64,000 nucleotides of DNA. It comes from Polytrichum commune (Eukaryota; Streptophyta; Polytrichopsida; Polytrichales; Polytrichaceae). The translations under genes and the position numbers were made by a program. This document shows positions 1-64,000 of this stretch, piece by piece (position 1 is the stretch's first letter; each line of letters begins with the position of its first letter). The stretch covers positions 54,954,758 to 55,018,757 of the forward strand of contig OX485805.1 in NCBI GenBank assembly GCA_950295325.1. The letters are read 5' to 3'. The notes beneath the pieces are model-generated. The model saw only the letters and a program-made list of their open reading frames with translations. It ran no database searches and had not been told where the DNA came from.

Positions 1-1
1 T

Positions 2-1516
2 AAGAAAGATTCAGCTTTAATTTTTGACTGTGTCATATCTCAGTTACGGTTGTGGGATTTAGATTTGTGCAAGTTACTGGCCTTTGGTAGTGATGGAGCC
101 AGCAGCATGGTGGGTTCTCAAACCAGTGTTTCAACACGACTACGAAAAGAGGTAAGCCCATTTCTCTTAGTTTGTCATTGTGTCGCTCATCGCACGAATC
201 TTGCTGCTTTGGATGCTGCCAAAACACTGGATTATAAGGTTTTGTCCACTGAAATAGATGTTTTGATCAATTCTATTTCAAGTTTTTTTCACAAATCAAG
301 TAAGCGCAAGCATGCGTTAACGACCTTGCGGGAACAATTGTTTGATTCCAAAAAAACTATGAAGTATTATCACAAAATTCGTTGGTTAAGTAGGTGGCAG
401 ACAATCACTTCCCTTTGTGATTCACTTGAATCTGTCCTTATTTTTTTCCAGGATGACAGTGATGCTGTTGCAAAGTCTATTTTGGAAAAACTGGGTCAGT
501 TCAAATATATTTATATTTTGTATTTTTTGGCTGACATTCTTCACTTGTTGGCTATACTGTCAAGGGTGTTTCAACTGAAGTTCGTGGATGTTACCACTGT
601 GGGAAGTATTGTGCGTATTGAAGTGGCTCAAATTCGTATGATGTTCATTGTCGATTCCTGTGATTTGAATGCTGATGTCTTTAACGATTCCACTGGTTAT
701 CATGTTTTGCCTGATTACGGTCCTCACGGTGGGTACTTGAAAATATTGCAGTCTGAGGTCAGTGGTTCCATGTTTCACAGCTTTCAGATGATGCGGTCTA
801 GGCTTGATATTGACTTGGAAGAGGCTTTGATGTTCCAGAAGAATTTTGCACAGGCTGTTTGTTCTGCCCTTGATGCACGTTTTTGTGACAATAATTTGAT
901 TTCTTGTTTTAAGATTTTGAATCCGACTAATATGCCTTCAGGGCAAGTGGGCTTGCAAAATTGGTGTGTTTCAAAATTAGATACTTTGTTGTGCCATTAT
1001 GGAGTAGACCGCTCACATGGAAACTTTAAATTTCCTCTTCTTGTCGACCAAACAACATGTAAGCGTGAATTCTTAGCCTTCAAGCTTCAGTGCACTACGG
1101 AATGGAGGGATAAGAATTTCAAGGATTTATGGGGCATGATAACTTGGAATCATGCTTTGCAAGCTCGGTACCCCAACCTCCTTATTTTTGCAGAGTTAGC
1201 TCATGTGTAATGTGTTTCTAATGCGACATGTGAGCGTGCTTTCAGTGTGCAAAATTTGATCAAGACCAAAGTTAGAAATAGGTTGGGTAGTAGGAATCTC
1301 GATGCAATGCTACGAATTGCCTTGGAAGGGCCAGATGAAGAGGTAGATGACATAATTTGTGATGTTATCCCACTTTGGAAGAAAGATAGTAAGTATCGGT
1401 TTTTGTATGCTAATCCTTCTTCTTATTTGAATTCTCCTAATACAGTGAGTATGAGTGATGTGCCTTGTTCGTTTGGGGCAATTGATACTAACGGCAATGG
1501 TACGCAAATCTCGTGA
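2..1516 (+). pseudogene. hAT-superfamily transposase, 3' part, with in-frame stop
   Basis: The reading frame is already open at the window edge, so the 5' part lies outside. The translation carries hAT hallmarks: an Asp-containing LAFGSDGASSM block, a CHCVAHRTNLA block and an IRWLSRW block. Downstream is the C-terminal dimerisation signature (SNATCERAFS, then KTKVRNRL). A TAA at 1208-1210 separates the catalytic part from the dimerisation part. Both lie in the same frame, so this is a point lesion rather than a frameshift, possibly with loss of a few codons just before SNATCERAFS. The frame ends at the TGA closing 1516. The block order resembles BED/ZNF862-like hAT transposases, a different type from the intact element at 31-36 kb. 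No right-hand terminal repeat was found. An intron masking the stop cannot be excluded, but no donor/acceptor pair stands out. Confidence 0.85.
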
Positions 1517-1587
1517 CTTTTCAATACTAACTAGCCTCCGAATAATACTTGGACCCTTTTGTGGTGCTTGTATTTTTCGAAGGCTAA

Positions 1588-1641
1588 ATCCTTAGTCCTA
1601 ATATGGTAGGGGCTTTGCCAGGTTCAAATCCTGCTAAGGAT
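1588..1641 (+). other. tRNA-like remnant with B-box
   Basis: An 8-nt segment (1588-1595) is perfectly complementary to 1634-1641, like an acceptor stem. Between them lies a GGTTCAAATCC B-box (1621-1631) inside a small CAGG/CCTG stem. At 54 nt it is too short for a tRNA, and no D-arm or anticodon arm is evident. It may be a SINE-head or tRNA fragment, or chance. Confidence 0.3.
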
Positions 1642-2735
1642 ATTATTTAGATGACAATAAATGGAGAGTGAATGCCCACATTGAATTAATCCACATTAAT
1701 TCAAAAAAAATTGAATAAATGATCATGACACATCCACCACCAAAATATAAAACCGGCCACACTTTAGACCTTCCGGAAATTGCATAAATGAAAAAAAAAT
1801 TGCCGGCTAATTGCCTAAACACATTACGAAATGGGGGCTATCAACCGATAAATTTTGCACTCTTTAGGCCACTTCCGGGTAAAATTTGAAAAATCCGAGC
1901 CACCTCCAGAAACCTCGGCAATTAGCCGGTTTCTCTACAGAACTCCCCGGACTGTGGCGGTGATTGGCTGGATGGATGTTGTTTCACACCACTTGTGATC
2001 ACTTTTGGGTGCCATTGAGTTGACCATTTTGTGTTCAAGGTGGAGTATTAGATTGCTTGTAGTCATAGAAATGTAATACTAGAAGTAGTAAGGTTGCAAT
2101 AAGCCTACAAGGTTGGTCCGTAGTGGGAGAAGAGTTATCCCATATTCTTTTTATCAACCAAGATGAACATGAGCAATAAAGGGCAAGGCAAGGAGTGGAG
2201 GAGACCATCTCACTCCAAGCATTGTTCATATGCCTTTGTGTATGTGTAACTTGCTTGTGCAATCTCATCTCTATACATATTGAGCTTCAATATTTTGTGT
2301 GCATTCTTATGCATAGTAAGATATTTTGATGCTCAAATTAGGGAGACCCTACTATACAAACATGTTGTTTGACTTTCTTATCTCTTTGGGGAAATGTAAC
2401 TAATCATTTACATGGAATCAAATTATGAACAACTTGCATTTTCCATCATTTTCTCTACTCCATCTTTGGAAAATACTACACAAATTTGAAAGCCACTCTT
2501 TTTGGCCGAATCAACTCATTTTCATCATTTTCTATTTTTCTACCTCAATCCCCCGCATGTCTTCTAGTGTCAAGTTATCAGGTGAAGTAATTAGCATGCC
2601 TAATTCAATTGTTTATCTCAATCAGACACTTAAATTTGAGTGGTGTGTGGTTACATGTGCATCGAAGAACGGATTTCATAAAGACAATGTGTGTATGAAA
2701 GATATTGGATCACATGCTCGACATTTGCTCACTAT
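1642..2735. other. Intergenic, no gene seen
   Basis: Short frames only, none with recognisable protein motifs. It contains a perfect 13-bp inverted repeat, CCGGCTAATTGCC at 1803-1815 and its complement at 1917-1929. A weaker hairpin lies around 2279-2337. Confidence 0.5.
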
Positions 2736-2739
2736 TTTC

Positions 2740-2950
2740 CATGGTCAACATAAATAGGGGTATATATGATCATTAAGGAAGGAGAGATTCTTTGATATTG
2801 AATGAGATATTCATATGAATTCCAAAAATCATGAGGAAAATGACTATATCTTCAATGTGGATTTACTAGTCATCTCATACGTTAAGAGAAGTGGCTTATT
2901 GAAGAGAGTAGTCTTTTAAGACATGGTCACCTTACATCAAACATGTCATG
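2740..2950. repeat. Dispersed repeat family C, partial copy
   Basis: Shares with copies near 15.9, 17.2 and 59.2 kb an ordered series of phrases. These run GGTCAACAT, a TATATGA(C/T)CATT block, GAGGAAAATGACTA, GGATTTACTAG.CATCT and AAGAGAAGTGGCT. This copy is truncated on the left and lacks the G-run. No coding potential or terminal repeats were identified. Confidence 0.55.
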
Positions 2951-3559
2951 AACTAATCTAGCCTCCAAATGGTGTGCCATGTTCATTAGAGTGCTAAATT
3001 TCTTCGGAACTGGTTATGTAACACCAACTGTCATGTGATACTCTCTAGCAATCACCCGATGATTGCAAGGCAATTAACATGGTCAAGTTTCTATGTTGAA
3101 TTGATGAGGGGTAAGCTCATATGCAACAATGCCCTCTCTCCTATTTTGCATGGTCTCAGTGTCAACCCTAAAGTCCACTGAGTTTCAACCTAATACAATG
3201 AGGATACTTTCTTGTCTTCTTCACAAATACTGTTGGAAATACGCATCGGAGAGGGTCACTTTGCACTCTAAGAAATATCATTGACTCATCAAAACCTTGC
3301 CACAATGGCTTTATTAAATCAATTTGGAGATGCGCGTGGTTGGATAGACTCTGCACTTTGAGAAACACAAGGGATAGTCAAACACCCTGTGAACCTAATA
3401 TATATGCTGTCGAAATTTCAATGAATGTGGCATCCGAACACACTCCGAATCCTCACTTCATTTTTAATACTTTGTGAGCATGCAACCAATTTTAGTAGGT
3501 GCATATATGCCCTTGGATGCTTTCGAAACCCTCCACTAGTAAGTTCCACGTTGGTAAGT
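2951..3559. other. Intergenic, no gene seen
   Basis: AT-rich sequence with only short overlapping frames on both strands and no domain signatures. Nothing supportable found. Confidence 0.4.
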
Positions 3560-4069
3560 AGAGTCCCCGGGGGGTTGACTATTTGTAAAATGTACGATCT
3601 CATGTGAGTGTACGAAAGTATGTTATTTGAGGTATTAGCGTACATATCGTACATGAGGCGAGGTATTGATTTTCCCTGGTGCATACATCTAAAAAGGGTA
3701 TCAAGAATTTTGAAGTAAAGGTAGATTTACAAAATGGGGTCCTCAGGTTTAGAGAAAAAAAACTGACAATAGACATGTTAGTTTCATCCAATTCACATCT
3801 TTATCCATTCTTGTCGCATGGCAATAGTCCTCAAGGACTGCCGTGTCCATTCTTGTTAGGGTTTGCATTTGGGGGTCTAGATTTTGACAAATTGGAGGTC
3901 CATGGAGCGCTCGTGAGCTCCCTTGAGTTTTTTTCTTTGCAGGTTGTGGCTAAGTTGTTCTGTTCTTGTCTTTGTTTGTTTGATGCAATCAACGAGTTGC
4001 ATGCTATGTGTAAGCTCGATTTTTTGGCAATCGCCTGGCTTCGAAGCCCAACTTGCTAAATTAGTGATT

Positions 4070-5260
4070 AGTAATAGCAATAGTCACTCAAGGGCAATTA
4101 GCCAGTGTGAACCTAGGGCAATAGCCAGTGGGCAGGCGGTTGTAACCACCATCTTCTCCTCCGCTTTTAGGGAGGAGGCTGGCCATTGCCAAGGCAGGCT
4201 ACTTTTCCAATGCAGTAGAATCTGACGTAGCCTCAGCATAGATTAGCAATAGGCAGTGAACGTCGAAGCTCAGTGATTGAGTTCGGCCATAAACACTTAG
4301 CCTGGCAATATGCTTTTAGGAATAGACATAGGGAGAAGAGCCGAGTGATTCGGACTCTAAGTGACCTTGGAACTTTTTACAGTTGGAGTAAAGTATCTTG
4401 GAAATGCAAGTGTCTTTGAAGTAGTTGTTGTATGAGTGTGTGCAGGAATAAAGAAAGTGTCTTGTGTGATGTTTGGCAATAGTCTTGCGTGCTAAAATAG
4501 ATATATTATCAGCCAAGAGGGCGATGAGCTTTGAGAGAAAGATTGTCGTAAGAGCAATGGTCAAAATCTGAGGAGGGCCATAGGCAAGTGAGAAGTTTCT
4601 TTGAGTCTGAAGTAGAAGGGAGAGGCTATTGTCAGTGAGGGAAGGCAAGGGCAATAGTCTGAATGTGGCCATGGTCAAGAAAGTGGGTCCTTCAAGTCCG
4701 AAGTGAGGACAAAGGGCTATAGACATTGAGCGTAAGTATCTGGGCAATAGCCGTAGGAAGCTACAGGGAGCATTGGCAATTAGGCGAGTGAAAGGTAGAG
4801 TCTGGGAAGAGATCAGCAGGGTAGAGACAGGATAAAGGCCATAGCCAGCATAGAGAGAGAGAGAGGGAAAGAAGACGGAAGGTCAGAGAAGGTAAGGAGT
4901 TCAAGAAAGGCCATCGCCTGTGTTATTTGGCTATCGCCTACATGTAACCAGTGAGGCAATTAACAGGAGAAGGAGAGCAATAGTCTTCATGGCCGTTGAG
5001 AGAGGCGGAGTCGGAAGAGGAGAAGACTGGCTAGACTATAGGCTTTACAGGTGTGTCCCTGAGAGGGAAAGGGTACCGAGGGGCTAGCATGATAGACTAT
5101 AGCCTGGGCATGGGTACTAGACATTACCTGGTGTGAAACCAATGCAGTGACTGCACAGACAAGGATCTTTAACCGCAGACCAAGAGCTGCTACAGACATT
5201 ACCGAGGGTGCATCCCTTCTAAGCTGGAAATAATCCTGAGCTGGGATCAAAGATTATCGC
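4070..5260. repeat. Region densely studded with GCAATAG-like motif
   Basis: The motif (G)GCAATAGNC, its variants GGCAATTAG, GGCCATAGCC and GGCTATAG, and its complement GGCTATTGTC recur at irregular spacing. Examples start near 4076, 4116, 4244, 4474, 4623, 4649, 4713, 4742, 4836, 4929, 4976, 5033 and 5094. Sequences between occurrences are not obviously alike, so this is not a simple tandem repeat. It could be a very old degenerated array or an unknown element. Confidence 0.5.
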
Positions 5261-5275
5261 CTGATTTGTCGATGC

Positions 5276-5280
<5 letters not shown>

Positions 5281-5339
<59 letters not shown>
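5281..5339. repeat. (AT)n microsatellite
   Basis: Uninterrupted AT dinucleotide run of about 59 bp, inside the insertion that splits repeat family A. Confidence 0.97.
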
Positions 5340-5341
<2 letters not shown>

Positions 5342-6090
5342 CATGTGTTGTTTGTGGTGAGGAGTTGCCAGATAAGTGGCAGATGAAGAGGATGGTTACA
5401 GTTTTGAAAGGAATGGCCGAAAGACCGTAAGTTGAATTAAACAGGATTAATTTGAATTTATTGCAAAGTTCAAATTCTTGTTGTGAAAGATGTTATGGCA
5501 TGCAAAAGACATTACCCCGGACTTCGGTCCTGACGAATTGCCAAGGACTACTTGCCAAGCTGTTGAGCTTCACGACGGACATATGTCGAAACCATAGAAT
5601 GATAGAAAATTACCTTTTGATAGGACGGAGTCACTCACTACTGAGGAAGCACAAAAGAACCTTAAGAGTGGGAAAATAAATGGAATTAAGAAGTAATGAA
5701 GGAAGAAAGACCCTAATATGTTATTAAAATCCTTAATCCAATGTGACATTAACCCTTATAGACACTATCTCAGTCTTCCTGGAGACTTTGTTCCCTGGGT
5801 TTTGTTGTTTTAAAGGCATAGCAAAAACTTACTACACTATGGATGACAAAATATACACTAACTTTCTCATTGAAAGTGAAAGCAAATTTTATATGTAATG
5901 AAGACCTATTTAACACATGATTTATATATTGTATATGTAGTGGAGGCATTTATCACGTTGAATTAAAAATAAAAAAATAAAAAACTTACTTTGAATGCAT
6001 GAGTCCATTTTCTAGCATGCCGTTAGTAAGTATACATTTGTTTTTCTCTATAAAAATCTTGTATATAGGAGGTATAATTTCACAGTGACT

Positions 6091-7100
6091 GCATGCACGC
6101 CATTTAAGCTATGAGCTCAATGGAGAATCATAAATATTATGGAAAACCCAAATCCACTATATAAAATATCATCATAAACTAATCCTTTCAAGCTCTTCTC
6201 AAAAAGAACCTCCAATTGTTGCTAAGGGGATACTACCCCAAGTACAAGCCACAATGTGGTCTCAAAAAACAATAAGGGTTAATTTGCTTGATTCTCATAA
6301 GATATTGCCCAAATAGAGGCTTTAACAATTTCTAAACAAGTTGATCCAACCCCTTGGAACATAGTGTCATGGATTAAATTACACATGAGTAAATATATTC
6401 TTAATCACAATCTGAGAAAGTTGACTTCCCCTAGAGTCTCGATTGTCCCACCAGCTTCATGATTTTGCCAACCTTCTCAACTAATTTCATCAAAAGACTT
6501 CATGACTCACACGGTATCACCATCAAACATCATTTAGTGTAAAAGTTTCTACTGAATTTTTTAGAAGTCTCGACCAACTTCATGTCCATACAAACACATC
6601 TTGTATATGTTCCTCCCAGTCATCTCTATGGGCTAACTGTATCAGATTCGAAGCTCAAGTCTATTATGAAAATGCCACAAACACGAACGCCTATGTAGAA
6701 AATTGCCTCGGAGCATTCCCGTGTTTGGCTTTATGAGATGAAGTATCAAGATGATAATAGCATTGACTTGGTTGATAAAGAATCAAGAAATTGGTAGTTA
6801 AGTTGGGTGAAGCATATTCATGGACTTGCTAGGAAGGTGTGTGAAAAGCAACAAGGCATCACATAATTATTTACAATTGAAGGGTTTGCTTACTACAGTA
6901 TGTGGGCTCTTTGGACATAACGTCAATTGGAGCTCAAATACCAATGTATCCTTTCCTTCACAATTTGAAGTCTTTGGTTGAATAGCTAAGAGCATATGAT
7001 GGAGTTTGGAGACATTTGGTCCAATCTCCATGGAAGGGGGGGAAATCACGCGCTTGAATCCTCTGAGCAATGGTAGCTCTGGGACCACTCCAATAATGAA
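6091..7100. other. Intergenic, no gene seen
   Basis: Only short frames, none with a recognisable motif. Confidence 0.4.
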
Positions 7101-7110
7101 TGATATCATG

Positions 7111-7491
7111 TGAGGCACCACGGGCCTTGGCTTGGTGGTTAGGGCTCATGGCCCCCAATGAGGAGGTTGTGGGTTCTATTCCCCATGCCGGCGTGGTGCT
7201 CACCACCTTAGTCCACCCAACTATGGTGGGGGGTCCTTGGACCTTGTTGTATGGGTACCTCAAAGCCCTTTGGGGGGATACCATGTCCGGTATCTTCAAG
7301 GCACTAGTGGCTAGCTAGGAGCTAGTATAGTGTGTCACTATAGTGTCCATCCTCGAAAGGGGAGAGTAGTATTGTCCCAGTGTCCCCTTGTCCAGTGGGC
7401 ATCGGGTCATTGGCATTACGAACGGACACTTTATTCACGCCGGCCCCTTGCTAAAAAGGGACCGGAGTTTCTATCTATCTATCTATCTATC
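7111..7491 (+). mobile_element. tRNA-derived SINE with 10-bp target-site duplication
   Basis: A non-autonomous retroposon transcribed by RNA polymerase III. The tRNA-like head has an A-box (TGGCTTGGTGGTTAGGG, 7128-7144) and a B-box (GGTTCTATTCC, 7172-7182) at normal spacing. A unique body follows, and the 3' end is a (TCTA)n tail (about 7470-7491). The element is flanked by identical 10-bp duplications TGATATCATG at 7101-7110 and 7492-7501, which fixes both ends and shows insertion by target-primed reverse transcription. Head, body and tail give about 381 bp. The A-box differs from the tRNA consensus in the usual SINE manner. No LINE partner with the same 3' tail was seen in the window. The exact match of the duplications argues for a fairly recent insertion. 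Confidence 0.9.
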
Positions 7492-7501
7492 TGATATCAT
7501 G

Positions 7502-9300
7502 CGCATTATGATGACAAATTGCAAGTGTTTCTCGGGCTCACAAAATTCGAGACACTGGTTGAATAACTTGTGTTTTAAAATCATTTTGCCAAAGGAAGAA
7601 TGTGTAGCATTCAAGTTCTTCACCAAGCTTCACCCTTGATATTTGAATGCTTATAACTTTCTAATTTGTGTACCAATGATCCCGTTGAGGACAAGCATTA
7701 GACTCTAGCAAGTTGGAGGGTAAAATATAAAGATAGGGTGGGGTAATGGGATTACCACCCTCTATCTTAGTGTGCGAGGACTATCAAAGGAGGAGGTTGA
7801 TTTGTGAGTTTTGTGCATTTTGAGGGTGTTTTTAAGTGCTTCTTAGTATTTGGAGTGCTTGAGGGTGAGGAGTTGAAGTGACTTGGGAGAATGAGAGGAT
7901 GCACTAAATGCAATAGTTGTATCTTGTACATTTAGTGAATTGTGCATGATTGGAGCAACTTCTTGGTGTGAGATTTTGAGAAGAGTTTTTATTTATTTAT
8001 TTATTTTATTTAAATGAAATAAGTTACTAGTGTGAAAATTCGAGAGTATTATCCTTTTGTGGAGGAGGAGATGTGGAGCGTTGAAGTAGTGAGGGTCTAG
8101 AAACTATGGCACCTAAGTGACTCGGCTTTGGCGACTTAGTTCTCACCGAAATTTGTGCTTTTGGTAATTAAAATTTTGAGTGGTGTGTCCAATTAATCTC
8201 ATGCTTTTTGTGTCAGATTCTTATGGCAAGGGGATTCATTGATTGAAAGATATGACCTATGGTATAACTAGGTCTTTTTGCAAAGTTTCAAGATCAAATG
8301 TTAATTTGAGGAAAAAAAAACATTACCATGGTTTGTAGTTTACATATTTGATCATAAAAAATGATACGAACATAGATGAGAAGGTTTGAGAGTAGCATGC
8401 CAAGTTTGAAGAGGTTTGGGCAAGAGCATTAAGAGCTACACCTGAGCAGATCACTCCATTTGTCAAGTTCAAGATCATGTGCATTAAAATAAAATAAATA
8501 CTTCTAAGGCGTAGTATATAGTTTTAATTTAGTTTAATAAATTCATTACAAGTAACAAACATCCACACCACTTAATAACTCCCATTACAAGAAGTCTTGT
8601 GCTTTTGGAGGTTGTGTTATCCTTGACAATGTAGCCTCTAAACAAACGATGAAGAAATTTTTTATTTGTATCAAAATTGCCAAACCTACATCGAAATCAC
8701 AACTTAACGCTTCTAAATGTACAAACTTGTGAAGTACAATACATTATTGATTTCTTCTCAATCACTTAGACTATGAGAATTCAAAAGCTTTATAACATTC
8801 CATTTTGAAACATTTGAACAATTTTGTCAAAAATAATTGATCAATCATAATTTTCTTATTTGATGTCAAATTAAGAAAAAAATATTTATATATTAAGATT
8901 TTAAGAATCTCCTTTTGGCGATTGATAATTTCTAAGATGAATGTCATTTTTGCAAATAATTTGAAAATGAAACCAACAATTAAAGTATCCACTTTCTTCT
9001 TCAAATGCTTAATCTCAAGTTGTTTTTCCATTTCAAATGAACACGAAAGAAAGGTGAGTTAAGAAGGAGTTAACTTTGGTGTATAGCGAATCCAAATCAC
9101 TTCTACACATCCTCACCATTTCCTAAAATTAATTAATTTTTATTCTCAAGGGTTAAAAATTTGATGTAACACATAATTTGATGTAACTTCAACAGGTTAA
9201 TTCTCACACTCAACTGTTCAAAGTATATCTGTAGCTGTTGGTTCTCCTCATTCACTGCTCCCCAATGTTATTTGACAGAAAATTTCAATAAATGTCAAAG
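7502..9300. other. Intergenic, no gene seen
   Basis: No coding signatures. Contains a (TTTA)n-like tract near 7988-8013 and an A-run near 8311-8319. The right end leads into the promoter region of the RRM gene. Confidence 0.4.
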
Positions 9301-9675
9301 CATTTGAAGAACTTTTGGTTTACAGATAGGAGAACATTCATCCATGGAAGAAGACATCATTCATCCCTTCAGGGAGAGCACATTCATCTGAAGCGGAATA
9401 TCAGAATCATGCCCTCCAGGAGGAGAGATTCATCCAACAGCCACTGGCACTTATCCAGACACACTACCGCAGACGCAGACGCTGATGTCGACGCAGCTAC
9501 AGACGCCGGCAGGCTGCGGTGTCAATAGGAAGAAGATTGGGCTGCGGAGCCTGACGAAGAAGCATTTGGGGTTGTGGGCTTGTGGGCTTGTGGGCTTTTC
9601 GCGAGGTCGGGCTGCGCGCGCTACGAACTGAAGCCACAGACAGAGCAACTTAAGCTTAGGCGTCCGTGGAAGAGA

Positions 9676-12600
9676 ATGGAAGCAATCGTGGTGCCACAAG
9701 TGCAGCAATGTCACGTTGCTGCTTCATTGCTGCGACGCGGTGTGGTACCTGCACTCCTCCCTGCGGCCACAGCTGGGCGCCTGGGGATCTCACAAATCCA
9801 CCATGACCTCCTCCACCAGTCGTCCTCTTGTGTGCGAGATACTTCCTCTGTGCGCACCAGGGCCAAGCCCAAAAAGATGAATTTCTTCCTGGAAGATGAT
9901 ACCGAGGAGGATGAAGCCATGGCCGATATTGTGGACATGGGCGAGTGGATGCGGAACCGCCCTTCGGGCTTTGGCCTGGGCAAGGTAGTCAGTCTACAAT
10001 CAATTCTTCACTCAAATTTCTTAGTTATTCTGAATTTGTGGTTTAAATTGTGTTTTCTATATGGATAAGATGCCATTCCATCAGCTCCTTTGCCCACCTA
10101 GAATTGTTTGAAATATCTTGATTCTTTGCATTTTGAATGCTGGTTTAGGGTTTATGTCCAGGCATGTCTATTGCATGGTGGCATTTCATTACCATTCATG
10201 TGGAGCTCAATTTCCCATACAATTTGCTCTTGCTGAATTGATGTGTTACAATGTGTTTTTCTGGTCTGGATACGATGCCATTGCATCAGCTCTCATGACC
10301 ACCTCGAATTGGCTGATAAATATTTGATTCCCTGCACTTTGAATCCTGGAGTAGGGTTTATGTTCAGGCATGTCTATTCCATGCATGTGGAGTTCGGAAC
10401 ATGGTACCCTTTATTCGACAATCTGAATTTTGCTGCAAAGTTTGTGTTGTGTGGGATTAAGTCGCATCTGGGATTCTTTGTGTGTGCAGGATTATGATGT
10501 TTCTTTAGAAGAGAAGTTGCTGGCAGAGATTGAAGCTGACCGCAAAGCAAGAGAGGCAGCTAAGAAGGGTCTTGGCAATGTTGCCAAGGCCAAGAAGCCG
10601 GCCACAAAAGGCACAGGTGGGTGAGCGATACTGCCTCTGGGATTGCAAAGCTTATACAAATGGGCTGTGAAAAATCACTGGAAATTTTGTTATGTTGCTT
10701 GTACTGCAACAGGGGTTGTCAGGTGTTGTAATTATTGCTCCACTATGTTCCTTGCTAAATATTGATTTTGACCATTTTGCTGCAGAAGCACCGCCTGGGG
10801 TGGAAGTGTGGGTGGGCAATCTGCCCCGCAAGAGGAAAGTAGACCGGGACCTGAACTCAGTTTTCAAGTCTGCTCCAGGTCTCCTGCACATCCGACCCAT
10901 TCTGGACCCTGACAATGAGAAGACCCGAGACCCTATCTGCAAGGGTTTTGCTTTCCTCACATTTGCAACAGACGATGATGCTGACAAGTAAGTGGCCTCA
11001 GGACCTCAGTTTCTGGAGCCTATGACTGATGGGGATAAGATGGCCATTGCATCAACTCTCATGCACTAAGTGTTCATCTTCTAGAAGCAGCATGCCATTT
11101 AATTGCCTTACACTCATTCTCAGCATGTTGAAAGCTTTGCTTAGTATATAACTTCTAGCATGTCTACTGAGAGGTGGCTTTTCTTTGCCATTCATGCGGA
11201 GGTCACATTGTGCATTTTGTATTTTGCATTGTAAAACATCTGCTGCATTGAAGTGTGTTACAGAGGTGAAACCTGAACCGAGAACCTGAGCTCTTGAAAA
11301 TTCTGCTCCTGAATAGATTCGAAAACCCAAAACAAAAGCCCTCAGAGTTTCCATCTCCATTATTTATCTGGCAATACCAAATATATAATCTAAGCATTAG
11401 GGTATTGGGCCCTTCAGACTTTCAATCTGAAACCATCCAGTACTAAGTATGACTGGGCATCATGTCTGTGGACTCATGTTGCTGCATCATCAATTTAATG
11501 TAAATTTCTTTGTTTGCAGTTTTGTGTCCAAGTTTCATGGACAAAAAGTGAAATTTGGGAAGGTGGAGAAGAAGGTAGCCTGCGAGGTTGCAGTGTCAGA
11601 CAGTCCCTGGCGGCCAAAGGCTGCAACTTCAGGTACATCAGCCAGTACTGTTCCAAAACTAAGAGTTAGAGACAACAGTTCAACCGATGACTTGGGCCTT
11701 GTCTCTCCCTCAATGAAGAAGCTTGGCAGTGACAGAGGTGAATATGAGAAACTTGTAGGATCAAGTGCACAAAGTGTTCCTATTTATAAAACTGAAAGGG
11801 AAGAGAATAGTGATGAAAAGGACAACGAGGAATCAGAGGCAGGGAAAGCTGAGTTGCAAGCTTTGGAAGAAGAGATTTGGCAAGAATTTGAGGATGATGA
11901 TGACCTAGCTCTGGATGTGGAGCTTGAGGATGAAGAGCACACAGAACCAATTCTTTCTCAGTCGATTCAAGATTGTGAGGAGGATATTGAAGTTGGACCA
12001 TCAAACAGTGGTGTCCTTGTAGGTGATGATGAGGATGTTGACGATGAGAAGTCATTGTTAGATATTGATCACACTCTAGAGCAGGTCACAAAACTGGAAA
12101 AAATTCCGGTAGCCAATGATCCTCCTTTAAGAAATACTGGGACTTTGAATAGAGTGGAAACACGTGCAGTTTCTGGAAAAGAAAAAACAAGTACCAAGAT
12201 AGGCGAGAATGCAGAAGAGAAAATCAAAGAGCTGGAAGCAAAAGTGAGAGAGATGGAAGGGAGACTCCAACAAGTAGCTCAAAGTGAAGAGGAGAGGATA
12301 GAGATTCTAGAAAGGCGGCTATTGATGAAGGCAAAGGTTGCTGCTGGCACTCCTGCAACAAATGCAAAGACAGGAAATGGAGTTTCTGGAACAAAGAAAG
12401 AGAAGAAACCCACCAAAAAGTCGAAGTCTGGAAAACCTGACATCAACAAACTTGGCTCAGCCAGCAGGTATGGAAACTGTCACTAAGAATGACATTCATA
12501 TTTCTTTTGATGATTATTTGTGGTCCTATGGCTTATTAAGAACTCTGGAGCCCCCTTTAACCTCAGCAACCTCTTTAAGCATTACATACTCAGATTGTGT

Positions 12601-12968
12601 AATCAGTTCACTATCAACACTCGAAGGTACCCGGAATCTATAAGTTGAGGAAGTATGTCTTTGGCATGGCATCTGTACGTCAGAGTGTATGAATGTAGAC
12701 ACACTTGTGTGGCTGTTGGGTGCAACAGCAGAGTGTACGCATATATTGTTTAGTTAAGACTTACACAATTGCCTACAACCTGAGAACAGAATGCTTGTTT
12801 GAGGTGATTAGAAGCCTATCATCTTTACCATATAACGCAGCGTATGTGGTGTTACGTACCAAAATGCTGAGTAAACAGGTGTTGGTTGGATGGTGCAGGC
12901 TGAAGGCAAAGGAAAGGCAAATACTTACTGGAGTTTTGCAAAAGTATGTGTCAGGTCCTATTCAATAA
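9676..12968 (+). CDS. Chloroplast-type RRM RNA-binding protein, 5 exons
   Basis: Five exons join in phase: 9676-9984, 10490-10616, 10786-10987, 11520-12467 and 12899-12968, all with GT-AG introns, giving 551 aa. The first ATG of the open frame is 9676, and the N-terminus, poor in acidic residues and rich in Ala, Arg and Ser, looks like a plastid transit peptide. An acidic stretch and a WMRNRPSGFGLGK block precede a basic helix. One RRM spans about residues 151-237, with RNP2 VWVGNL (153-158) and RNP1 KGFAFLTF (198-205), split across exons 3 and 4. A long acidic region, a coiled coil (about 443-485) and a Lys-rich tail follow. The short last exon encodes a conserved-looking LKAKERQILTGVLQKY end. 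From memory the layout resembles Arabidopsis RBD1-type proteins, which act in 23S rRNA maturation in chloroplasts. That match is unverified. If the exon 4 donor is not used, the protein ends YGNCH at 12486. Confidence 0.88.
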
Positions 12969-13600
12969 CAAAACCACCTCTTAGTCAATTATTTTCTGTT
13001 GTGGAGAGGAACTCCCAATCCTAATTTGAAGGGGTTCTGGATTAAAGAGGCCACAGCAGGTTCTACACATCTCACTGCAAGCACACATCTTCTTTATGGT
13101 TTACAAATACAGAACTGCTCAAATATGGCAAGGATAAACAAAGTAGCATGTGCACAGAAGTAATCTGAAGGTCATGATATGAGTCAGAATATGAATGCAG
13201 TAACTAGAGTAGTAAAGACAAGGAGTGCATTCACACTATTCACAAAATCCGGACCCTTGCTACTTGCTACTTGCTACTGGCACACTAAAAGTATAAAAGG
13301 TGAGTTGGTCAGCTGTAATTCCAGGAGCATGAGGGAATCAAAGTTTATCAAGTGCAATGAACCTCTCAACCACTTAAACTAACACAACCCATTGATACAA
13401 ACAAATGCGTTGATTTAAGCTTTTTTTGAACACCAAATTTTGGACTCCAGTGGTTGTTCAACCCATTCCAACCTCTAATCAATGTCTGATTTTGGATTTT
13501 AGTGGCCTTCAAATTTAGACCGATTCCATGGGCTCTCAAAGATTTTTTTAGTTTTACTCCTAAGGGAAAAGCTAGACACCTATTTTTCATTTATTATGTC
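12969..13600. other. 3' flank of RRM gene
   Basis: Probably 3' UTR followed by intergenic DNA. No further exon or RNA gene was recognised. Confidence 0.4.
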
Positions 13601-13741
13601 ACTTAAATACCTTGTATATGACAATACCTCTTTATGTTGCCTTTAACTTTTGTGGAATTACCCATAGGTTATTCATGTGTAAGTTCTAAGTTTATTCCAT
13701 AACCCTCATAGACTAAGATTTTATTTATATGTAGAAAGGAT

Positions 13742-13799
13742 ACCTTTCATGTTATCTTTTGTGTGAGTCACGCATGCGTGAAAAGATAACATGAAAGGT
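13742..13799. repeat. Perfect 19-bp hairpin inside the tandem array
   Basis: The arm at 13742-13760 (ACCTTTCATGTTATCTTTT) is exactly complementary to 13781-13799, around a 20-nt loop that itself contains CACGCATGCGTG. Pairing continues imperfectly outward for a few bases. Neighbouring units of the array lack the right arm, so it probably arose by local inverted duplication. Confidence 0.85.
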
Positions 13800-14000
13800 T
13801 TTCCTTTTACATTAAAATAAAAATTTCATAATTCTCATAGGTAGATTTTCTTCCTATCTGACAAAAGACTCATGCATTAACTCCGACTTTTGTGTAATCT
13901 ACTCATGCATGAATTTACTATTGATCCCTTAACCTCCAAGGATAAATGGTTATTTTACATCAAACCTCTCGTGGAAGTTACTCCTGTCAAAGAAATCTAC

Positions 14001-14602
14001 CAGACCTTGGACAACTGCCAAAATAACTAAAGTTAACTAGATTTTTTTCAAGGCATTTTAGGGAACAACTATAGTTAACTAAAAAAATTTCAAACCCATT
14101 TGAAAAACAACTAAAGTTAACTAGAAAAAATCAAGACCAAATTCAAGAACAACTATAGTTAACTAGAATTTTTTTAACAACTATAACTATGTATCTAACT
14201 ATAGTTAATTAAAAAAAACTTCAATAAAAACTTTAGTCAATTGTAGTTATGAAATATAAACATCAAGCCTCATATTCTTCATCTGCCTCAATGTTGTCCT
14301 TATCTTCATCGTTGGAGGAGAAGCTTCAGACCAAGAGGAGGAGAAGCTTCAAGATATAATAATTATTTTGAAAACCATTAGCCTTTAGCCCCTCATTCCT
14401 CGTCATCCTACCATAATTTCAGGCTGCACTTAATGTTAGTTAACTAGATATAACTATAGTTAACTAGATTTTTTGGTAGTTTGAATTCAAAACAACTATA
14501 GTTAACTGGATTTTTTGACAAGTCAAATCGTGAACAACTGTAGTTACGAAGGGCAACTAGTTAACTACTAGTTGATTTAGTTGGTTAGTTGTCCAAGGTC
14601 TG
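14001..14602. mobile_element. hAT-type MITE with 8-bp TSD
   Basis: A 602-bp element with terminal inverted repeats CAGACCTTGGACAACT at both ends, flanked by identical 8-bp duplications AAATCTAC at 13993-14000 and 14603-14610. An 8-bp TSD with termini starting CAG is characteristic of the hAT superfamily. The inside is non-coding and carries many copies of the palindrome-rich motif AACTATAGTTAACTAG near both ends, plausible as subterminal transposase-binding repeats. Its termini do not match those of the complete hAT at 30977-36370, so it was probably mobilised by a different transposase. Confidence 0.93.
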
Positions 14603-15284
14603 AAATCTACCCCAAGATCCTCAGAGAGCAAATTTTCTTTCTATGTGCGTCCAACTTTTGACTACTACTTTACTCATGCATGAATCTATAACCTGCAGAG
14701 TGTGAAATTGATTTTGTATGTTAAAGAAAATCTTGATGTTACCTCCAATTTTTGTGAAAGTTTCTCGTGCATGAAATTCCAATATATGTGATAACCTTCA
14801 TAAAGTAAGGTTTCTTTACTAGTGAAAAAACTACAAGCCCTTTATGTTACCTCCAACTTTTGTGCAAGTTCCTCTTGCTTGAATACACAATTCATCCAAT
14901 ATATCTCATAGAGTAAATTTCCTTTATTCATATTTGTGAAAGATGAGCCTGTCATTTTTTTCTTTGACATGTGCAAGTCACTCATGAAAGATGGATTGCA
15001 ATTCATCTTTGAACCACATTGTTAGAATTTCAATTTTCTTTGCATGTGGCAATTGTTGCATGCCCTTCATGGTTTGTGCAAGTCATTTCTATCCTTTTCA
15101 TACATGAAGCAATGGTTCTTGATGCACTCAATAGAAGTTATTTCTTATGGCTAGTTGGGCATAGTCCAATATTAACTTCAAATGTGGAGAATCTACAAAC
15201 TACACGTGGACTAATGTGCTTGCGCTTTTTAATTGGACACATGTAACTGAAAGGTTTATGGCAATGCTTGTGGCTATGGAACAT

Positions 15285-15770
15285 ACATAAAATAAAGACG
15301 TGTTACAATGGGGTTGATCATTGGACTATGTGCTCAAATATATATTAACATCTTATGTTCATTTGTTAACACAAGTGGCCTATATGATTGCTTGAAGAGA
15401 AAGAGAATCCTCAATTTGACCTCTTACAACTTTTGCATCTAATCTTCTCTTATGACTTGAAATGATAGTCTTCATGATTTGCCATCACCAACCGCCAATT
15501 ATTGGAGACATTTCCTAGTTGGGTCCAACTGTCCAAGTTGTTTGTGGAGTTCAAAGCGTCGATAGTATGGCCACATACCTCTGTTAATAAATAATGCAAG
15601 TGAACTTGGCCCTCTATAATGATCAAGTCATGACATGTGGTCTACTCTTTCAACCTATTTTGTCATAGAGACTAAGATTTGTTGAGTATGTTTTTCAAAA
15701 CCCACTTGTTTACCAATCATTAACTAAGTTACAAGCCCAATCAACCTTGCTTGACGTTTATGTTTGAGAA
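15285..15770. other. Intergenic with weak similarity to repeat family C
   Basis: The phrase GGACTATGTGCTCAAATAT followed by a CTATATGA.TGCTT block (about 15330-15400) resembles family C copies but is very diverged. No gene was seen. Confidence 0.35.
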
Positions 15771-15774
15771 ATAA

Positions 15775-16205
15775 CTTGAATAAGGTAGATGTGCCTAATT
15801 TGGGTACTTATCTTAATTAGGCACATGTATTTGAGTCGTATGCGGTTTGCTATGGCTCCAAGAATAAATACCTAAAAGACATGCCATTTAAAGAGATTGG
15901 ATTGCGTGCTCAAATTATGATAACCATTTTAAGCTCAATAGTCAACATAATTTGGGGGGAGGGGGGGGGGGAACCTATATGACCATTTAATGAGCATGAG
16001 AAATCTTCACTTTGAAAATTATTAAGACATAATTAGCATGAGCTCTAAAAAGTTACAAGGAAAGTGACTATGACCTTGATTTGGATTTGCTAGCCATCTT
16101 GTACTAATCGTGTGTTTCATATCCTAAGAGAAGTGACTAGTTGGAAAAAGTAGCCTTTTAAGATCTATCTACCTTACTTACACGTAGAATATGTAGCATC
16201 TAATG
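15775..16205. repeat. Dispersed repeat family C, long copy with G-tract
   Basis: Aligns in order with the copies at about 17010-17405 and 58990-59400. Shared blocks include GGTAGATGTGCC, GGCTCCAAG, AAAGAGATTGGA, CTCAATAGTCAACAT, a G-run, TATATGACC.TTTAATGAGCA, ATCTTCACTTTG and GGATTTGCTAGCCATCT. This copy holds an 18-base G-tract (15954-15971) broken by a single A. No frame runs through it. Confidence 0.65.
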
Positions 16206-17000
16206 TACGAATTGTGTCATGTGTATATGTGCATGTGTGTAATGTGTAGAAAGGTAGAATGTAGTGATTTAAGAATGGGTAGGTCCTGGGTTTGAAACCT
16301 GATGGCAAGTACAGTAATGAAGTATTGTGTATATGACAATACTTGGAGATTCCAACTTACACTATATATCCATATGGCATCATCTTTGGCCAATTTCTAT
16401 GAATTTAAACCACGCCTATGCACCCACAAATATCTCATGCCATTTTCCTCAAAAGTTACTCATTAGATTTACTAAGCCTATTTACTTGGAAATATTTCCT
16501 AACTTTATGCGGACAGTTACTATACAATTTACCGGACAAAGTGGAAAATGGGGAAAAAGGGAATTAACACCTTTTCAAAAGTGTCAGACCGCCTTTGTAG
16601 AAGCAAAGGCCCACACACATTCTTGAAATGTAAATCAACAGCCCTTCCATTGATCCATACCAATGGAAATTTAAATCAATGCCTTAGTGTTGATTTGACG
16701 AGGCAAATTCAATTTATCTTCTAGTGTAGTTTTCAACATCCGGAGTGTTGATAACCCACCCTTTTCTTAATAGGGACGTATTCACTTGAATGGGTCATAC
16801 TATTATGATATTTTAAATGGAGCATACTCATGCTATTCTTTACTATAAAAACTCAAACAAATGGGGTCAACTCTTAAGATTCCCTACAAAACCGTAAAAC
16901 AAGACATCTTGCACAACTGGAGATCATTCGACCTTTGCAAACCCTATTCCCTCCACAATTAAAAGCTTTGCATTGCATTCAAACCCAATACCATTGCTTG
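16206..17000. other. Intergenic, no gene seen
   Basis: Short frames only. A GGGTTTGAAACC stretch near 16275 resembles a B-box but has no partner A-box. Confidence 0.35.
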
Positions 17001-17009
17001 AGGTTATAG

Positions 17010-17405
17010 GAACCAAGTCATGGGTGGAATTAAGGTAGACGTGCCTGCATCAAACACAACAATAATGTGGACACTTATATTTGGGTGGTATGTGGGTCTA
17101 AAAATTGGCACCAAAGAGATGTGTGCTAAAAGACATTGGACTATGTGCTCAAAATATGCTAACCGTTCTATGCTCAATAGTCAACATGGTTGGGAGAACC
17201 TATATGACCGCTTAATGAGCACAAAAATCTTCAGTATAATAAGATATGAATGAGATAACCACATGAACTCCACAAATTATGAGGCCAATGGCTACATGCA
17301 CAAAATTTGGAATTTGCTAATCATCTCGCGTTACTTACATGTTTCGTATCTTACAAGGAGCGAGTGCAAAGAGGAAAGTATCCGAATTAAGCACATCTAC
17401 CTTAC
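17010..17405. repeat. Dispersed repeat family C, second copy
   Basis: Same block order as the copy at 15775-16205, about 1.2 kb away in direct orientation. It lacks the long G-tract (AACATGGTTGGGAGAACC instead). It abuts the stop codon side of the AP2/ERF gene. Confidence 0.6.
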
Positions 17406-17407
17406 TT

Positions 17408-20400
17408 CTACTTGGGTCTCAAAACCACTTCCACTCCATGCTCATTGTAGTGTTGCCTCACCAGCTGTAACAGTAGCACCATATTTCTGGAAGAATCACC
17501 TACATTAATGAGCGCCTGGAATGCTGTTCTGAGGGAAAATTCTGACTCATTATTTTCGTCGAGCTCAGGATAGCTGCTTCCTCCACCAGATGAGCTTGGT
17601 GTAGGCACAATACTACCCTGTCCTGGTGGACACTCCCACTGAAGGGGTGTTCCAGATGATGTGGAAATAGCAATTGCGGCTTGGTCGATGGAAGGGATAT
17701 GGGTCATGCCTGGATGAAAGCCTGGAATAGTATTAGGGTCACCCTGGGTTATGAGTGAGTCGGATGGCACTTCAAAAGGGAAATTAAGTGGATCAGAAAC
17801 TGATGGAGCTGATCTCTCCACTTGATCACTACCATCCATTAGCTCTACTAGTCTCTCTGTCCAGTCATCCAGATCGACCATTCCTGGATCTACTTTAGGA
17901 GTTTCTGAAGCCCATTCCAGTCTGTTATGGTCTATTTCACCTGTGTTCACATGTACCTGAGAGAATTGGTAGTTTGGTAGTGGCATATTGGCAGCACCCA
18001 ATCCTCCATATGTTGTTGGTAGAGAGGCAGAGGTCATCTCTTGTAGAGGACTCGTATGGAAAGTTGATGAGATTTCACTAATTCTGGTAGGTGGTGCATT
18101 TGGAGGTAGAGATGTTGTGGTTTCGTCAATCTGTCCAAGAACACACATTCAAATTTAGACTACAGAGACATCTTATTAACAAGATTGAAGTATAGGATAA
18201 GTCCCTTTTAATGAGGGACTTCAAGAGTTTCTGAAGTCCATTCTAGTTTGTTATGGTCTATTTCACATGTGTTCACAAGTACCTGAGAGAATTGGTAGGT
18301 TGGTTCACAAGTACCTGAGAGAATTGGTAGGTTGGTAGTGGCATGTTGGCATCACCCAATCCTCCATATGTTGTTGGTAGAGAGGCAGAGGTCATCTCTT
18401 GTAAAGGAATTCTATGGAAAGTTGATGACATTTCACTACTTTTGGCAGGTGGTGCATTTAAAAGCAAAGATGTTGTGGTTTCGCCAATCTGTCCAAGAAC
18501 ACACATTCAAATATCAGGCTACAGAGATACCTTATTAACAAGATTGAAGTATAGGATAAGTCCCTTTAATGAAGGACTTCCTTGGTTTCAGATTCCCTTG
18601 CCTGAAGATAGAATCCCAGTGTGGTAAGCGAGAATCAAGGAAATCCCAAATGAAAGCGAAGTATCCTTCGTAAAAACATTGAAGATTTTATGATTCAAGA
18701 CTACCATATTGAGATCTAGGGTGTCGAATAAGGGAGAATCTAGTGGTTATTGAAGCAATCCCTGTAACCAACATTTTTTGAGGAAAACCCTAGTAACCCC
18801 AAGGTTGTGCTCTATAATCTCCCTAGATTACAAAGGAAAAATTCTCCGAGATTTTTACGACTATGTTACGCAAACCAGTAGATGTCTTAGAATAGCAAGC
18901 TCACATTCTTCATGGATTTCATACCATGTAAAAAACAAGACAACATTCTTAAACCCCTAATGGCCTCTACGTCCCAAAATGGGACTCTCCAACTCAAATG
19001 ATCGTATGTTGCTCAAAAGTAGTTTCAACAATCATTCTACGAAATTTAGTTTATGAAATTGTCCATCATCTACAAAAGCTTGTTCAATGAAGTTTTATAA
19101 GTGGTTAATTTCCTTTATAACTCATGAAGGGCTCACCTCTCAAGAAACAATTTGACAAATCCATCACTTCAAGTTAGAGAGAAAAGAAAGATGACTCTGA
19201 TGGTGCCACCGGCATGAATTATGATGTAATTTGCTTCATTTTCAAGTTGGTTTAGATTTATATATTAAAACTTTGAAGTAGGCGTTATGAGAATTAGAGG
19301 TCCTCTAATGACTACTACCTCCTTTTGAAGATGAACAACGGCCAACACCTATCTCCCACCAAAGACGAGCCCCTAGGTACCCACATGGTTGCTTGACAAT
19401 ATCCATCACTTGAAGATCATAATATACTATGCTTGCCAATCCCCCACCAATCTATAGGATCTGTAGTTTTAGCCAATCATGCCAAGTTTTGCATGTGATA
19501 GGATTTCAAAACATTGACTTCTAGAGTCATTACGGGAGGACCAAAGGAAGTTGTTGTATTTCTAACGATAAGATGTGATCCTTTGATACTAGTGCCTGAC
19601 AAGTTTTCCTTGTCTGATAACACATCTAAGCATCTTAGAAAATGCTTTATCCCTCAGGCCTTTCAGGGTTGATGTGCATTGGGTAGTCTGAGTTCATGAG
19701 CCCATCCAAATGAATCTGGAGACACACGGGAAGCATGTCTCCGATTGCCTCCAACCCCTGGCCAATTACATCCCCTCTCTCTCTCTCCTCAATCATTACG
19801 AACTGAAATCTAATTGCGAACTTCGGTTTCTAGGAAGTTTTCCATCACCACAATAGATCCCAATAGGATGTAATAGATCATCGCAATAGATCAACATACC
19901 TAAGCTCAAAAGAATACAAGGAATACGGATTTAGGTCACACCTCCTTAACGCCACCGATGAACGCTCGTGGCGCATTTTCCTGTGAAGCAATTCCCTGTT
20001 CAAAGCAAAGTCGACTCTCCTTTGGTCTCAAAGAATGCGCTGTCCAGCTACCCTGAGATGTTGCTGAAATTATATTTTGTGTAGGCACATCATCACGATC
20101 CACTTGCCCCTTCCTGATGAATTTCTCAAACCCTTTTGGTGGTACGAACTCCCAGGAGTCTTCAAAGTTGAGAGGAGTGTTCTTTCCAGCATAAATGGCA
20201 GCCACATCGTAAGCTCGGGCAGCTTCTTCGCGCGTGCCAAAGCACCCAATGTGCGTTTTCTTCTTCTCCTTTGGAAGCTTGATCTCAGCAATCCAAGGAC
20301 TCTTGGCCCTTTCCGACCGACAACGTACACCCTTGAATCGTCGTGGAAGTTCAGTGCAAGATGTGAGATGCTTCCATGAACTTGCCGCCGAGTGTTCAAT

Positions 20401-21078
20401 CTTCCATGACCTTTTGATGCCTCTCCTCACTGCCGACCCTGTAGTCACGGGTTCATTTACAACCAGCTTGTGGATTTCAAATTTAATCACTGATTCAATA
20501 TTACAGCCTGCGTGGTCCCTATAACTCTCAAGTGCCGTGTAAAACGAGTGGAGAAGAAATGTGAGACGCACTCTGCTCTCAATCCCTATTACGTTGGAAC
20601 AGGACCTGCTTAATAGATACGGGAACGAAGGATGCGCACAATCCTTGTCTTGATCATAGCATGAAATCTCTCGATATGTGAGTATGTGTTGAGGGTAGCT
20701 GGACACTGGACGTTTGCAATACACGGGATCCTCGCCCTGAAACAAGACGGACGTTTCCCTGTCACGAGTCTCCTGACCATTAATCCTAGTTTCAGAATTG
20801 ATGTCATCGACCTTTTTCACAGTAACACGCATCGTTTTGATGAAATAAGCTGAGTGTGAGGATAATTCGAGGAATATTTCATTCAAGGCCAGCACTGTTG
20901 CCTCTAGACTGGGGTACAGAGTTCCAGCATCTTGGAGAACCATGGCTTGTAATAATTGATGTATGGCCACTGCGGCTTGGCCCTTAAATTCACTACGTAG
21001 ATCACCAGCAGTCAGTAGAAGAAGCTGATTAATGATTTTCAAGCCCTTGCAATTGTTCACTAAGTTCAGCACATGCAA
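17408..21078 (-). CDS. AP2/ERF-domain transcription factor, at least two exons, 5' end unresolved
   Basis: The upstream exon on the minus strand (open frame 21078 down to 19942) encodes one AP2 domain at 20343-20155 with GVRCR, WIAEI, GCFGTREEAARAYD and PLNF motifs. AP2 domains bind GC-rich DNA in the nucleus. A seven-residue SERAKSP segment sits where most ERF proteins have a short turn, and a Cys replaces the usual Arg/Gln after GVR. The exon ends AAG-GAG with a GT donor at 19941. It joins in phase 0 to an acceptor before 18130, and the last exon runs 18130-17408 (241 codons including stop). That exon is Ser/Pro-rich and acidic in places, as in activation regions, and ends with LLLQLVRQHYNEHG. 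The frame starts after a TGA with no usable ATG before the KTMRV methionine, so an upstream exon is likely. If the 19941 donor is unused, translation stops at 19936. Confidence 0.8.
17900..18580 (-). repeat. Tandem duplication of the final-exon start
   Basis: Copy one (17900-18225) and copy two (18226-18580) are close tandem copies covering the acceptor and first part of the last AP2/ERF exon plus flanking intron. Copy two also carries a perfect internal 32-bp duplication (18272-18303 and 18304-18335), which shifts its frame. As a result copy two reads to a stop (…NSLRYL) unless it is spliced at one of its GTACTT donors. Using the first donor, at 18314, it forms a 174-nt phase-0 exon, 18488-18315. 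Confidence 0.85.
18581..19941 (-). other. Probable intron of the AP2/ERF gene
   Basis: Lies between the donor at 19941 and the acceptor side at about 18490. No coding motif on either strand. Contains a CT-run near 19780. Confidence 0.5.
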
Positions 21079-22080
21079 TCAGGATATCAAAAGCTATGTT
21101 ACTCGGGAGTCAGGACCATATGCAAAATTTCTGAACACTCTGCAACTTTCATTTACTGGGGATCCCGGCAGGGTTCGGAACTATTTTGGAGCATCCATAT
21201 AAACCACAAGCTGCAGGACTCATCAACATGCACACCACAATGAGACCATAAGTAGCCCAGATGTGTCACCATAACTCTCAATTTCTTGCACTCGTTTTGG
21301 GCATCTGTTGTTCAAGTCTTTGACCGACTTGGTTCGCGCAAGGCACTGGGAACATCAGCACTTGCTCACGAACCGTGTTGAATGTAGAGATTATTGGATA
21401 CAAAGGGAAAAGTGCGTCGCGAGCAGTATTCGTGCTTTTGCGCACTTTGGAGTGTCCAAAAGTGATGTTTATCATTTGCGTTCACCTTTGGGACCCACAT
21501 TTTGGGTCCAAGACCAAGGCACCAGTCAAAGTCCAAATGTACCCGTTCGCCCGAAATCCTTTGGAGTTCAGGAGAGGATAAGAAATGGCGGTAGTCTTGG
21601 GTGCGGTTGTGAGAAAGAGAGTTTGTCAAGGTATGTTCAAATCTGGTTTTGCATTTTTCAAAGTCCGTCGCTACCATTGAAGCTTCACGGTCTATGCATA
21701 ATTTGTTTTCTTTTTGAGCGTGGGTGCCATAAGTCAATTAGTTGTTGGTAGGACACGTAAAAAAGTTAAAGCTGATGTAACACAAATATGAGTTCAAATC
21801 TTACATAACTGACAGTGCTGTATGATATTGGTGTAATGATCTAATATGTGAGGTGTGCTTTTGTAGCTGGTGTTTAGTTAAGGGGGAAGATCAGATGTGG
21901 AATTTCTTGAAATTATGACAGATGTGCCTGCATAGAGATAAATCCAGGTTTGACATGGAGTTTGTTAGGTATCTTGCTTCTACCAACAGTATAACACGAA
22001 GGAGAACGCTGTGAGGAACGTAAAATATCACTCTCATCTTGCTCTTTGTTATAGATTTAACTCTCTTTTTTTACATTCTC
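21079..22080. other. 5' flank of AP2/ERF gene, possible missing first exon
   Basis: Less AT-rich than the surroundings. Overlapping frames on both strands at about 21278-21751 have no recognised motif. An upstream exon of the AP2/ERF gene and its promoter would be expected here, but I cannot place them. Confidence 0.35.
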
Positions 22081-22082
22081 AT

Positions 22083-22595
22083 CCTTGGGGGGTGGACTGC
22101 TCATACCATGTACGAACTAACGTGAGTGTAAGAAGGGGTAAAATTTGAGGCATTAGCTTACATAGTATACATAAGGGACAAGTATTGTTTTTCTCTAGTC
22201 TTAAAAGTTTAAAATGGTTATTAAGAGTTTTCAAGTAAAGTTAGATGTACAATGGGCCCCTAAGGTTGGGGGAAAAACTGGCAATAGATGTGCTAGTTTC
22301 ATTGCCTTCGCTTCAATGACGTATCCTTTAGGATCATATTGTTATGAGTTAAATCCTATGTAATATGTATAAATGTTCAATGACTTTCTCACTGGAAAAT
22401 GAAAAAGGATTGTAAATAAATGTATATTTGTTTCATGATAATTATTATATCATTGTAGTGGAGGCAATTATCACTTTAAATTGAAATTCTTAATATAAAT
22501 ACATGAGTCCATTTCCTAGGCTATTTTTGGTATGTATAGATACAAAATTCTATAATTTCTCGTATATAGGGGTTTTATTTCATAGTCACAACCCC
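22083..22595. repeat. Dispersed repeat family A, uninterrupted copy
   Basis: Colinear with the two parts of the split copy at 3560-6090. It serves as the empty-site version showing that the other copy holds about 2 kb of extra DNA. No coding frame. Confidence 0.55.
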
Positions 22596-22599
22596 TAGG

Positions 22600-22880
22600 T
22601 TTTCATCATCTCCTTCAAGAATAACTATTTGGCATCAAGCTATGATGACAATGATGAACCTTTGGGATGGATTGGATGTGGGTTTGAATCCCTCCTCCCT
22701 CACACCCCTCAACGAAACATTGTAATATCTTTTTCGAACAAAGGATATCTTGATTTTGAGTCCAGAAATCCATTCTAAATGCACTATGACAAAATTAGAT
22801 GGTTATTTCAAATCATTTTAGTATATAAGTGAAAAATACTCAAGCATGATTGGTGATGAGATTTTGAAAGAAATCACAAT
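22600..22880. other. Intergenic, no gene seen
   Basis: Contains an isolated B-box-like GGTTTGAATCC near 22681 without a convincing A-box. Confidence 0.35.
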
Positions 22881-23478
22881 TGGGTGTAAGCATGGTAAAG
22901 TGGACCAAAAAATGCTCCTGTATCTTGGAACAATAGTTGTTATAGTCAAACGCCTAAAAGTGATAGCAATCCAATGTTTAAATTGAATAATTATTCATGA
23001 TGACCTTTATTTCTATGTTAAATACTCAATGTAGAATACCAAGATGAGATGTTCAAAACTTATCATTAGAAGTAATGCTCAAAAGCATATGGCTAGAACT
23101 GGTTTTGGACGTAAACTTCATGACCTTAATTATTTTGAATTTGATTTTTTTCATATTTCTTGAATTTTTCATACACTTGAGGTCACCATCAAATAGATTT
23201 GCAAAAAAATAATCAATTTAACATAGTCTTATCGTGTTTTAAACAAAAAATTGACAATTACTTGTTCAATATCACCACTCGCACCATCTTCTAAAATATT
23301 TAGACCTTTTTTGAGATTATTTTCTTGAACATAAATTTCTTGGCTTTGTAGATGAATATGCTTTCAAAATGTTTCTAATCTTTTTTCACAAATTCAAAGT
23401 TGTATATTGTTTTGAATCACTTTCACTTAAACCTTGTGCAAGGATCAAGAGTTGTCTACTTTACTATGCTTGCACCCA
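22881..23478. repeat. TIR-bearing repeat family B, copy 1 (best preserved)
   Basis: A 598-bp unit with inverted termini. TGGGTGTAAGCATGGTAAAG at the left (from 22881) is complementary, with three differences in about 22 positions, to the right end at about 23456-23478. The termini extend outward into a palindromic CAATTG. The inside has no open frame. Related copies lie at about 42768-43406 and 55552-56066, with an end fragment at about 42174-42345. The set behaves as a MITE-like family. No clear target-site duplication was found, so the superfamily is unknown. Confidence 0.7.
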
Positions 23479-23959
23479 ATTGCGGTGATAATTTCGTTCA
23501 AATACACAAACACACAGTAAGCGTTTTATTATCACCTTATCAAGATGCATGCAATGGACATAAAGTCCTTGCAATATAGTTTTATGACCTCCTTGAGGAG
23601 GTCAAGGTTTGCGTCATTTGTATTTAAATAAACTAATGATGTTATAGTTGACATGTCTCCTCAATGTCGATAAACAAACTTAGTTTACAAGATATTTTAG
23701 CACAAAGACGGTATTCGAAGGACAATGTCATGTGACATTAGAAAAGGAAGAGATGACTATGATTTTGCCATTGGTGTGAATGATAGTATTGCTTCATCTC
23801 CAAATTGGTTTAACTCTATATGTGATCCCAAATGAACATCATAAGAACTAGAAAGATTTCAAAGAATATTACTTTAGTTAAAGGTGAAGCCTTGAACATG
23901 CACATACCACGCAATCTACACCTATCTCCTCCCAAAGACAAGCCACTAGGTGTCGATGG

Positions 23960-24340
23960 TGTATTGCATAATCATCAACATAAGAGGAATCTCCTTTAGG
24001 GAGAATGCTTGATAGATCATGTTTGCCTTCTTACACATATGCAAACACATCCTTGTCTGCTACCTTAACAAACTTTGTCAATAGTCATGCCAATCTACCT
24101 CAAGGCCTGCCATGTTCACGAAAGCATCAATACTTGCAACTTGTCGCTTTGTTGCTTTGGTAGTGGCCTAAATCCTCCACTTTGTGTAACCCACACAAAA
24201 ATGGGTTGTCCCAGGGTTGTGCATTGAGCATTGCCTTCCAACCGACATTCCTAGGATCAACATTTCCAAAAAATGTGCCTCCCCTTAGATGGGAATGCAT
24301 ATGGTGGAAGTCATGTTGCAAATTTCGATGAAAATCAAGG
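23960..24340 (-). repeat. Inverted repeat family D, left arm
   Basis: Read on the minus strand, this arm aligns through its length with 26570-26943 on the plus strand. Both carry a similar short reading frame with GWK..LNA and KVEDLGHYQSNKAT, suggesting remnants of a protein-coding element that I do not recognise. Confidence 0.65.
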
Positions 24341-26569
24341 GTTTCACGTCCACGTCCATCATGTCATGTCTTGTGATATCGACATGATGCCGGACCCAAA
24401 AACGTCACGTCGGCAAGGGTAAGGCCAATAATTTACCCAAGAGGAAAATTGACGCAGTTAACCCCTTGGTCGACTGCTAAAAGGTGGTCTTATGTTTCCA
24501 CTCCCAATTCCATTTAAAAGTTCCCCTTTTTTTAGTTGGGCTAAGGTTGGCATTGCATCGCTTATGGTATGCAATAATGTTAGAGGAATAACAATGTTGG
24601 AATGGAAAACCTTGAGGAAAGCGCCAAGTAGGTTGCATAGAGCAACATAGAGCATATCGGGAAGAGCAAGTCTGAGAGAAGATAAGTAGCCAAGGTTGAC
24701 CAAGAGAAACAAAGATGGAACAAAAGTAAGAACAAAAACACTTACCATTGAGTGAAGAAGCAACTACCAATGAAGAAGAACCCCGACCAAACAAAATTGC
24801 CAACGAGCCCAATAGTTATCCAGACCAATACCTCAACACCACTACCTCCCCATCAATATTCCATGAACTCACCAAGACTCCCACACCAAATCACTCAACA
24901 AGTCCATCAATATTCCTATACAAATACCTTTCCAATACATTCATCAACACAAACGTGCTAATACTTGTCCATCAAGGCCCTGCTCCCACCCAACAAGAAC
25001 CACCCCAGAAGCCACCAAGCGCAACCCACAAAGAATCACCCAATGTCGAAAGGGACCACTACATGCCATCGTCGATACACATGCACAAACCTAACATAGG
25101 AATCCACAAAACAACCCCCCCCCCACACACACACACACCCAAAAAAAAAAAAAAAAAAAAAAAAAACTGTCAGACAAACATGACAATACAAAATGTCCAT
25201 CCCAATGCCCATGAGCACAAGTCTCAATGGCCATAAATTCCACAAAAACCTCATAACAAATCTTCAAAGCACCCTATGGCACAAAACCACACATACCATT
25301 GCAACCCAAAACCTGTCAAGACCCATAATGAAACTCCACCAAGAGACAACAATATTTTAGCAAAACTTGACGGCAAGCCTCACTTCAAAAACACAAATTA
25401 GCTTTCACATACAAACAAAATATCCAATTAGACACACATACTTGGCATCAAAATGACTCTATACATACCCATAGACACCTAAAACTACATAATTAGCAAA
25501 TACATGAACCATAAACAACCAACAAAGTGACACAACAAAGCCAAGAAAAACAATCTCACTTGGGAAGCAACACACCAAGGAGAAGTGAACTAGACTTCAT
25601 GCAAAGGAACTTAGTAGCAAAATAATGAGCCATAGCCAATCAAACTACATATTGTGACAGAAAAAGCTATTGAACTTGTCATGAATGCAAGGAACATGAA
25701 ACTACACCTCAAGGGAGATATGCTTCGAGGCCACCCAGTACCTGGGATACTCAAGACATCCGTAATGAGCTACCACATAGCCCAACAATCAAAATTTCTC
25801 ACCCTTGCAAAGCCCGACATCGAGAAGAACTTTGCATTTCTCATTTTTGCCGCCAAAAAATATAGAATGGATTGTTGAACAAGGGAATCCTCTACCATAT
25901 CAAGAGACTTAAGCTTAAATGCCATAAAAAAAGAAAAAAAAGGCACTGGAAACCCGTTAGAGCCCTGAATTATCACAACATTGGTAGCAAACAACCTCCC
26001 TCAAAGAGAATCCCAAACCACAATCATGAAAACAATCAAGAAGCTCTTTGGAGAAAACACTTATGTAATATCAACTTCATATAAGCAATTAACAATTCGA
26101 TCACCACTCTAGTTGTTGTCACGTACATTGCCTCAATGTGGCGGTGTATATGAGATGGCTCAACACATTTACCTTCATGCATGGGAGAAGGGTGGACTTC
26201 ATCCCACATTAGGAGAGCATGAATGGCACCAAACCCAACAAAAGCGCAACAAGGCTTGCACAAGCTCCAATACATAAGCCATCACACACAAGGTAGAAGC
26301 ATTGAACAATAACGTCACCACCAACCCAATCATTGGTAATGGTTTTTTTACCAAACCATGCAAGATTGGAGGAGAAGCTTAATGGGAAACCATGCTAGCT
26401 AGCAAAATCAACCTCAACACCGGCAAACGAGTGCGCACTACAATAGTTAAAACCTTCATGGTCCTTAAATGGACCATGCCAATTTTCAACATATGTTGGG
26501 GTTTTAAGTTTATGGTTAGATGCACATTTTTTGAATTCTTGAAGGAAACCTTTACCTATAGGCTCCTCT
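24341..26569. other. Spacer between inverted arms, A+C-rich plus strand
   Basis: From about 24750 to 26300 the plus strand is conspicuously rich in A and C and poor in G. It includes a C-run, a (CA)n tract and a 26-base A-run (about 25119-25166). Open frames here are compositional (Pro, Thr, His, Lys) and not convincing genes. Confidence 0.45.
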
Positions 26570-26943
26570 TTGCGGATTTTCTTCAAAATTTGCAATGTGA
26601 CTTTCAACCCTATGCATTCCTATCCAAATGGAAAAATGTTTTATGATCCTGGGAATGCAGGTTGGAAGGTAGTGCTCAATGCGCGACCCCTTTGTTGTGT
26701 GGTTTTAGACAAAGTAGAGGATTTAGGCCACTACCAAAGCAACAAAGCAACAATTTTGCAAGTATTGATGTTTGCGTCCACATGGAAGATCCTGAGGTAG
26801 ATTGGCATGACTATGGAAAATGTTTGTCAAGGTAACAAACAAGGATGTGCATGTGCATGTGTATGTGTATGAAAGCACACATGATCTACTAAGCATTCTC
26901 TTTAGCAAAAACTCCTCTGATGTTGATGATTATGCATTACATT
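26570..26943 (+). repeat. Inverted repeat family D, right arm
   Basis: Complement of 23960-24340. The frame at 26570-26800 reads through a PGNAGWKVVLNARP segment and the shared KVEDLGHYQSNKAT block, then diverges. Confidence 0.65.
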
Positions 26944-27113
26944 GTTCATGTGATGCAAAGTAAAAGGTCCAATGATATTCTAGAAACACGTTTAAGTGTG
27001 AAGGTGTAGGGCTTAATTGCTTCAAGAGATTAGACAAGTGGAACAACATAAATCTTGTTTGACAATAATATTCCTCTTACAAGTTGCAAAATTTACAATT
27101 TGTGGATATTTCT

Positions 27114-27185
27114 TCCCTTGTAGTCTAGATGGTTAGGATACTCAGCTCTCACCCAACAACCCGGGCTCGATTCTCAGCAATGGAA
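27114..27185 (+). pseudogene. tRNA-Glu(CUC) pseudogene
   Basis: A 72-nt sequence closely follows plant tRNA-Glu: TCCCTTGTAGTCTAG start, GGTTAGGATAC D-arm side, CTCTCAC anticodon loop (anticodon CUC), CCGGGCTCGATT T-arm and CAATGGAA 3' end. The acceptor stem pairs at six of seven positions. The anticodon stem is broken by substitutions and an apparent 1-nt deletion, and the T-stem has a mismatch, so it is unlikely to be functional. It could instead be the head of a decayed tRNA-Glu SINE. No tail or target duplication was seen. Confidence 0.75.
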
Positions 27186-28227
27186 GTTCTTAAGAAAAGA
27201 ATAGACTATATTTCAAAGACTTTTTTTTTTCACATGCTTTTGGGTCAACCAAACATTTGATGAATTCTTGAGGTATAAGCGAGTCTTAGATGACGTATAA
27301 CAAAAATTTATTTAGCAAAAAGAAGTAAATTTAGAAGTTGGACCTCTTGGTTACCTTCAAAATTTGTGGCCGGCTCATGAGTAGCTATATACTTTGTAAA
27401 CCACGTGCGGTCATGGGTTATTTGAAGATGGGCTATTTATCAAACCTTCTTGATTAAATGAAACCCTTTTAACATATAAATTAGTACTTTAAGATATTTT
27501 TCAAAACCCTATGGGTAAATATAATATGCACCATGAATACATCATGAATAATTTATTTTATAGACTTCATTTTATTTGTAAACTGTACCTTTCATTAAAA
27601 TCTTGAAATATTAACATAATTTGACATTGATCGGTAACAAACAACAACAATACATTGCCATAATTTTCAAATAGTAACAATTATGCTTAATGCCTAAAGT
27701 GTTGCAATTTGGTGTGCTTACCTTCAAAAACATGAACAAAAACTAGAATAAGGAAAAAAAAATAGATGGTTCTCACATTCAAGTAATGTGCTCAAAAACA
27801 CAATGAAATGAACCTACAACATTTGACAAATATCCAAAATTATTGTCTGCAAAGAATCAAATGCCCAATAATATTGTCTACAAGGGCAAGTGTTCAAGCT
27901 TGATCAACAATAATGCAATTCTGACAACTAACCGGATTTTCCCACAAAGTCATCTAACCTCTTATCATTTACGCGATCAAGCAAATAAATCTTCCTAACC
28001 GGATCATACTTCATTATCACATTTGACATAATTGAATTTGCATCTACCCACTTATAATATGTTTGGTCATAGTGGATTTTGAGGTGTCCTTGAGCAGGGG
28101 GGAAAATATATCATAAATTCAAATGTTGGCATGACAACTTCCTTTTCAAATGCAACTTCTTGTCTTTTTTGGAGGTCGACGGGTTGCCTACATAATTCTC
28201 ATTTTGTGCCAAATTTCCTCCGCATCA
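27186..28227. other. Intergenic, no gene seen
   Basis: AT-rich, with no frame or structure I can support. Confidence 0.4.
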
Positions 28228-28235
28228 TTTGAAGT

Positions 28236-28795
28236 CACGGGTAGGTCACTTAGTGCATTTTAAAAACGACGTGCGGCATAATATAGAGAGGATTAAAATC
28301 ATTTGAAATAAAAATTATAAAGGAATTCCAAATAATGAAGGGGCCATTAAATGTAGACAATCCCATTATAAGTAAGTTAGATGGACATAAAATGTGGGCC
28401 ATTATTTTTTGTAAAATTAATATAGGGGCTGAATGTAAGGATCCTAGAAGGTATGTTTAGTATGTTTGCTATGGTCTCCTATGTGTTTTCTTCATAACTT
28501 TGTTTGCAATGATATTACTGTTTGCACCCTTCTTTGTTTCCATGGTTTCCCTTGACACTCGTCAATGCGTTAGGAAGTAGATTAGCTTTTATTACTTAAA
28601 AAGAATATAGGGTACAAAAAATTGCAGTGACTTGGACAATATAAGTAATGGAAGGGTGCAAACAAATGGGCCATTTTTGAAATTTAAGTAATTATAGGGA
28701 GGCTTTAATTCAACCCTTGAAGGTAAATAGCCCCAAAACAAAAAACCCCCAGCCGCACGTGGTGCACAAAAATGCCTTAGAGTGACCTACCCGTG
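28236..28795. mobile_element. hAT-type MITE with 8-bp TSD (second family)
   Basis: A 560-bp element with inverted termini. CACGGGTAGGTCACT is perfect at both ends, and imperfect pairing continues inward to a shared ACGTGCGGC block, about 45 bp in all. It is flanked by identical 8-bp duplications TTTGAAGT at 28228-28235 and 28796-28803. The inside is AT-rich and non-coding. TSD length points to hAT or a related 8-bp-TSD superfamily. The termini differ from both the other MITE and the complete hAT. Confidence 0.92.
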
Positions 28796-28803
28796 TTTGA
28801 AGT

Positions 28804-30700
28804 GCCCAATCCACCACGTACTACTGTCAACTCTTTGGAAAATTGACGTTGGGGTGTTGTTCTTGGGCGGTCTCATTCTGTTGTGTTTCTTAGCACCTTT
28901 GAATGTTGAAAATTTATAGTTGAATAGAAATTCCTTGAAATAGCATTTGTTTGAGAGCCTAGTCACATATGAATTTACACTACACTTGAGGGCATGTGAT
29001 CAATCTACATGATTTTGGAAATGTCTTGAGACGGCCTTTGAACACTTCTTTTGGATTCTCACAATCTCATGGTCAGAGCTCTTGGCTTGTGTGTGAAGTG
29101 GCCCTAAACCATGATATTTAATGCCAACTTCTAAATTGGACGACTTGGCAGGCAATTTCTCATCCAATCAAATACATTCATTGAATCTCCCATAAATTCT
29201 TCTTTTGTCCAAATATTACATACCCTACTTTATTAATACAAATTAAATACCACCTATACTTTTCACCTAACCTACTTTAGATATAAGATTGTATGGGACA
29301 TTTCATTCAAGCTATAATAATTAAAAAATTTGCTTATATTTTGCTCTATTGAATTTAAAGTACCCTATATTTTTTTTCTCACATGGTCTCATAAAATTTT
29401 GATAATGACCTCCTTGTCAGACAACACTAATGATACATTTTAATATTAAACAATTAAATGGAGATATGTGAATTCTCAATAATTATAATTTAAAAAATAG
29501 TATTGAAATATGATAAAATAAGAATGTAATAATTTTAATTAAATTAAATACTTCGAAATTTATGAATTATGAAAACCTAATTGAATGTTTGATATTCTCA
29601 TAATCATATAGATTTGTGTAATTTATGAAAGGATCCTACCATACAATTGAACATGTTGTAATTTCAAGTGGGGCCTTGGTCCAATTTTATTTAGATATTA
29701 GTTTTTTTCTTTCATATATGTGCATCTCATGTGTGGATATGCATCCAAGCATTATAAATCTTCTCAACCACACTTCATTTCAAGGTCATCCACATCATAA
29801 GTATTGTTCACCATCAAAAAGATATATATGTAAAATGTTTCATGTACAACTACTAGGACATTTTGCGTAGGCCAAGTAGACAATGTTATTGGGGGAACAA
29901 AAAGCACTTTCACTCGTTGATCTTCTCATGTGACTAAGTGAGTGAAGCTAGCTATAATATGCTTGTTCTCCAACATGGGTGGCACATGAAGGCAACTTTT
30001 TGTATCACGGGGAACATAAAGAAAAAGGCAGCACGCAATGTAGAGACTCTATTCATTAAAATTATAATGAGGCTTGGAAAAGGCTACAATTACATTGCAT
30101 GAAAATGGGCCTACAAAGTGTGTCCACATAGTATATCTCCTTATTCCTGCTCAGAAGTCAAGCTACCTAACTCCATGTTGATTGGTTGACAAAATTGCCA
30201 TGGCCACAACACGATGATGATTCTTACCATGTTCACATCCATCCATCCATCCATTGGCCGCCTTTTCTTGCCGCATCGCCGCCTTTTTTTGCAACCATTT
30301 CTTGCCATGTTGTTGCCTTTATCTACTGCCTTGGCTTGTCTTGGCGGAAGTTGCATTATTGCCTTCTACTGAAAATACATTCTTTTTAATTCATTGATAA
30401 TTTTGTTCTTGAGATTCTTCTGTCTAGGATGTCGAGAACGTGTGTGAAATTTGTGCATTCATGTGATTGCATAATTTGTCAAAGAAGCTTCGAACGTGCA
30501 TGTAATTTTGTGAGGATTATAGCAAAAATATGAATCATGTGCGAGTGAATATGTGTGATTATGAGTGAGTCTTGAAACTTGATTGTGCAATAGAGGTCAT
30601 GCTTCATGAATCACCTCACAAGGTGCAAGTATCCAATGTTGCAGCCAAGTACAAGCTATGCATTCTACATGGCCGTTCCTTCATGAGCAAATGTTGATAA
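28804..30700. other. Intergenic, no gene seen
   Basis: Contains one copy (about 29068-29110) of a motif also found near 58.1-58.6 kb, a very AT-rich stretch at about 29200-29640, and (CCAT)n at 30237-30257. No coding signature. Confidence 0.4.
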
Positions 30701-30968
30701 TTTAGTTTGTTCAATTACAACAAGCTCACTGTAGAAACCTTGAGATGTGGCTTGATGGATCTAATTATCCAATGAACTCTTTTGGAAAGCATCTTACATT
30801 TTCATATTTCAAGAGTATTTTAGAATTTGTTGGAGAGGGACAAAATGGATTACTTGGATATGCTGAAAGTTTATCGAGATCCGTGATTGATTTAAGATAA
30901 AAAAGACTTAGAACTACAACTTTTGAGAAGTCATGTTGGTATACTGAATGATGCCTTATTATAACGAG
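30700..30968 (+). pseudogene. Left fragment of an unrecognised decayed coding sequence
   Basis: Broken frames give protein-like segments such as DKKDLELQLLRSHVGILNDALL. Taking one copy of the hAT target site, the frame continues into 36379 onward. This suggests the same ancient gene or element lies on both sides of the hAT insertion. Family not recognised. Confidence 0.4.
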
Positions 30969-31053
30969 GTAGTGGACAGCGAATTATTTTTTGGCGATTT
31001 ATCGTTATTTGTGCTATCACTAATGGGCGTGTACGAAATGCCCTTTAATAAGT

Positions 31054-31091
31054 GGGCAGATCTAGGCGTTTGAAATCGCCTAAATCTGCCC
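31054..31091. repeat. Subterminal hairpin of the hAT element
   Basis: GGGCAGATCTAGGCG pairs with CGCCTAAATCTGCCC at 14 of 15 positions around an 8-nt loop, about 75 bp inside the left terminus. Confidence 0.85.
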
Positions 31092-31114
31092 CTACTAGCC
31101 GTCCATTAGTCGCC

Positions 31115-31213
31115 GCCCTCCCGTCTTCGCCCTCCCGTCGCCGCCCTGCCCTCCCGTCTTCACCCTCCCGTCGCCGCCCCGCCCTCCCGTCTTCGCCCTC
31201 CCGTCGCCGCCCT
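31115..31213. repeat. 33-bp minisatellite, three units
   Basis: Three near-identical 33-bp units (starting 31115, 31148 and 31181) made of GCCCTCCCGTCTTC and GCCCTCCCGTCGCCGC blocks. Blocks of the same kind reappear at about 31935-32000, so the array may have expanded on both sides of the leader intron. Confidence 0.9.
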
Positions 31214-31310
31214 CCACCGATTCGAATCCGCTCCGTCCCGCCTTCGCCCACCTTCGCTGCCAACAACTCCATCCCTTCACATCCATCGCAACAACCTCAC
31301 CGTACATAAG

Positions 31311-31560
31311 GTGAGTGTAGTTGCATTCATTCTCCATCCAATTTGCCCACATCGCTACCCTGCAATTGCTTGCCCAGTTGCCATTGCCAACCCCCTCGCC
31401 TCGGGCCTCCAGATCTGATAGACAGTGCCTTGCAATGTTGCACTGTTGATGGGAACCGCGATGAGAGGCTCTTCAATGCATGCTTGTGTTAGGTAGGATT
31501 TCTTGGGTTTTGTTGTGATTTGCTATCACTAATGGGGATGGATTTGAATTTTGGATGCAG
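31311..31560 (+). other. Probable 5' UTR intron of the hAT transposase
   Basis: A strong donor, ATAAG followed by GTGAGT at 31311, and an acceptor GGATGCAG ending at 31560 would remove a leader intron. Inferred from splice-site quality only. Confidence 0.45.
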
Positions 31561-31619
31561 AGGAGGCGTAGTGGTCACTGGTGAGGGTGGCGGCGTGAGA
31601 GTTATGGCTGCGAACATGT

Positions 31620-31935
31620 ATGTGCCGCTTTGTGCTCGCTTTGTGCTCGCTTTGTGCAGTTTTGTGCATCTTTGTGCTGGGTTCGCTGTATCCTTGTGCA
31701 TCTTTGTGCATTTTCTGCCACCTTCGCGGTGCATCTTTGTGCCGCCTTCGCTGGCCATCGTTGCATTGTTGTGCCGCCTGCCTTCGCTGGCCATCGTTGC
31801 GTTGTTGTGCCGCCTTCGCGGTGTATCTTTGTGCCGCCTTCGCTGGCCAGCTTTGCGCCTTCGCGCCTTCTTCGTGCCTTCGCGGTGCATCTTTGTGCCG
31901 CCTTCACTGGCCATCTTTGCGTTGTCGCCGCTTCG
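31620..31935. repeat. Degenerate GC-rich repeats in hAT leader
   Basis: Recurring phrases TTTGTGCCGCCTTCGCTGGCCATC and TTCGCGGTGCATC, imperfectly iterated. All forward frames are open across much of this, giving Cys/Leu/Arg-rich translations that are compositional rather than a real protein. Confidence 0.75.
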
Positions 31936-32083
31936 CCTTCGTCGCCCTCCCGTCGTCGCCCTCCCGTCTTCGCCCTCCCGTCACCTTTGCCCTCCCGTCG
32001 CCTTGCTTCGCTGGCCTTCCTACCGCGCTGCCCTTGGCCTTCCTTCGCTGCGTTGCCTTGCATCTTTTGGGTTCGCTTCGAAG

Positions 32084-35000
32084 ATGGCTCCAGGGCATTC
32101 TTCCACCCCGAAACGGCCAAGTTTCAAGCAGAGGGTGTTGCTCATAACACCTACTGGAGACTTGTCCACTGCGGCAATGGTGGATGTCACTGCCAACAAA
32201 TCCGATGGGGCAAGCTTGGGGGACTCCTCCTCCACCCCAGCGCCCAGGGCCTCCCCATCCCCAGCTGCATCTGCCGACATTGGGGGTTCTCAAACCACAG
32301 TTGATGCTCCGGAGATTGGTGGAGACACCGAGCTCATCCCCTCCGTGCAGAAGGTGCCTTCGAAGCAACGGAAAGCTGCAAAAAGAAGGTAAGTTTGCAA
32401 TTTGCTCCTCTTTGTTATTCATCGCTTAATCAAGCAAATGTGCATCCATCTTGATTGAAGTTCTTCATGCTCAACATAAACATGGAGCAACCTGATTCTC
32501 AATGCAGGGACTGCCTTCGTTCTCAGACTTTTGCTCAATGCTTTCGAGTGAGATTCTCAAAGTATGTGACCTAATTTCTCAAGTATGCATGTGATGAAAT
32601 TACAGTGCATGGTTGGGTAGAGTTATAGGAAGTATCTATTTCCATAGCCATTTTGTTCATAATTGTTGGAACTCATATGTTTATCTGATAATGTGCAATC
32701 TCCTTTGTACTGTCATCCTGGGTTCTTGTTGGAGTATATTCACAGAACTCTACAACTTTTATGGAGGTATTTGTTTCCATATGACTCAATAAGTGCTGTC
32801 ATGAAATAGTTCTTCTAAGACCTATCTTGCTACAAATTCTGTAGTTTGGGGACAACCTGTATCAGTGACTTAGGTTATCAGTGTCAATCCATTCAATGGC
32901 GTTGCTGTCATGTGTTTCAATGAATGCGGATTGATGTATCTCAGAGTTTGATTTCGTAGACCATGCATTCTTTGATTGCCTTATGTCAAGGTGTGGGAAA
33001 ATGGTGTCTGTTCGGTTGTAGCTTTGTTGATAGCTTTCAGAGCTTCCTATTCATAACCAGGGATTTATGCAATGAGTGGCTTGAGTGTCATTGAGCATTT
33101 CAAAGTTAAGAACCGGAAAAACAGAGGAAAATAGTGTTGTGACTCTGAAGTGCAAGTGAGTTTAGGTTTCAAGTTTCCTCTGCTGTAGACACAAACATAG
33201 TGACTATTGACTGCATGCGAAATCAAGTTAGTTTTAAAGCCTTCGAGCTTAGTCATGCTCTCAGAGGAGCTGCTGAGTATGTCAATCACTGAATTGTAGC
33301 AACCAAATTGCTATCTATGTGTAAATTGCTATCTATGTGTGCAGATTCCAGGACACTTGGCAAGCCAAGTACCCTTGGTCAGAGCAGGATGCGGAAGGTG
33401 ATGGCAGATTTGAGAAGGTCAGGTGTGTCATTTGCTCGAAAATCAATGGTAGGGATAAGATTCTTGATGCTAAAGATGACAACTTGAAAAAACATCAGGG
33501 TTGGAAAAAATGTGTCTCTGATATGCCTAACATGAAGTTGAAGAGGGGGGAGTGGTATTGGGACTTGAACTCCACCCACAAGCGCGCTGAAAGGGCATTT
33601 GCTGCACTACCAGCGGGCGACATTGCCACAATGGTTGCAGCAGGGGCTCCTCCCAAAAGGAAGGAGGTTCAAATGGCTGTCATCTTCCACTTGCTGCAAT
33701 TCGGGAGGCCAATGACCGAGTATCCTCCCATGAAGGAACTCTTGCAATTCCTTGGTGTTCCTAAGGTGAAACTCTAACCTCTTCTAATTTCCAGTTTTTC
33801 CTTTTTTTCCCATTTTTTGTTGCAACATTAGCTTTGTTGATAATGTGCTTTGAATGGCTTTGTAGGTTCCATTGAAGCATTGGACCGAGGGTGCGGGTTG
33901 GGAAATGGGTGAGAGCTTGCTTAATGTTGTGCAAGCCAAGACAAAGGAAATAGTAAGTGCTGCCCCATATTTTTCAATCAGTTGTGATGAAGTAACAACG
34001 GTGGACAACCAATCTTGGATTAGTATTCATGTGTACACAATTTCTGATTGGGAGAGAGTGCCCTTGCTTCTGTCTTTGGAACGTGTGATCGAGGGTGGTT
34101 CAGCTGAAAGCATAACTAAGATTATTCTTGGTGCCCTTGATAAACAAGGTGGGCTAACCCCCCAGCAAATAAGAGATCGGTTCATGGCCTTTGGGGCAGA
34201 TGGTGCTTCGGTCCTACAAGGCAAGAGGAATGGTGTTACTAACAGGTTGCAAGTCTCTCATGCGCCACACATGCAAGGCATGCATTGTGTGGCACATCGA
34301 AGCAACCTTGCAGTGCAATGTCTATCAGATCTGGAGATGGTGAGTAGGATAGAAACCCTACTGGCAGCCCTGCACAGGTATTTCAGCAAGTCCCCAAAAC
34401 GTCATTTGGAGCTCCAAAAACTTGCTGAGTTGCTTGAGACAAAGGGTAGGAAGATACTTCAAAATGTGAAAACTAGGTGGATCAGTATGTTAAGTCCTTT
34501 GCAACGTGTTTTATCCGAGTACCGCACTCTTTTGGTGAAGATGTATTCGGATCAATTTGTGAAACCGGTAATCACAGCTGCCAAGGTAAACTATGAACTC
34601 TTGGCTGACATCAAATGTTTGTTGACAATGGCGGCGGTGGTGCCCCTTCTTGAGGCGGTAAAGGCCTTGGTTGTCTTTGCACAATCACCCTCAGTATATG
34701 TATGTGATTTCACAAGGGCTTTGGATCTTTGCATACAAGATGTGCATGACTTGTACTGCTCTGAGAAAGCATTCACTTCTGATGCATTTGCATGCTTCAT
34801 TCGGATTACTGAGCTTTCTCATGATAGCATTCGCTTGAGGTGGCATCCGGATGTGAATGATTGTGTTGAACATTTAGTCTTCGAGGCCCATCTTTCTACT
34901 TCAGCGGGCTCACACCTGAATGCTACTTGCATTGATCCTCAAACTTCGATGAGGACCTTCGTAACAAAAGAATTATTTGACATCACCATTTCAGGAGTGA

Positions 35001-35865
35001 AGGCTGAGGTTACAGGTTTGTTTCTCTAACTCTTTTTTTTTCATCTTCAATGCACTTGGTAATTTCCTTTGTTAAGTTCTGCTCTTTGTTTACATGCTTG
35101 TAAGTTGTGGGTCTAAAGTATTGGTGGTATGCTTGCAGAGGTGGCCGCAATGATGGTAATGGAACTGCAGAGCAGGTTTCCACCAAGTGAGGTGATGGAT
35201 GCATTGTCAATTGTGTACCCTCAATTTTGGATTGAGCCAGGGCATGAGGACAAGCTAACATGTCACATGAACACTTTGAAGGCTACATTTTGTGTGCCCA
35301 AACAGATTTCTAGCACTCCATTAGAGTATGAAACTAGCCCACCACTGTTGGATGCAGCTGCACTTGATCGGCAACTGCACTGGTTCAAGGTGGCCATGGT
35401 GAACAATTCCGAGCATGCAATGCGTGCATTGGACTTGAATGTTCATCCCATAACGAAGGTTTGGCGTAATTTTGCACAATCTGGTCCGTTGAGGGGGATG
35501 TTCCCCGAGTTCTTCAAGCTCGCAGAAATTGCGATGATTCAAGTATGCTGATTTTTGGTTCTTTGCTAATTTTTAGTTCTTTGCTGATTTTTTGTTCTTT
35601 GCTGATTTTTGGCTCTTTGCTGATTTTTTATATGTGTTTGCTTCACACCTTGCAGGTTCTTGGGAGTGTAGAGGATGAAAGAACATTCTCCAATGTTGCT
35701 TTCTTGAAGAACAAACTCCGCAATCGATTGACAGAGCACTTGCCTCTTGTTACCACTATGTTTGCACAAAAACACTACACTTTGACTTCATTCCCTTACA
35801 AGGAAGTTGTTTCGGATTGGAGGGGCTTAAAGCCAAAGCGGGGTAGATATGCATTGGGTGTTTGA
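32084..35865 (+). CDS. hAT transposase with BED-type zinc finger, 5 exons, intact
   Basis: Exons 32084-32388, 33345-33765, 33866-35015, 35139-35542 and 35656-35865 join in phase across four GT-AG introns, giving 829 aa without a stop. The start ATG at 32084 is the first after the repeat-rich leader. Residues 1-100 are Ser/Pro/Ala-rich and probably disordered. A BED-type zinc finger follows at about 102-160, with an FQDTW..KYPW lead and ligands Cys129, Cys132, His152 and Cys158. The catalytic region has SCDE (Asp283), FGADGAS (Asp354), CVAHRSNLA (Cys383, His386) and a TRW block, as in hAT RNase H-like transposases. The last exon is the C-terminal dimerisation signature, DERTFSNVAFLKNKLRNRL, with Glu768 the likely third acid. 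It lies inside paired termini with a TSD, so it is a mobile-element gene rather than a domesticated host gene. Confidence 0.93.
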
Positions 35866-36378
35866 TTCACATAGAATGATTTACAATGGAAACTTATTTA
35901 GGGGGTTTTTCACACTTCTTAGAGCATTCAAATTTCAGAGTAGAAGCAACTTATTGACTCCAAAGATGATTTACGCCAATTCACATGGCTAAATGGCAAT
36001 GTATGCCTATTATGAATGAAGAAGTGTTTTCCTCCTATATTTTTTGTGTGTCATGGTTTCAATTTCGCATAATACATGCTACATTTCATCCATGAAATAG
36101 CATCATTGAATTATGTTTTTTTTTGCACCTAGCTGAATTTCTCCCGCCTTTTCAATGTTATATCGCATGTGTAATGATTTGCTCACATGGAAATATAGTG
36201 CCAAATGAAACTAAACCTTCCCTCATATTCGCAAAATATTATACTGAAATATATGCCCAAATAGGCTCCAACACGTCAATCACATTCAATAAAATAGTTA
36301 CTTCACCTCCAAGGTAAAATTGAAAAATAGTTACTTCACCTCCAAGGTAAAAGTGAAAAAAAATTCGCTGGTAGTGGA

Positions 36379-38349
36379 GTCCAAAGTCTTTGTCAATTAT
36401 ACAATATGCTTATCTCAAAGTCAACATCCTCTCCAAATCAAGTTGAGCAATCTCAATCCAACATTCTCTCACTGCAACACACTTTAGATTTTGTCAAACT
36501 AGCACAATGTGATGAAATACTAGATTTTTCAAAGAGAACTTAACAACAACTTGGATGCTTAATGTACCCTCGAGTCAAATATAGAAACACTAACAAAAGA
36601 ACATGCGGCTAAATTTCAAGCAAAAAAACACCGTCATTTCATGAAATTCAAGGAGTCAAATTAGAACATGAGCAAACCTCAAAACGTTTGTCAAAATTTA
36701 AAACTAAATGGGGAAAGTTGCAATCAACATTGTATGGTCAAAGAACGCATTTAAAAAAATGGAAAGATATTGCGGAACTCTTTCAAAGTGATGGTCAAGC
36801 CAAAGAGAGGTGTAGAGTAGCTTGTCAAGTGATTGTGCTGCAATAGTGTTCATGAAATTTTGACAAACAATGCCCAAAATAACAAAAGACAACTTTGTGC
36901 GACACAAAGGAGCGATAGGTTTAGTCCGGTCACATCTATCCTCAAATGCTATCAAAACTAAGGTGAGATCAATGTTGAAGCTCCTTCGTTAATATAAGTT
37001 AGTGCCGAAGTCACAAATGAGTATTTGAAGCAAATCAAAGAGGCAATAGGACTATTCAAAATCTTAGCAATTTGCGACAACAATTCTATCACTCACTGCA
37101 GATATTTAGTTGTATACAAACAAATTTAAGGGCAACATAGAAATTGCAAGGCTAGGCTCCCGGATAGGTTGTTTCCCAAGCCATTAAATGTCTCTATTCT
37201 ACGTACAAACTTAAATGCAAAGCTTAGTGATTATGGCAGTTTGTAATGCCATATCAATGAAGCTTTAGAGATTCTCCCCCCCCCCCCTCCCAAAAAAAGG
37301 ACAAGGAATAAGGACCCAAAATGTGTGAAGCTCAAGTAATGCAAACCGTTGTTCATGGATGTTGAACTAGTGCAACAAACCATGATGAACCTATATGAAA
37401 TTACTTCATCATGTGTGTTTATTACTCTTATAATTTTTTATTGTTGTTTGCTACTTGTTCCCCTCAATTCAACTGATGTAAGTACAATTTTAGAATCATA
37501 CAATTGTATTTATATCACTTGGTGCATGTTGCCAAGTTAAGAGGCAAAATTCTTGTGTTCGTCATCAATTTACATGAAGCATAAATTGTGCATGGGCAAA
37601 AGCTCAAAAAAGTGAGTAGACCCCAATGAATAGAGCACTAGATCCTAACATTTCACTAAACTATCCGTAGTACATTCATGTTCGGTCGGATCAACAAATA
37701 TGGCCAATCATGTGCTTTCAAGTCCCAAAAGGAACTCATGAGATTTTGTCATGGGTATTTCAAAGAACACAAATTCCTTCACTTGTAGTAGCACAAAAAA
37801 TGGACAAAAATTGTAGGTACATTTTATTCTTTTCTACCTGATTTTTGTATGTCACATACCTTATTAGGTAAGTTTAGCTTAATTCTCATTTTTGTGAATA
37901 TCACATACCTCATTTATAATTAAATTTGTGTTTGAATGTCACATAGTTGTTTTGTCTAGGTACCCGGTGTTGGTGCATTTGATATTGAATGGCACATGTT
38001 AGCTGACATGAAATTCATTGAATGAATGTATGGTTTGGGTCATGGCGCAAATGCAATGCAGAGGTATATATATTGTGACCAATGCCAAACCAAAAATGTG
38101 ATTGGAATTGTTGAGCAAGGAAGAGAAGTTACATCATCTAGGCCCTTAAGTTGGGATGGTGGTTTGTTTTCAAGCAACCACCAAGCCAAACCAATCATCA
38201 ACAGTGACATATGGAAGCCAATTTTGAACATACCATTGACTAGAGTGCATTTGTGCACACTTCACACCTCTAACATAATTGTGGAAAATATAGTTCACCT
38301 GCACTTCCAATTCATTTGGACCTTTCCAACTTCTACTACTTCATTTTGA
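36379..38349 (+). pseudogene. Decayed coding sequence, unrecognised (element host of the hAT)
   Basis: Long protein-like stretches in shifting frames. One around 36650-36845 includes HEQTSKRLSKFKTKWGKLQS. One around 37700-37800 includes ELMRFCHGYFKEHKF. Others cover 37960-38349, with GVGAFDIEWHMLADMKFIE before an in-frame TGA and then a frame with CDQCQTK and a final VHLHFQFIWT. A GT…AG pair (about 37816 and 37958) may be a former intron. Stops and frameshifts separate the pieces. The hAT element split this sequence from its left part at 30700-30968. I do not recognise the family. It is most likely an old transposon protein. Confidence 0.5.
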
Positions 38350-41300
38350 TCCATTTGCTCCCACTATCAACAATAAACTACTGTAGTTATTCTTATGGTG
38401 GGTAAAAGTAACTAGATGAGAAAGAGGATTAGATAAGGTAGGATGGAAGGTTCCATTGAAAAGAGACCACAGTTGTAAGGAATGGTTAGGGATGAGATAG
38501 TAGGATAAAAGATTGGGACTTGTGGGAGATTTAAGACAAGGAGAAATGAAGATTTGGTGGGACCAATTTTGTGGACAAATATGCTAGATTACTTGCCTTG
38601 GGTATATATGTGTGTGTGTTGAAGTGTTCAATAAGATTTTGTGGCATGAAGTGTGGAATGTTTGCAGCTAATAGTCATGTTTTAAAGTGTAGGTGTTTGG
38701 ATTGGTTGTGAAGGCTAGCGTATACTTGTATCATTAATTTGTTGGGTAGACTCTAGCAACTTTTCCTAGATCGCATTCATTAGCAACATAGAGTTCCAAG
38801 GAAGTAGAAGAAATATTTATAAGAATTATTCAAGGAAAGAATATACACACGAAGCATCCATTGGGCGTAAATGGAGGTAGCAACATGTAATTAAGGGTAT
38901 GAGTTCATATACATTAGAGAGAAATATCTAGGACCCTGATAAGTAGTAATAGGAAATTGAGCCTCAGCTAGAAATATGTATATTTGTTAATTATCATGGT
39001 TGAGTTTAGTACAATGGGATAAAACGGTAGCCAAAGAAAAACAATGGAGTAAATTCTTGTTGAAGGATGTTTTATTCTACCCCTAGTAGAATTGGACAAC
39101 CTTACTAGAACCTACTTCCTTCTCTTGAGCTATTACCTTATTTTATTATTGGTTATGGTAGAGTATCAAGACCATTATCTCTACCACGTCATTCTTACTA
39201 TGTCAACCCTACTTTTCTACTTTGGCCCTACTATGCTACTATGCTAGCGTATTACCACATATTGCTACCGTTACTACCTCTATTGGTTCTTTCCCATTAG
39301 TAATTACAAAATATAACTACCACTACCATATCCGCCCACCATTAAGAGTCTGTACTGTGACCCTTTCATTACCCTTTCAGTACTACTGAGCCCCTTCTTT
39401 TTTTTATTGGTTTTGCTCAGTCCATGTCTTTATGGTGTGAGTACTGCCCTTTCCTTTAGATGATGTCATCTACCTTACCATGACCAGCAACTTGACGTCA
39501 TCTCTTAAGCTCATTGTCCCACTAGATACCTCAGGGGGGGGGGGCACTGGCAAAAAACGTGCAAACTAAGTGTGATAAAATATAGGGTCTCATAAACTTT
39601 GTAAAATAATTACATATAATATAGGGTGCTCTAGGTGTACAAAACATGATTATATGTACTATAGCATTTGACACAATATCATAAAATCACCTAAGGGGTA
39701 CATAAAAATATCTTGGACATAAAGGGCTAGATATGAAAAATCATATACCTTGCATTTCATTTATGGAAAATGGATGAATAATTGTTGATTTTGTGAAGAA
39801 TCGAGAATATATGAAATCACTTGAGAGATGTCTCCTAGGATTTCAAGGGGGTTGGGATGTGAGATAGTAAGGAGCTCTACCATGAGTGGGGTTAGGGTTA
39901 GGGCATCACACTAGACTCATCATTTGCCTCTCCTCTCCTCTCCTCTATTATATTATGTTTTGTGTTTGGTAAAGTTCACTCGTCACTCCTCTAGTTAAAC
40001 ACATACATAGCTATGTTCTATGAATCTCCAATATTGGCTTAAAGTTGTGCAATTGGGTAATGTCATGAGTGTAATATTCCAGGTGAATTTCTTTAGTTAT
40101 GTCTCTCCAAGTGACATTGGATCTAGAGACATCTACTTGAACCCTAATGAGACAAAATGAGAGTTGAAGATGTGTGGGGAGTACAAGGCTTATTTTTAGA
40201 AGAAGAAAAATGGTAAAAAGAACCATTATAGACATGACATTATTCAGTGAATTCTAGGATCATGCCAAGTTCCCAAAGAAAGGATATTGAGATTTCCTTA
40301 TGGATACCAAGGTGTGGTTTGAAGTGAGTATGAATGTGTTATTATAGTCAGTCTCAAGTAAATCAGTTGGAGCTTGGAATGAATTCTTGGTAGTTGGATT
40401 TCGACAAGAACCTGTTGATTTTGGTGTTTATAATATGAGATTCAAATATGTTGAATGATATGGTATTTTAATTTTGACCCACAACAAGTTAACAATGGAG
40501 CTTCCCCAACCCTTTGACTATCCCTGTGCAATACCAATGAAATCATATAATATGCTTAGTTGATACACTTTTGTAATCTTAACAAACCATTTCATGGCAA
40601 GATTCAAGCTAAAAAAAGCTACACAATGTTGACCATATTTGGTGTTAAATATGTGAACTACAAGAAAATCATTTTTGGGAGCCATAAGAAAGTCACCAAC
40701 ATCATCAATTTCCTCTAGCATGGTAGTATAGCCTCGGATTCCAAAGCTTTGGTAAGTTGAAGATGCGATGAGAACACAAATTCATGTTTTCTTGTTGCTA
40801 GTGTTTGACTTCTGAATTGCAATCAAATCTCAATTTTCAGCTACCAACAATTTCCAAGTATGGTATGATGTATACAAAGAGGAAGGTCTAAATTGGAAGG
40901 TGATTTCCGGAGATTTGATTGTCTTAATAGAGTTTATGTGTGTGGTAGCAAGTAGAGGAGCATGAGAGCCAGGAGGAAGTTGGCCAAATAAACAAACCTT
41001 TCTTTACCGCATATTGAGTTGCATCTGTTGGTTCTTTGCTTGTGTTTGTCACTCTTTGACATGAATTTGAGTGTTGACGTCGGTAAGAGCAATCAGAGGC
41101 ATCATATAGGGTTCACAAATCATATTGTGGTGATGGTCAATTAGTATTGGAGCAGAATGTACGTCATATATCTATAAGGTACTTGGAACAATTGAGCTCG
41201 ACATACATAGCTGCATGTATTCTTACAAAGCATGTTCCTTTCATGTGGTTTCCTCTTTATGGTTAAACCTGGATGATAGTGTGGATACTTTGTTAGGGTG

Positions 41301-42173
41301 TGGATTTAGAGCTTTTTGTTTTGTCTTTTCTCCCAAAACATTGTTCGCATTGGTTGTTGCAAGTTTGTTCGTTGTTACAAACATTTGGGGCATTAAGGAA
41401 TCCCGATGAAGCAATGTCCAAGAAGATATTGGGACATAACTAATCAAAATTTAAGTGTTTCCAAATCCAACCAATTTCATGTTGTGATCTTTTGATTTTC
41501 TTTAAAAGTTTGAGGTATATTCTATAGATTCCTCTAAATTGATGGGCTTGAATTGTTACTAGTTTTAATTTATGGGCATTGGGTGTTGTAGATGGAAAAA
41601 TGTACAAAGACTACAAGCTAAAAACAAGGCTTTGGCTATCATGCAACGTTATTTGCAAGATTGGTAAGCACATCACTAAGTATAAAAAATAGCTAGTTAT
41701 TTAGATTTTTCATGCATATGTCTAAATTCTTTGCATTGTGACAAACAAGGTAAATTGAGCATCTCAACACTTGGATCACTCTTGATATGTCAATTCATCT
41801 CATACTAGTTAAATGCCCATTTAGCAAAGTGTATGCATTATGCATATCAAATGGCTATTGTATTAGGCTCATGAAGTCTTTAATTTTAATATGGAGTTAA
41901 AAAGTTGATGTTGTGCTTGTTATGTGTAGTTTGCACTGGTGGCCGTTGTTGACCTTGTATTTGTGGGTGCTCGACAACTCAGTTGCTTCTTTTTTGAGTT
42001 ACGGCACTTAAAAGTGGAGGACCTGTGACATCTACGGGACTTCTTCGGATGCTTTGGTGGGTGTTTTGTACATTTACCCATATACAAAGTATATAGATGA
42101 CTTTTTGTAAGGCATGTGGTCGCCTCTTAATGAACTTTCTATTCTATCCTTATTTAATTTTCTTTTCTAATCA
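38350..42173. other. Intergenic, no convincing gene
   Basis: Contains a degenerate CTAC-rich stretch (about 39120-39400), an 11-base G-run (39534-39544), two tandem TTAGGG units near 39890, and a 67-aa minus-strand frame at 40518-40721 without known motifs. Confidence 0.4.
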
Positions 42174-42345
42174 AGTGCAAGCATCATAAAGTGGAAAGCT
42201 CTTGATCCTTGTAAAAGTTTAAGTAAAAGTGATTCAAAACAACATATAACTTTAAATTTTGTAAAAAATAAAAATCATCACCATTAAAAAAAATTGGATC
42301 TACAAAGCCAAGAATTTTATGTTGACAAATACAATCACAAAACAA
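42174..42345 (-). repeat. Repeat family B, end fragment, inverted
   Basis: AGTGCAAGCATCATAAAGTGG followed by CTCTTGATCCTTG and AAGTGATTCAAAACAACAT matches the complement of the right end of the copy at 22881-23478. It lies about 420 bp from another copy. Confidence 0.65.
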
Positions 42346-42767
42346 AAGTCGACATATTAGAGTTATCCTTTAACTCAACCGGAGTTTTAGTAGGGAGTTG
42401 GCTGTTTCGCATGCATAACTTTCCATGTTCGGTAAGTTGTGGGTGCATGCTTGGAGTCAATGTGGAGGTTTGAACGAAGAACCTTCCATATTAGTTCATT
42501 GGGTACCAAACTCATTTTGGCGTTGTTTTAGAAGCATTTAAGAACATATACATTGAGATTGAGAAGATAAATAGTATGTGATAAGGACCAGAGGATAAGC
42601 CATTCAAGTAGTATGCACATGTACTATCGCCTCATTGAGACTAGGGTGTTATAACATTATCGCATATTTTGTTAGATTGTAATTGGAATCTAGACTAAGG
42701 TAGGTAGTTGTTGAGCGGATTTATGAGATTTCTCCCTTTTTCAATGTAGTTGCTTAGGTAGTTGGGG

Positions 42768-43406
42768 AGCAAGCACAATCAAGTATAGGGAAAAAATGCT
42801 TTGGTATGCTAAAACCATAATTTTTTTTTGTCAAACGCTTAAGAATAATAGCAAAGTGTTGTTTAAGTTGGATTATTTTTCATGGTACCTTCTACTGTTG
42901 TGTTAGGTACTCAAATATAGAATATCAAGATGAAATCTTCAAAACTTATCATTAAAAGTATTGCTCAAAAGGCAATGGCAAAATTTGGTGTTGGATGTAG
43001 ATTTCATGACCTTGAATATTTTGAAGTTGGATTTTTTTTTTAGCATATTCCTTGGATTCATTATAAAATTGAGGGCACCATTCCCCAAAAAAATTAATAA
43101 TAATAATAATAATAATAATAAGGAAAACATCAATTTTATGTAATTTTATCATGTTTTAAACAATTTGTAAATAATTACGTGTTCAATATATCTACTTGCA
43201 CACTACTTGCACCGTCTTCTAAAATATGTCAACTTTTCTTGAAAAACAATTGTCAACATTAATTGCTTGGCTTTGTAGATCAATGTGTTTTTCAAATGTT
43301 TATGATTTTTCCTTCACAAAATTCAAAGTTAGTATATAATTTTGAATCATTTTCACTTCAACCTATGTAGGGTACTAGAGTTGTGTACTTGACCATGCTT
43401 GCACCC
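42768..43406 (+). repeat. TIR-bearing repeat family B, copy 2
   Basis: Colinear with the copy at 22881-23478. Shared blocks include GATGAAATCTTCAAAACTTA, TTCATGACCTTGAAT, GTTTTAAACAA and the right terminus TGCTTGCACCC. The left terminus is eroded. Contains a (TAA)n microsatellite at 43095-43121. Confidence 0.7.
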
Positions 43407-46400
43407 GTTGGCAATAAATGTAGGTGGTAAGGAGGTGGCGTGTTTGTATAATGACTTGCATTCAATTATGTTCTGAACATACATGTTATGCTTATCACCA
43501 TGTTACTTGCATACACCTTTTTTTATTCCATTTTGATTCACACACACCTCTACATGATTTCTTGACTGTTCTGCTCTTATTTTATTTCAAGTCCAGTAAA
43601 TTGTGTGTAAATTTAAAAGTGCATTTTTCTAATTTTGTGTACTTAGTGTATATTATTTGTTGATAACACCTTGTGATACGATCTATCTAGTATGCATAAT
43701 CATGAAGTGATAATTTGCTAGTTAGTGTCTAGAGCACCTCAAAATCTAACATTCAATATAGCCCTTGGATACTAATTCCCTCTAAATGTTAGAATTACCT
43801 AAAAGGTTGTAAAAATCTGCACATGTTTAAAAGAAGATAACTACAGAATCCAAATGATTCAAAAAATACAAAGTAGAGACAAAACATACCCCCCTCCCCC
43901 CGTGCACTTAAATACCTCGTTTTCGTGTGCCCCCTCAACTTTACATGAGGCGCCTGCCCCGAAATCTCCACTGCACAATGTACAATGTGGTTTGAAAACT
44001 TGCGGGCTTGCATATGTTCTCCCTCTAACTTATATAACTTATGCCTGCGACCAAGGATTCATCAACTTCACATGCATGAAACAGATCAAGAGGTTGTTCA
44101 CTTACCCCTGCACTAAGACTGTAACTTCACTTGCAGCTAGTTCACGGCCGGGAGAACCCTGTTTGTTTGTGTTGTCGGTGCTGGTAAATATTAAAGGTAA
44201 GCATGCAGTTGTGGCCCTCGTGCTATGCTATGCTATGCTATGCTATGCTAGATCCTACTGCGACTTGGAAGCCTGCCGTTTGACCAAATAACAACTTCTT
44301 CATCACTAACTAATTATTTTATTCCCGGGTGCATGTGACCAGGATCCGCACCACGATCGGGGCTAGACTCGTACAGACAGACTTCTTGCAGACATCAGTT
44401 CTAGATAGCTCACAACTGCATGCAATTGCTTTCCAAGATCTTATCACTTTTTATTGCATGCTTATCAAGGGAATTACAAGTCGACTAATGTGGAACTACC
44501 TCCCCTAAGTTTCTCTGCCAAGCTCCAAAAATCAAGCTCAATGTTGATAGCTTGAAACCCTGTACCAAAATTGGTTTCCAGTCCATCCTATTTCTTTCTA
44601 TTGAATGTTTATCAAAGAAGCCCATTACTGCGGAAGCACTCAAACCCTGAATTTTCCAACTAGAGCTCAAGAAACGAAACTCGACTTATGTTGATAAGTG
44701 AAATGTCTTCAAAGAGACATTGGCAAGCTAGTGTTCAGTAGTGTTAAGTCAAAAAGTTTTTTATTCCAAGCCTGGAGTTTTGGCTAGGTACACTAGAAGG
44801 ACTGGCTCGTACAAACAATGTTCTTGAAACTTTGAGTAATTGAGCTCTTTAATTCGTAACCACTCTGTGACTCTAGTGTGTGACCCTTTGTGGTTAGAGT
44901 TCTGAAATGTTCACATACTTTTGTGGAACTTAGGGCAGTGAATGGGGAGAAATTGGAGCCTAGTTGGCCACTGTCCTTACTTCTTTAGTATCGGTTGGCT
45001 TGCATGCTCTAATCATTCTTTGCACCTTTACTTGAAAATAGAAATTTGGTCTGGTGAATTGCTTAAGGTTTTGAATTAGAATTTGAAATGTAGAAACATG
45101 ATTAGTTGCCAAATCTCCATGATTATTGATCTTCAAGCATTGTTGTGGGCATGACATGTACATTCTTATGTTATTTTAAGGATTAGGAAAATACAGTTCA
45201 TTGACTTCAATGGAGCAAACTCAACTTTTTTGGAAGGCTCAACATGTATCCAGAAAAGGGCCTCGTTATAGACATTAAGTAAGGGCATAGAGAACCCAGC
45301 ATTTGAAAATCTGCATCAAATAGCCATATGTGCACACTTCTCTCTTTTTTTCCCAATAGCATCAAAGTCATCACAGATTTCAATATGGGTTCATGACTCA
45401 GAAACGCAGTTGTTGAATATGTCCAATTAAGGTCAAGCACACCTCAATATGTTACAAACTGGATTCTGATGAACAAACAAAGATCATTCTCGCCGATCCT
45501 AAAGGATTGGAATTCTTATTCTGTTTATAACAACCTGGAATTTTCTGAAACTGCAGAGTCAAAGGAATGCAGAAGAATATAAATTACTATAAATATGAAA
45601 ATCTAGAATTCTCACATTAATTATTGATCAGATTCGCTGTTGAGGAGGTCAAATCTAGTCCAAAAACCGTTGGGATTTGCAAGTATTTGACCTACATAGT
45701 GAGCTTATTAGTGCTGCAAGGTCCAAAAGTGCTTGGATGTGGTTTAGCATGGAGGCTATAAAGCTAGTGCCTGCTGTCGAATAAGTTAAGTGGAGTTGTT
45801 GTGGCAAAGGTGCCGCGCACAGAGTTGATCCTGAGAATATGGATGTGATACAATCTCAACTAACTGGCACATAACTTTGATATCCTATCACATGCCTCAG
45901 GAGTTAGAGTTCCACTTTCAACCAGAAATTCGCATTTGCCTTGGAGTGTGTGCCAAATCTTGGGCAGCCCTGCAAAAAATACTTTACTTGCGATTTAGAA
46001 GGCATAACTACTGTGGACCCGACTGTGCCCGCAAGATTCACTGCACAGAATCTGCGCAATCAATAAATCACTCAGAAACACATGGTTAGGTGAAACCGGT
46101 CTCCCTGCTTTTCAAGGCAGAAGAAGTTGGTCATGTGTATAAAAGTTCCATTTAGTAAGCTTAGGCAAAATCCTGCCAAAATCCTAAGAGACTGACAAGT
46201 GCTTTAGCATTCACATACAATCCACAAAATACTGACAATTGCCAGTAGTGGAAGTTACAGGTCCAGTGGTCACTGGTCAGTATCCAATCCAGATTTCAGT
46301 AATTAGGCTATCGGATTAGCCCTGGGGATTGGAATATCCTCATTTAAATTTACTTGTATGGAAAGGTGGTGAAACTTTCAATGGATAGTTGCATGAAATA

Positions 46401-47588
46401 AAAGTTCGTTCCTTATAGGATGACTGATGTCATTAAAGTAAGAGTGCAGTGTAGCAACAAGTAAACAGGAAATAGCAATTCGAGAGATCCAACACGAATT
46501 TTGAAACCCAGCCTGTAATTAACCAAGACGAGTCTAATGTCCATCAATAATGATTAGTATGCATAGTTAATTACCTTGACTTTGACCAAGTTACCACCAC
46601 TAATTTACGATTTGCAAGTCAATGTTCAACCAAGCCCATCAGATCGCTCATCCGCAGAATTTTCAGATTGCACGGAACATTCGATAAATGATCTTTTCTG
46701 ACAGCCTTGAGCAAAGGGAGAAAGCAGTAATGCCATGCACTCAAGGGAGATTTGGTCACAAGCTCAAGGCACATTTGTATTCATTGCCATTTGTCAGAGT
46801 TGCGTCAATTCCGTAGGCACAGCTCAGAGGCAAGGCAGAGTTATATCCACAAAATCAGATATATATCCGCCCAACACTGATGGAGACCAGAGTATTGAAC
46901 ATGGAAAAATCTTCACTTAATCCAATGGCCAGAGTGTTGTCCCTTGGAAAGTGCCAGATGGTAAAAAACCTGGAAACTGCAATACCTTTTACAAGGTTGC
47001 ATGACAAGGATGAAATAAACAGCAGGCACCAAGAAGCAAAGCATGCATCATTTTGATATGCAGGTAATTAAGAAGGCTTTCATTCTGGTGAAGAGAATAT
47101 GAATGCAGAAGTTGAGTAATCACAGTGCAGAATTTCACTAGAAGAAGCACTGATTTCCCAGAGCAAAATTGTTATAGTATAATAAAATGTTTGCTTATTA
47201 CACTCCCAGCTACAACTGTAAGAAATTCCAACCAAAGCAAGCAGTAGGTACATCATATGCCCCAAACTGCATCCAAAAGGTCTCTTCCCGCACAAAAACC
47301 TAGCCCTCTCTCAAAATCCTGCCACATCCTTATGATCTGCTGCGACTGTCATCTTCAGTAATAAAACCTCTATATTGCACGTTGCCCCTCCTTTTATGTT
47401 CCGCATCACTTCACTCACCAAGTCGCATGAGATGCAGATTGACAAGTGAAAGTGCTTTTTGTTCCCCAATGACACTAACTACCTGGCCTAAGCAAAAAGT
47501 CCCAGTAGTAGTATTCAACCCCAACTATGTATAATAGTAGTTGTACATGAAACACTCTGCATATATATGACTTTCCGACTGAGGCAGG
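43407..47588. other. Intergenic and 3' flank of the minus-strand gene
   Basis: Contains a perfect (TGCTA)6 repeat at 44221-44250. Frames near 43854-44291 and 45877-46089 show no recognisable protein. The rightmost part is probably 3' UTR of the gene ending at 47589. Confidence 0.4.
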
Positions 47589-50500
47589 TCAGCCTCGGTT
47601 TGTTGCCCTCTCAAAGTGAGATTCATGGCAGTATGGGTCCAGCCACTCCGACTCAGCCCCGCGAGGATTGTGTCCACCCCCAGGCTTACTTCCCATCAAG
47701 TCCTGGAGAACTTCTACCTTGTTCTCCCGGGCAGGAGTGGAGGTTTTCTTTTCGGCATCTTTGAGCTTTTGTTTCAAGCGTTGCTTGCGATTTGCTGTTG
47801 TTGAAGTATCTTGACCACGACCATATTGGGGAGGTGCCCCGTGAGGTCCCAAGTAGATATTCTCTGTACCTGTCACTGACTGCAAGAGTACCAGAGTTTG
47901 GAACCATTCAGCACCGAAATTGTGTTTTAAATGCCACACAAAAAGTTCAAACTTAGCTTCATAAATTCTTCCCATGTGATATGCTGGCAAGCAAAGGTAT
48001 TCACCTCCTAGAACATGAGGCAAAAAATAAAAAATTAATATAAAAAATTCAACTCGTCATAACCATCAACTCCAGCACATTGCTCACCTGAAATTCAACA
48101 CCAAGGCATATAATGACCAAGTTGACTTGCTATGTCTACAAATGAGATGTACTTAGCAAGTGTGCACTTACAAACCAGACCCAGCTAATATTTAGGGTAA
48201 TTTGAAAGAAAATAATAATAATAATAAAATCCCTCTTTGGGGGGTTTGTAACAGCAGTTATAATAGATTATGGTATGTTGATAGGTTTACAAGGCTAGCT
48301 TTGCTTATCAAGGAAAAGCTAACAGATAATTTCTGCTTTGTCAGAATCCTGCAATGCAAGGCTGCCTGAACATAGTGGTCAACTGTGTCTGCATATTAAT
48401 GCAGTAGACTCCCAGTAAGTACAAGGCCATATTGGAAGCACACAGAGTAAGTTAAATGTTACCATTACCCACTAGCTGGGACCCTATCCTACAATCTCAC
48501 TCACACAAACGCTGATCATTAGTTCTGGCTTCAGTAATGGGGTTAGCACTAGCAGGAGCCAGTAATGTAGGGCCAAGTGTTCCAGAATAGCCTAGACCAG
48601 GTAGGTAGGCCACCTGTTCCAGCAGTCACTGACATGACCTTAGGCCAAGTTTGACCTCCATCAAGGATTGATTGCAGGCGCCAGAAGTTTTGCAGAGCCG
48701 GTCACAGAAACTGTGCCCAAAAGTGCACGAGCTCAAATGCAACCATTAAAGGCTCCCAGGGCGCATGCATGCACTCATGTCCTGCTCTTCCCACTTAAAC
48801 TTAACTTATCTTAAATGCCCAAACCAGGGACCTCTTAAACAACAGACCGAAAGCTAAGCTATACAGACAGGCCAGCAGGTGGTAAACTTACTCTCTGGTA
48901 TGAAGGCCTGTAAGTTTCGTCTGATTGGGAGCGCTCTTTGCGACTTGGAGCTACAGGTCTCCCTGCATCTAAGCTTGGAATCTCAAATCCATCAGCATCT
49001 GTACAATGGCAGAAGCCATGTTAAAAGTGCGAACCACAATGAACAGCCTACAGTTTTGCCAACACAACACAAAAAAATTGGTAATAGTGTAGGCTTGGAA
49101 AATCTCAAACCCATCTGCACAATGGCAATATCCATTAAAGAATGAAACAAAATGCACAGCATCGAGTTAAACCAACACAGAAAATTTAGGCCACATGGAT
49201 ACAGAAAAGAGAGCAATAGACTGGCATGGAATTGGCTCCAGAGGATATACAACATAGGCACAAAATTTTGCTGACACTGCAATGGAAGTGCATTTGCAAG
49301 GGTTTCTTTGTACAAGTGAATCAATCACTTCAATTATCTCCAGCTATCAAACAACTTGTAAAGAGTATTGGCTGGTGAGACAAAGTCATTGCATGCACGG
49401 AGAAGCCAGTCAAGGTCGAGACTCCAAGTAAAGGTTTTAAGACCATCTGCTTAGGGGGTCTACCAAGCAAGAACTTAATAAAAGTGGAGAACGAAGAGCA
49501 TTCTACTACCTCCAGAAAGTTTCCATGAGACGTACCCAACCCACAATCATAGCAAGCATCGATTCTATCCTGAACCCTTGAAAGGCAATACGCCAAGTAC
49601 AAGCATACGAGGTATACAACCACATTGTATGCCTTCGGAGCATCCACTACAAAGAAGAGCCAATATCAGCTTGAAATGCAGCAAGGTCATGTGGCCATAT
49701 CGACCTCTGCATAAAAACCCCCAAAACCACCTTTTTCCCCTAAACCTCCAGACTATCCTATCACTCACATCTATCAAGGATCAAACACGAACTCGACGGC
49801 AATACATCATCACAAATGCAAATGGACATACAAATACCAATACAAATGGTTCCGGTACCAATGGAACAGTTATGTTAAACAAACCAAACATAATTCCTGA
49901 GTTCAAGCAAACTTAAGAGCAGCCAACTTCTGAGCGCTATTTACAATCAAAGTTGTCGCCAAAATCCTTCCCCTGTCCGTCTGTCCCACCTTCACCCCTA
50001 ACCCTCTTCGAAAGAGTCAAGCTCAGTGCACCAAATTTATAAGCAGCTTAGGACACTGCCATACTGATACAGATGGAGGCAAAGAGGCTCCCCCACGTCT
50101 GTGTAGACATCTCCAATATACAAACAAGCTATGCAGATAACAACAGAACAAGGATGAAAAAGAATGCAAGACATAAAACAGTCCGCAATTGATTCAGGCA
50201 TCGGTCATAACCCCTCCCCAAACATTCATTCCTTGAGATTTGAGGTTGAGATTGAAGGTTTGGGGAGAACAGCAGTCCCCTTCTCATGTAACACCCATGT
50301 ATTTAGATCACATAGATAGCAAGAAGTTATGCACCTGTATCAATGGGTTCGGATGATGCTCAATGTGGAGGGTTAGAATCTGGCGGTAATAAAAGGATTG
50401 TCACATCCTTTCACATGAAATGGATTGGCATTTTCAATTCGGTAACCACGGAGCCGCAAAGTACACACACACATACACACACAGGGGGGAGGCAGGACAG

Positions 50501-50657
50501 GAAAAGTAATAAAAATGTGCGAATGAGGAAAGAAAAGCGCTAGAATTGTGACGGTAGGTAGAAGGAATTTTATGAGAGGAAGAAGGGGAGAGGAGGACAA
50601 ACCCCATTCGTCATCTTCAGAGGGCGAAGAAGTAGCGCCATTGAGGGCGGGATCCAT
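47589..50657 (-). CDS. Small conserved plant-type protein of unknown function, 3 exons, 150 aa
   Basis: Exons on the minus strand, 50657-50603, 48998-48892 and 47879-47589, join in phase (phases 1 and 0) through GT-AG introns to give 150 aa. The N-terminus is acidic and the first splice creates EDDEWDADGFEIPSLD. A Ser/Arg-rich linker leads to IYLGPHGAPPQ, a basic helix (NRKQRLKQKLKDAEKK), a REN-KVEVLQDLMG segment and a C-terminal EWLDPYCHESHFE. No membrane segment or signal peptide is evident, and charge clusters suggest a soluble nuclear or cytosolic protein. The motif set matches my recollection of uncharacterised plant proteins, but I cannot name a family or function. The third exon's frame stays open upstream of its acceptor (to 48023), so intron retention there would lengthen rather than stop the frame. 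An optional phase-compatible exon may lie at 49646 (see findings). The start ATG is the first in the exon. Confidence 0.8.
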
Positions 50658-51440
50658 GGCTGCCCGAAACGGCGCAGCAGCCGCAGCTCATGGATAGACT
50701 GCAAGCCAATTCGATCGTTTTTAGTGCGAGCGCCTGCTGGTAATGATGATGATGCTTGTCTCCAAATCCTATTTCTCTGTCTCTCTCTCTCTGTCTCTCT
50801 CTCTCTCTTTCTCTTCACACTCTCTCTGTCTGTCTCTCTCTCTCTCTCTCTGCCTCTTTCACTCTCTCAATCCTTCTGGTTGTTCGAAATCCTGACACCC
50901 GCTTAAAATTCCGCCACAACCGCCGCACCGCTAGTAATGAAAAACATCATCCTCCACTCAAACCCCCCTCCGCCACCATTTCTCTTAGTCAATTCGCCCA
51001 AAACTACAAACCCAGCGAGGAAAACCGCCCCCACGCCCAAAACCTCCCACCCACAAACACGCTCCTCCCCGTTCCTTCTAAACCTCTATCCCTCTCTCCC
51101 TCTCTCCCTCTCTGGGCCGTGACTCCAGCGCTATGAGATCGGAGATGAGCAATCTTCTCGGTGCCTGGAAGGTGCTCTTGCGCCCTTCTTATCTCCGGCG
51201 CCGCGATCCAGCACCAGACAGACAGCAGCAGAAGCACCAGCAGCAATCTTCAGCCCAGCCAGCGTCGCAGAAAGAGAGGCCTGTCTGGCGAGGCAGGTCG
51301 CCGCAGTAGCCGCGCACTGCCGCACCCGTCAGCGGCGGCTCCCGTGGCCACGGCAGCGGTAGCGGCTGACGCGATGATCGGCGTCACGGACCCCCAAACA
51401 AAAAGGAACGGTAATCGCCAGGACCGCATCGTATCCCTAC
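50658..51440. promoter_or_regulatory. CT-rich and GC-rich upstream region of the minus-strand gene
   Basis: Immediately 5' of the ATG at 50657 lies an imperfect (CT)n tract (about 50775-50870; GA on the transcribed strand's sense side), then a C-rich stretch and a GC-rich block (about 51120-51430). Such composition is typical of a plant 5' UTR and promoter, possibly bidirectional. No TATA box could be assigned with confidence. A 58-codon plus-strand frame at 51133-51309 is noted separately. Confidence 0.45.
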
Positions 51441-54400
51441 GACTCGGGTGTCAGTATTTATACCGACTGGGGTTCTCTTTGTGTGTAGATTGTTCGTATT
51501 CGTATGTGTATTTCGTATACATGTATCTGTACATTGGGGGTAAATAGTGTGCACTTTTTGGAGCACTGGGTGGGGTGGGGGTTCAGACATATGTGTGTCC
51601 GTCCACATTGGTAGTGAAACCCTAAAAGCATATCTCCCAGTGCATAGAAAACTACACTACCGCTTTATAAGAACCCATCTTTTAGAAGAAGACCCACCTT
51701 CTTATATGACACATGTGTCGTTGAGCGCTCCGTACTAATCATCCCAATTAATGAGGATGGGCTAATAATGCGTCTGGGAAATTAGTGAAGGCGATACTCA
51801 ATATCTTTGCATTATGAAATTAGTGCCACCAAAAGATCTAAGAAGCATTCTTCATCCCGGCAATATTCATTGAAAATACTATTCATAACAACACTATTCA
51901 CTAAAAGTACCAACGTTATACATCTTTGCATTATTCACTGACAAGCATGTGTTTGCATATGAATTTTCTTATCACTCTGCAAGTAGCTTAGAGCATGCAT
52001 AAATTTTCTTGAAATGTATGGTAAATGACCATGACATGAATTTAATATCACTCAATAAAATTTCAACCCTTGCTAATTTTGAGACTTGACAAAATAGTGT
52101 GTGCGCTTGGAGAAATAATACCACATGTACTAATTGGGATAATCAATGTAAAATGTAGAATCCCTTAAATGTGTGTGTGTGTGTAGCTTTTGCATAAATA
52201 GTATTTGACGTGAGAAAAGTGAATTTGGTTTAATAGTTTTTCGCTAAAGATTAAAGAACAAGCATCACAAAGCCACATGTTTGAAATACATTAGACTAAG
52301 TCTTCCTATCTATTGATTACTTCACACTCAAACTTGAACACAATTGAGAGGACTTATGTAATCAGTTAAAGAATCAACAAACATGCACTTATAATAACGA
52401 TTACGAAATCAAGGGTAGTCCTTTTCAATCCGATTTATGATGATGCTTCATCTTATGTTTGCTAATGCAACACAAGCTCCATTGTGTGGATCTAATTGGA
52501 GAAGTTGGAAAACATGAAAACAAACCGAATTACACCCACATACATTAGGTTGCTATTTCAATGGACATTTCCCGTTGTTTCTTGTCAACATGGTCTAACA
52601 TATGTGTTTAGGGTAGCATGTGAGTTTATGTGATTATATCGTAATAAAATATGTTCAATAAAATTGTGATAATTAAGTGTGACACTTTGCAAGTGGTACA
52701 ATGTATGATTAAAATGGAATTATAATATGTTCTTATCATATATTTGGACTCATACCACCTTTTATTATACCAATTGAGTCTATGTCATAAGGACTCTTGT
52801 TTTTTTTTTGTTATCATCAAGGTGAGGGAATTTGATGAATTTTTTGTTTTTTGATACAATTTTGGTCTATATGCCATATAAAAAAAATCCACATTTGGGT
52901 AGATTGATCCTAGTATCATTATGGTACAATGATGGTATTGACCCAAACTAACTTGGGGTGACAAACATACTTCTATCACCATATACCAATATATATGATA
53001 TAGGTTGGGTAGGTTCTTTGATACCATTATCGGTTTTTTGTATTTATCATCTCTCCATCAATCCAACATTGGTTTTTCACATAACATGTGACATAACATA
53101 GCAGTCATAACATGTTGCAAGCGTCAATGGTAGCAGTATCAACAACAATTGACACAAATGATCTCACAACACCACACCAACTAATTATTATGGTCGTGAA
53201 CCATGTTTTGAGAGGATATGTCTAATACGTTCTAGTATGTTTTATAAGTTTTCTCCATTTTCTTTAGCTACCACCCTTGAGAGTTGGGTTGCATGACCTT
53301 ATACTTTATACATATTTGCACAGGTAGAAGTAATGTAAAGTTTTGATAGTTGCATTTTTGGGAGTTTGGAGATGTGTGTATTAGCATTTGGTGGAGGAGT
53401 TTTAAAAGTTTGTATGTTAATAAATAGAAGATGACACACAAATGCATTTGTAGGACTGCCTTCTTATATGGCAAATGAGGCATCAAGCAAATAAATGCAA
53501 ATTATATATACAATGGTAGAGGTTGGGGTTGTATGAGGGAGGTATCATGGACCTTTTCTTTTGTAGTTGCTCGTCAAGGTAATTGTGTGGGTTTATATTT
53601 TATTATCTTGGACTTTTATCACCCAAGTCCAACAACAAATATGGATTCTCCATAAACCAAATTCATTTACCTCTGAAGTAAATAACTAAACACATAAAAT
53701 AAAGCGATAGGAAAACCCATAATATATATATATAGATAGATAGATAGATGTATGTTTGCATGTGTATGTAGTTGGGTATGCATATAAGAACAAACACTCC
53801 AAATATGTGGTTTATATGTGATTTTATAAGAGGTTTGTGACCATGTGCTCCAAATTTGTTGAAACACTCTCGATTTAATGGTTATCTTGCCAGAGTTTGT
53901 CCAATATCTTTGCGACATTAAGGTATGCAACAACCTCAATATCCATCCACCTATCATAGTCACCTATGAAATATATAATCAATATGTATTTGTATGAGTG
54001 TTGTTTGTAGGCAATATACATAAAGTAGTGTTGATATGCTCTTTGGAGTTTGGATGTGAGGTGGAAATTGGATTCATGTGTGATTATGTGTTGTTAAGGG
54101 AACCTTAACTTTTGTCCACGATTTATATAAGAAACAACACTTTGACTTACAAAAATATTTACAAGACCGCATCATTAAGTACATACATCAATTTTGCAGT
54201 GTGACATGTGTCATTGAGCACATAATAAAATTGTATAAAGAATGTTAACATAATATGATTTTTTTGATAATTTTATTCCTTTCTCACTTTTATCAATTAT
54301 AAACTAAATGATAAAGATCTTGCCTATTTATCTATTTAGCTGCCACTCCATAATGGAATTATTACAAGCATTGGAACACTTTCCCCTCCTCCTTTTAAAG

Positions 54401-55551
54401 CATTACACCTTGAGGTTTCCACATTGGAACACCTTGCTCGTCAAAATCATATAGGTCCTATATACAAGGATCATTTTTATGATCACCATGAGCCAAGTTA
54501 GTTTTATAGTACAAACTCCTTCAAAAGTTTCATGTTTGTCACTTGTTTGATTGATATGATCTATATTAAATATCTACAACTAACATTGTGGTAACTAGAG
54601 CTAGATTAGTAGAAAATATATTATGGATAGGCAAAAAAAATCTGGTTGTTTCATACAAGAAATCTCTATGTTACTTCCCAAAAGGGGTAAGTTTACTATT
54701 TTTTATTTCTAAGTGAATGTTTGCTCATTCATAAAATGTTACACTCCTAATGATGTGATCGGCATTTTCACTCAAAAGTTGATAGTCAATGACTTTCTTA
54801 GAGACTGTTGTGAGACAAAGAGAAAATGTAAATAAATAATTTAAAATGACAATATTAAATTTTGTGCATTTGTCCTTGTCAAGGGCTTTCCAACGACAAC
54901 AAGGATACATTGCACATGGAGCACATGGTTAGTGATAAGACTTGTGAAATTCTCTTTCTCTACCGGTGGGATGTATTTGGATGTGAAGATGCAATTTACA
55001 TGTGAAAATGAATGTTTGCCTACATTTTATTGGTTTGTGAATATAAAATACGTAAACTATTTTTTTACACATGGGAACATTATATTCTTAATTAACGTTA
55101 TCAAAAGTTTCTTGAAGACATAATGTGGATCAAATGACTCATAATTCCCACTATTTCATTGAAGAAACTTATCAAGGGACCATAGCAACTTCCTTTTTCC
55201 TTTCATCTGACTTGGTTTTGGAAAACCATATTGGTCTATGATTAAAGCATCATGATATTTTTGATTTGCACACACAACAAATTAACAACATGAATCTATC
55301 GTCCCCCAAAGAAAGGTGACAATCGATCACAAACCAAAAGGTTATTGCTTGCAACCTCATGAAACCGATGTTCATATGTTAATCCATCTATCTATAAATG
55401 TTAATGTACTTGCTCATCATCCATTTACACCATATAGTGTGTTTTGAAGTCCATCTATATGTCCCATATTCCATTCAAGTTTTGGTGTGAAAAACAGCAT
55501 TGTTGCGGAGGAGGATGAACAACTTACATCTATTTTGTTTTCAATCTTCTA
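51441..55551. other. Intergenic, no gene seen
   Basis: AT-rich, with (GT)n near 52169-52185 and (TAGA)n near 53732-53750. No frame with recognisable motifs. Confidence 0.4.
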
Positions 55552-56066
55552 GGTGCAAGCATGGTAAAGTGGACCAAAAAAGCGATCCGGTATACTAAAA
55601 TCATAATGTTTTTGGTCAAAGGCTTGAAAGTAATAGCAAAGTGTTGTGTTAAATACTCAAATGTAAAACCCTTCAATTTTTTATCATTAGGAATGATGCT
55701 CAAAAGTAAATGGCTGAGTTTGGTTTTGGACAAAGATTTCATGACCTTAAATTTTTGAAATTGGAATTTATTTTTTCTTATTTCTTAAATTCAATATATA
55801 ATTGAGGGCATCATCACAAAGCTTTGAAGAGAAAAAAATTCTAAACAATTCACTTGTTTAGTATCATTCACTTGCACACCAATTACACCATCTTCTAAGT
55901 TATGTAATTTATTGAAATTGTTTTTGTCATCATAATTTGCTTGGCTTTATAAATCAATATGTTTCTTTTATAGTCTATGATTTTATTTTATTTTCACAAA
56001 ACAAAGTTAGTGTGTAGTTTTAAATCACTTTCACTTAACACTAGGCAAAGATCAAGAGTTGAATGA
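55552..56066 (+). repeat. TIR-bearing repeat family B, copy 3
   Basis: The left terminus GTGCAAGCATGGTAAAGTGG is well preserved. Inner blocks (TTTGGTCAAAGGCTTGAAAG, ATGCTCAAAAG, TTCATGACCTTAAAT, TTGGCTTTATAAATCAATATG) follow the order of the other copies. The right terminus has decayed. Confidence 0.7.
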
Positions 56067-58100
56067 TTTGGGTGTAATGATTCTTCCAAAATTCCCAGCA
56101 CTAGAAACGCAAAGACCCTAGTGTTGAGTAGCGTTATGTTCATCTCAAACTTGGAAAAATATTACAAGAATGTTTGAAACCACATGTTCCATCATGAGGT
56201 TCACTGTGTCATTTGACCAAATTCATTTAAAGAATACAATTTGGTTACTGCAAGAAGCCCATGTATGTGGTTCATGGATTATTGGTGGGCTCCTCAAAGG
56301 CTTGGCAAACACTCAAATAGAGCTTGACTCAAGGTCAAACTCAATGAGTCATGGAAGTGCCTTGTTTTCATCTATACCGTAGAGGGCTCTCTATTTGACA
56401 TAAACTAATTACTATCCCCTCAATTGTTGCGATGTGTCAATCATGCATTGGTTGAGACCTCTTGACTCCTACATGGAAACCACATTCCTACACTTGTAAA
56501 GATGAAATAGAGAGCCCTCTAGGGTACTCCTACAAGTGTGACATACATGCCATAGTAAATAACCATATACATCTTCATGCAACACAATCTCAATAATAAT
56601 AATAATAATAATAAGACCAAGAGATTTCAAGGAGTTCAATGTGCCTTGTATTTTTTCAAAGACAATGGGAATTGTAGAATCTAAGGTAAGCATGCCTTAA
56701 ATGGACACTTTAATCACTACACCTACTTCTCCTAGGATGCAAATCATGTAATTCGTGCGAGATGATTGCCAATTCCGAATCATGTGTGTAGCCATTTGCC
56801 TCATGGTTCTCATAACTCATATGAATATCATATTCATTGTCAAAATGGAGATTCTCAATGATATTGAATGTTTATCTAGAAATTCCCCAATTGTGTTGTA
56901 TTTTGAGCTTCCAGTGGTTAATACATTTTAGACAAGTAGTTCAATCTCTTTTAAACACATGAAATTGGGTGTTTTTCTTACATTCACATCTAACCACACA
57001 GCACTCCAATTTGGTTGTCCAGTTAGATAAAAGTGACCATGAATGGCCCACTCACCTTGACCATTGTTCTATATGAAGACAATGACGTTGATATAATTCA
57101 TGCAAATTTAGATTTACAAACCCAACTCAAGCCTTTCCAATGAACCCTTTAGGGCAATTCAATCATTTTTTTTCTAAGATTTTGAATTGGTTTTGAGTAA
57201 CCTCCTCACTTAGAACATACCAAAGTATTATATGTAAATTGTTGAAAAGTATAGAAAAGTAAAATATTGTCGGTGTGATCTACCGGCGCGAATTTGAGCC
57301 CGTTAACCTTGAACTGATCATGGTTATCCATGATGCAGTTTAAGGTTATGTAAATAGTATAATAGTGTTGGTATTTTCCAAATTAGTGATCCTACTAACA
57401 ACAAGGATCATATGTCATTGCCAAAGGATTTGTTGGTATAAAGTAGATTCTAGGTATTCAAAATTGTCACAATACCTATAATGCATTTCTTAGTCAGTCC
57501 AGACTGTGGGATGAACAATATGTCTTCATGTTCACTATAATGTTAGTAGAAAACTCATAACAAATCACAAACAAGTTGAAACAGAAGAAATGTAACAATA
57601 ATGTGAATTTGTGAATCTTGGAAACAAGGTAATACAATGTTGTCCTTTGAGGGCTCAAGAGCCAATTTACACTATAGCTCGAGGGCCCTTGACACGTGAT
57701 AGACAAATCATGTGATTGGTCAAGAAGTTGGAGATGGTTCAAGTCCATTGTACACTAGACCTTGAGAGCCTAAGGGATTAAAGCAGTTAGATTGCTTGAA
57801 TAATCCACATGGTGTCCTACATGGCACCAAGTGGATAATGTTGCATGGTCTATCATACATTGTGTTGGCCCATCAAAAAGAGGTGGATCGAACACAACAT
57901 TAGGGATGTTGGCAAGTAATCAAATTTTCATTAGTTCCTATAAATATTATATTGCCATGTTGAGATCTCAGACTACCTACTATTTGGGGTTGGCCATAAA
58001 ATATGTTGCGATCCCTCAACATGGTCCACTTTCAACTTATACCAAGCTTGAGGGCCCATCAATTACAAAATTGGATTTCTATTTCCCATGGTGTGGCCTT
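56067..58100. other. Intergenic, no gene seen
   Basis: Contains (AAT)n at 56591-56613 and scattered GAGGGCCC motifs from about 57640 on. No coding signature. Confidence 0.4.
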
Positions 58101-58117
58101 TGGATGATTTGCAAGGG

Positions 58118-58270
58118 CCCTTAGCTTTTCCAAGTCACGGCTTGTCGTTCGTCTCTGTGTAAAGTGGCCCCAAGTAACAACTTAGTGGAATAATTTAATT
58201 GGCTCTTGAGAATTGCAAGGGATGGGCTAGGACCACTTCACACACAAGCCAAGGGCCGTGACCATGTAAT
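58118..58270. repeat. Imperfect inverted repeat with a dispersed motif
   Basis: The motif CACGGCYCTTGGCTTGTGTG followed by TGAAGTGGCCC occurs forward at about 58118-58160 (diverged) and inverted at about 58228-58270, forming a hairpin-like unit. Further forward copies lie at about 58517-58560 and 29068-29110. Possibly the terminus of a decayed element. Confidence 0.55.
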
Positions 58271-58570
58271 TGTGAGGGCCCTTGATTCCCATCCCAAGAC
58301 CGTATCACTAACATGGTTTGCTGGAATTTGCATAGGACCTACCTCTTGGAGGTGGACTTGTCGCAAATTCTGACATACCATGAAAAATTACCCACACTCT
58401 GCTATGTAAGAATCCATGTAGTCTTTTCATCATCCATGATAACTTCTTTGGGACGTCCTTAGGTGGGAAGTGAACTTGGACGGTCTCGGCCTTTTCCGAC
58501 CAATGAGAGATCTTAGAATGCAATGGTCACGGGTCTTCAGTCTTGTGTGTGAAGTGGCCCTTAACTTGCA

Positions 58571-58985
58571 CTTGGAGGCTGGGGTCCCATCATGGGCCGC
58601 CCGGAGGCTGGGATCCCTTGGCCCCACAAAATGTAATTCATCTTTTCCGCCTACCAAAGGCCACACTCACACCCCAAAGCAAAGGCCAAGGAATCTATCC
58701 GCCTAATTAAAATCATTCACCTCACTTAACCTTTTGATTAGGGAATCAACTAATTGTGATTAGGCTTTGATCAGCAAGGTCATAGTAACTCTGAGACTGC
58801 AACTTCACCTCCGAATTTGACGCTCCTTCCGTAAATTGAGTATATAAATATAAATAAAAATAAAAATAAACCTCAAGGTTGACTAACCCACGATGGAGTC
58901 TTGTGTGTGTGAGATTTATAGAATATATGAAGTCTATTAACATTTCAAGAAATATAACTGGGGGCAACAATTCACCATTCATTGG
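58571..58985. other. Intergenic, no gene seen
   Basis: Frames at 58308-58706 overlap on both strands and show no motif. Contains a TAAATA-rich tract near 58841-58870. Confidence 0.35.
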
Positions 58986-58989
58986 TCAT

Positions 58990-59400
58990 TCCTTGTTGCA
59001 ATTGTTGAGCACTTAAGATAAACATCCCTAATTTGGTTACTTGTCTTAATCGAACACCTAGATTTGAGGGATATGTAACTAGGTGTGGCTCCAAGACTAG
59101 ATGCCCATAAAAGATGTGGTTAAAAGAGATTGGACTACATGCTCTGAATATGATAATCATTCTAGATTCAATAGTCAACATAATTGGGGGGGGGGGTATA
59201 TGAACATTTAATCAACATAAGAATCTTCACTTTGGTAATGAATAAGATTTTCATACGAGCTTAGAAAATTGTGAGGAAAGTGGCTACAACCTTGATATGG
59301 ATTTGCTAAGCATCTTGTAATAATAACATCCATTTTTTATATCCTAGGAAAAGTGGGTTGGTCAAAAAAAGAGTAATCATTTAACTCCTTATTTACATAG
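58990..59400. repeat. Dispersed repeat family C, third long copy
   Basis: Same block order as 15775-16205, with a 10-base G-run at 59187-59196 at the equivalent place, just after TCAATAGTCAACATAATT. Confidence 0.65.
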
Positions 59401-62400
59401 GTGACCATGAGGGTCATCTCTTGTCGGGGAAGTGTTCTAAACCGCCACTTCAACATCATCATTTGGGTCCTTGTAGAACATCATTTAGACTTGAGTGAGG
59501 AGGGATTTGTTCTTGCCCATGGTAAGAATAAATCTTCTTTAGCAATTTGGGCAAACATACTCCAAAGATAGCATACAACTCCAATATGAGAGACACCCAT
59601 CATCCGGTCAATGAACTTTGACCGCCTCTAGAAGAGGCTTATGAATCCAAAATTGAAAATGACAATTCTCACATTACATGTATGTTTTCCAATTTTGTGT
59701 GTGTATATACATCTTAATCCAAGGACCACATGCATCCCATCATCCAAATTTAAAAGTAACAAGATTTTCACTAGCTACCCCCAACTTGATAATGTTTATT
59801 TTTGCAACCATCGAATCTTCTCAAATCTTGATGGAATAGATATGTTTTTGTTCCCACATTTTCATTACGAAGTTGACTTCTACATGCAAGTGACTAATCA
59901 AAACAAATGTTGGCGAAAATGAATTCAAATGCCTTTGAAATCAAGGGTGGTATGAAAATTCCAAAGTTCATTAGATTGCACCATGGGGCAACAAACGGTT
60001 AAGACCCATCTACTTTAGGTCCAAATTTGTTAGTTTCACTCTTTCACTCTCTATCCCAAAATAAACTTTGCGGATGTAACACTAACATAGCATGTGCATT
60101 TGGTGATGATATTTTTTAGAATGGTAGTGACTGAGAATTTTAGAGTAATTTTCTCACTTCCTAAACTTTATCAAGCACTTGTCTTGATTTATTTTTGATG
60201 CTAGAATAAGCATCGTATTTCTACTCAAGTTCACTTTTTACATTGTCTTGTGATTTGGAAGATTGTTTAAAATACACTTACATGGTTTAGTTGGGGTTAA
60301 GGTACTAGTGCAACCCATGCCATTGAGCATGTAACCAAAGACCATTCAAAAATTGTAATATTATAATAGTGTGTGTATTATATTGATTGATTAATTCACC
60401 ATTTCAAACTTTTATAAATAGTATTAAACATATCGCTCTATAATGTTTTTTAAATGAGATGAAGTTGCAGAGGAATTTGCAATGGTGCACCAAGCACACC
60501 CCAACAACACCTTGAGATCGAGGTATCTCGAAGCTTTAAACGTTGTTATTGATATGTTGATGTTGTGGATACGAACATTTCTAGGAAGCAATGATGGGTG
60601 GGATTTAGGAATTAGTGTGGGCGATTGGAAAGTTAGCATGGACCACACTAGCCCAAAGTCCGCACTATGTGATATGAGCGGTGTGCATGAAAATGCCACA
60701 TGGTCGGTTACACAAAACGTTCAAATCGCAAATAATGTGTTGGTCGTAAGTCGCATGTTCCAATCATCGATGTGGGAAGTCAAGGTTGAAATGGGTCCAA
60801 TTTCATTCATTGAATTCTTTTTATGTGGCTACACGGTTGGTTCCCATGGATAGGTTTGTAGCCCAATTGGTCCAATCGACGGGTGGCCATGTTGGAACCA
60901 ACAAGCGGCACGGGCCCAAGAGATCGGCCGACCGGTATAATATTATACCCCACCACAACATGTGTTTCCAAGACTCGGTCTTCGCGCCCAAAGGTAGTCC
61001 AACAATACATTCCATCTTCGCATTTTCAATCATGGGTATCGTAACCATCAACAACATGTCAATTTCTGTTTGGTTTCCTAGTTGCATAGTATCGTAGTTT
61101 TTGCTTTCTTTGAATTTGAAATCCATGAGAATTTTGAACTCACAATATCCTTGAAACATAAAAAATTAATGTTGGAAAAAAACATGCTTGTGTTTTTATG
61201 ATATTAGGTAAAGATGAATTGATTCAATGTGTGGTTATTCTGCAAATATGTGTGTGTAAAGGAAAATGAAATAAATAAATAAATAAATATATATTTATAT
61301 ATTTATATATTTACATTGACGTGAATGGGAGCATGTCATTCTTTACCTTAATCATAATTTATTGACTTTAAGGTAGGGTTATTGTCTTCCTCTCGGAAGG
61401 TGAGCTCTGTATGTGTGTGTATAATATATGAGGCGAATGTCATGTTTTTTGTGTCAACATATTTCTATTTGTCATTCTCAAACACAATTCCATGTTTTGC
61501 TTTGCCGTTCTAAAGCTTGCAAGAAGCAAAACACAAGCTTATGACAACCAAAACTAGACATTCACTCAATCGAATATGTAACAAAGTCTTTGTTGTTGTG
61601 CAACATGCTTAATACTCATACATACATACATACATACATAATATGTAACCATGTTTTTACAATAATTGAACACGTGCACAATGTCATATGAGGCAACAAG
61701 GTTTTGACTTTACTAAATGCTCCTCTTCCAATGAGGTCATGGGTTCAGTACTAGACATTGATTGAAAGAATGTGGGATATTTGTAGACTGGATAAAGGTA
61801 TAAACGATGACTTGAGTTTTCAAGGAGTAGTGTTGCATTGATTCTGGCTTCCCGGACCCTAAAATCAATTTCATTGCATTTCATGATTTAAGTCTTTTGA
61901 GATTTGTTCGGAAAGATGTTTTGTGTGGCACCTTATTCACCAAAGGAGGTTTACATCATATCAAACATGTCTTATAAAGGTATGAAATGAAGCACAAATT
62001 TGGAGTTGACATCTACCCAAAATCATGGAGCTTGATTTTAGACTACATCAATACAATTGGAACGAGCCACATTGTCAATGAAATGTCACTACATATGTTG
62101 AAGCATTCCTTCTTAAATGATCAAAATTTTAGTTTAATCCCTAAGGGACATTTTAGTCCAAATGAATTTTTTTTGAAAGGGTGGATGGGGATGTAAATGA
62201 TTATTTTAATCAATTTTTTTTATGACAATAGATAGCATATATATTTACTTGGGAAAAAAATTTAATTAAAAATCTCATAATGAACTATCATTTCTCAAGT
62301 CAAAATGCGCTAAAATTGGTGTGCAACTGTGAACACTTTTCACTGGTTGAATGCAATAGAATCACAAAATTCTAGATGAAGAGAGGTTTCCATGTCCAAA

Positions 62401-62625
62401 ATTCATTAAAAAAAATTCAAGCAATGTTCACGTACAATGTTCTGAGTTTGACTTCAAAAGATTAAAAGGCTTAGAGTTCATAACAAATGCACATCAAATC
62501 ATCGTTGAATGAAACTTGACACATAGACAATAATTATCATTATGTACACCCAATATCACATTACTCATATATAGATAGATGGATAGATAGATAGATAGAT
62601 TGATAGATTGATTGATTGGTTGATT
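59401..62625. other. Intergenic, no gene seen
   Basis: Frames at 59641-59922 and 60482-61097 have no recognised motif. Microsatellites: (TAAA/TATA)n near 61270-61310, (CATA)n at about 61618-61640 and (GATA/GATT)n at about 62573-62625. Confidence 0.4.
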
Positions 62626-62828
62626 GACTTCCAAAAATAATGCAACACCCTTTACAAACATACAAATTTGACTTTTTCTTGGAAATGGGAAAAACTTACA
62701 TCACGTGGTGCCAACACAATATGAGTTTGTAGCTAGCCTCGCGTCAATCTCCATGGTTATCAAACCCATAAAGCCAACAATAAATTATAAAAACGTGAAT
62801 TTGGGGTGTTGCATTACTTTTGGAAGTC
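62626..62828. mobile_element. Short TIR element (MITE-like), 203 bp
   Basis: The left arm 62626-62650 and right arm 62804-62828 are inverted copies matching at 24 of 25 positions (outer end GACTTCCAAAA, inner end ATGCAACACCC). The inside is non-coding. The GCAACACC-type inner terminus is reminiscent of Tc1/mariner termini, and a Tc1-like transposase relic lies about 200 bp to the right. No TA or longer duplication could be assigned, so superfamily and exact ends are uncertain. Confidence 0.7.
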
Positions 62829-62861
62829 CTCAAATTTTGCTAAATTACGGGAGCAATCCAT

Positions 62862-62937
62862 GTTATAATATGCAATACCTCACTGGTTAACACTTTTGCT
62901 TTGCATTCACAAGGTCTTTGGTTCAATTCCCCCTTCC
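62862..62937 (+). other. tRNA-like segment with A- and B-boxes
   Basis: CTCACTGGTTAACAC resembles an A-box. CTTTGCATTC resembles a tRNA-Ala(UGC) anticodon region. GGTTCAATTCC (62920-62930) is a good B-box. The acceptor stem cannot be paired. Probably a decayed SINE head or tRNA pseudogene. Confidence 0.5.
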
Positions 62938-63039
62938 ACCATGCCCAAAACTTCCTTAGAAATCCGTACATAGGTTTTTTTCCCTCCATACTAAACAAAA
63001 TTGCCATACAATAGCTAGGAAACTAAGAATGACATCATG

Positions 63040-63960
63040 AACAATTTGTTGCATTATTAAAAAATTGCGGAGCTATGGGGAAGCTAGAGGATAAAGGAAG
63101 TTCAAGGCACCCACACATTCTTAGTCGAGAGGGATGATCATTACTTGGCATGATTGGTGCAAACAAAATAACATAGTACTGTAGTAAAAGGTCATAAGGT
63201 TCTTTGAGAGGTTTCAAATATCACATTTTCCCCTACGCAATAAGAAGAGCACTAAAGCATCAAGGACTACAATCTGCAATTGAGAAGAAGAAGCCTTTCC
63301 CTTCAGATCGTCACAAAATATTAAGGCATGAGTGGCAAAAGAGCATAGGGATTGGACGGAGGAACAATGGAGGAAAGTTGTATTCTTAAATGAAAGTAAA
63401 TCCAACATTGTGAGCTTGATGGTTGATAGTGGTGTTGGAAGAGGCATGGGAACCCCTAAGCAATCATGTGGTAAGTAAGAATGGGAAGCATGGAGAAGGA
63501 AACATCATGGTGTGGGGTTGCATGAGTTGGGAGGGCGTTGGGGAGCTGACCATAATCAAAGGAAAAACAAATAGCGCACATTATTATAACATCTTACATG
63601 ACATCATGAGCATGTGATTTGTGAAGTTTAAAAAAGAAGCAGAGGAGTGGGTGTTCCAACATGATAACAATCTAAAGCACACCAACATGTTAATAGTCAA
63701 ATGGTTCAACGATCACGCAATCGTAGTATTGCCATAGAGTCCACAATTCCCCAAGGTGAATCCTATCAAACACCTCTAGAACGAAGTGGGCCAACACCTC
63801 TAACTTCATAAAGACCTCCCCACTACAGTAGCAAGAATGACCTTTCAAAGAAGTTACACGAGGAATGGATTATCATTTAGGTGGAAGTCGTACATAAGCT
63901 TATAAGTTTGATCACCATGGAAATTGATGTGAACTTGACTAAATATTATATTTAGACTGT
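63040..63960 (+). pseudogene. Tc1-like (DD34E) transposase pseudogene
   Basis: Translated in shifting frames, the segment follows the Tc1 transposase order. A helix-turn-helix part with LRSYGEARGKGSSRHPH comes first. IRRALKHQGLQS and KKKPF..DRHK follow, then DWTEEQWRKVVFLNES. Next are GEPLSNHVVSK-like and HGEGNIMVWGCMSW…GVGEL, then FQHDNNLKHT, and finally NPIKHL.NEVG. Several frameshifts and stops break it. The catalytic triad is damaged: Asn replaces the first Asp (FLNES), the second Asp is kept (QHDNN), and Lys replaces the final Glu (NPIKHL). The C-terminal remnant (VEVVHKLI) is near 63880-63905. Tc1-like DD34E elements are common in animals and fungi and uncommon in plants. Confidence 0.88.
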
Positions 63961-64000
63961 GTTGGCACTACATGATGTAAGCTTTTCATGTTTCTAAGAA

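Follow-up and report, generated by a model that had tools for sequence, protein, structure and literature searches.

The closest described systems to the element reported here are the hAT transposons of the Hermes/Ac group. According to two accounts (PMC10368747, PMC2803484), Hermes has a target preference of the form nTnnnnAn, and a third gives hAT elements a length of about 2.5–5 kb and terminal inverted repeats (TIRs) of 10–25 bp (PMC3942097); against these figures, the present element is 5,394 bp long, with TIRs of 15 bp that lie within the hAT range. It shares with the Hermes/Ac group an 8-bp target-site duplication (TSD), the nTnnnnAn preference, short TIRs and a putative N-terminal zinc finger followed by a predicted catalytic region with candidate acids in the order D-D-E. 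It differs in that its protein has no detectable similarity to any solved hAT chain, in length (829 aa, compared with 612 aa for the Hermes transposase) and in a finger whose fourth ligand is not conserved, compared with the CCHC ligands of the BED-type Hermes finger. A literature search found nothing on hAT transposons in moss genomes, including Physcomitrium transposases, and the publications found on bryophyte hAT transposons, judged by a title listing, are not on a moss.

Here we analyse a locus in a 64,000-nucleotide stretch of the genome of the moss Polytrichum commune, referred to as the window. It very probably contains an autonomous, hAT-like cut-and-paste DNA transposon with a five-exon transposase gene that has recently transposed. 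Elements of this type are already well known; this one belongs to a small family with several unbroken, near-identical copies.

Element boundaries and gene model

The element spans positions 30977–36370 of the window and, with its flanking duplications, positions 30969–36378 (Table 1), bearing out the original prediction of a complete element with both termini and a perfect 8-bp TSD. Within the 64-kb window, the 9-mer CAGCGAATT is found only at one end of the element, and its complement AATTCGCTG only at the other, in both cases a single time and precisely at the end. Both ends and an uninterrupted transposase frame, the marks of an autonomous element, are present.

Table 1. Features of the element, in window coordinates
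Feature	Position	Strand	Remarks
TSD, 5′ copy, 8 bp, GTAGTGGA	30969..30976	+	Identical to 3′ copy
5′ TIR, CAGCGAATTATTTTT	30977..30991	+	14/15 bp pair with 3′ end
Subterminal hairpin	31054..31091	+	Folded as DNA, −14.4 kcal/mol; z −7.24
GC-rich 5′ leader with short tandem repeats	31092..32083	+	Putative promoter/5′ UTR
Transposase exon 1 (ATG)	32084..32388	+	Mapped in L009–L018
Transposase exon 2	33345..33765	+	Putative zinc finger: C129 (33424), C132 (33433), H152 (33493), putative ligands
Transposase exon 3	33866..35015	+	Candidate catalytic D283 (33986–33988) and D354 (34199–34201); CxxH and TRW motifs
Transposase exon 4	35139..35542	+	
Transposase exon 5	35656..35865	+	Candidate catalytic E768 (35677–35679) in EDERTFS; hAT-like C-terminal stretch
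Tandem 33-bp units, n = 2, 97% alike	36291..36356	+	Adjoining 3′ end
3′ TIR	36356..36370	−	14/15 bp pair with 5′ end
TSD, 3′ copy, 8 bp, GTAGTGGA	36371..36378	+	Perfect match to 5′ copy

The first 134 bp of the element are identical in two close copies, L009 and L010; where these three sequences are interrupted by gaps of at least 5 bp, the gaps are confined to the 5′ leader or to the 33-bp repeat near the 3′ end, of which L009 lacks one unit. The predicted subterminal hairpin was recovered as well: none of 200 shuffles was as stable as the window copy when folded, and the stretch is present with few changes in the six copies compared (window, L009–L013).

The five exons join into 829 codons plus a stop, exactly the length originally claimed for a spliced frame without a stop, and every intron is GT–AG, with splice dinucleotides conserved in the ten mapped copies L009–L018. 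Two relatives, L029 and L030, carry the frame as a single exon (795 aa, 42% identity). Because their alignment with the window protein is gap-free at all four splice junctions, with the closest gap about 10 residues from the exon 3/4 junction, the introns are supported independently of RNA.

Along the protein, the motifs run in the order CxxC..H, D283, D354, a CxxH stretch, TRW and EDERTFS. In an alignment of five sequences these motifs are mostly invariant, the exceptions lying in the finger and at the R of TRW, and the three candidate acids, D283, D354 and E768, are invariant throughout. The zinc-finger claim holds in part: C129, C132 and H152 are common to the window, L016 and L023, but the fourth putative ligand, C157, is not conserved: L023 has alanine there, and in L029 the first cysteine is missing too. 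A single-sequence structure prediction of exon 3 was uninformative (pLDDT 36.5).

Copies in the genome and their age

The assembly searched comprises 407.8 Mb and includes seven contigs of 42–78 Mb; seven chromosomes would suit Polytrichaceae. One contig, C8, carries psaA/psaB-type genes, and the PDB chains that its PsaB matches best are 8htu, 6l35 and 7ksq, from Physcomitrium photosystem I, in keeping with a moss host. The assembly contains at least 73 DNA matches to the whole element (40 of 112 candidates scored) and at least 113 segments that match exon 3 at identities as low as 34% (107 of 630 candidates scored); both counts are lower bounds, and several segments may belong to one locus. 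Among the candidates scored, the closest group, A/A′, consists of at least 11 copies, the window element and L009–L018, with at least 93% identity in exon 3. Seven of these 11 carry the whole 829-codon frame unbroken (window, L009, L011, L013, L016, L017 and L018); L010 and L014 have one stop each, and L012 and L015 are frameshifted. Intact copies are thus not rare, and the expectation that they would be fails genome-wide.

Copies with both ends are 4.7–6.7 kb long. A perfect 8-bp TSD flanks 9 of the 20 further loci searched for ends (L009–L013, L023 and L026–L028), and L016 joined them once its 5′ end was included, giving 10 of 20 and, with the window, 11 perfect TSDs, each different. Among the others, L014 has a TSD matching at 7 of 8 positions, with an inner 5′ end; L015 lacks an exact CAGCGAATT; L018 lacks its 5′ part; the 8-mers on the two sides of L017 differ; and no TSD pair was found for L019–L022, L024 and L025. 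A swap of flanks between L017 and L018 by inversion is unproven, since the 8-mer that it predicts was absent from the 3.66 kb upstream of the start of similarity in L018.

Queries with the ends alone led back to the same copies. The 5′ 134 bp gave 15 matches, all within 10 of the 11 copies already identified, and the 3′ 501 bp gave eleven matches of at least 96% over most of its length, which are the same 11 copies, together with weaker matches of 68–87%. As the strong matches to either end all fall in known copies, they reveal no short non-autonomous derivative belonging to this subfamily; still shorter ones, or derivatives of related subfamilies, may have escaped. Searches of viral-contig and genome-contig collections, which may lack entries close to the genome of the window, confirmed no relative.

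Mobility of the family that is recent by evolutionary standards is well supported. The search for near-identical copies proposed in the original prediction located them elsewhere in the genome, flanked by perfect TSDs of their own, which bears out a complete, intact and recently mobile element. Over 2,490 exon sites, the window differs from L009 at 9 and from L010 at 10, about 0.4% of sites in each case, and L009 differs from L010 at 15. The copies are therefore not all ancient and diverged, the outcome that had been named in advance as refuting the prediction.

The strongest support for recent activity comes from sister copies that lie close to the beginning of contig C3. Compared along their full length, L016 and L017 show 12 substitutions in 6,527 aligned sites, besides 203 columns with gaps; 2 of these substitutions fall in the frame, which is open in both copies, and this indicates that movement was recent.

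The ratio of non-synonymous to synonymous change (dN/dS) varies with the depth of the comparison. Between the window and five subfamily B copies (exons 2–5) it is 0.105–0.116, so that between subfamilies the frame is under purifying selection, with dN/dS of about 0.11; against six A′ copies it is 0.22–0.40; and within the trio of window, L009 and L010 it is 0.7–1.0, from 9 to 14 changes, which implies that copies decay after insertion. These comparisons leave out L012, L015 and L027, whose frames are of other length, and L019–L022, which were mapped but are too broken for dN/dS. The pattern is as expected of a transposon, with selection on the moving lineage and decay of inserted copies. A frame that is open and under selection between subfamilies would also suit a transposase gene that had been domesticated instead of forming part of a mobile element. 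We regard this reading as extremely improbable, given that copies with ends and TSDs occupy several different sites, and given the within-trio ratios. That reading is already contradicted.

Relationship to hAT transposons

The family has a target preference of the Hermes nTnnnnAn type. Among the 11 perfect TSDs, 8 have T at position 2 and 7 have A at position 7 (P = 0.0003, binomial, for an assumed base frequency of 0.306); all 11 carry one or both of these bases, and 4 carry both. The ends of hAT elements follow the pattern YARNG, which the CAGCG ends of this element fit.

Comparisons of the protein gave no such connection. The full window protein matched no Pfam family at E values up to 1, exons 3–5 gave chance matches only at E values up to 10, NCBIfam searched with exon 3 and L029 yielded nothing significant, and searches of the PDB by sequence and by two profiles found no relative of the window protein. 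In the same Pfam library, a control from the same genome, the canonical hAT L036, matched PF05699 (Dimer_Tnp_hAT) at 63.8 bits, and the assembly holds at least 150 PF05699 matches. By eye, the window protein shares with these canonical hATs a TRW motif and a similar C-terminal layout; unlike L036, it does not match Dimer_Tnp_hAT and aligns no better than shuffles. In Smith–Waterman comparisons with canonical hATs (200 shuffles), it fell short of the mean of the shuffles (z −0.45 to −0.76), L023 reached z of −0.12 to 0.99 and L029 z of 2.06–2.19, with 6 to 9 of the 200 shuffles as good. The protein may also have features in common with KIAA1586/ZNF862-like (DUF4371-type) hAT proteins, namely the FQxxW..FPW N-terminus, the CxxC..H finger, DGA..G..GV and CxxH..L; a literature search on KIAA1586 as a hAT transposase found nothing.

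That the protein is linked by sequence to no hAT model or structure is what would be expected if the element belonged to another superfamily with 8-bp TSDs, such as the P, Merlin or Zisupton-like groups, and merely resembled hAT. Four hhalign comparisons with one canonical hAT family of the same genome, none of them significant, cut both ways, two placing their best alignment on unrelated regions and two on the TRW region. One of ten relative fragments, L041, matches PF05699 at the expected place, in the part corresponding to exon 5, but at noise level (12.7 bits against a cut-off of 21.4), as its E value is worse than that of an unrelated glycosidase match in the same fragment. Membership of another superfamily is opposed by the nTnnnnAn target preference, by the fit of the TIR to YARNG and by the motif order D, D, CxxH, TRW, ERxFS, which we take to be of hAT type, and we consider it improbable.

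With TSDs, TIRs, a Hermes-like target preference and motif order on one side and weak bridges at the protein level on the other, we call the element hAT-like and its membership of hAT probable. The original assignment to hAT thus survives as probable, unconfirmed by protein sequence (no Pfam family at E values up to 1). On the preferred reading of a hAT-like cut-and-paste transposon, the spliced five-exon gene would yield an 829-aa transposase whose N-terminal zinc finger may bind sites in the subterminal region. The transposase would bring the CAGCG ends together, excise the element by means of a DDE/RNase H-like active site, for which D283, D354 and E768 are the candidates, and integrate it at an nTnnnnAn target with an 8-bp stagger.

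Activity, silencing and wider significance

The mutations that set the copies apart bear on whether the family is still active. In the gap-free columns of a three-copy alignment, taking the majority of three and counts uncorrected for base composition, 30 of the 39 substitutions private to one of the three A copies are C-to-T or G-to-A (L009, 11 of 14; L010, 12 of 13; window, 7 of 12). This bias suggests that the A copies have been cytosine-methylated, as in host silencing. A search for an empty site with the joined flanks of the window matched only the window's own two flanks and one 53-base stretch at 85%. The proposal that the family may be currently active accordingly divides: recent mobility stands; some copies may still move, but no empty site was found and private mutations are mostly C-to-T.

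The element may instead be intact but dead, part of an epigenetically silenced, immobile family that owes its open frame solely to the recency of its last burst. We give this reading slightly less than an even chance; it competes with current activity and is compatible with the best explanation of the locus as a recently transposed element. In its favour are the excess of C-to-T and G-to-A among private substitutions, the fact that all 12 differences between L016 and L017 are transitions, the broken frames of L010, L012, L014 and L015, and the absence of short derivatives among the strong end matches. Against it, L016 and L017 have open frames only 2 nt apart, and transposition can continue in some tissues despite methylation. 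The likeliest history is a recent round of transposition, with the copies of the family by now largely methylated.

A broader proposal, which we hold to be rather unlikely, is that the family belongs to a large, recently mobile hAT-like clade that has diverged past the reach of all public profiles, in which case a whole lineage of DNA transposons escapes profile-based annotation in mosses. It draws on the exon 3 segments, at least 113 among the candidates scored and reaching down to 34% identity, and such a clade would matter for annotation because the profiles tried do not detect it. For the moss itself, well-defined, intact young DNA transposons would be useful for studying transposon silencing in a haploid-dominant plant and usable as a marker for new insertions.

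Intron 1 and the leader of the transposase gene

In comparisons between the group containing the window's copy and L011–L018, which are among its closest copies in the same genome, most of the length of intron 1 could not be aligned; L013 retains two alignable segments, 181 and 165 bp long. Because this divergence occurs despite exons that are 93–99% identical, intron 1 suggests itself, from alignment, as a segment exchanged or replaced between the two sets. Upstream, the GC-rich leader is made up of short repeats (CCCTCCCGTC... and TTTGTGCC...), where most of the length differences among the young copies (window, L009 and L010) are located.

Features of the transposon copies and the surrounding window
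Feature	Location	Strand or note
GC-rich leader, short repeats	window 31096-31233 and 31600-32070	
Intron 1 of transposase gene	window 32389-33344	
L016, L017, L018	contig C3, at roughly 71-118 kb and 308-314.5 kb	
L014	C7:9839000-9844900	
L024 and L025	C6, separated by about 26 kb	on opposite strands
Open frame	window 19936-21078	minus; weak AP2-domain match

Ends and flanks of other copies

L016, L017 and L018 all lie inside 245 kb close to the start of their contig, and their frames are almost identical in pairwise comparison (1 to 3 changes per pair). Because the 5′ flanking 8-mer of L017, GTTATGGC, is the same as the 3′ flanking 8-mer of L018, the flanks look as if they had been swapped through rearrangement; the counterpart 8-mer predicted by such a swap was not found in the 3.66 kb upstream of the start of L018 similarity. 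L014, a copy with one stop, carries a second 5′ terminus inside intron 1, which together with the 3′ end gives target-site duplication (TSD) bases matching at 7/8; at its outer 5′ end, the first 11 bases are unaligned.

The subfamily B copies L024 and L025 differ by one change across exons 2–5. Since a search of both loci gave a TSD pair for neither, they may be a single duplicated segment and not two insertions.

Other frames

Elsewhere in the window, an open frame weakly matches the AP2 domain (E = 1.9e-5; 25.3 bits, under the Pfam cut-off of 33.3) and possibly encodes an AP2/ERF-like transcription factor.

L029 and L030 belong to a related family with a 795-aa frame in a single exon; the stretches fetched around them yielded no termini flanked by an exact 8-bp TSD. 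This family is apparently an intronless sister of the window's transposase.
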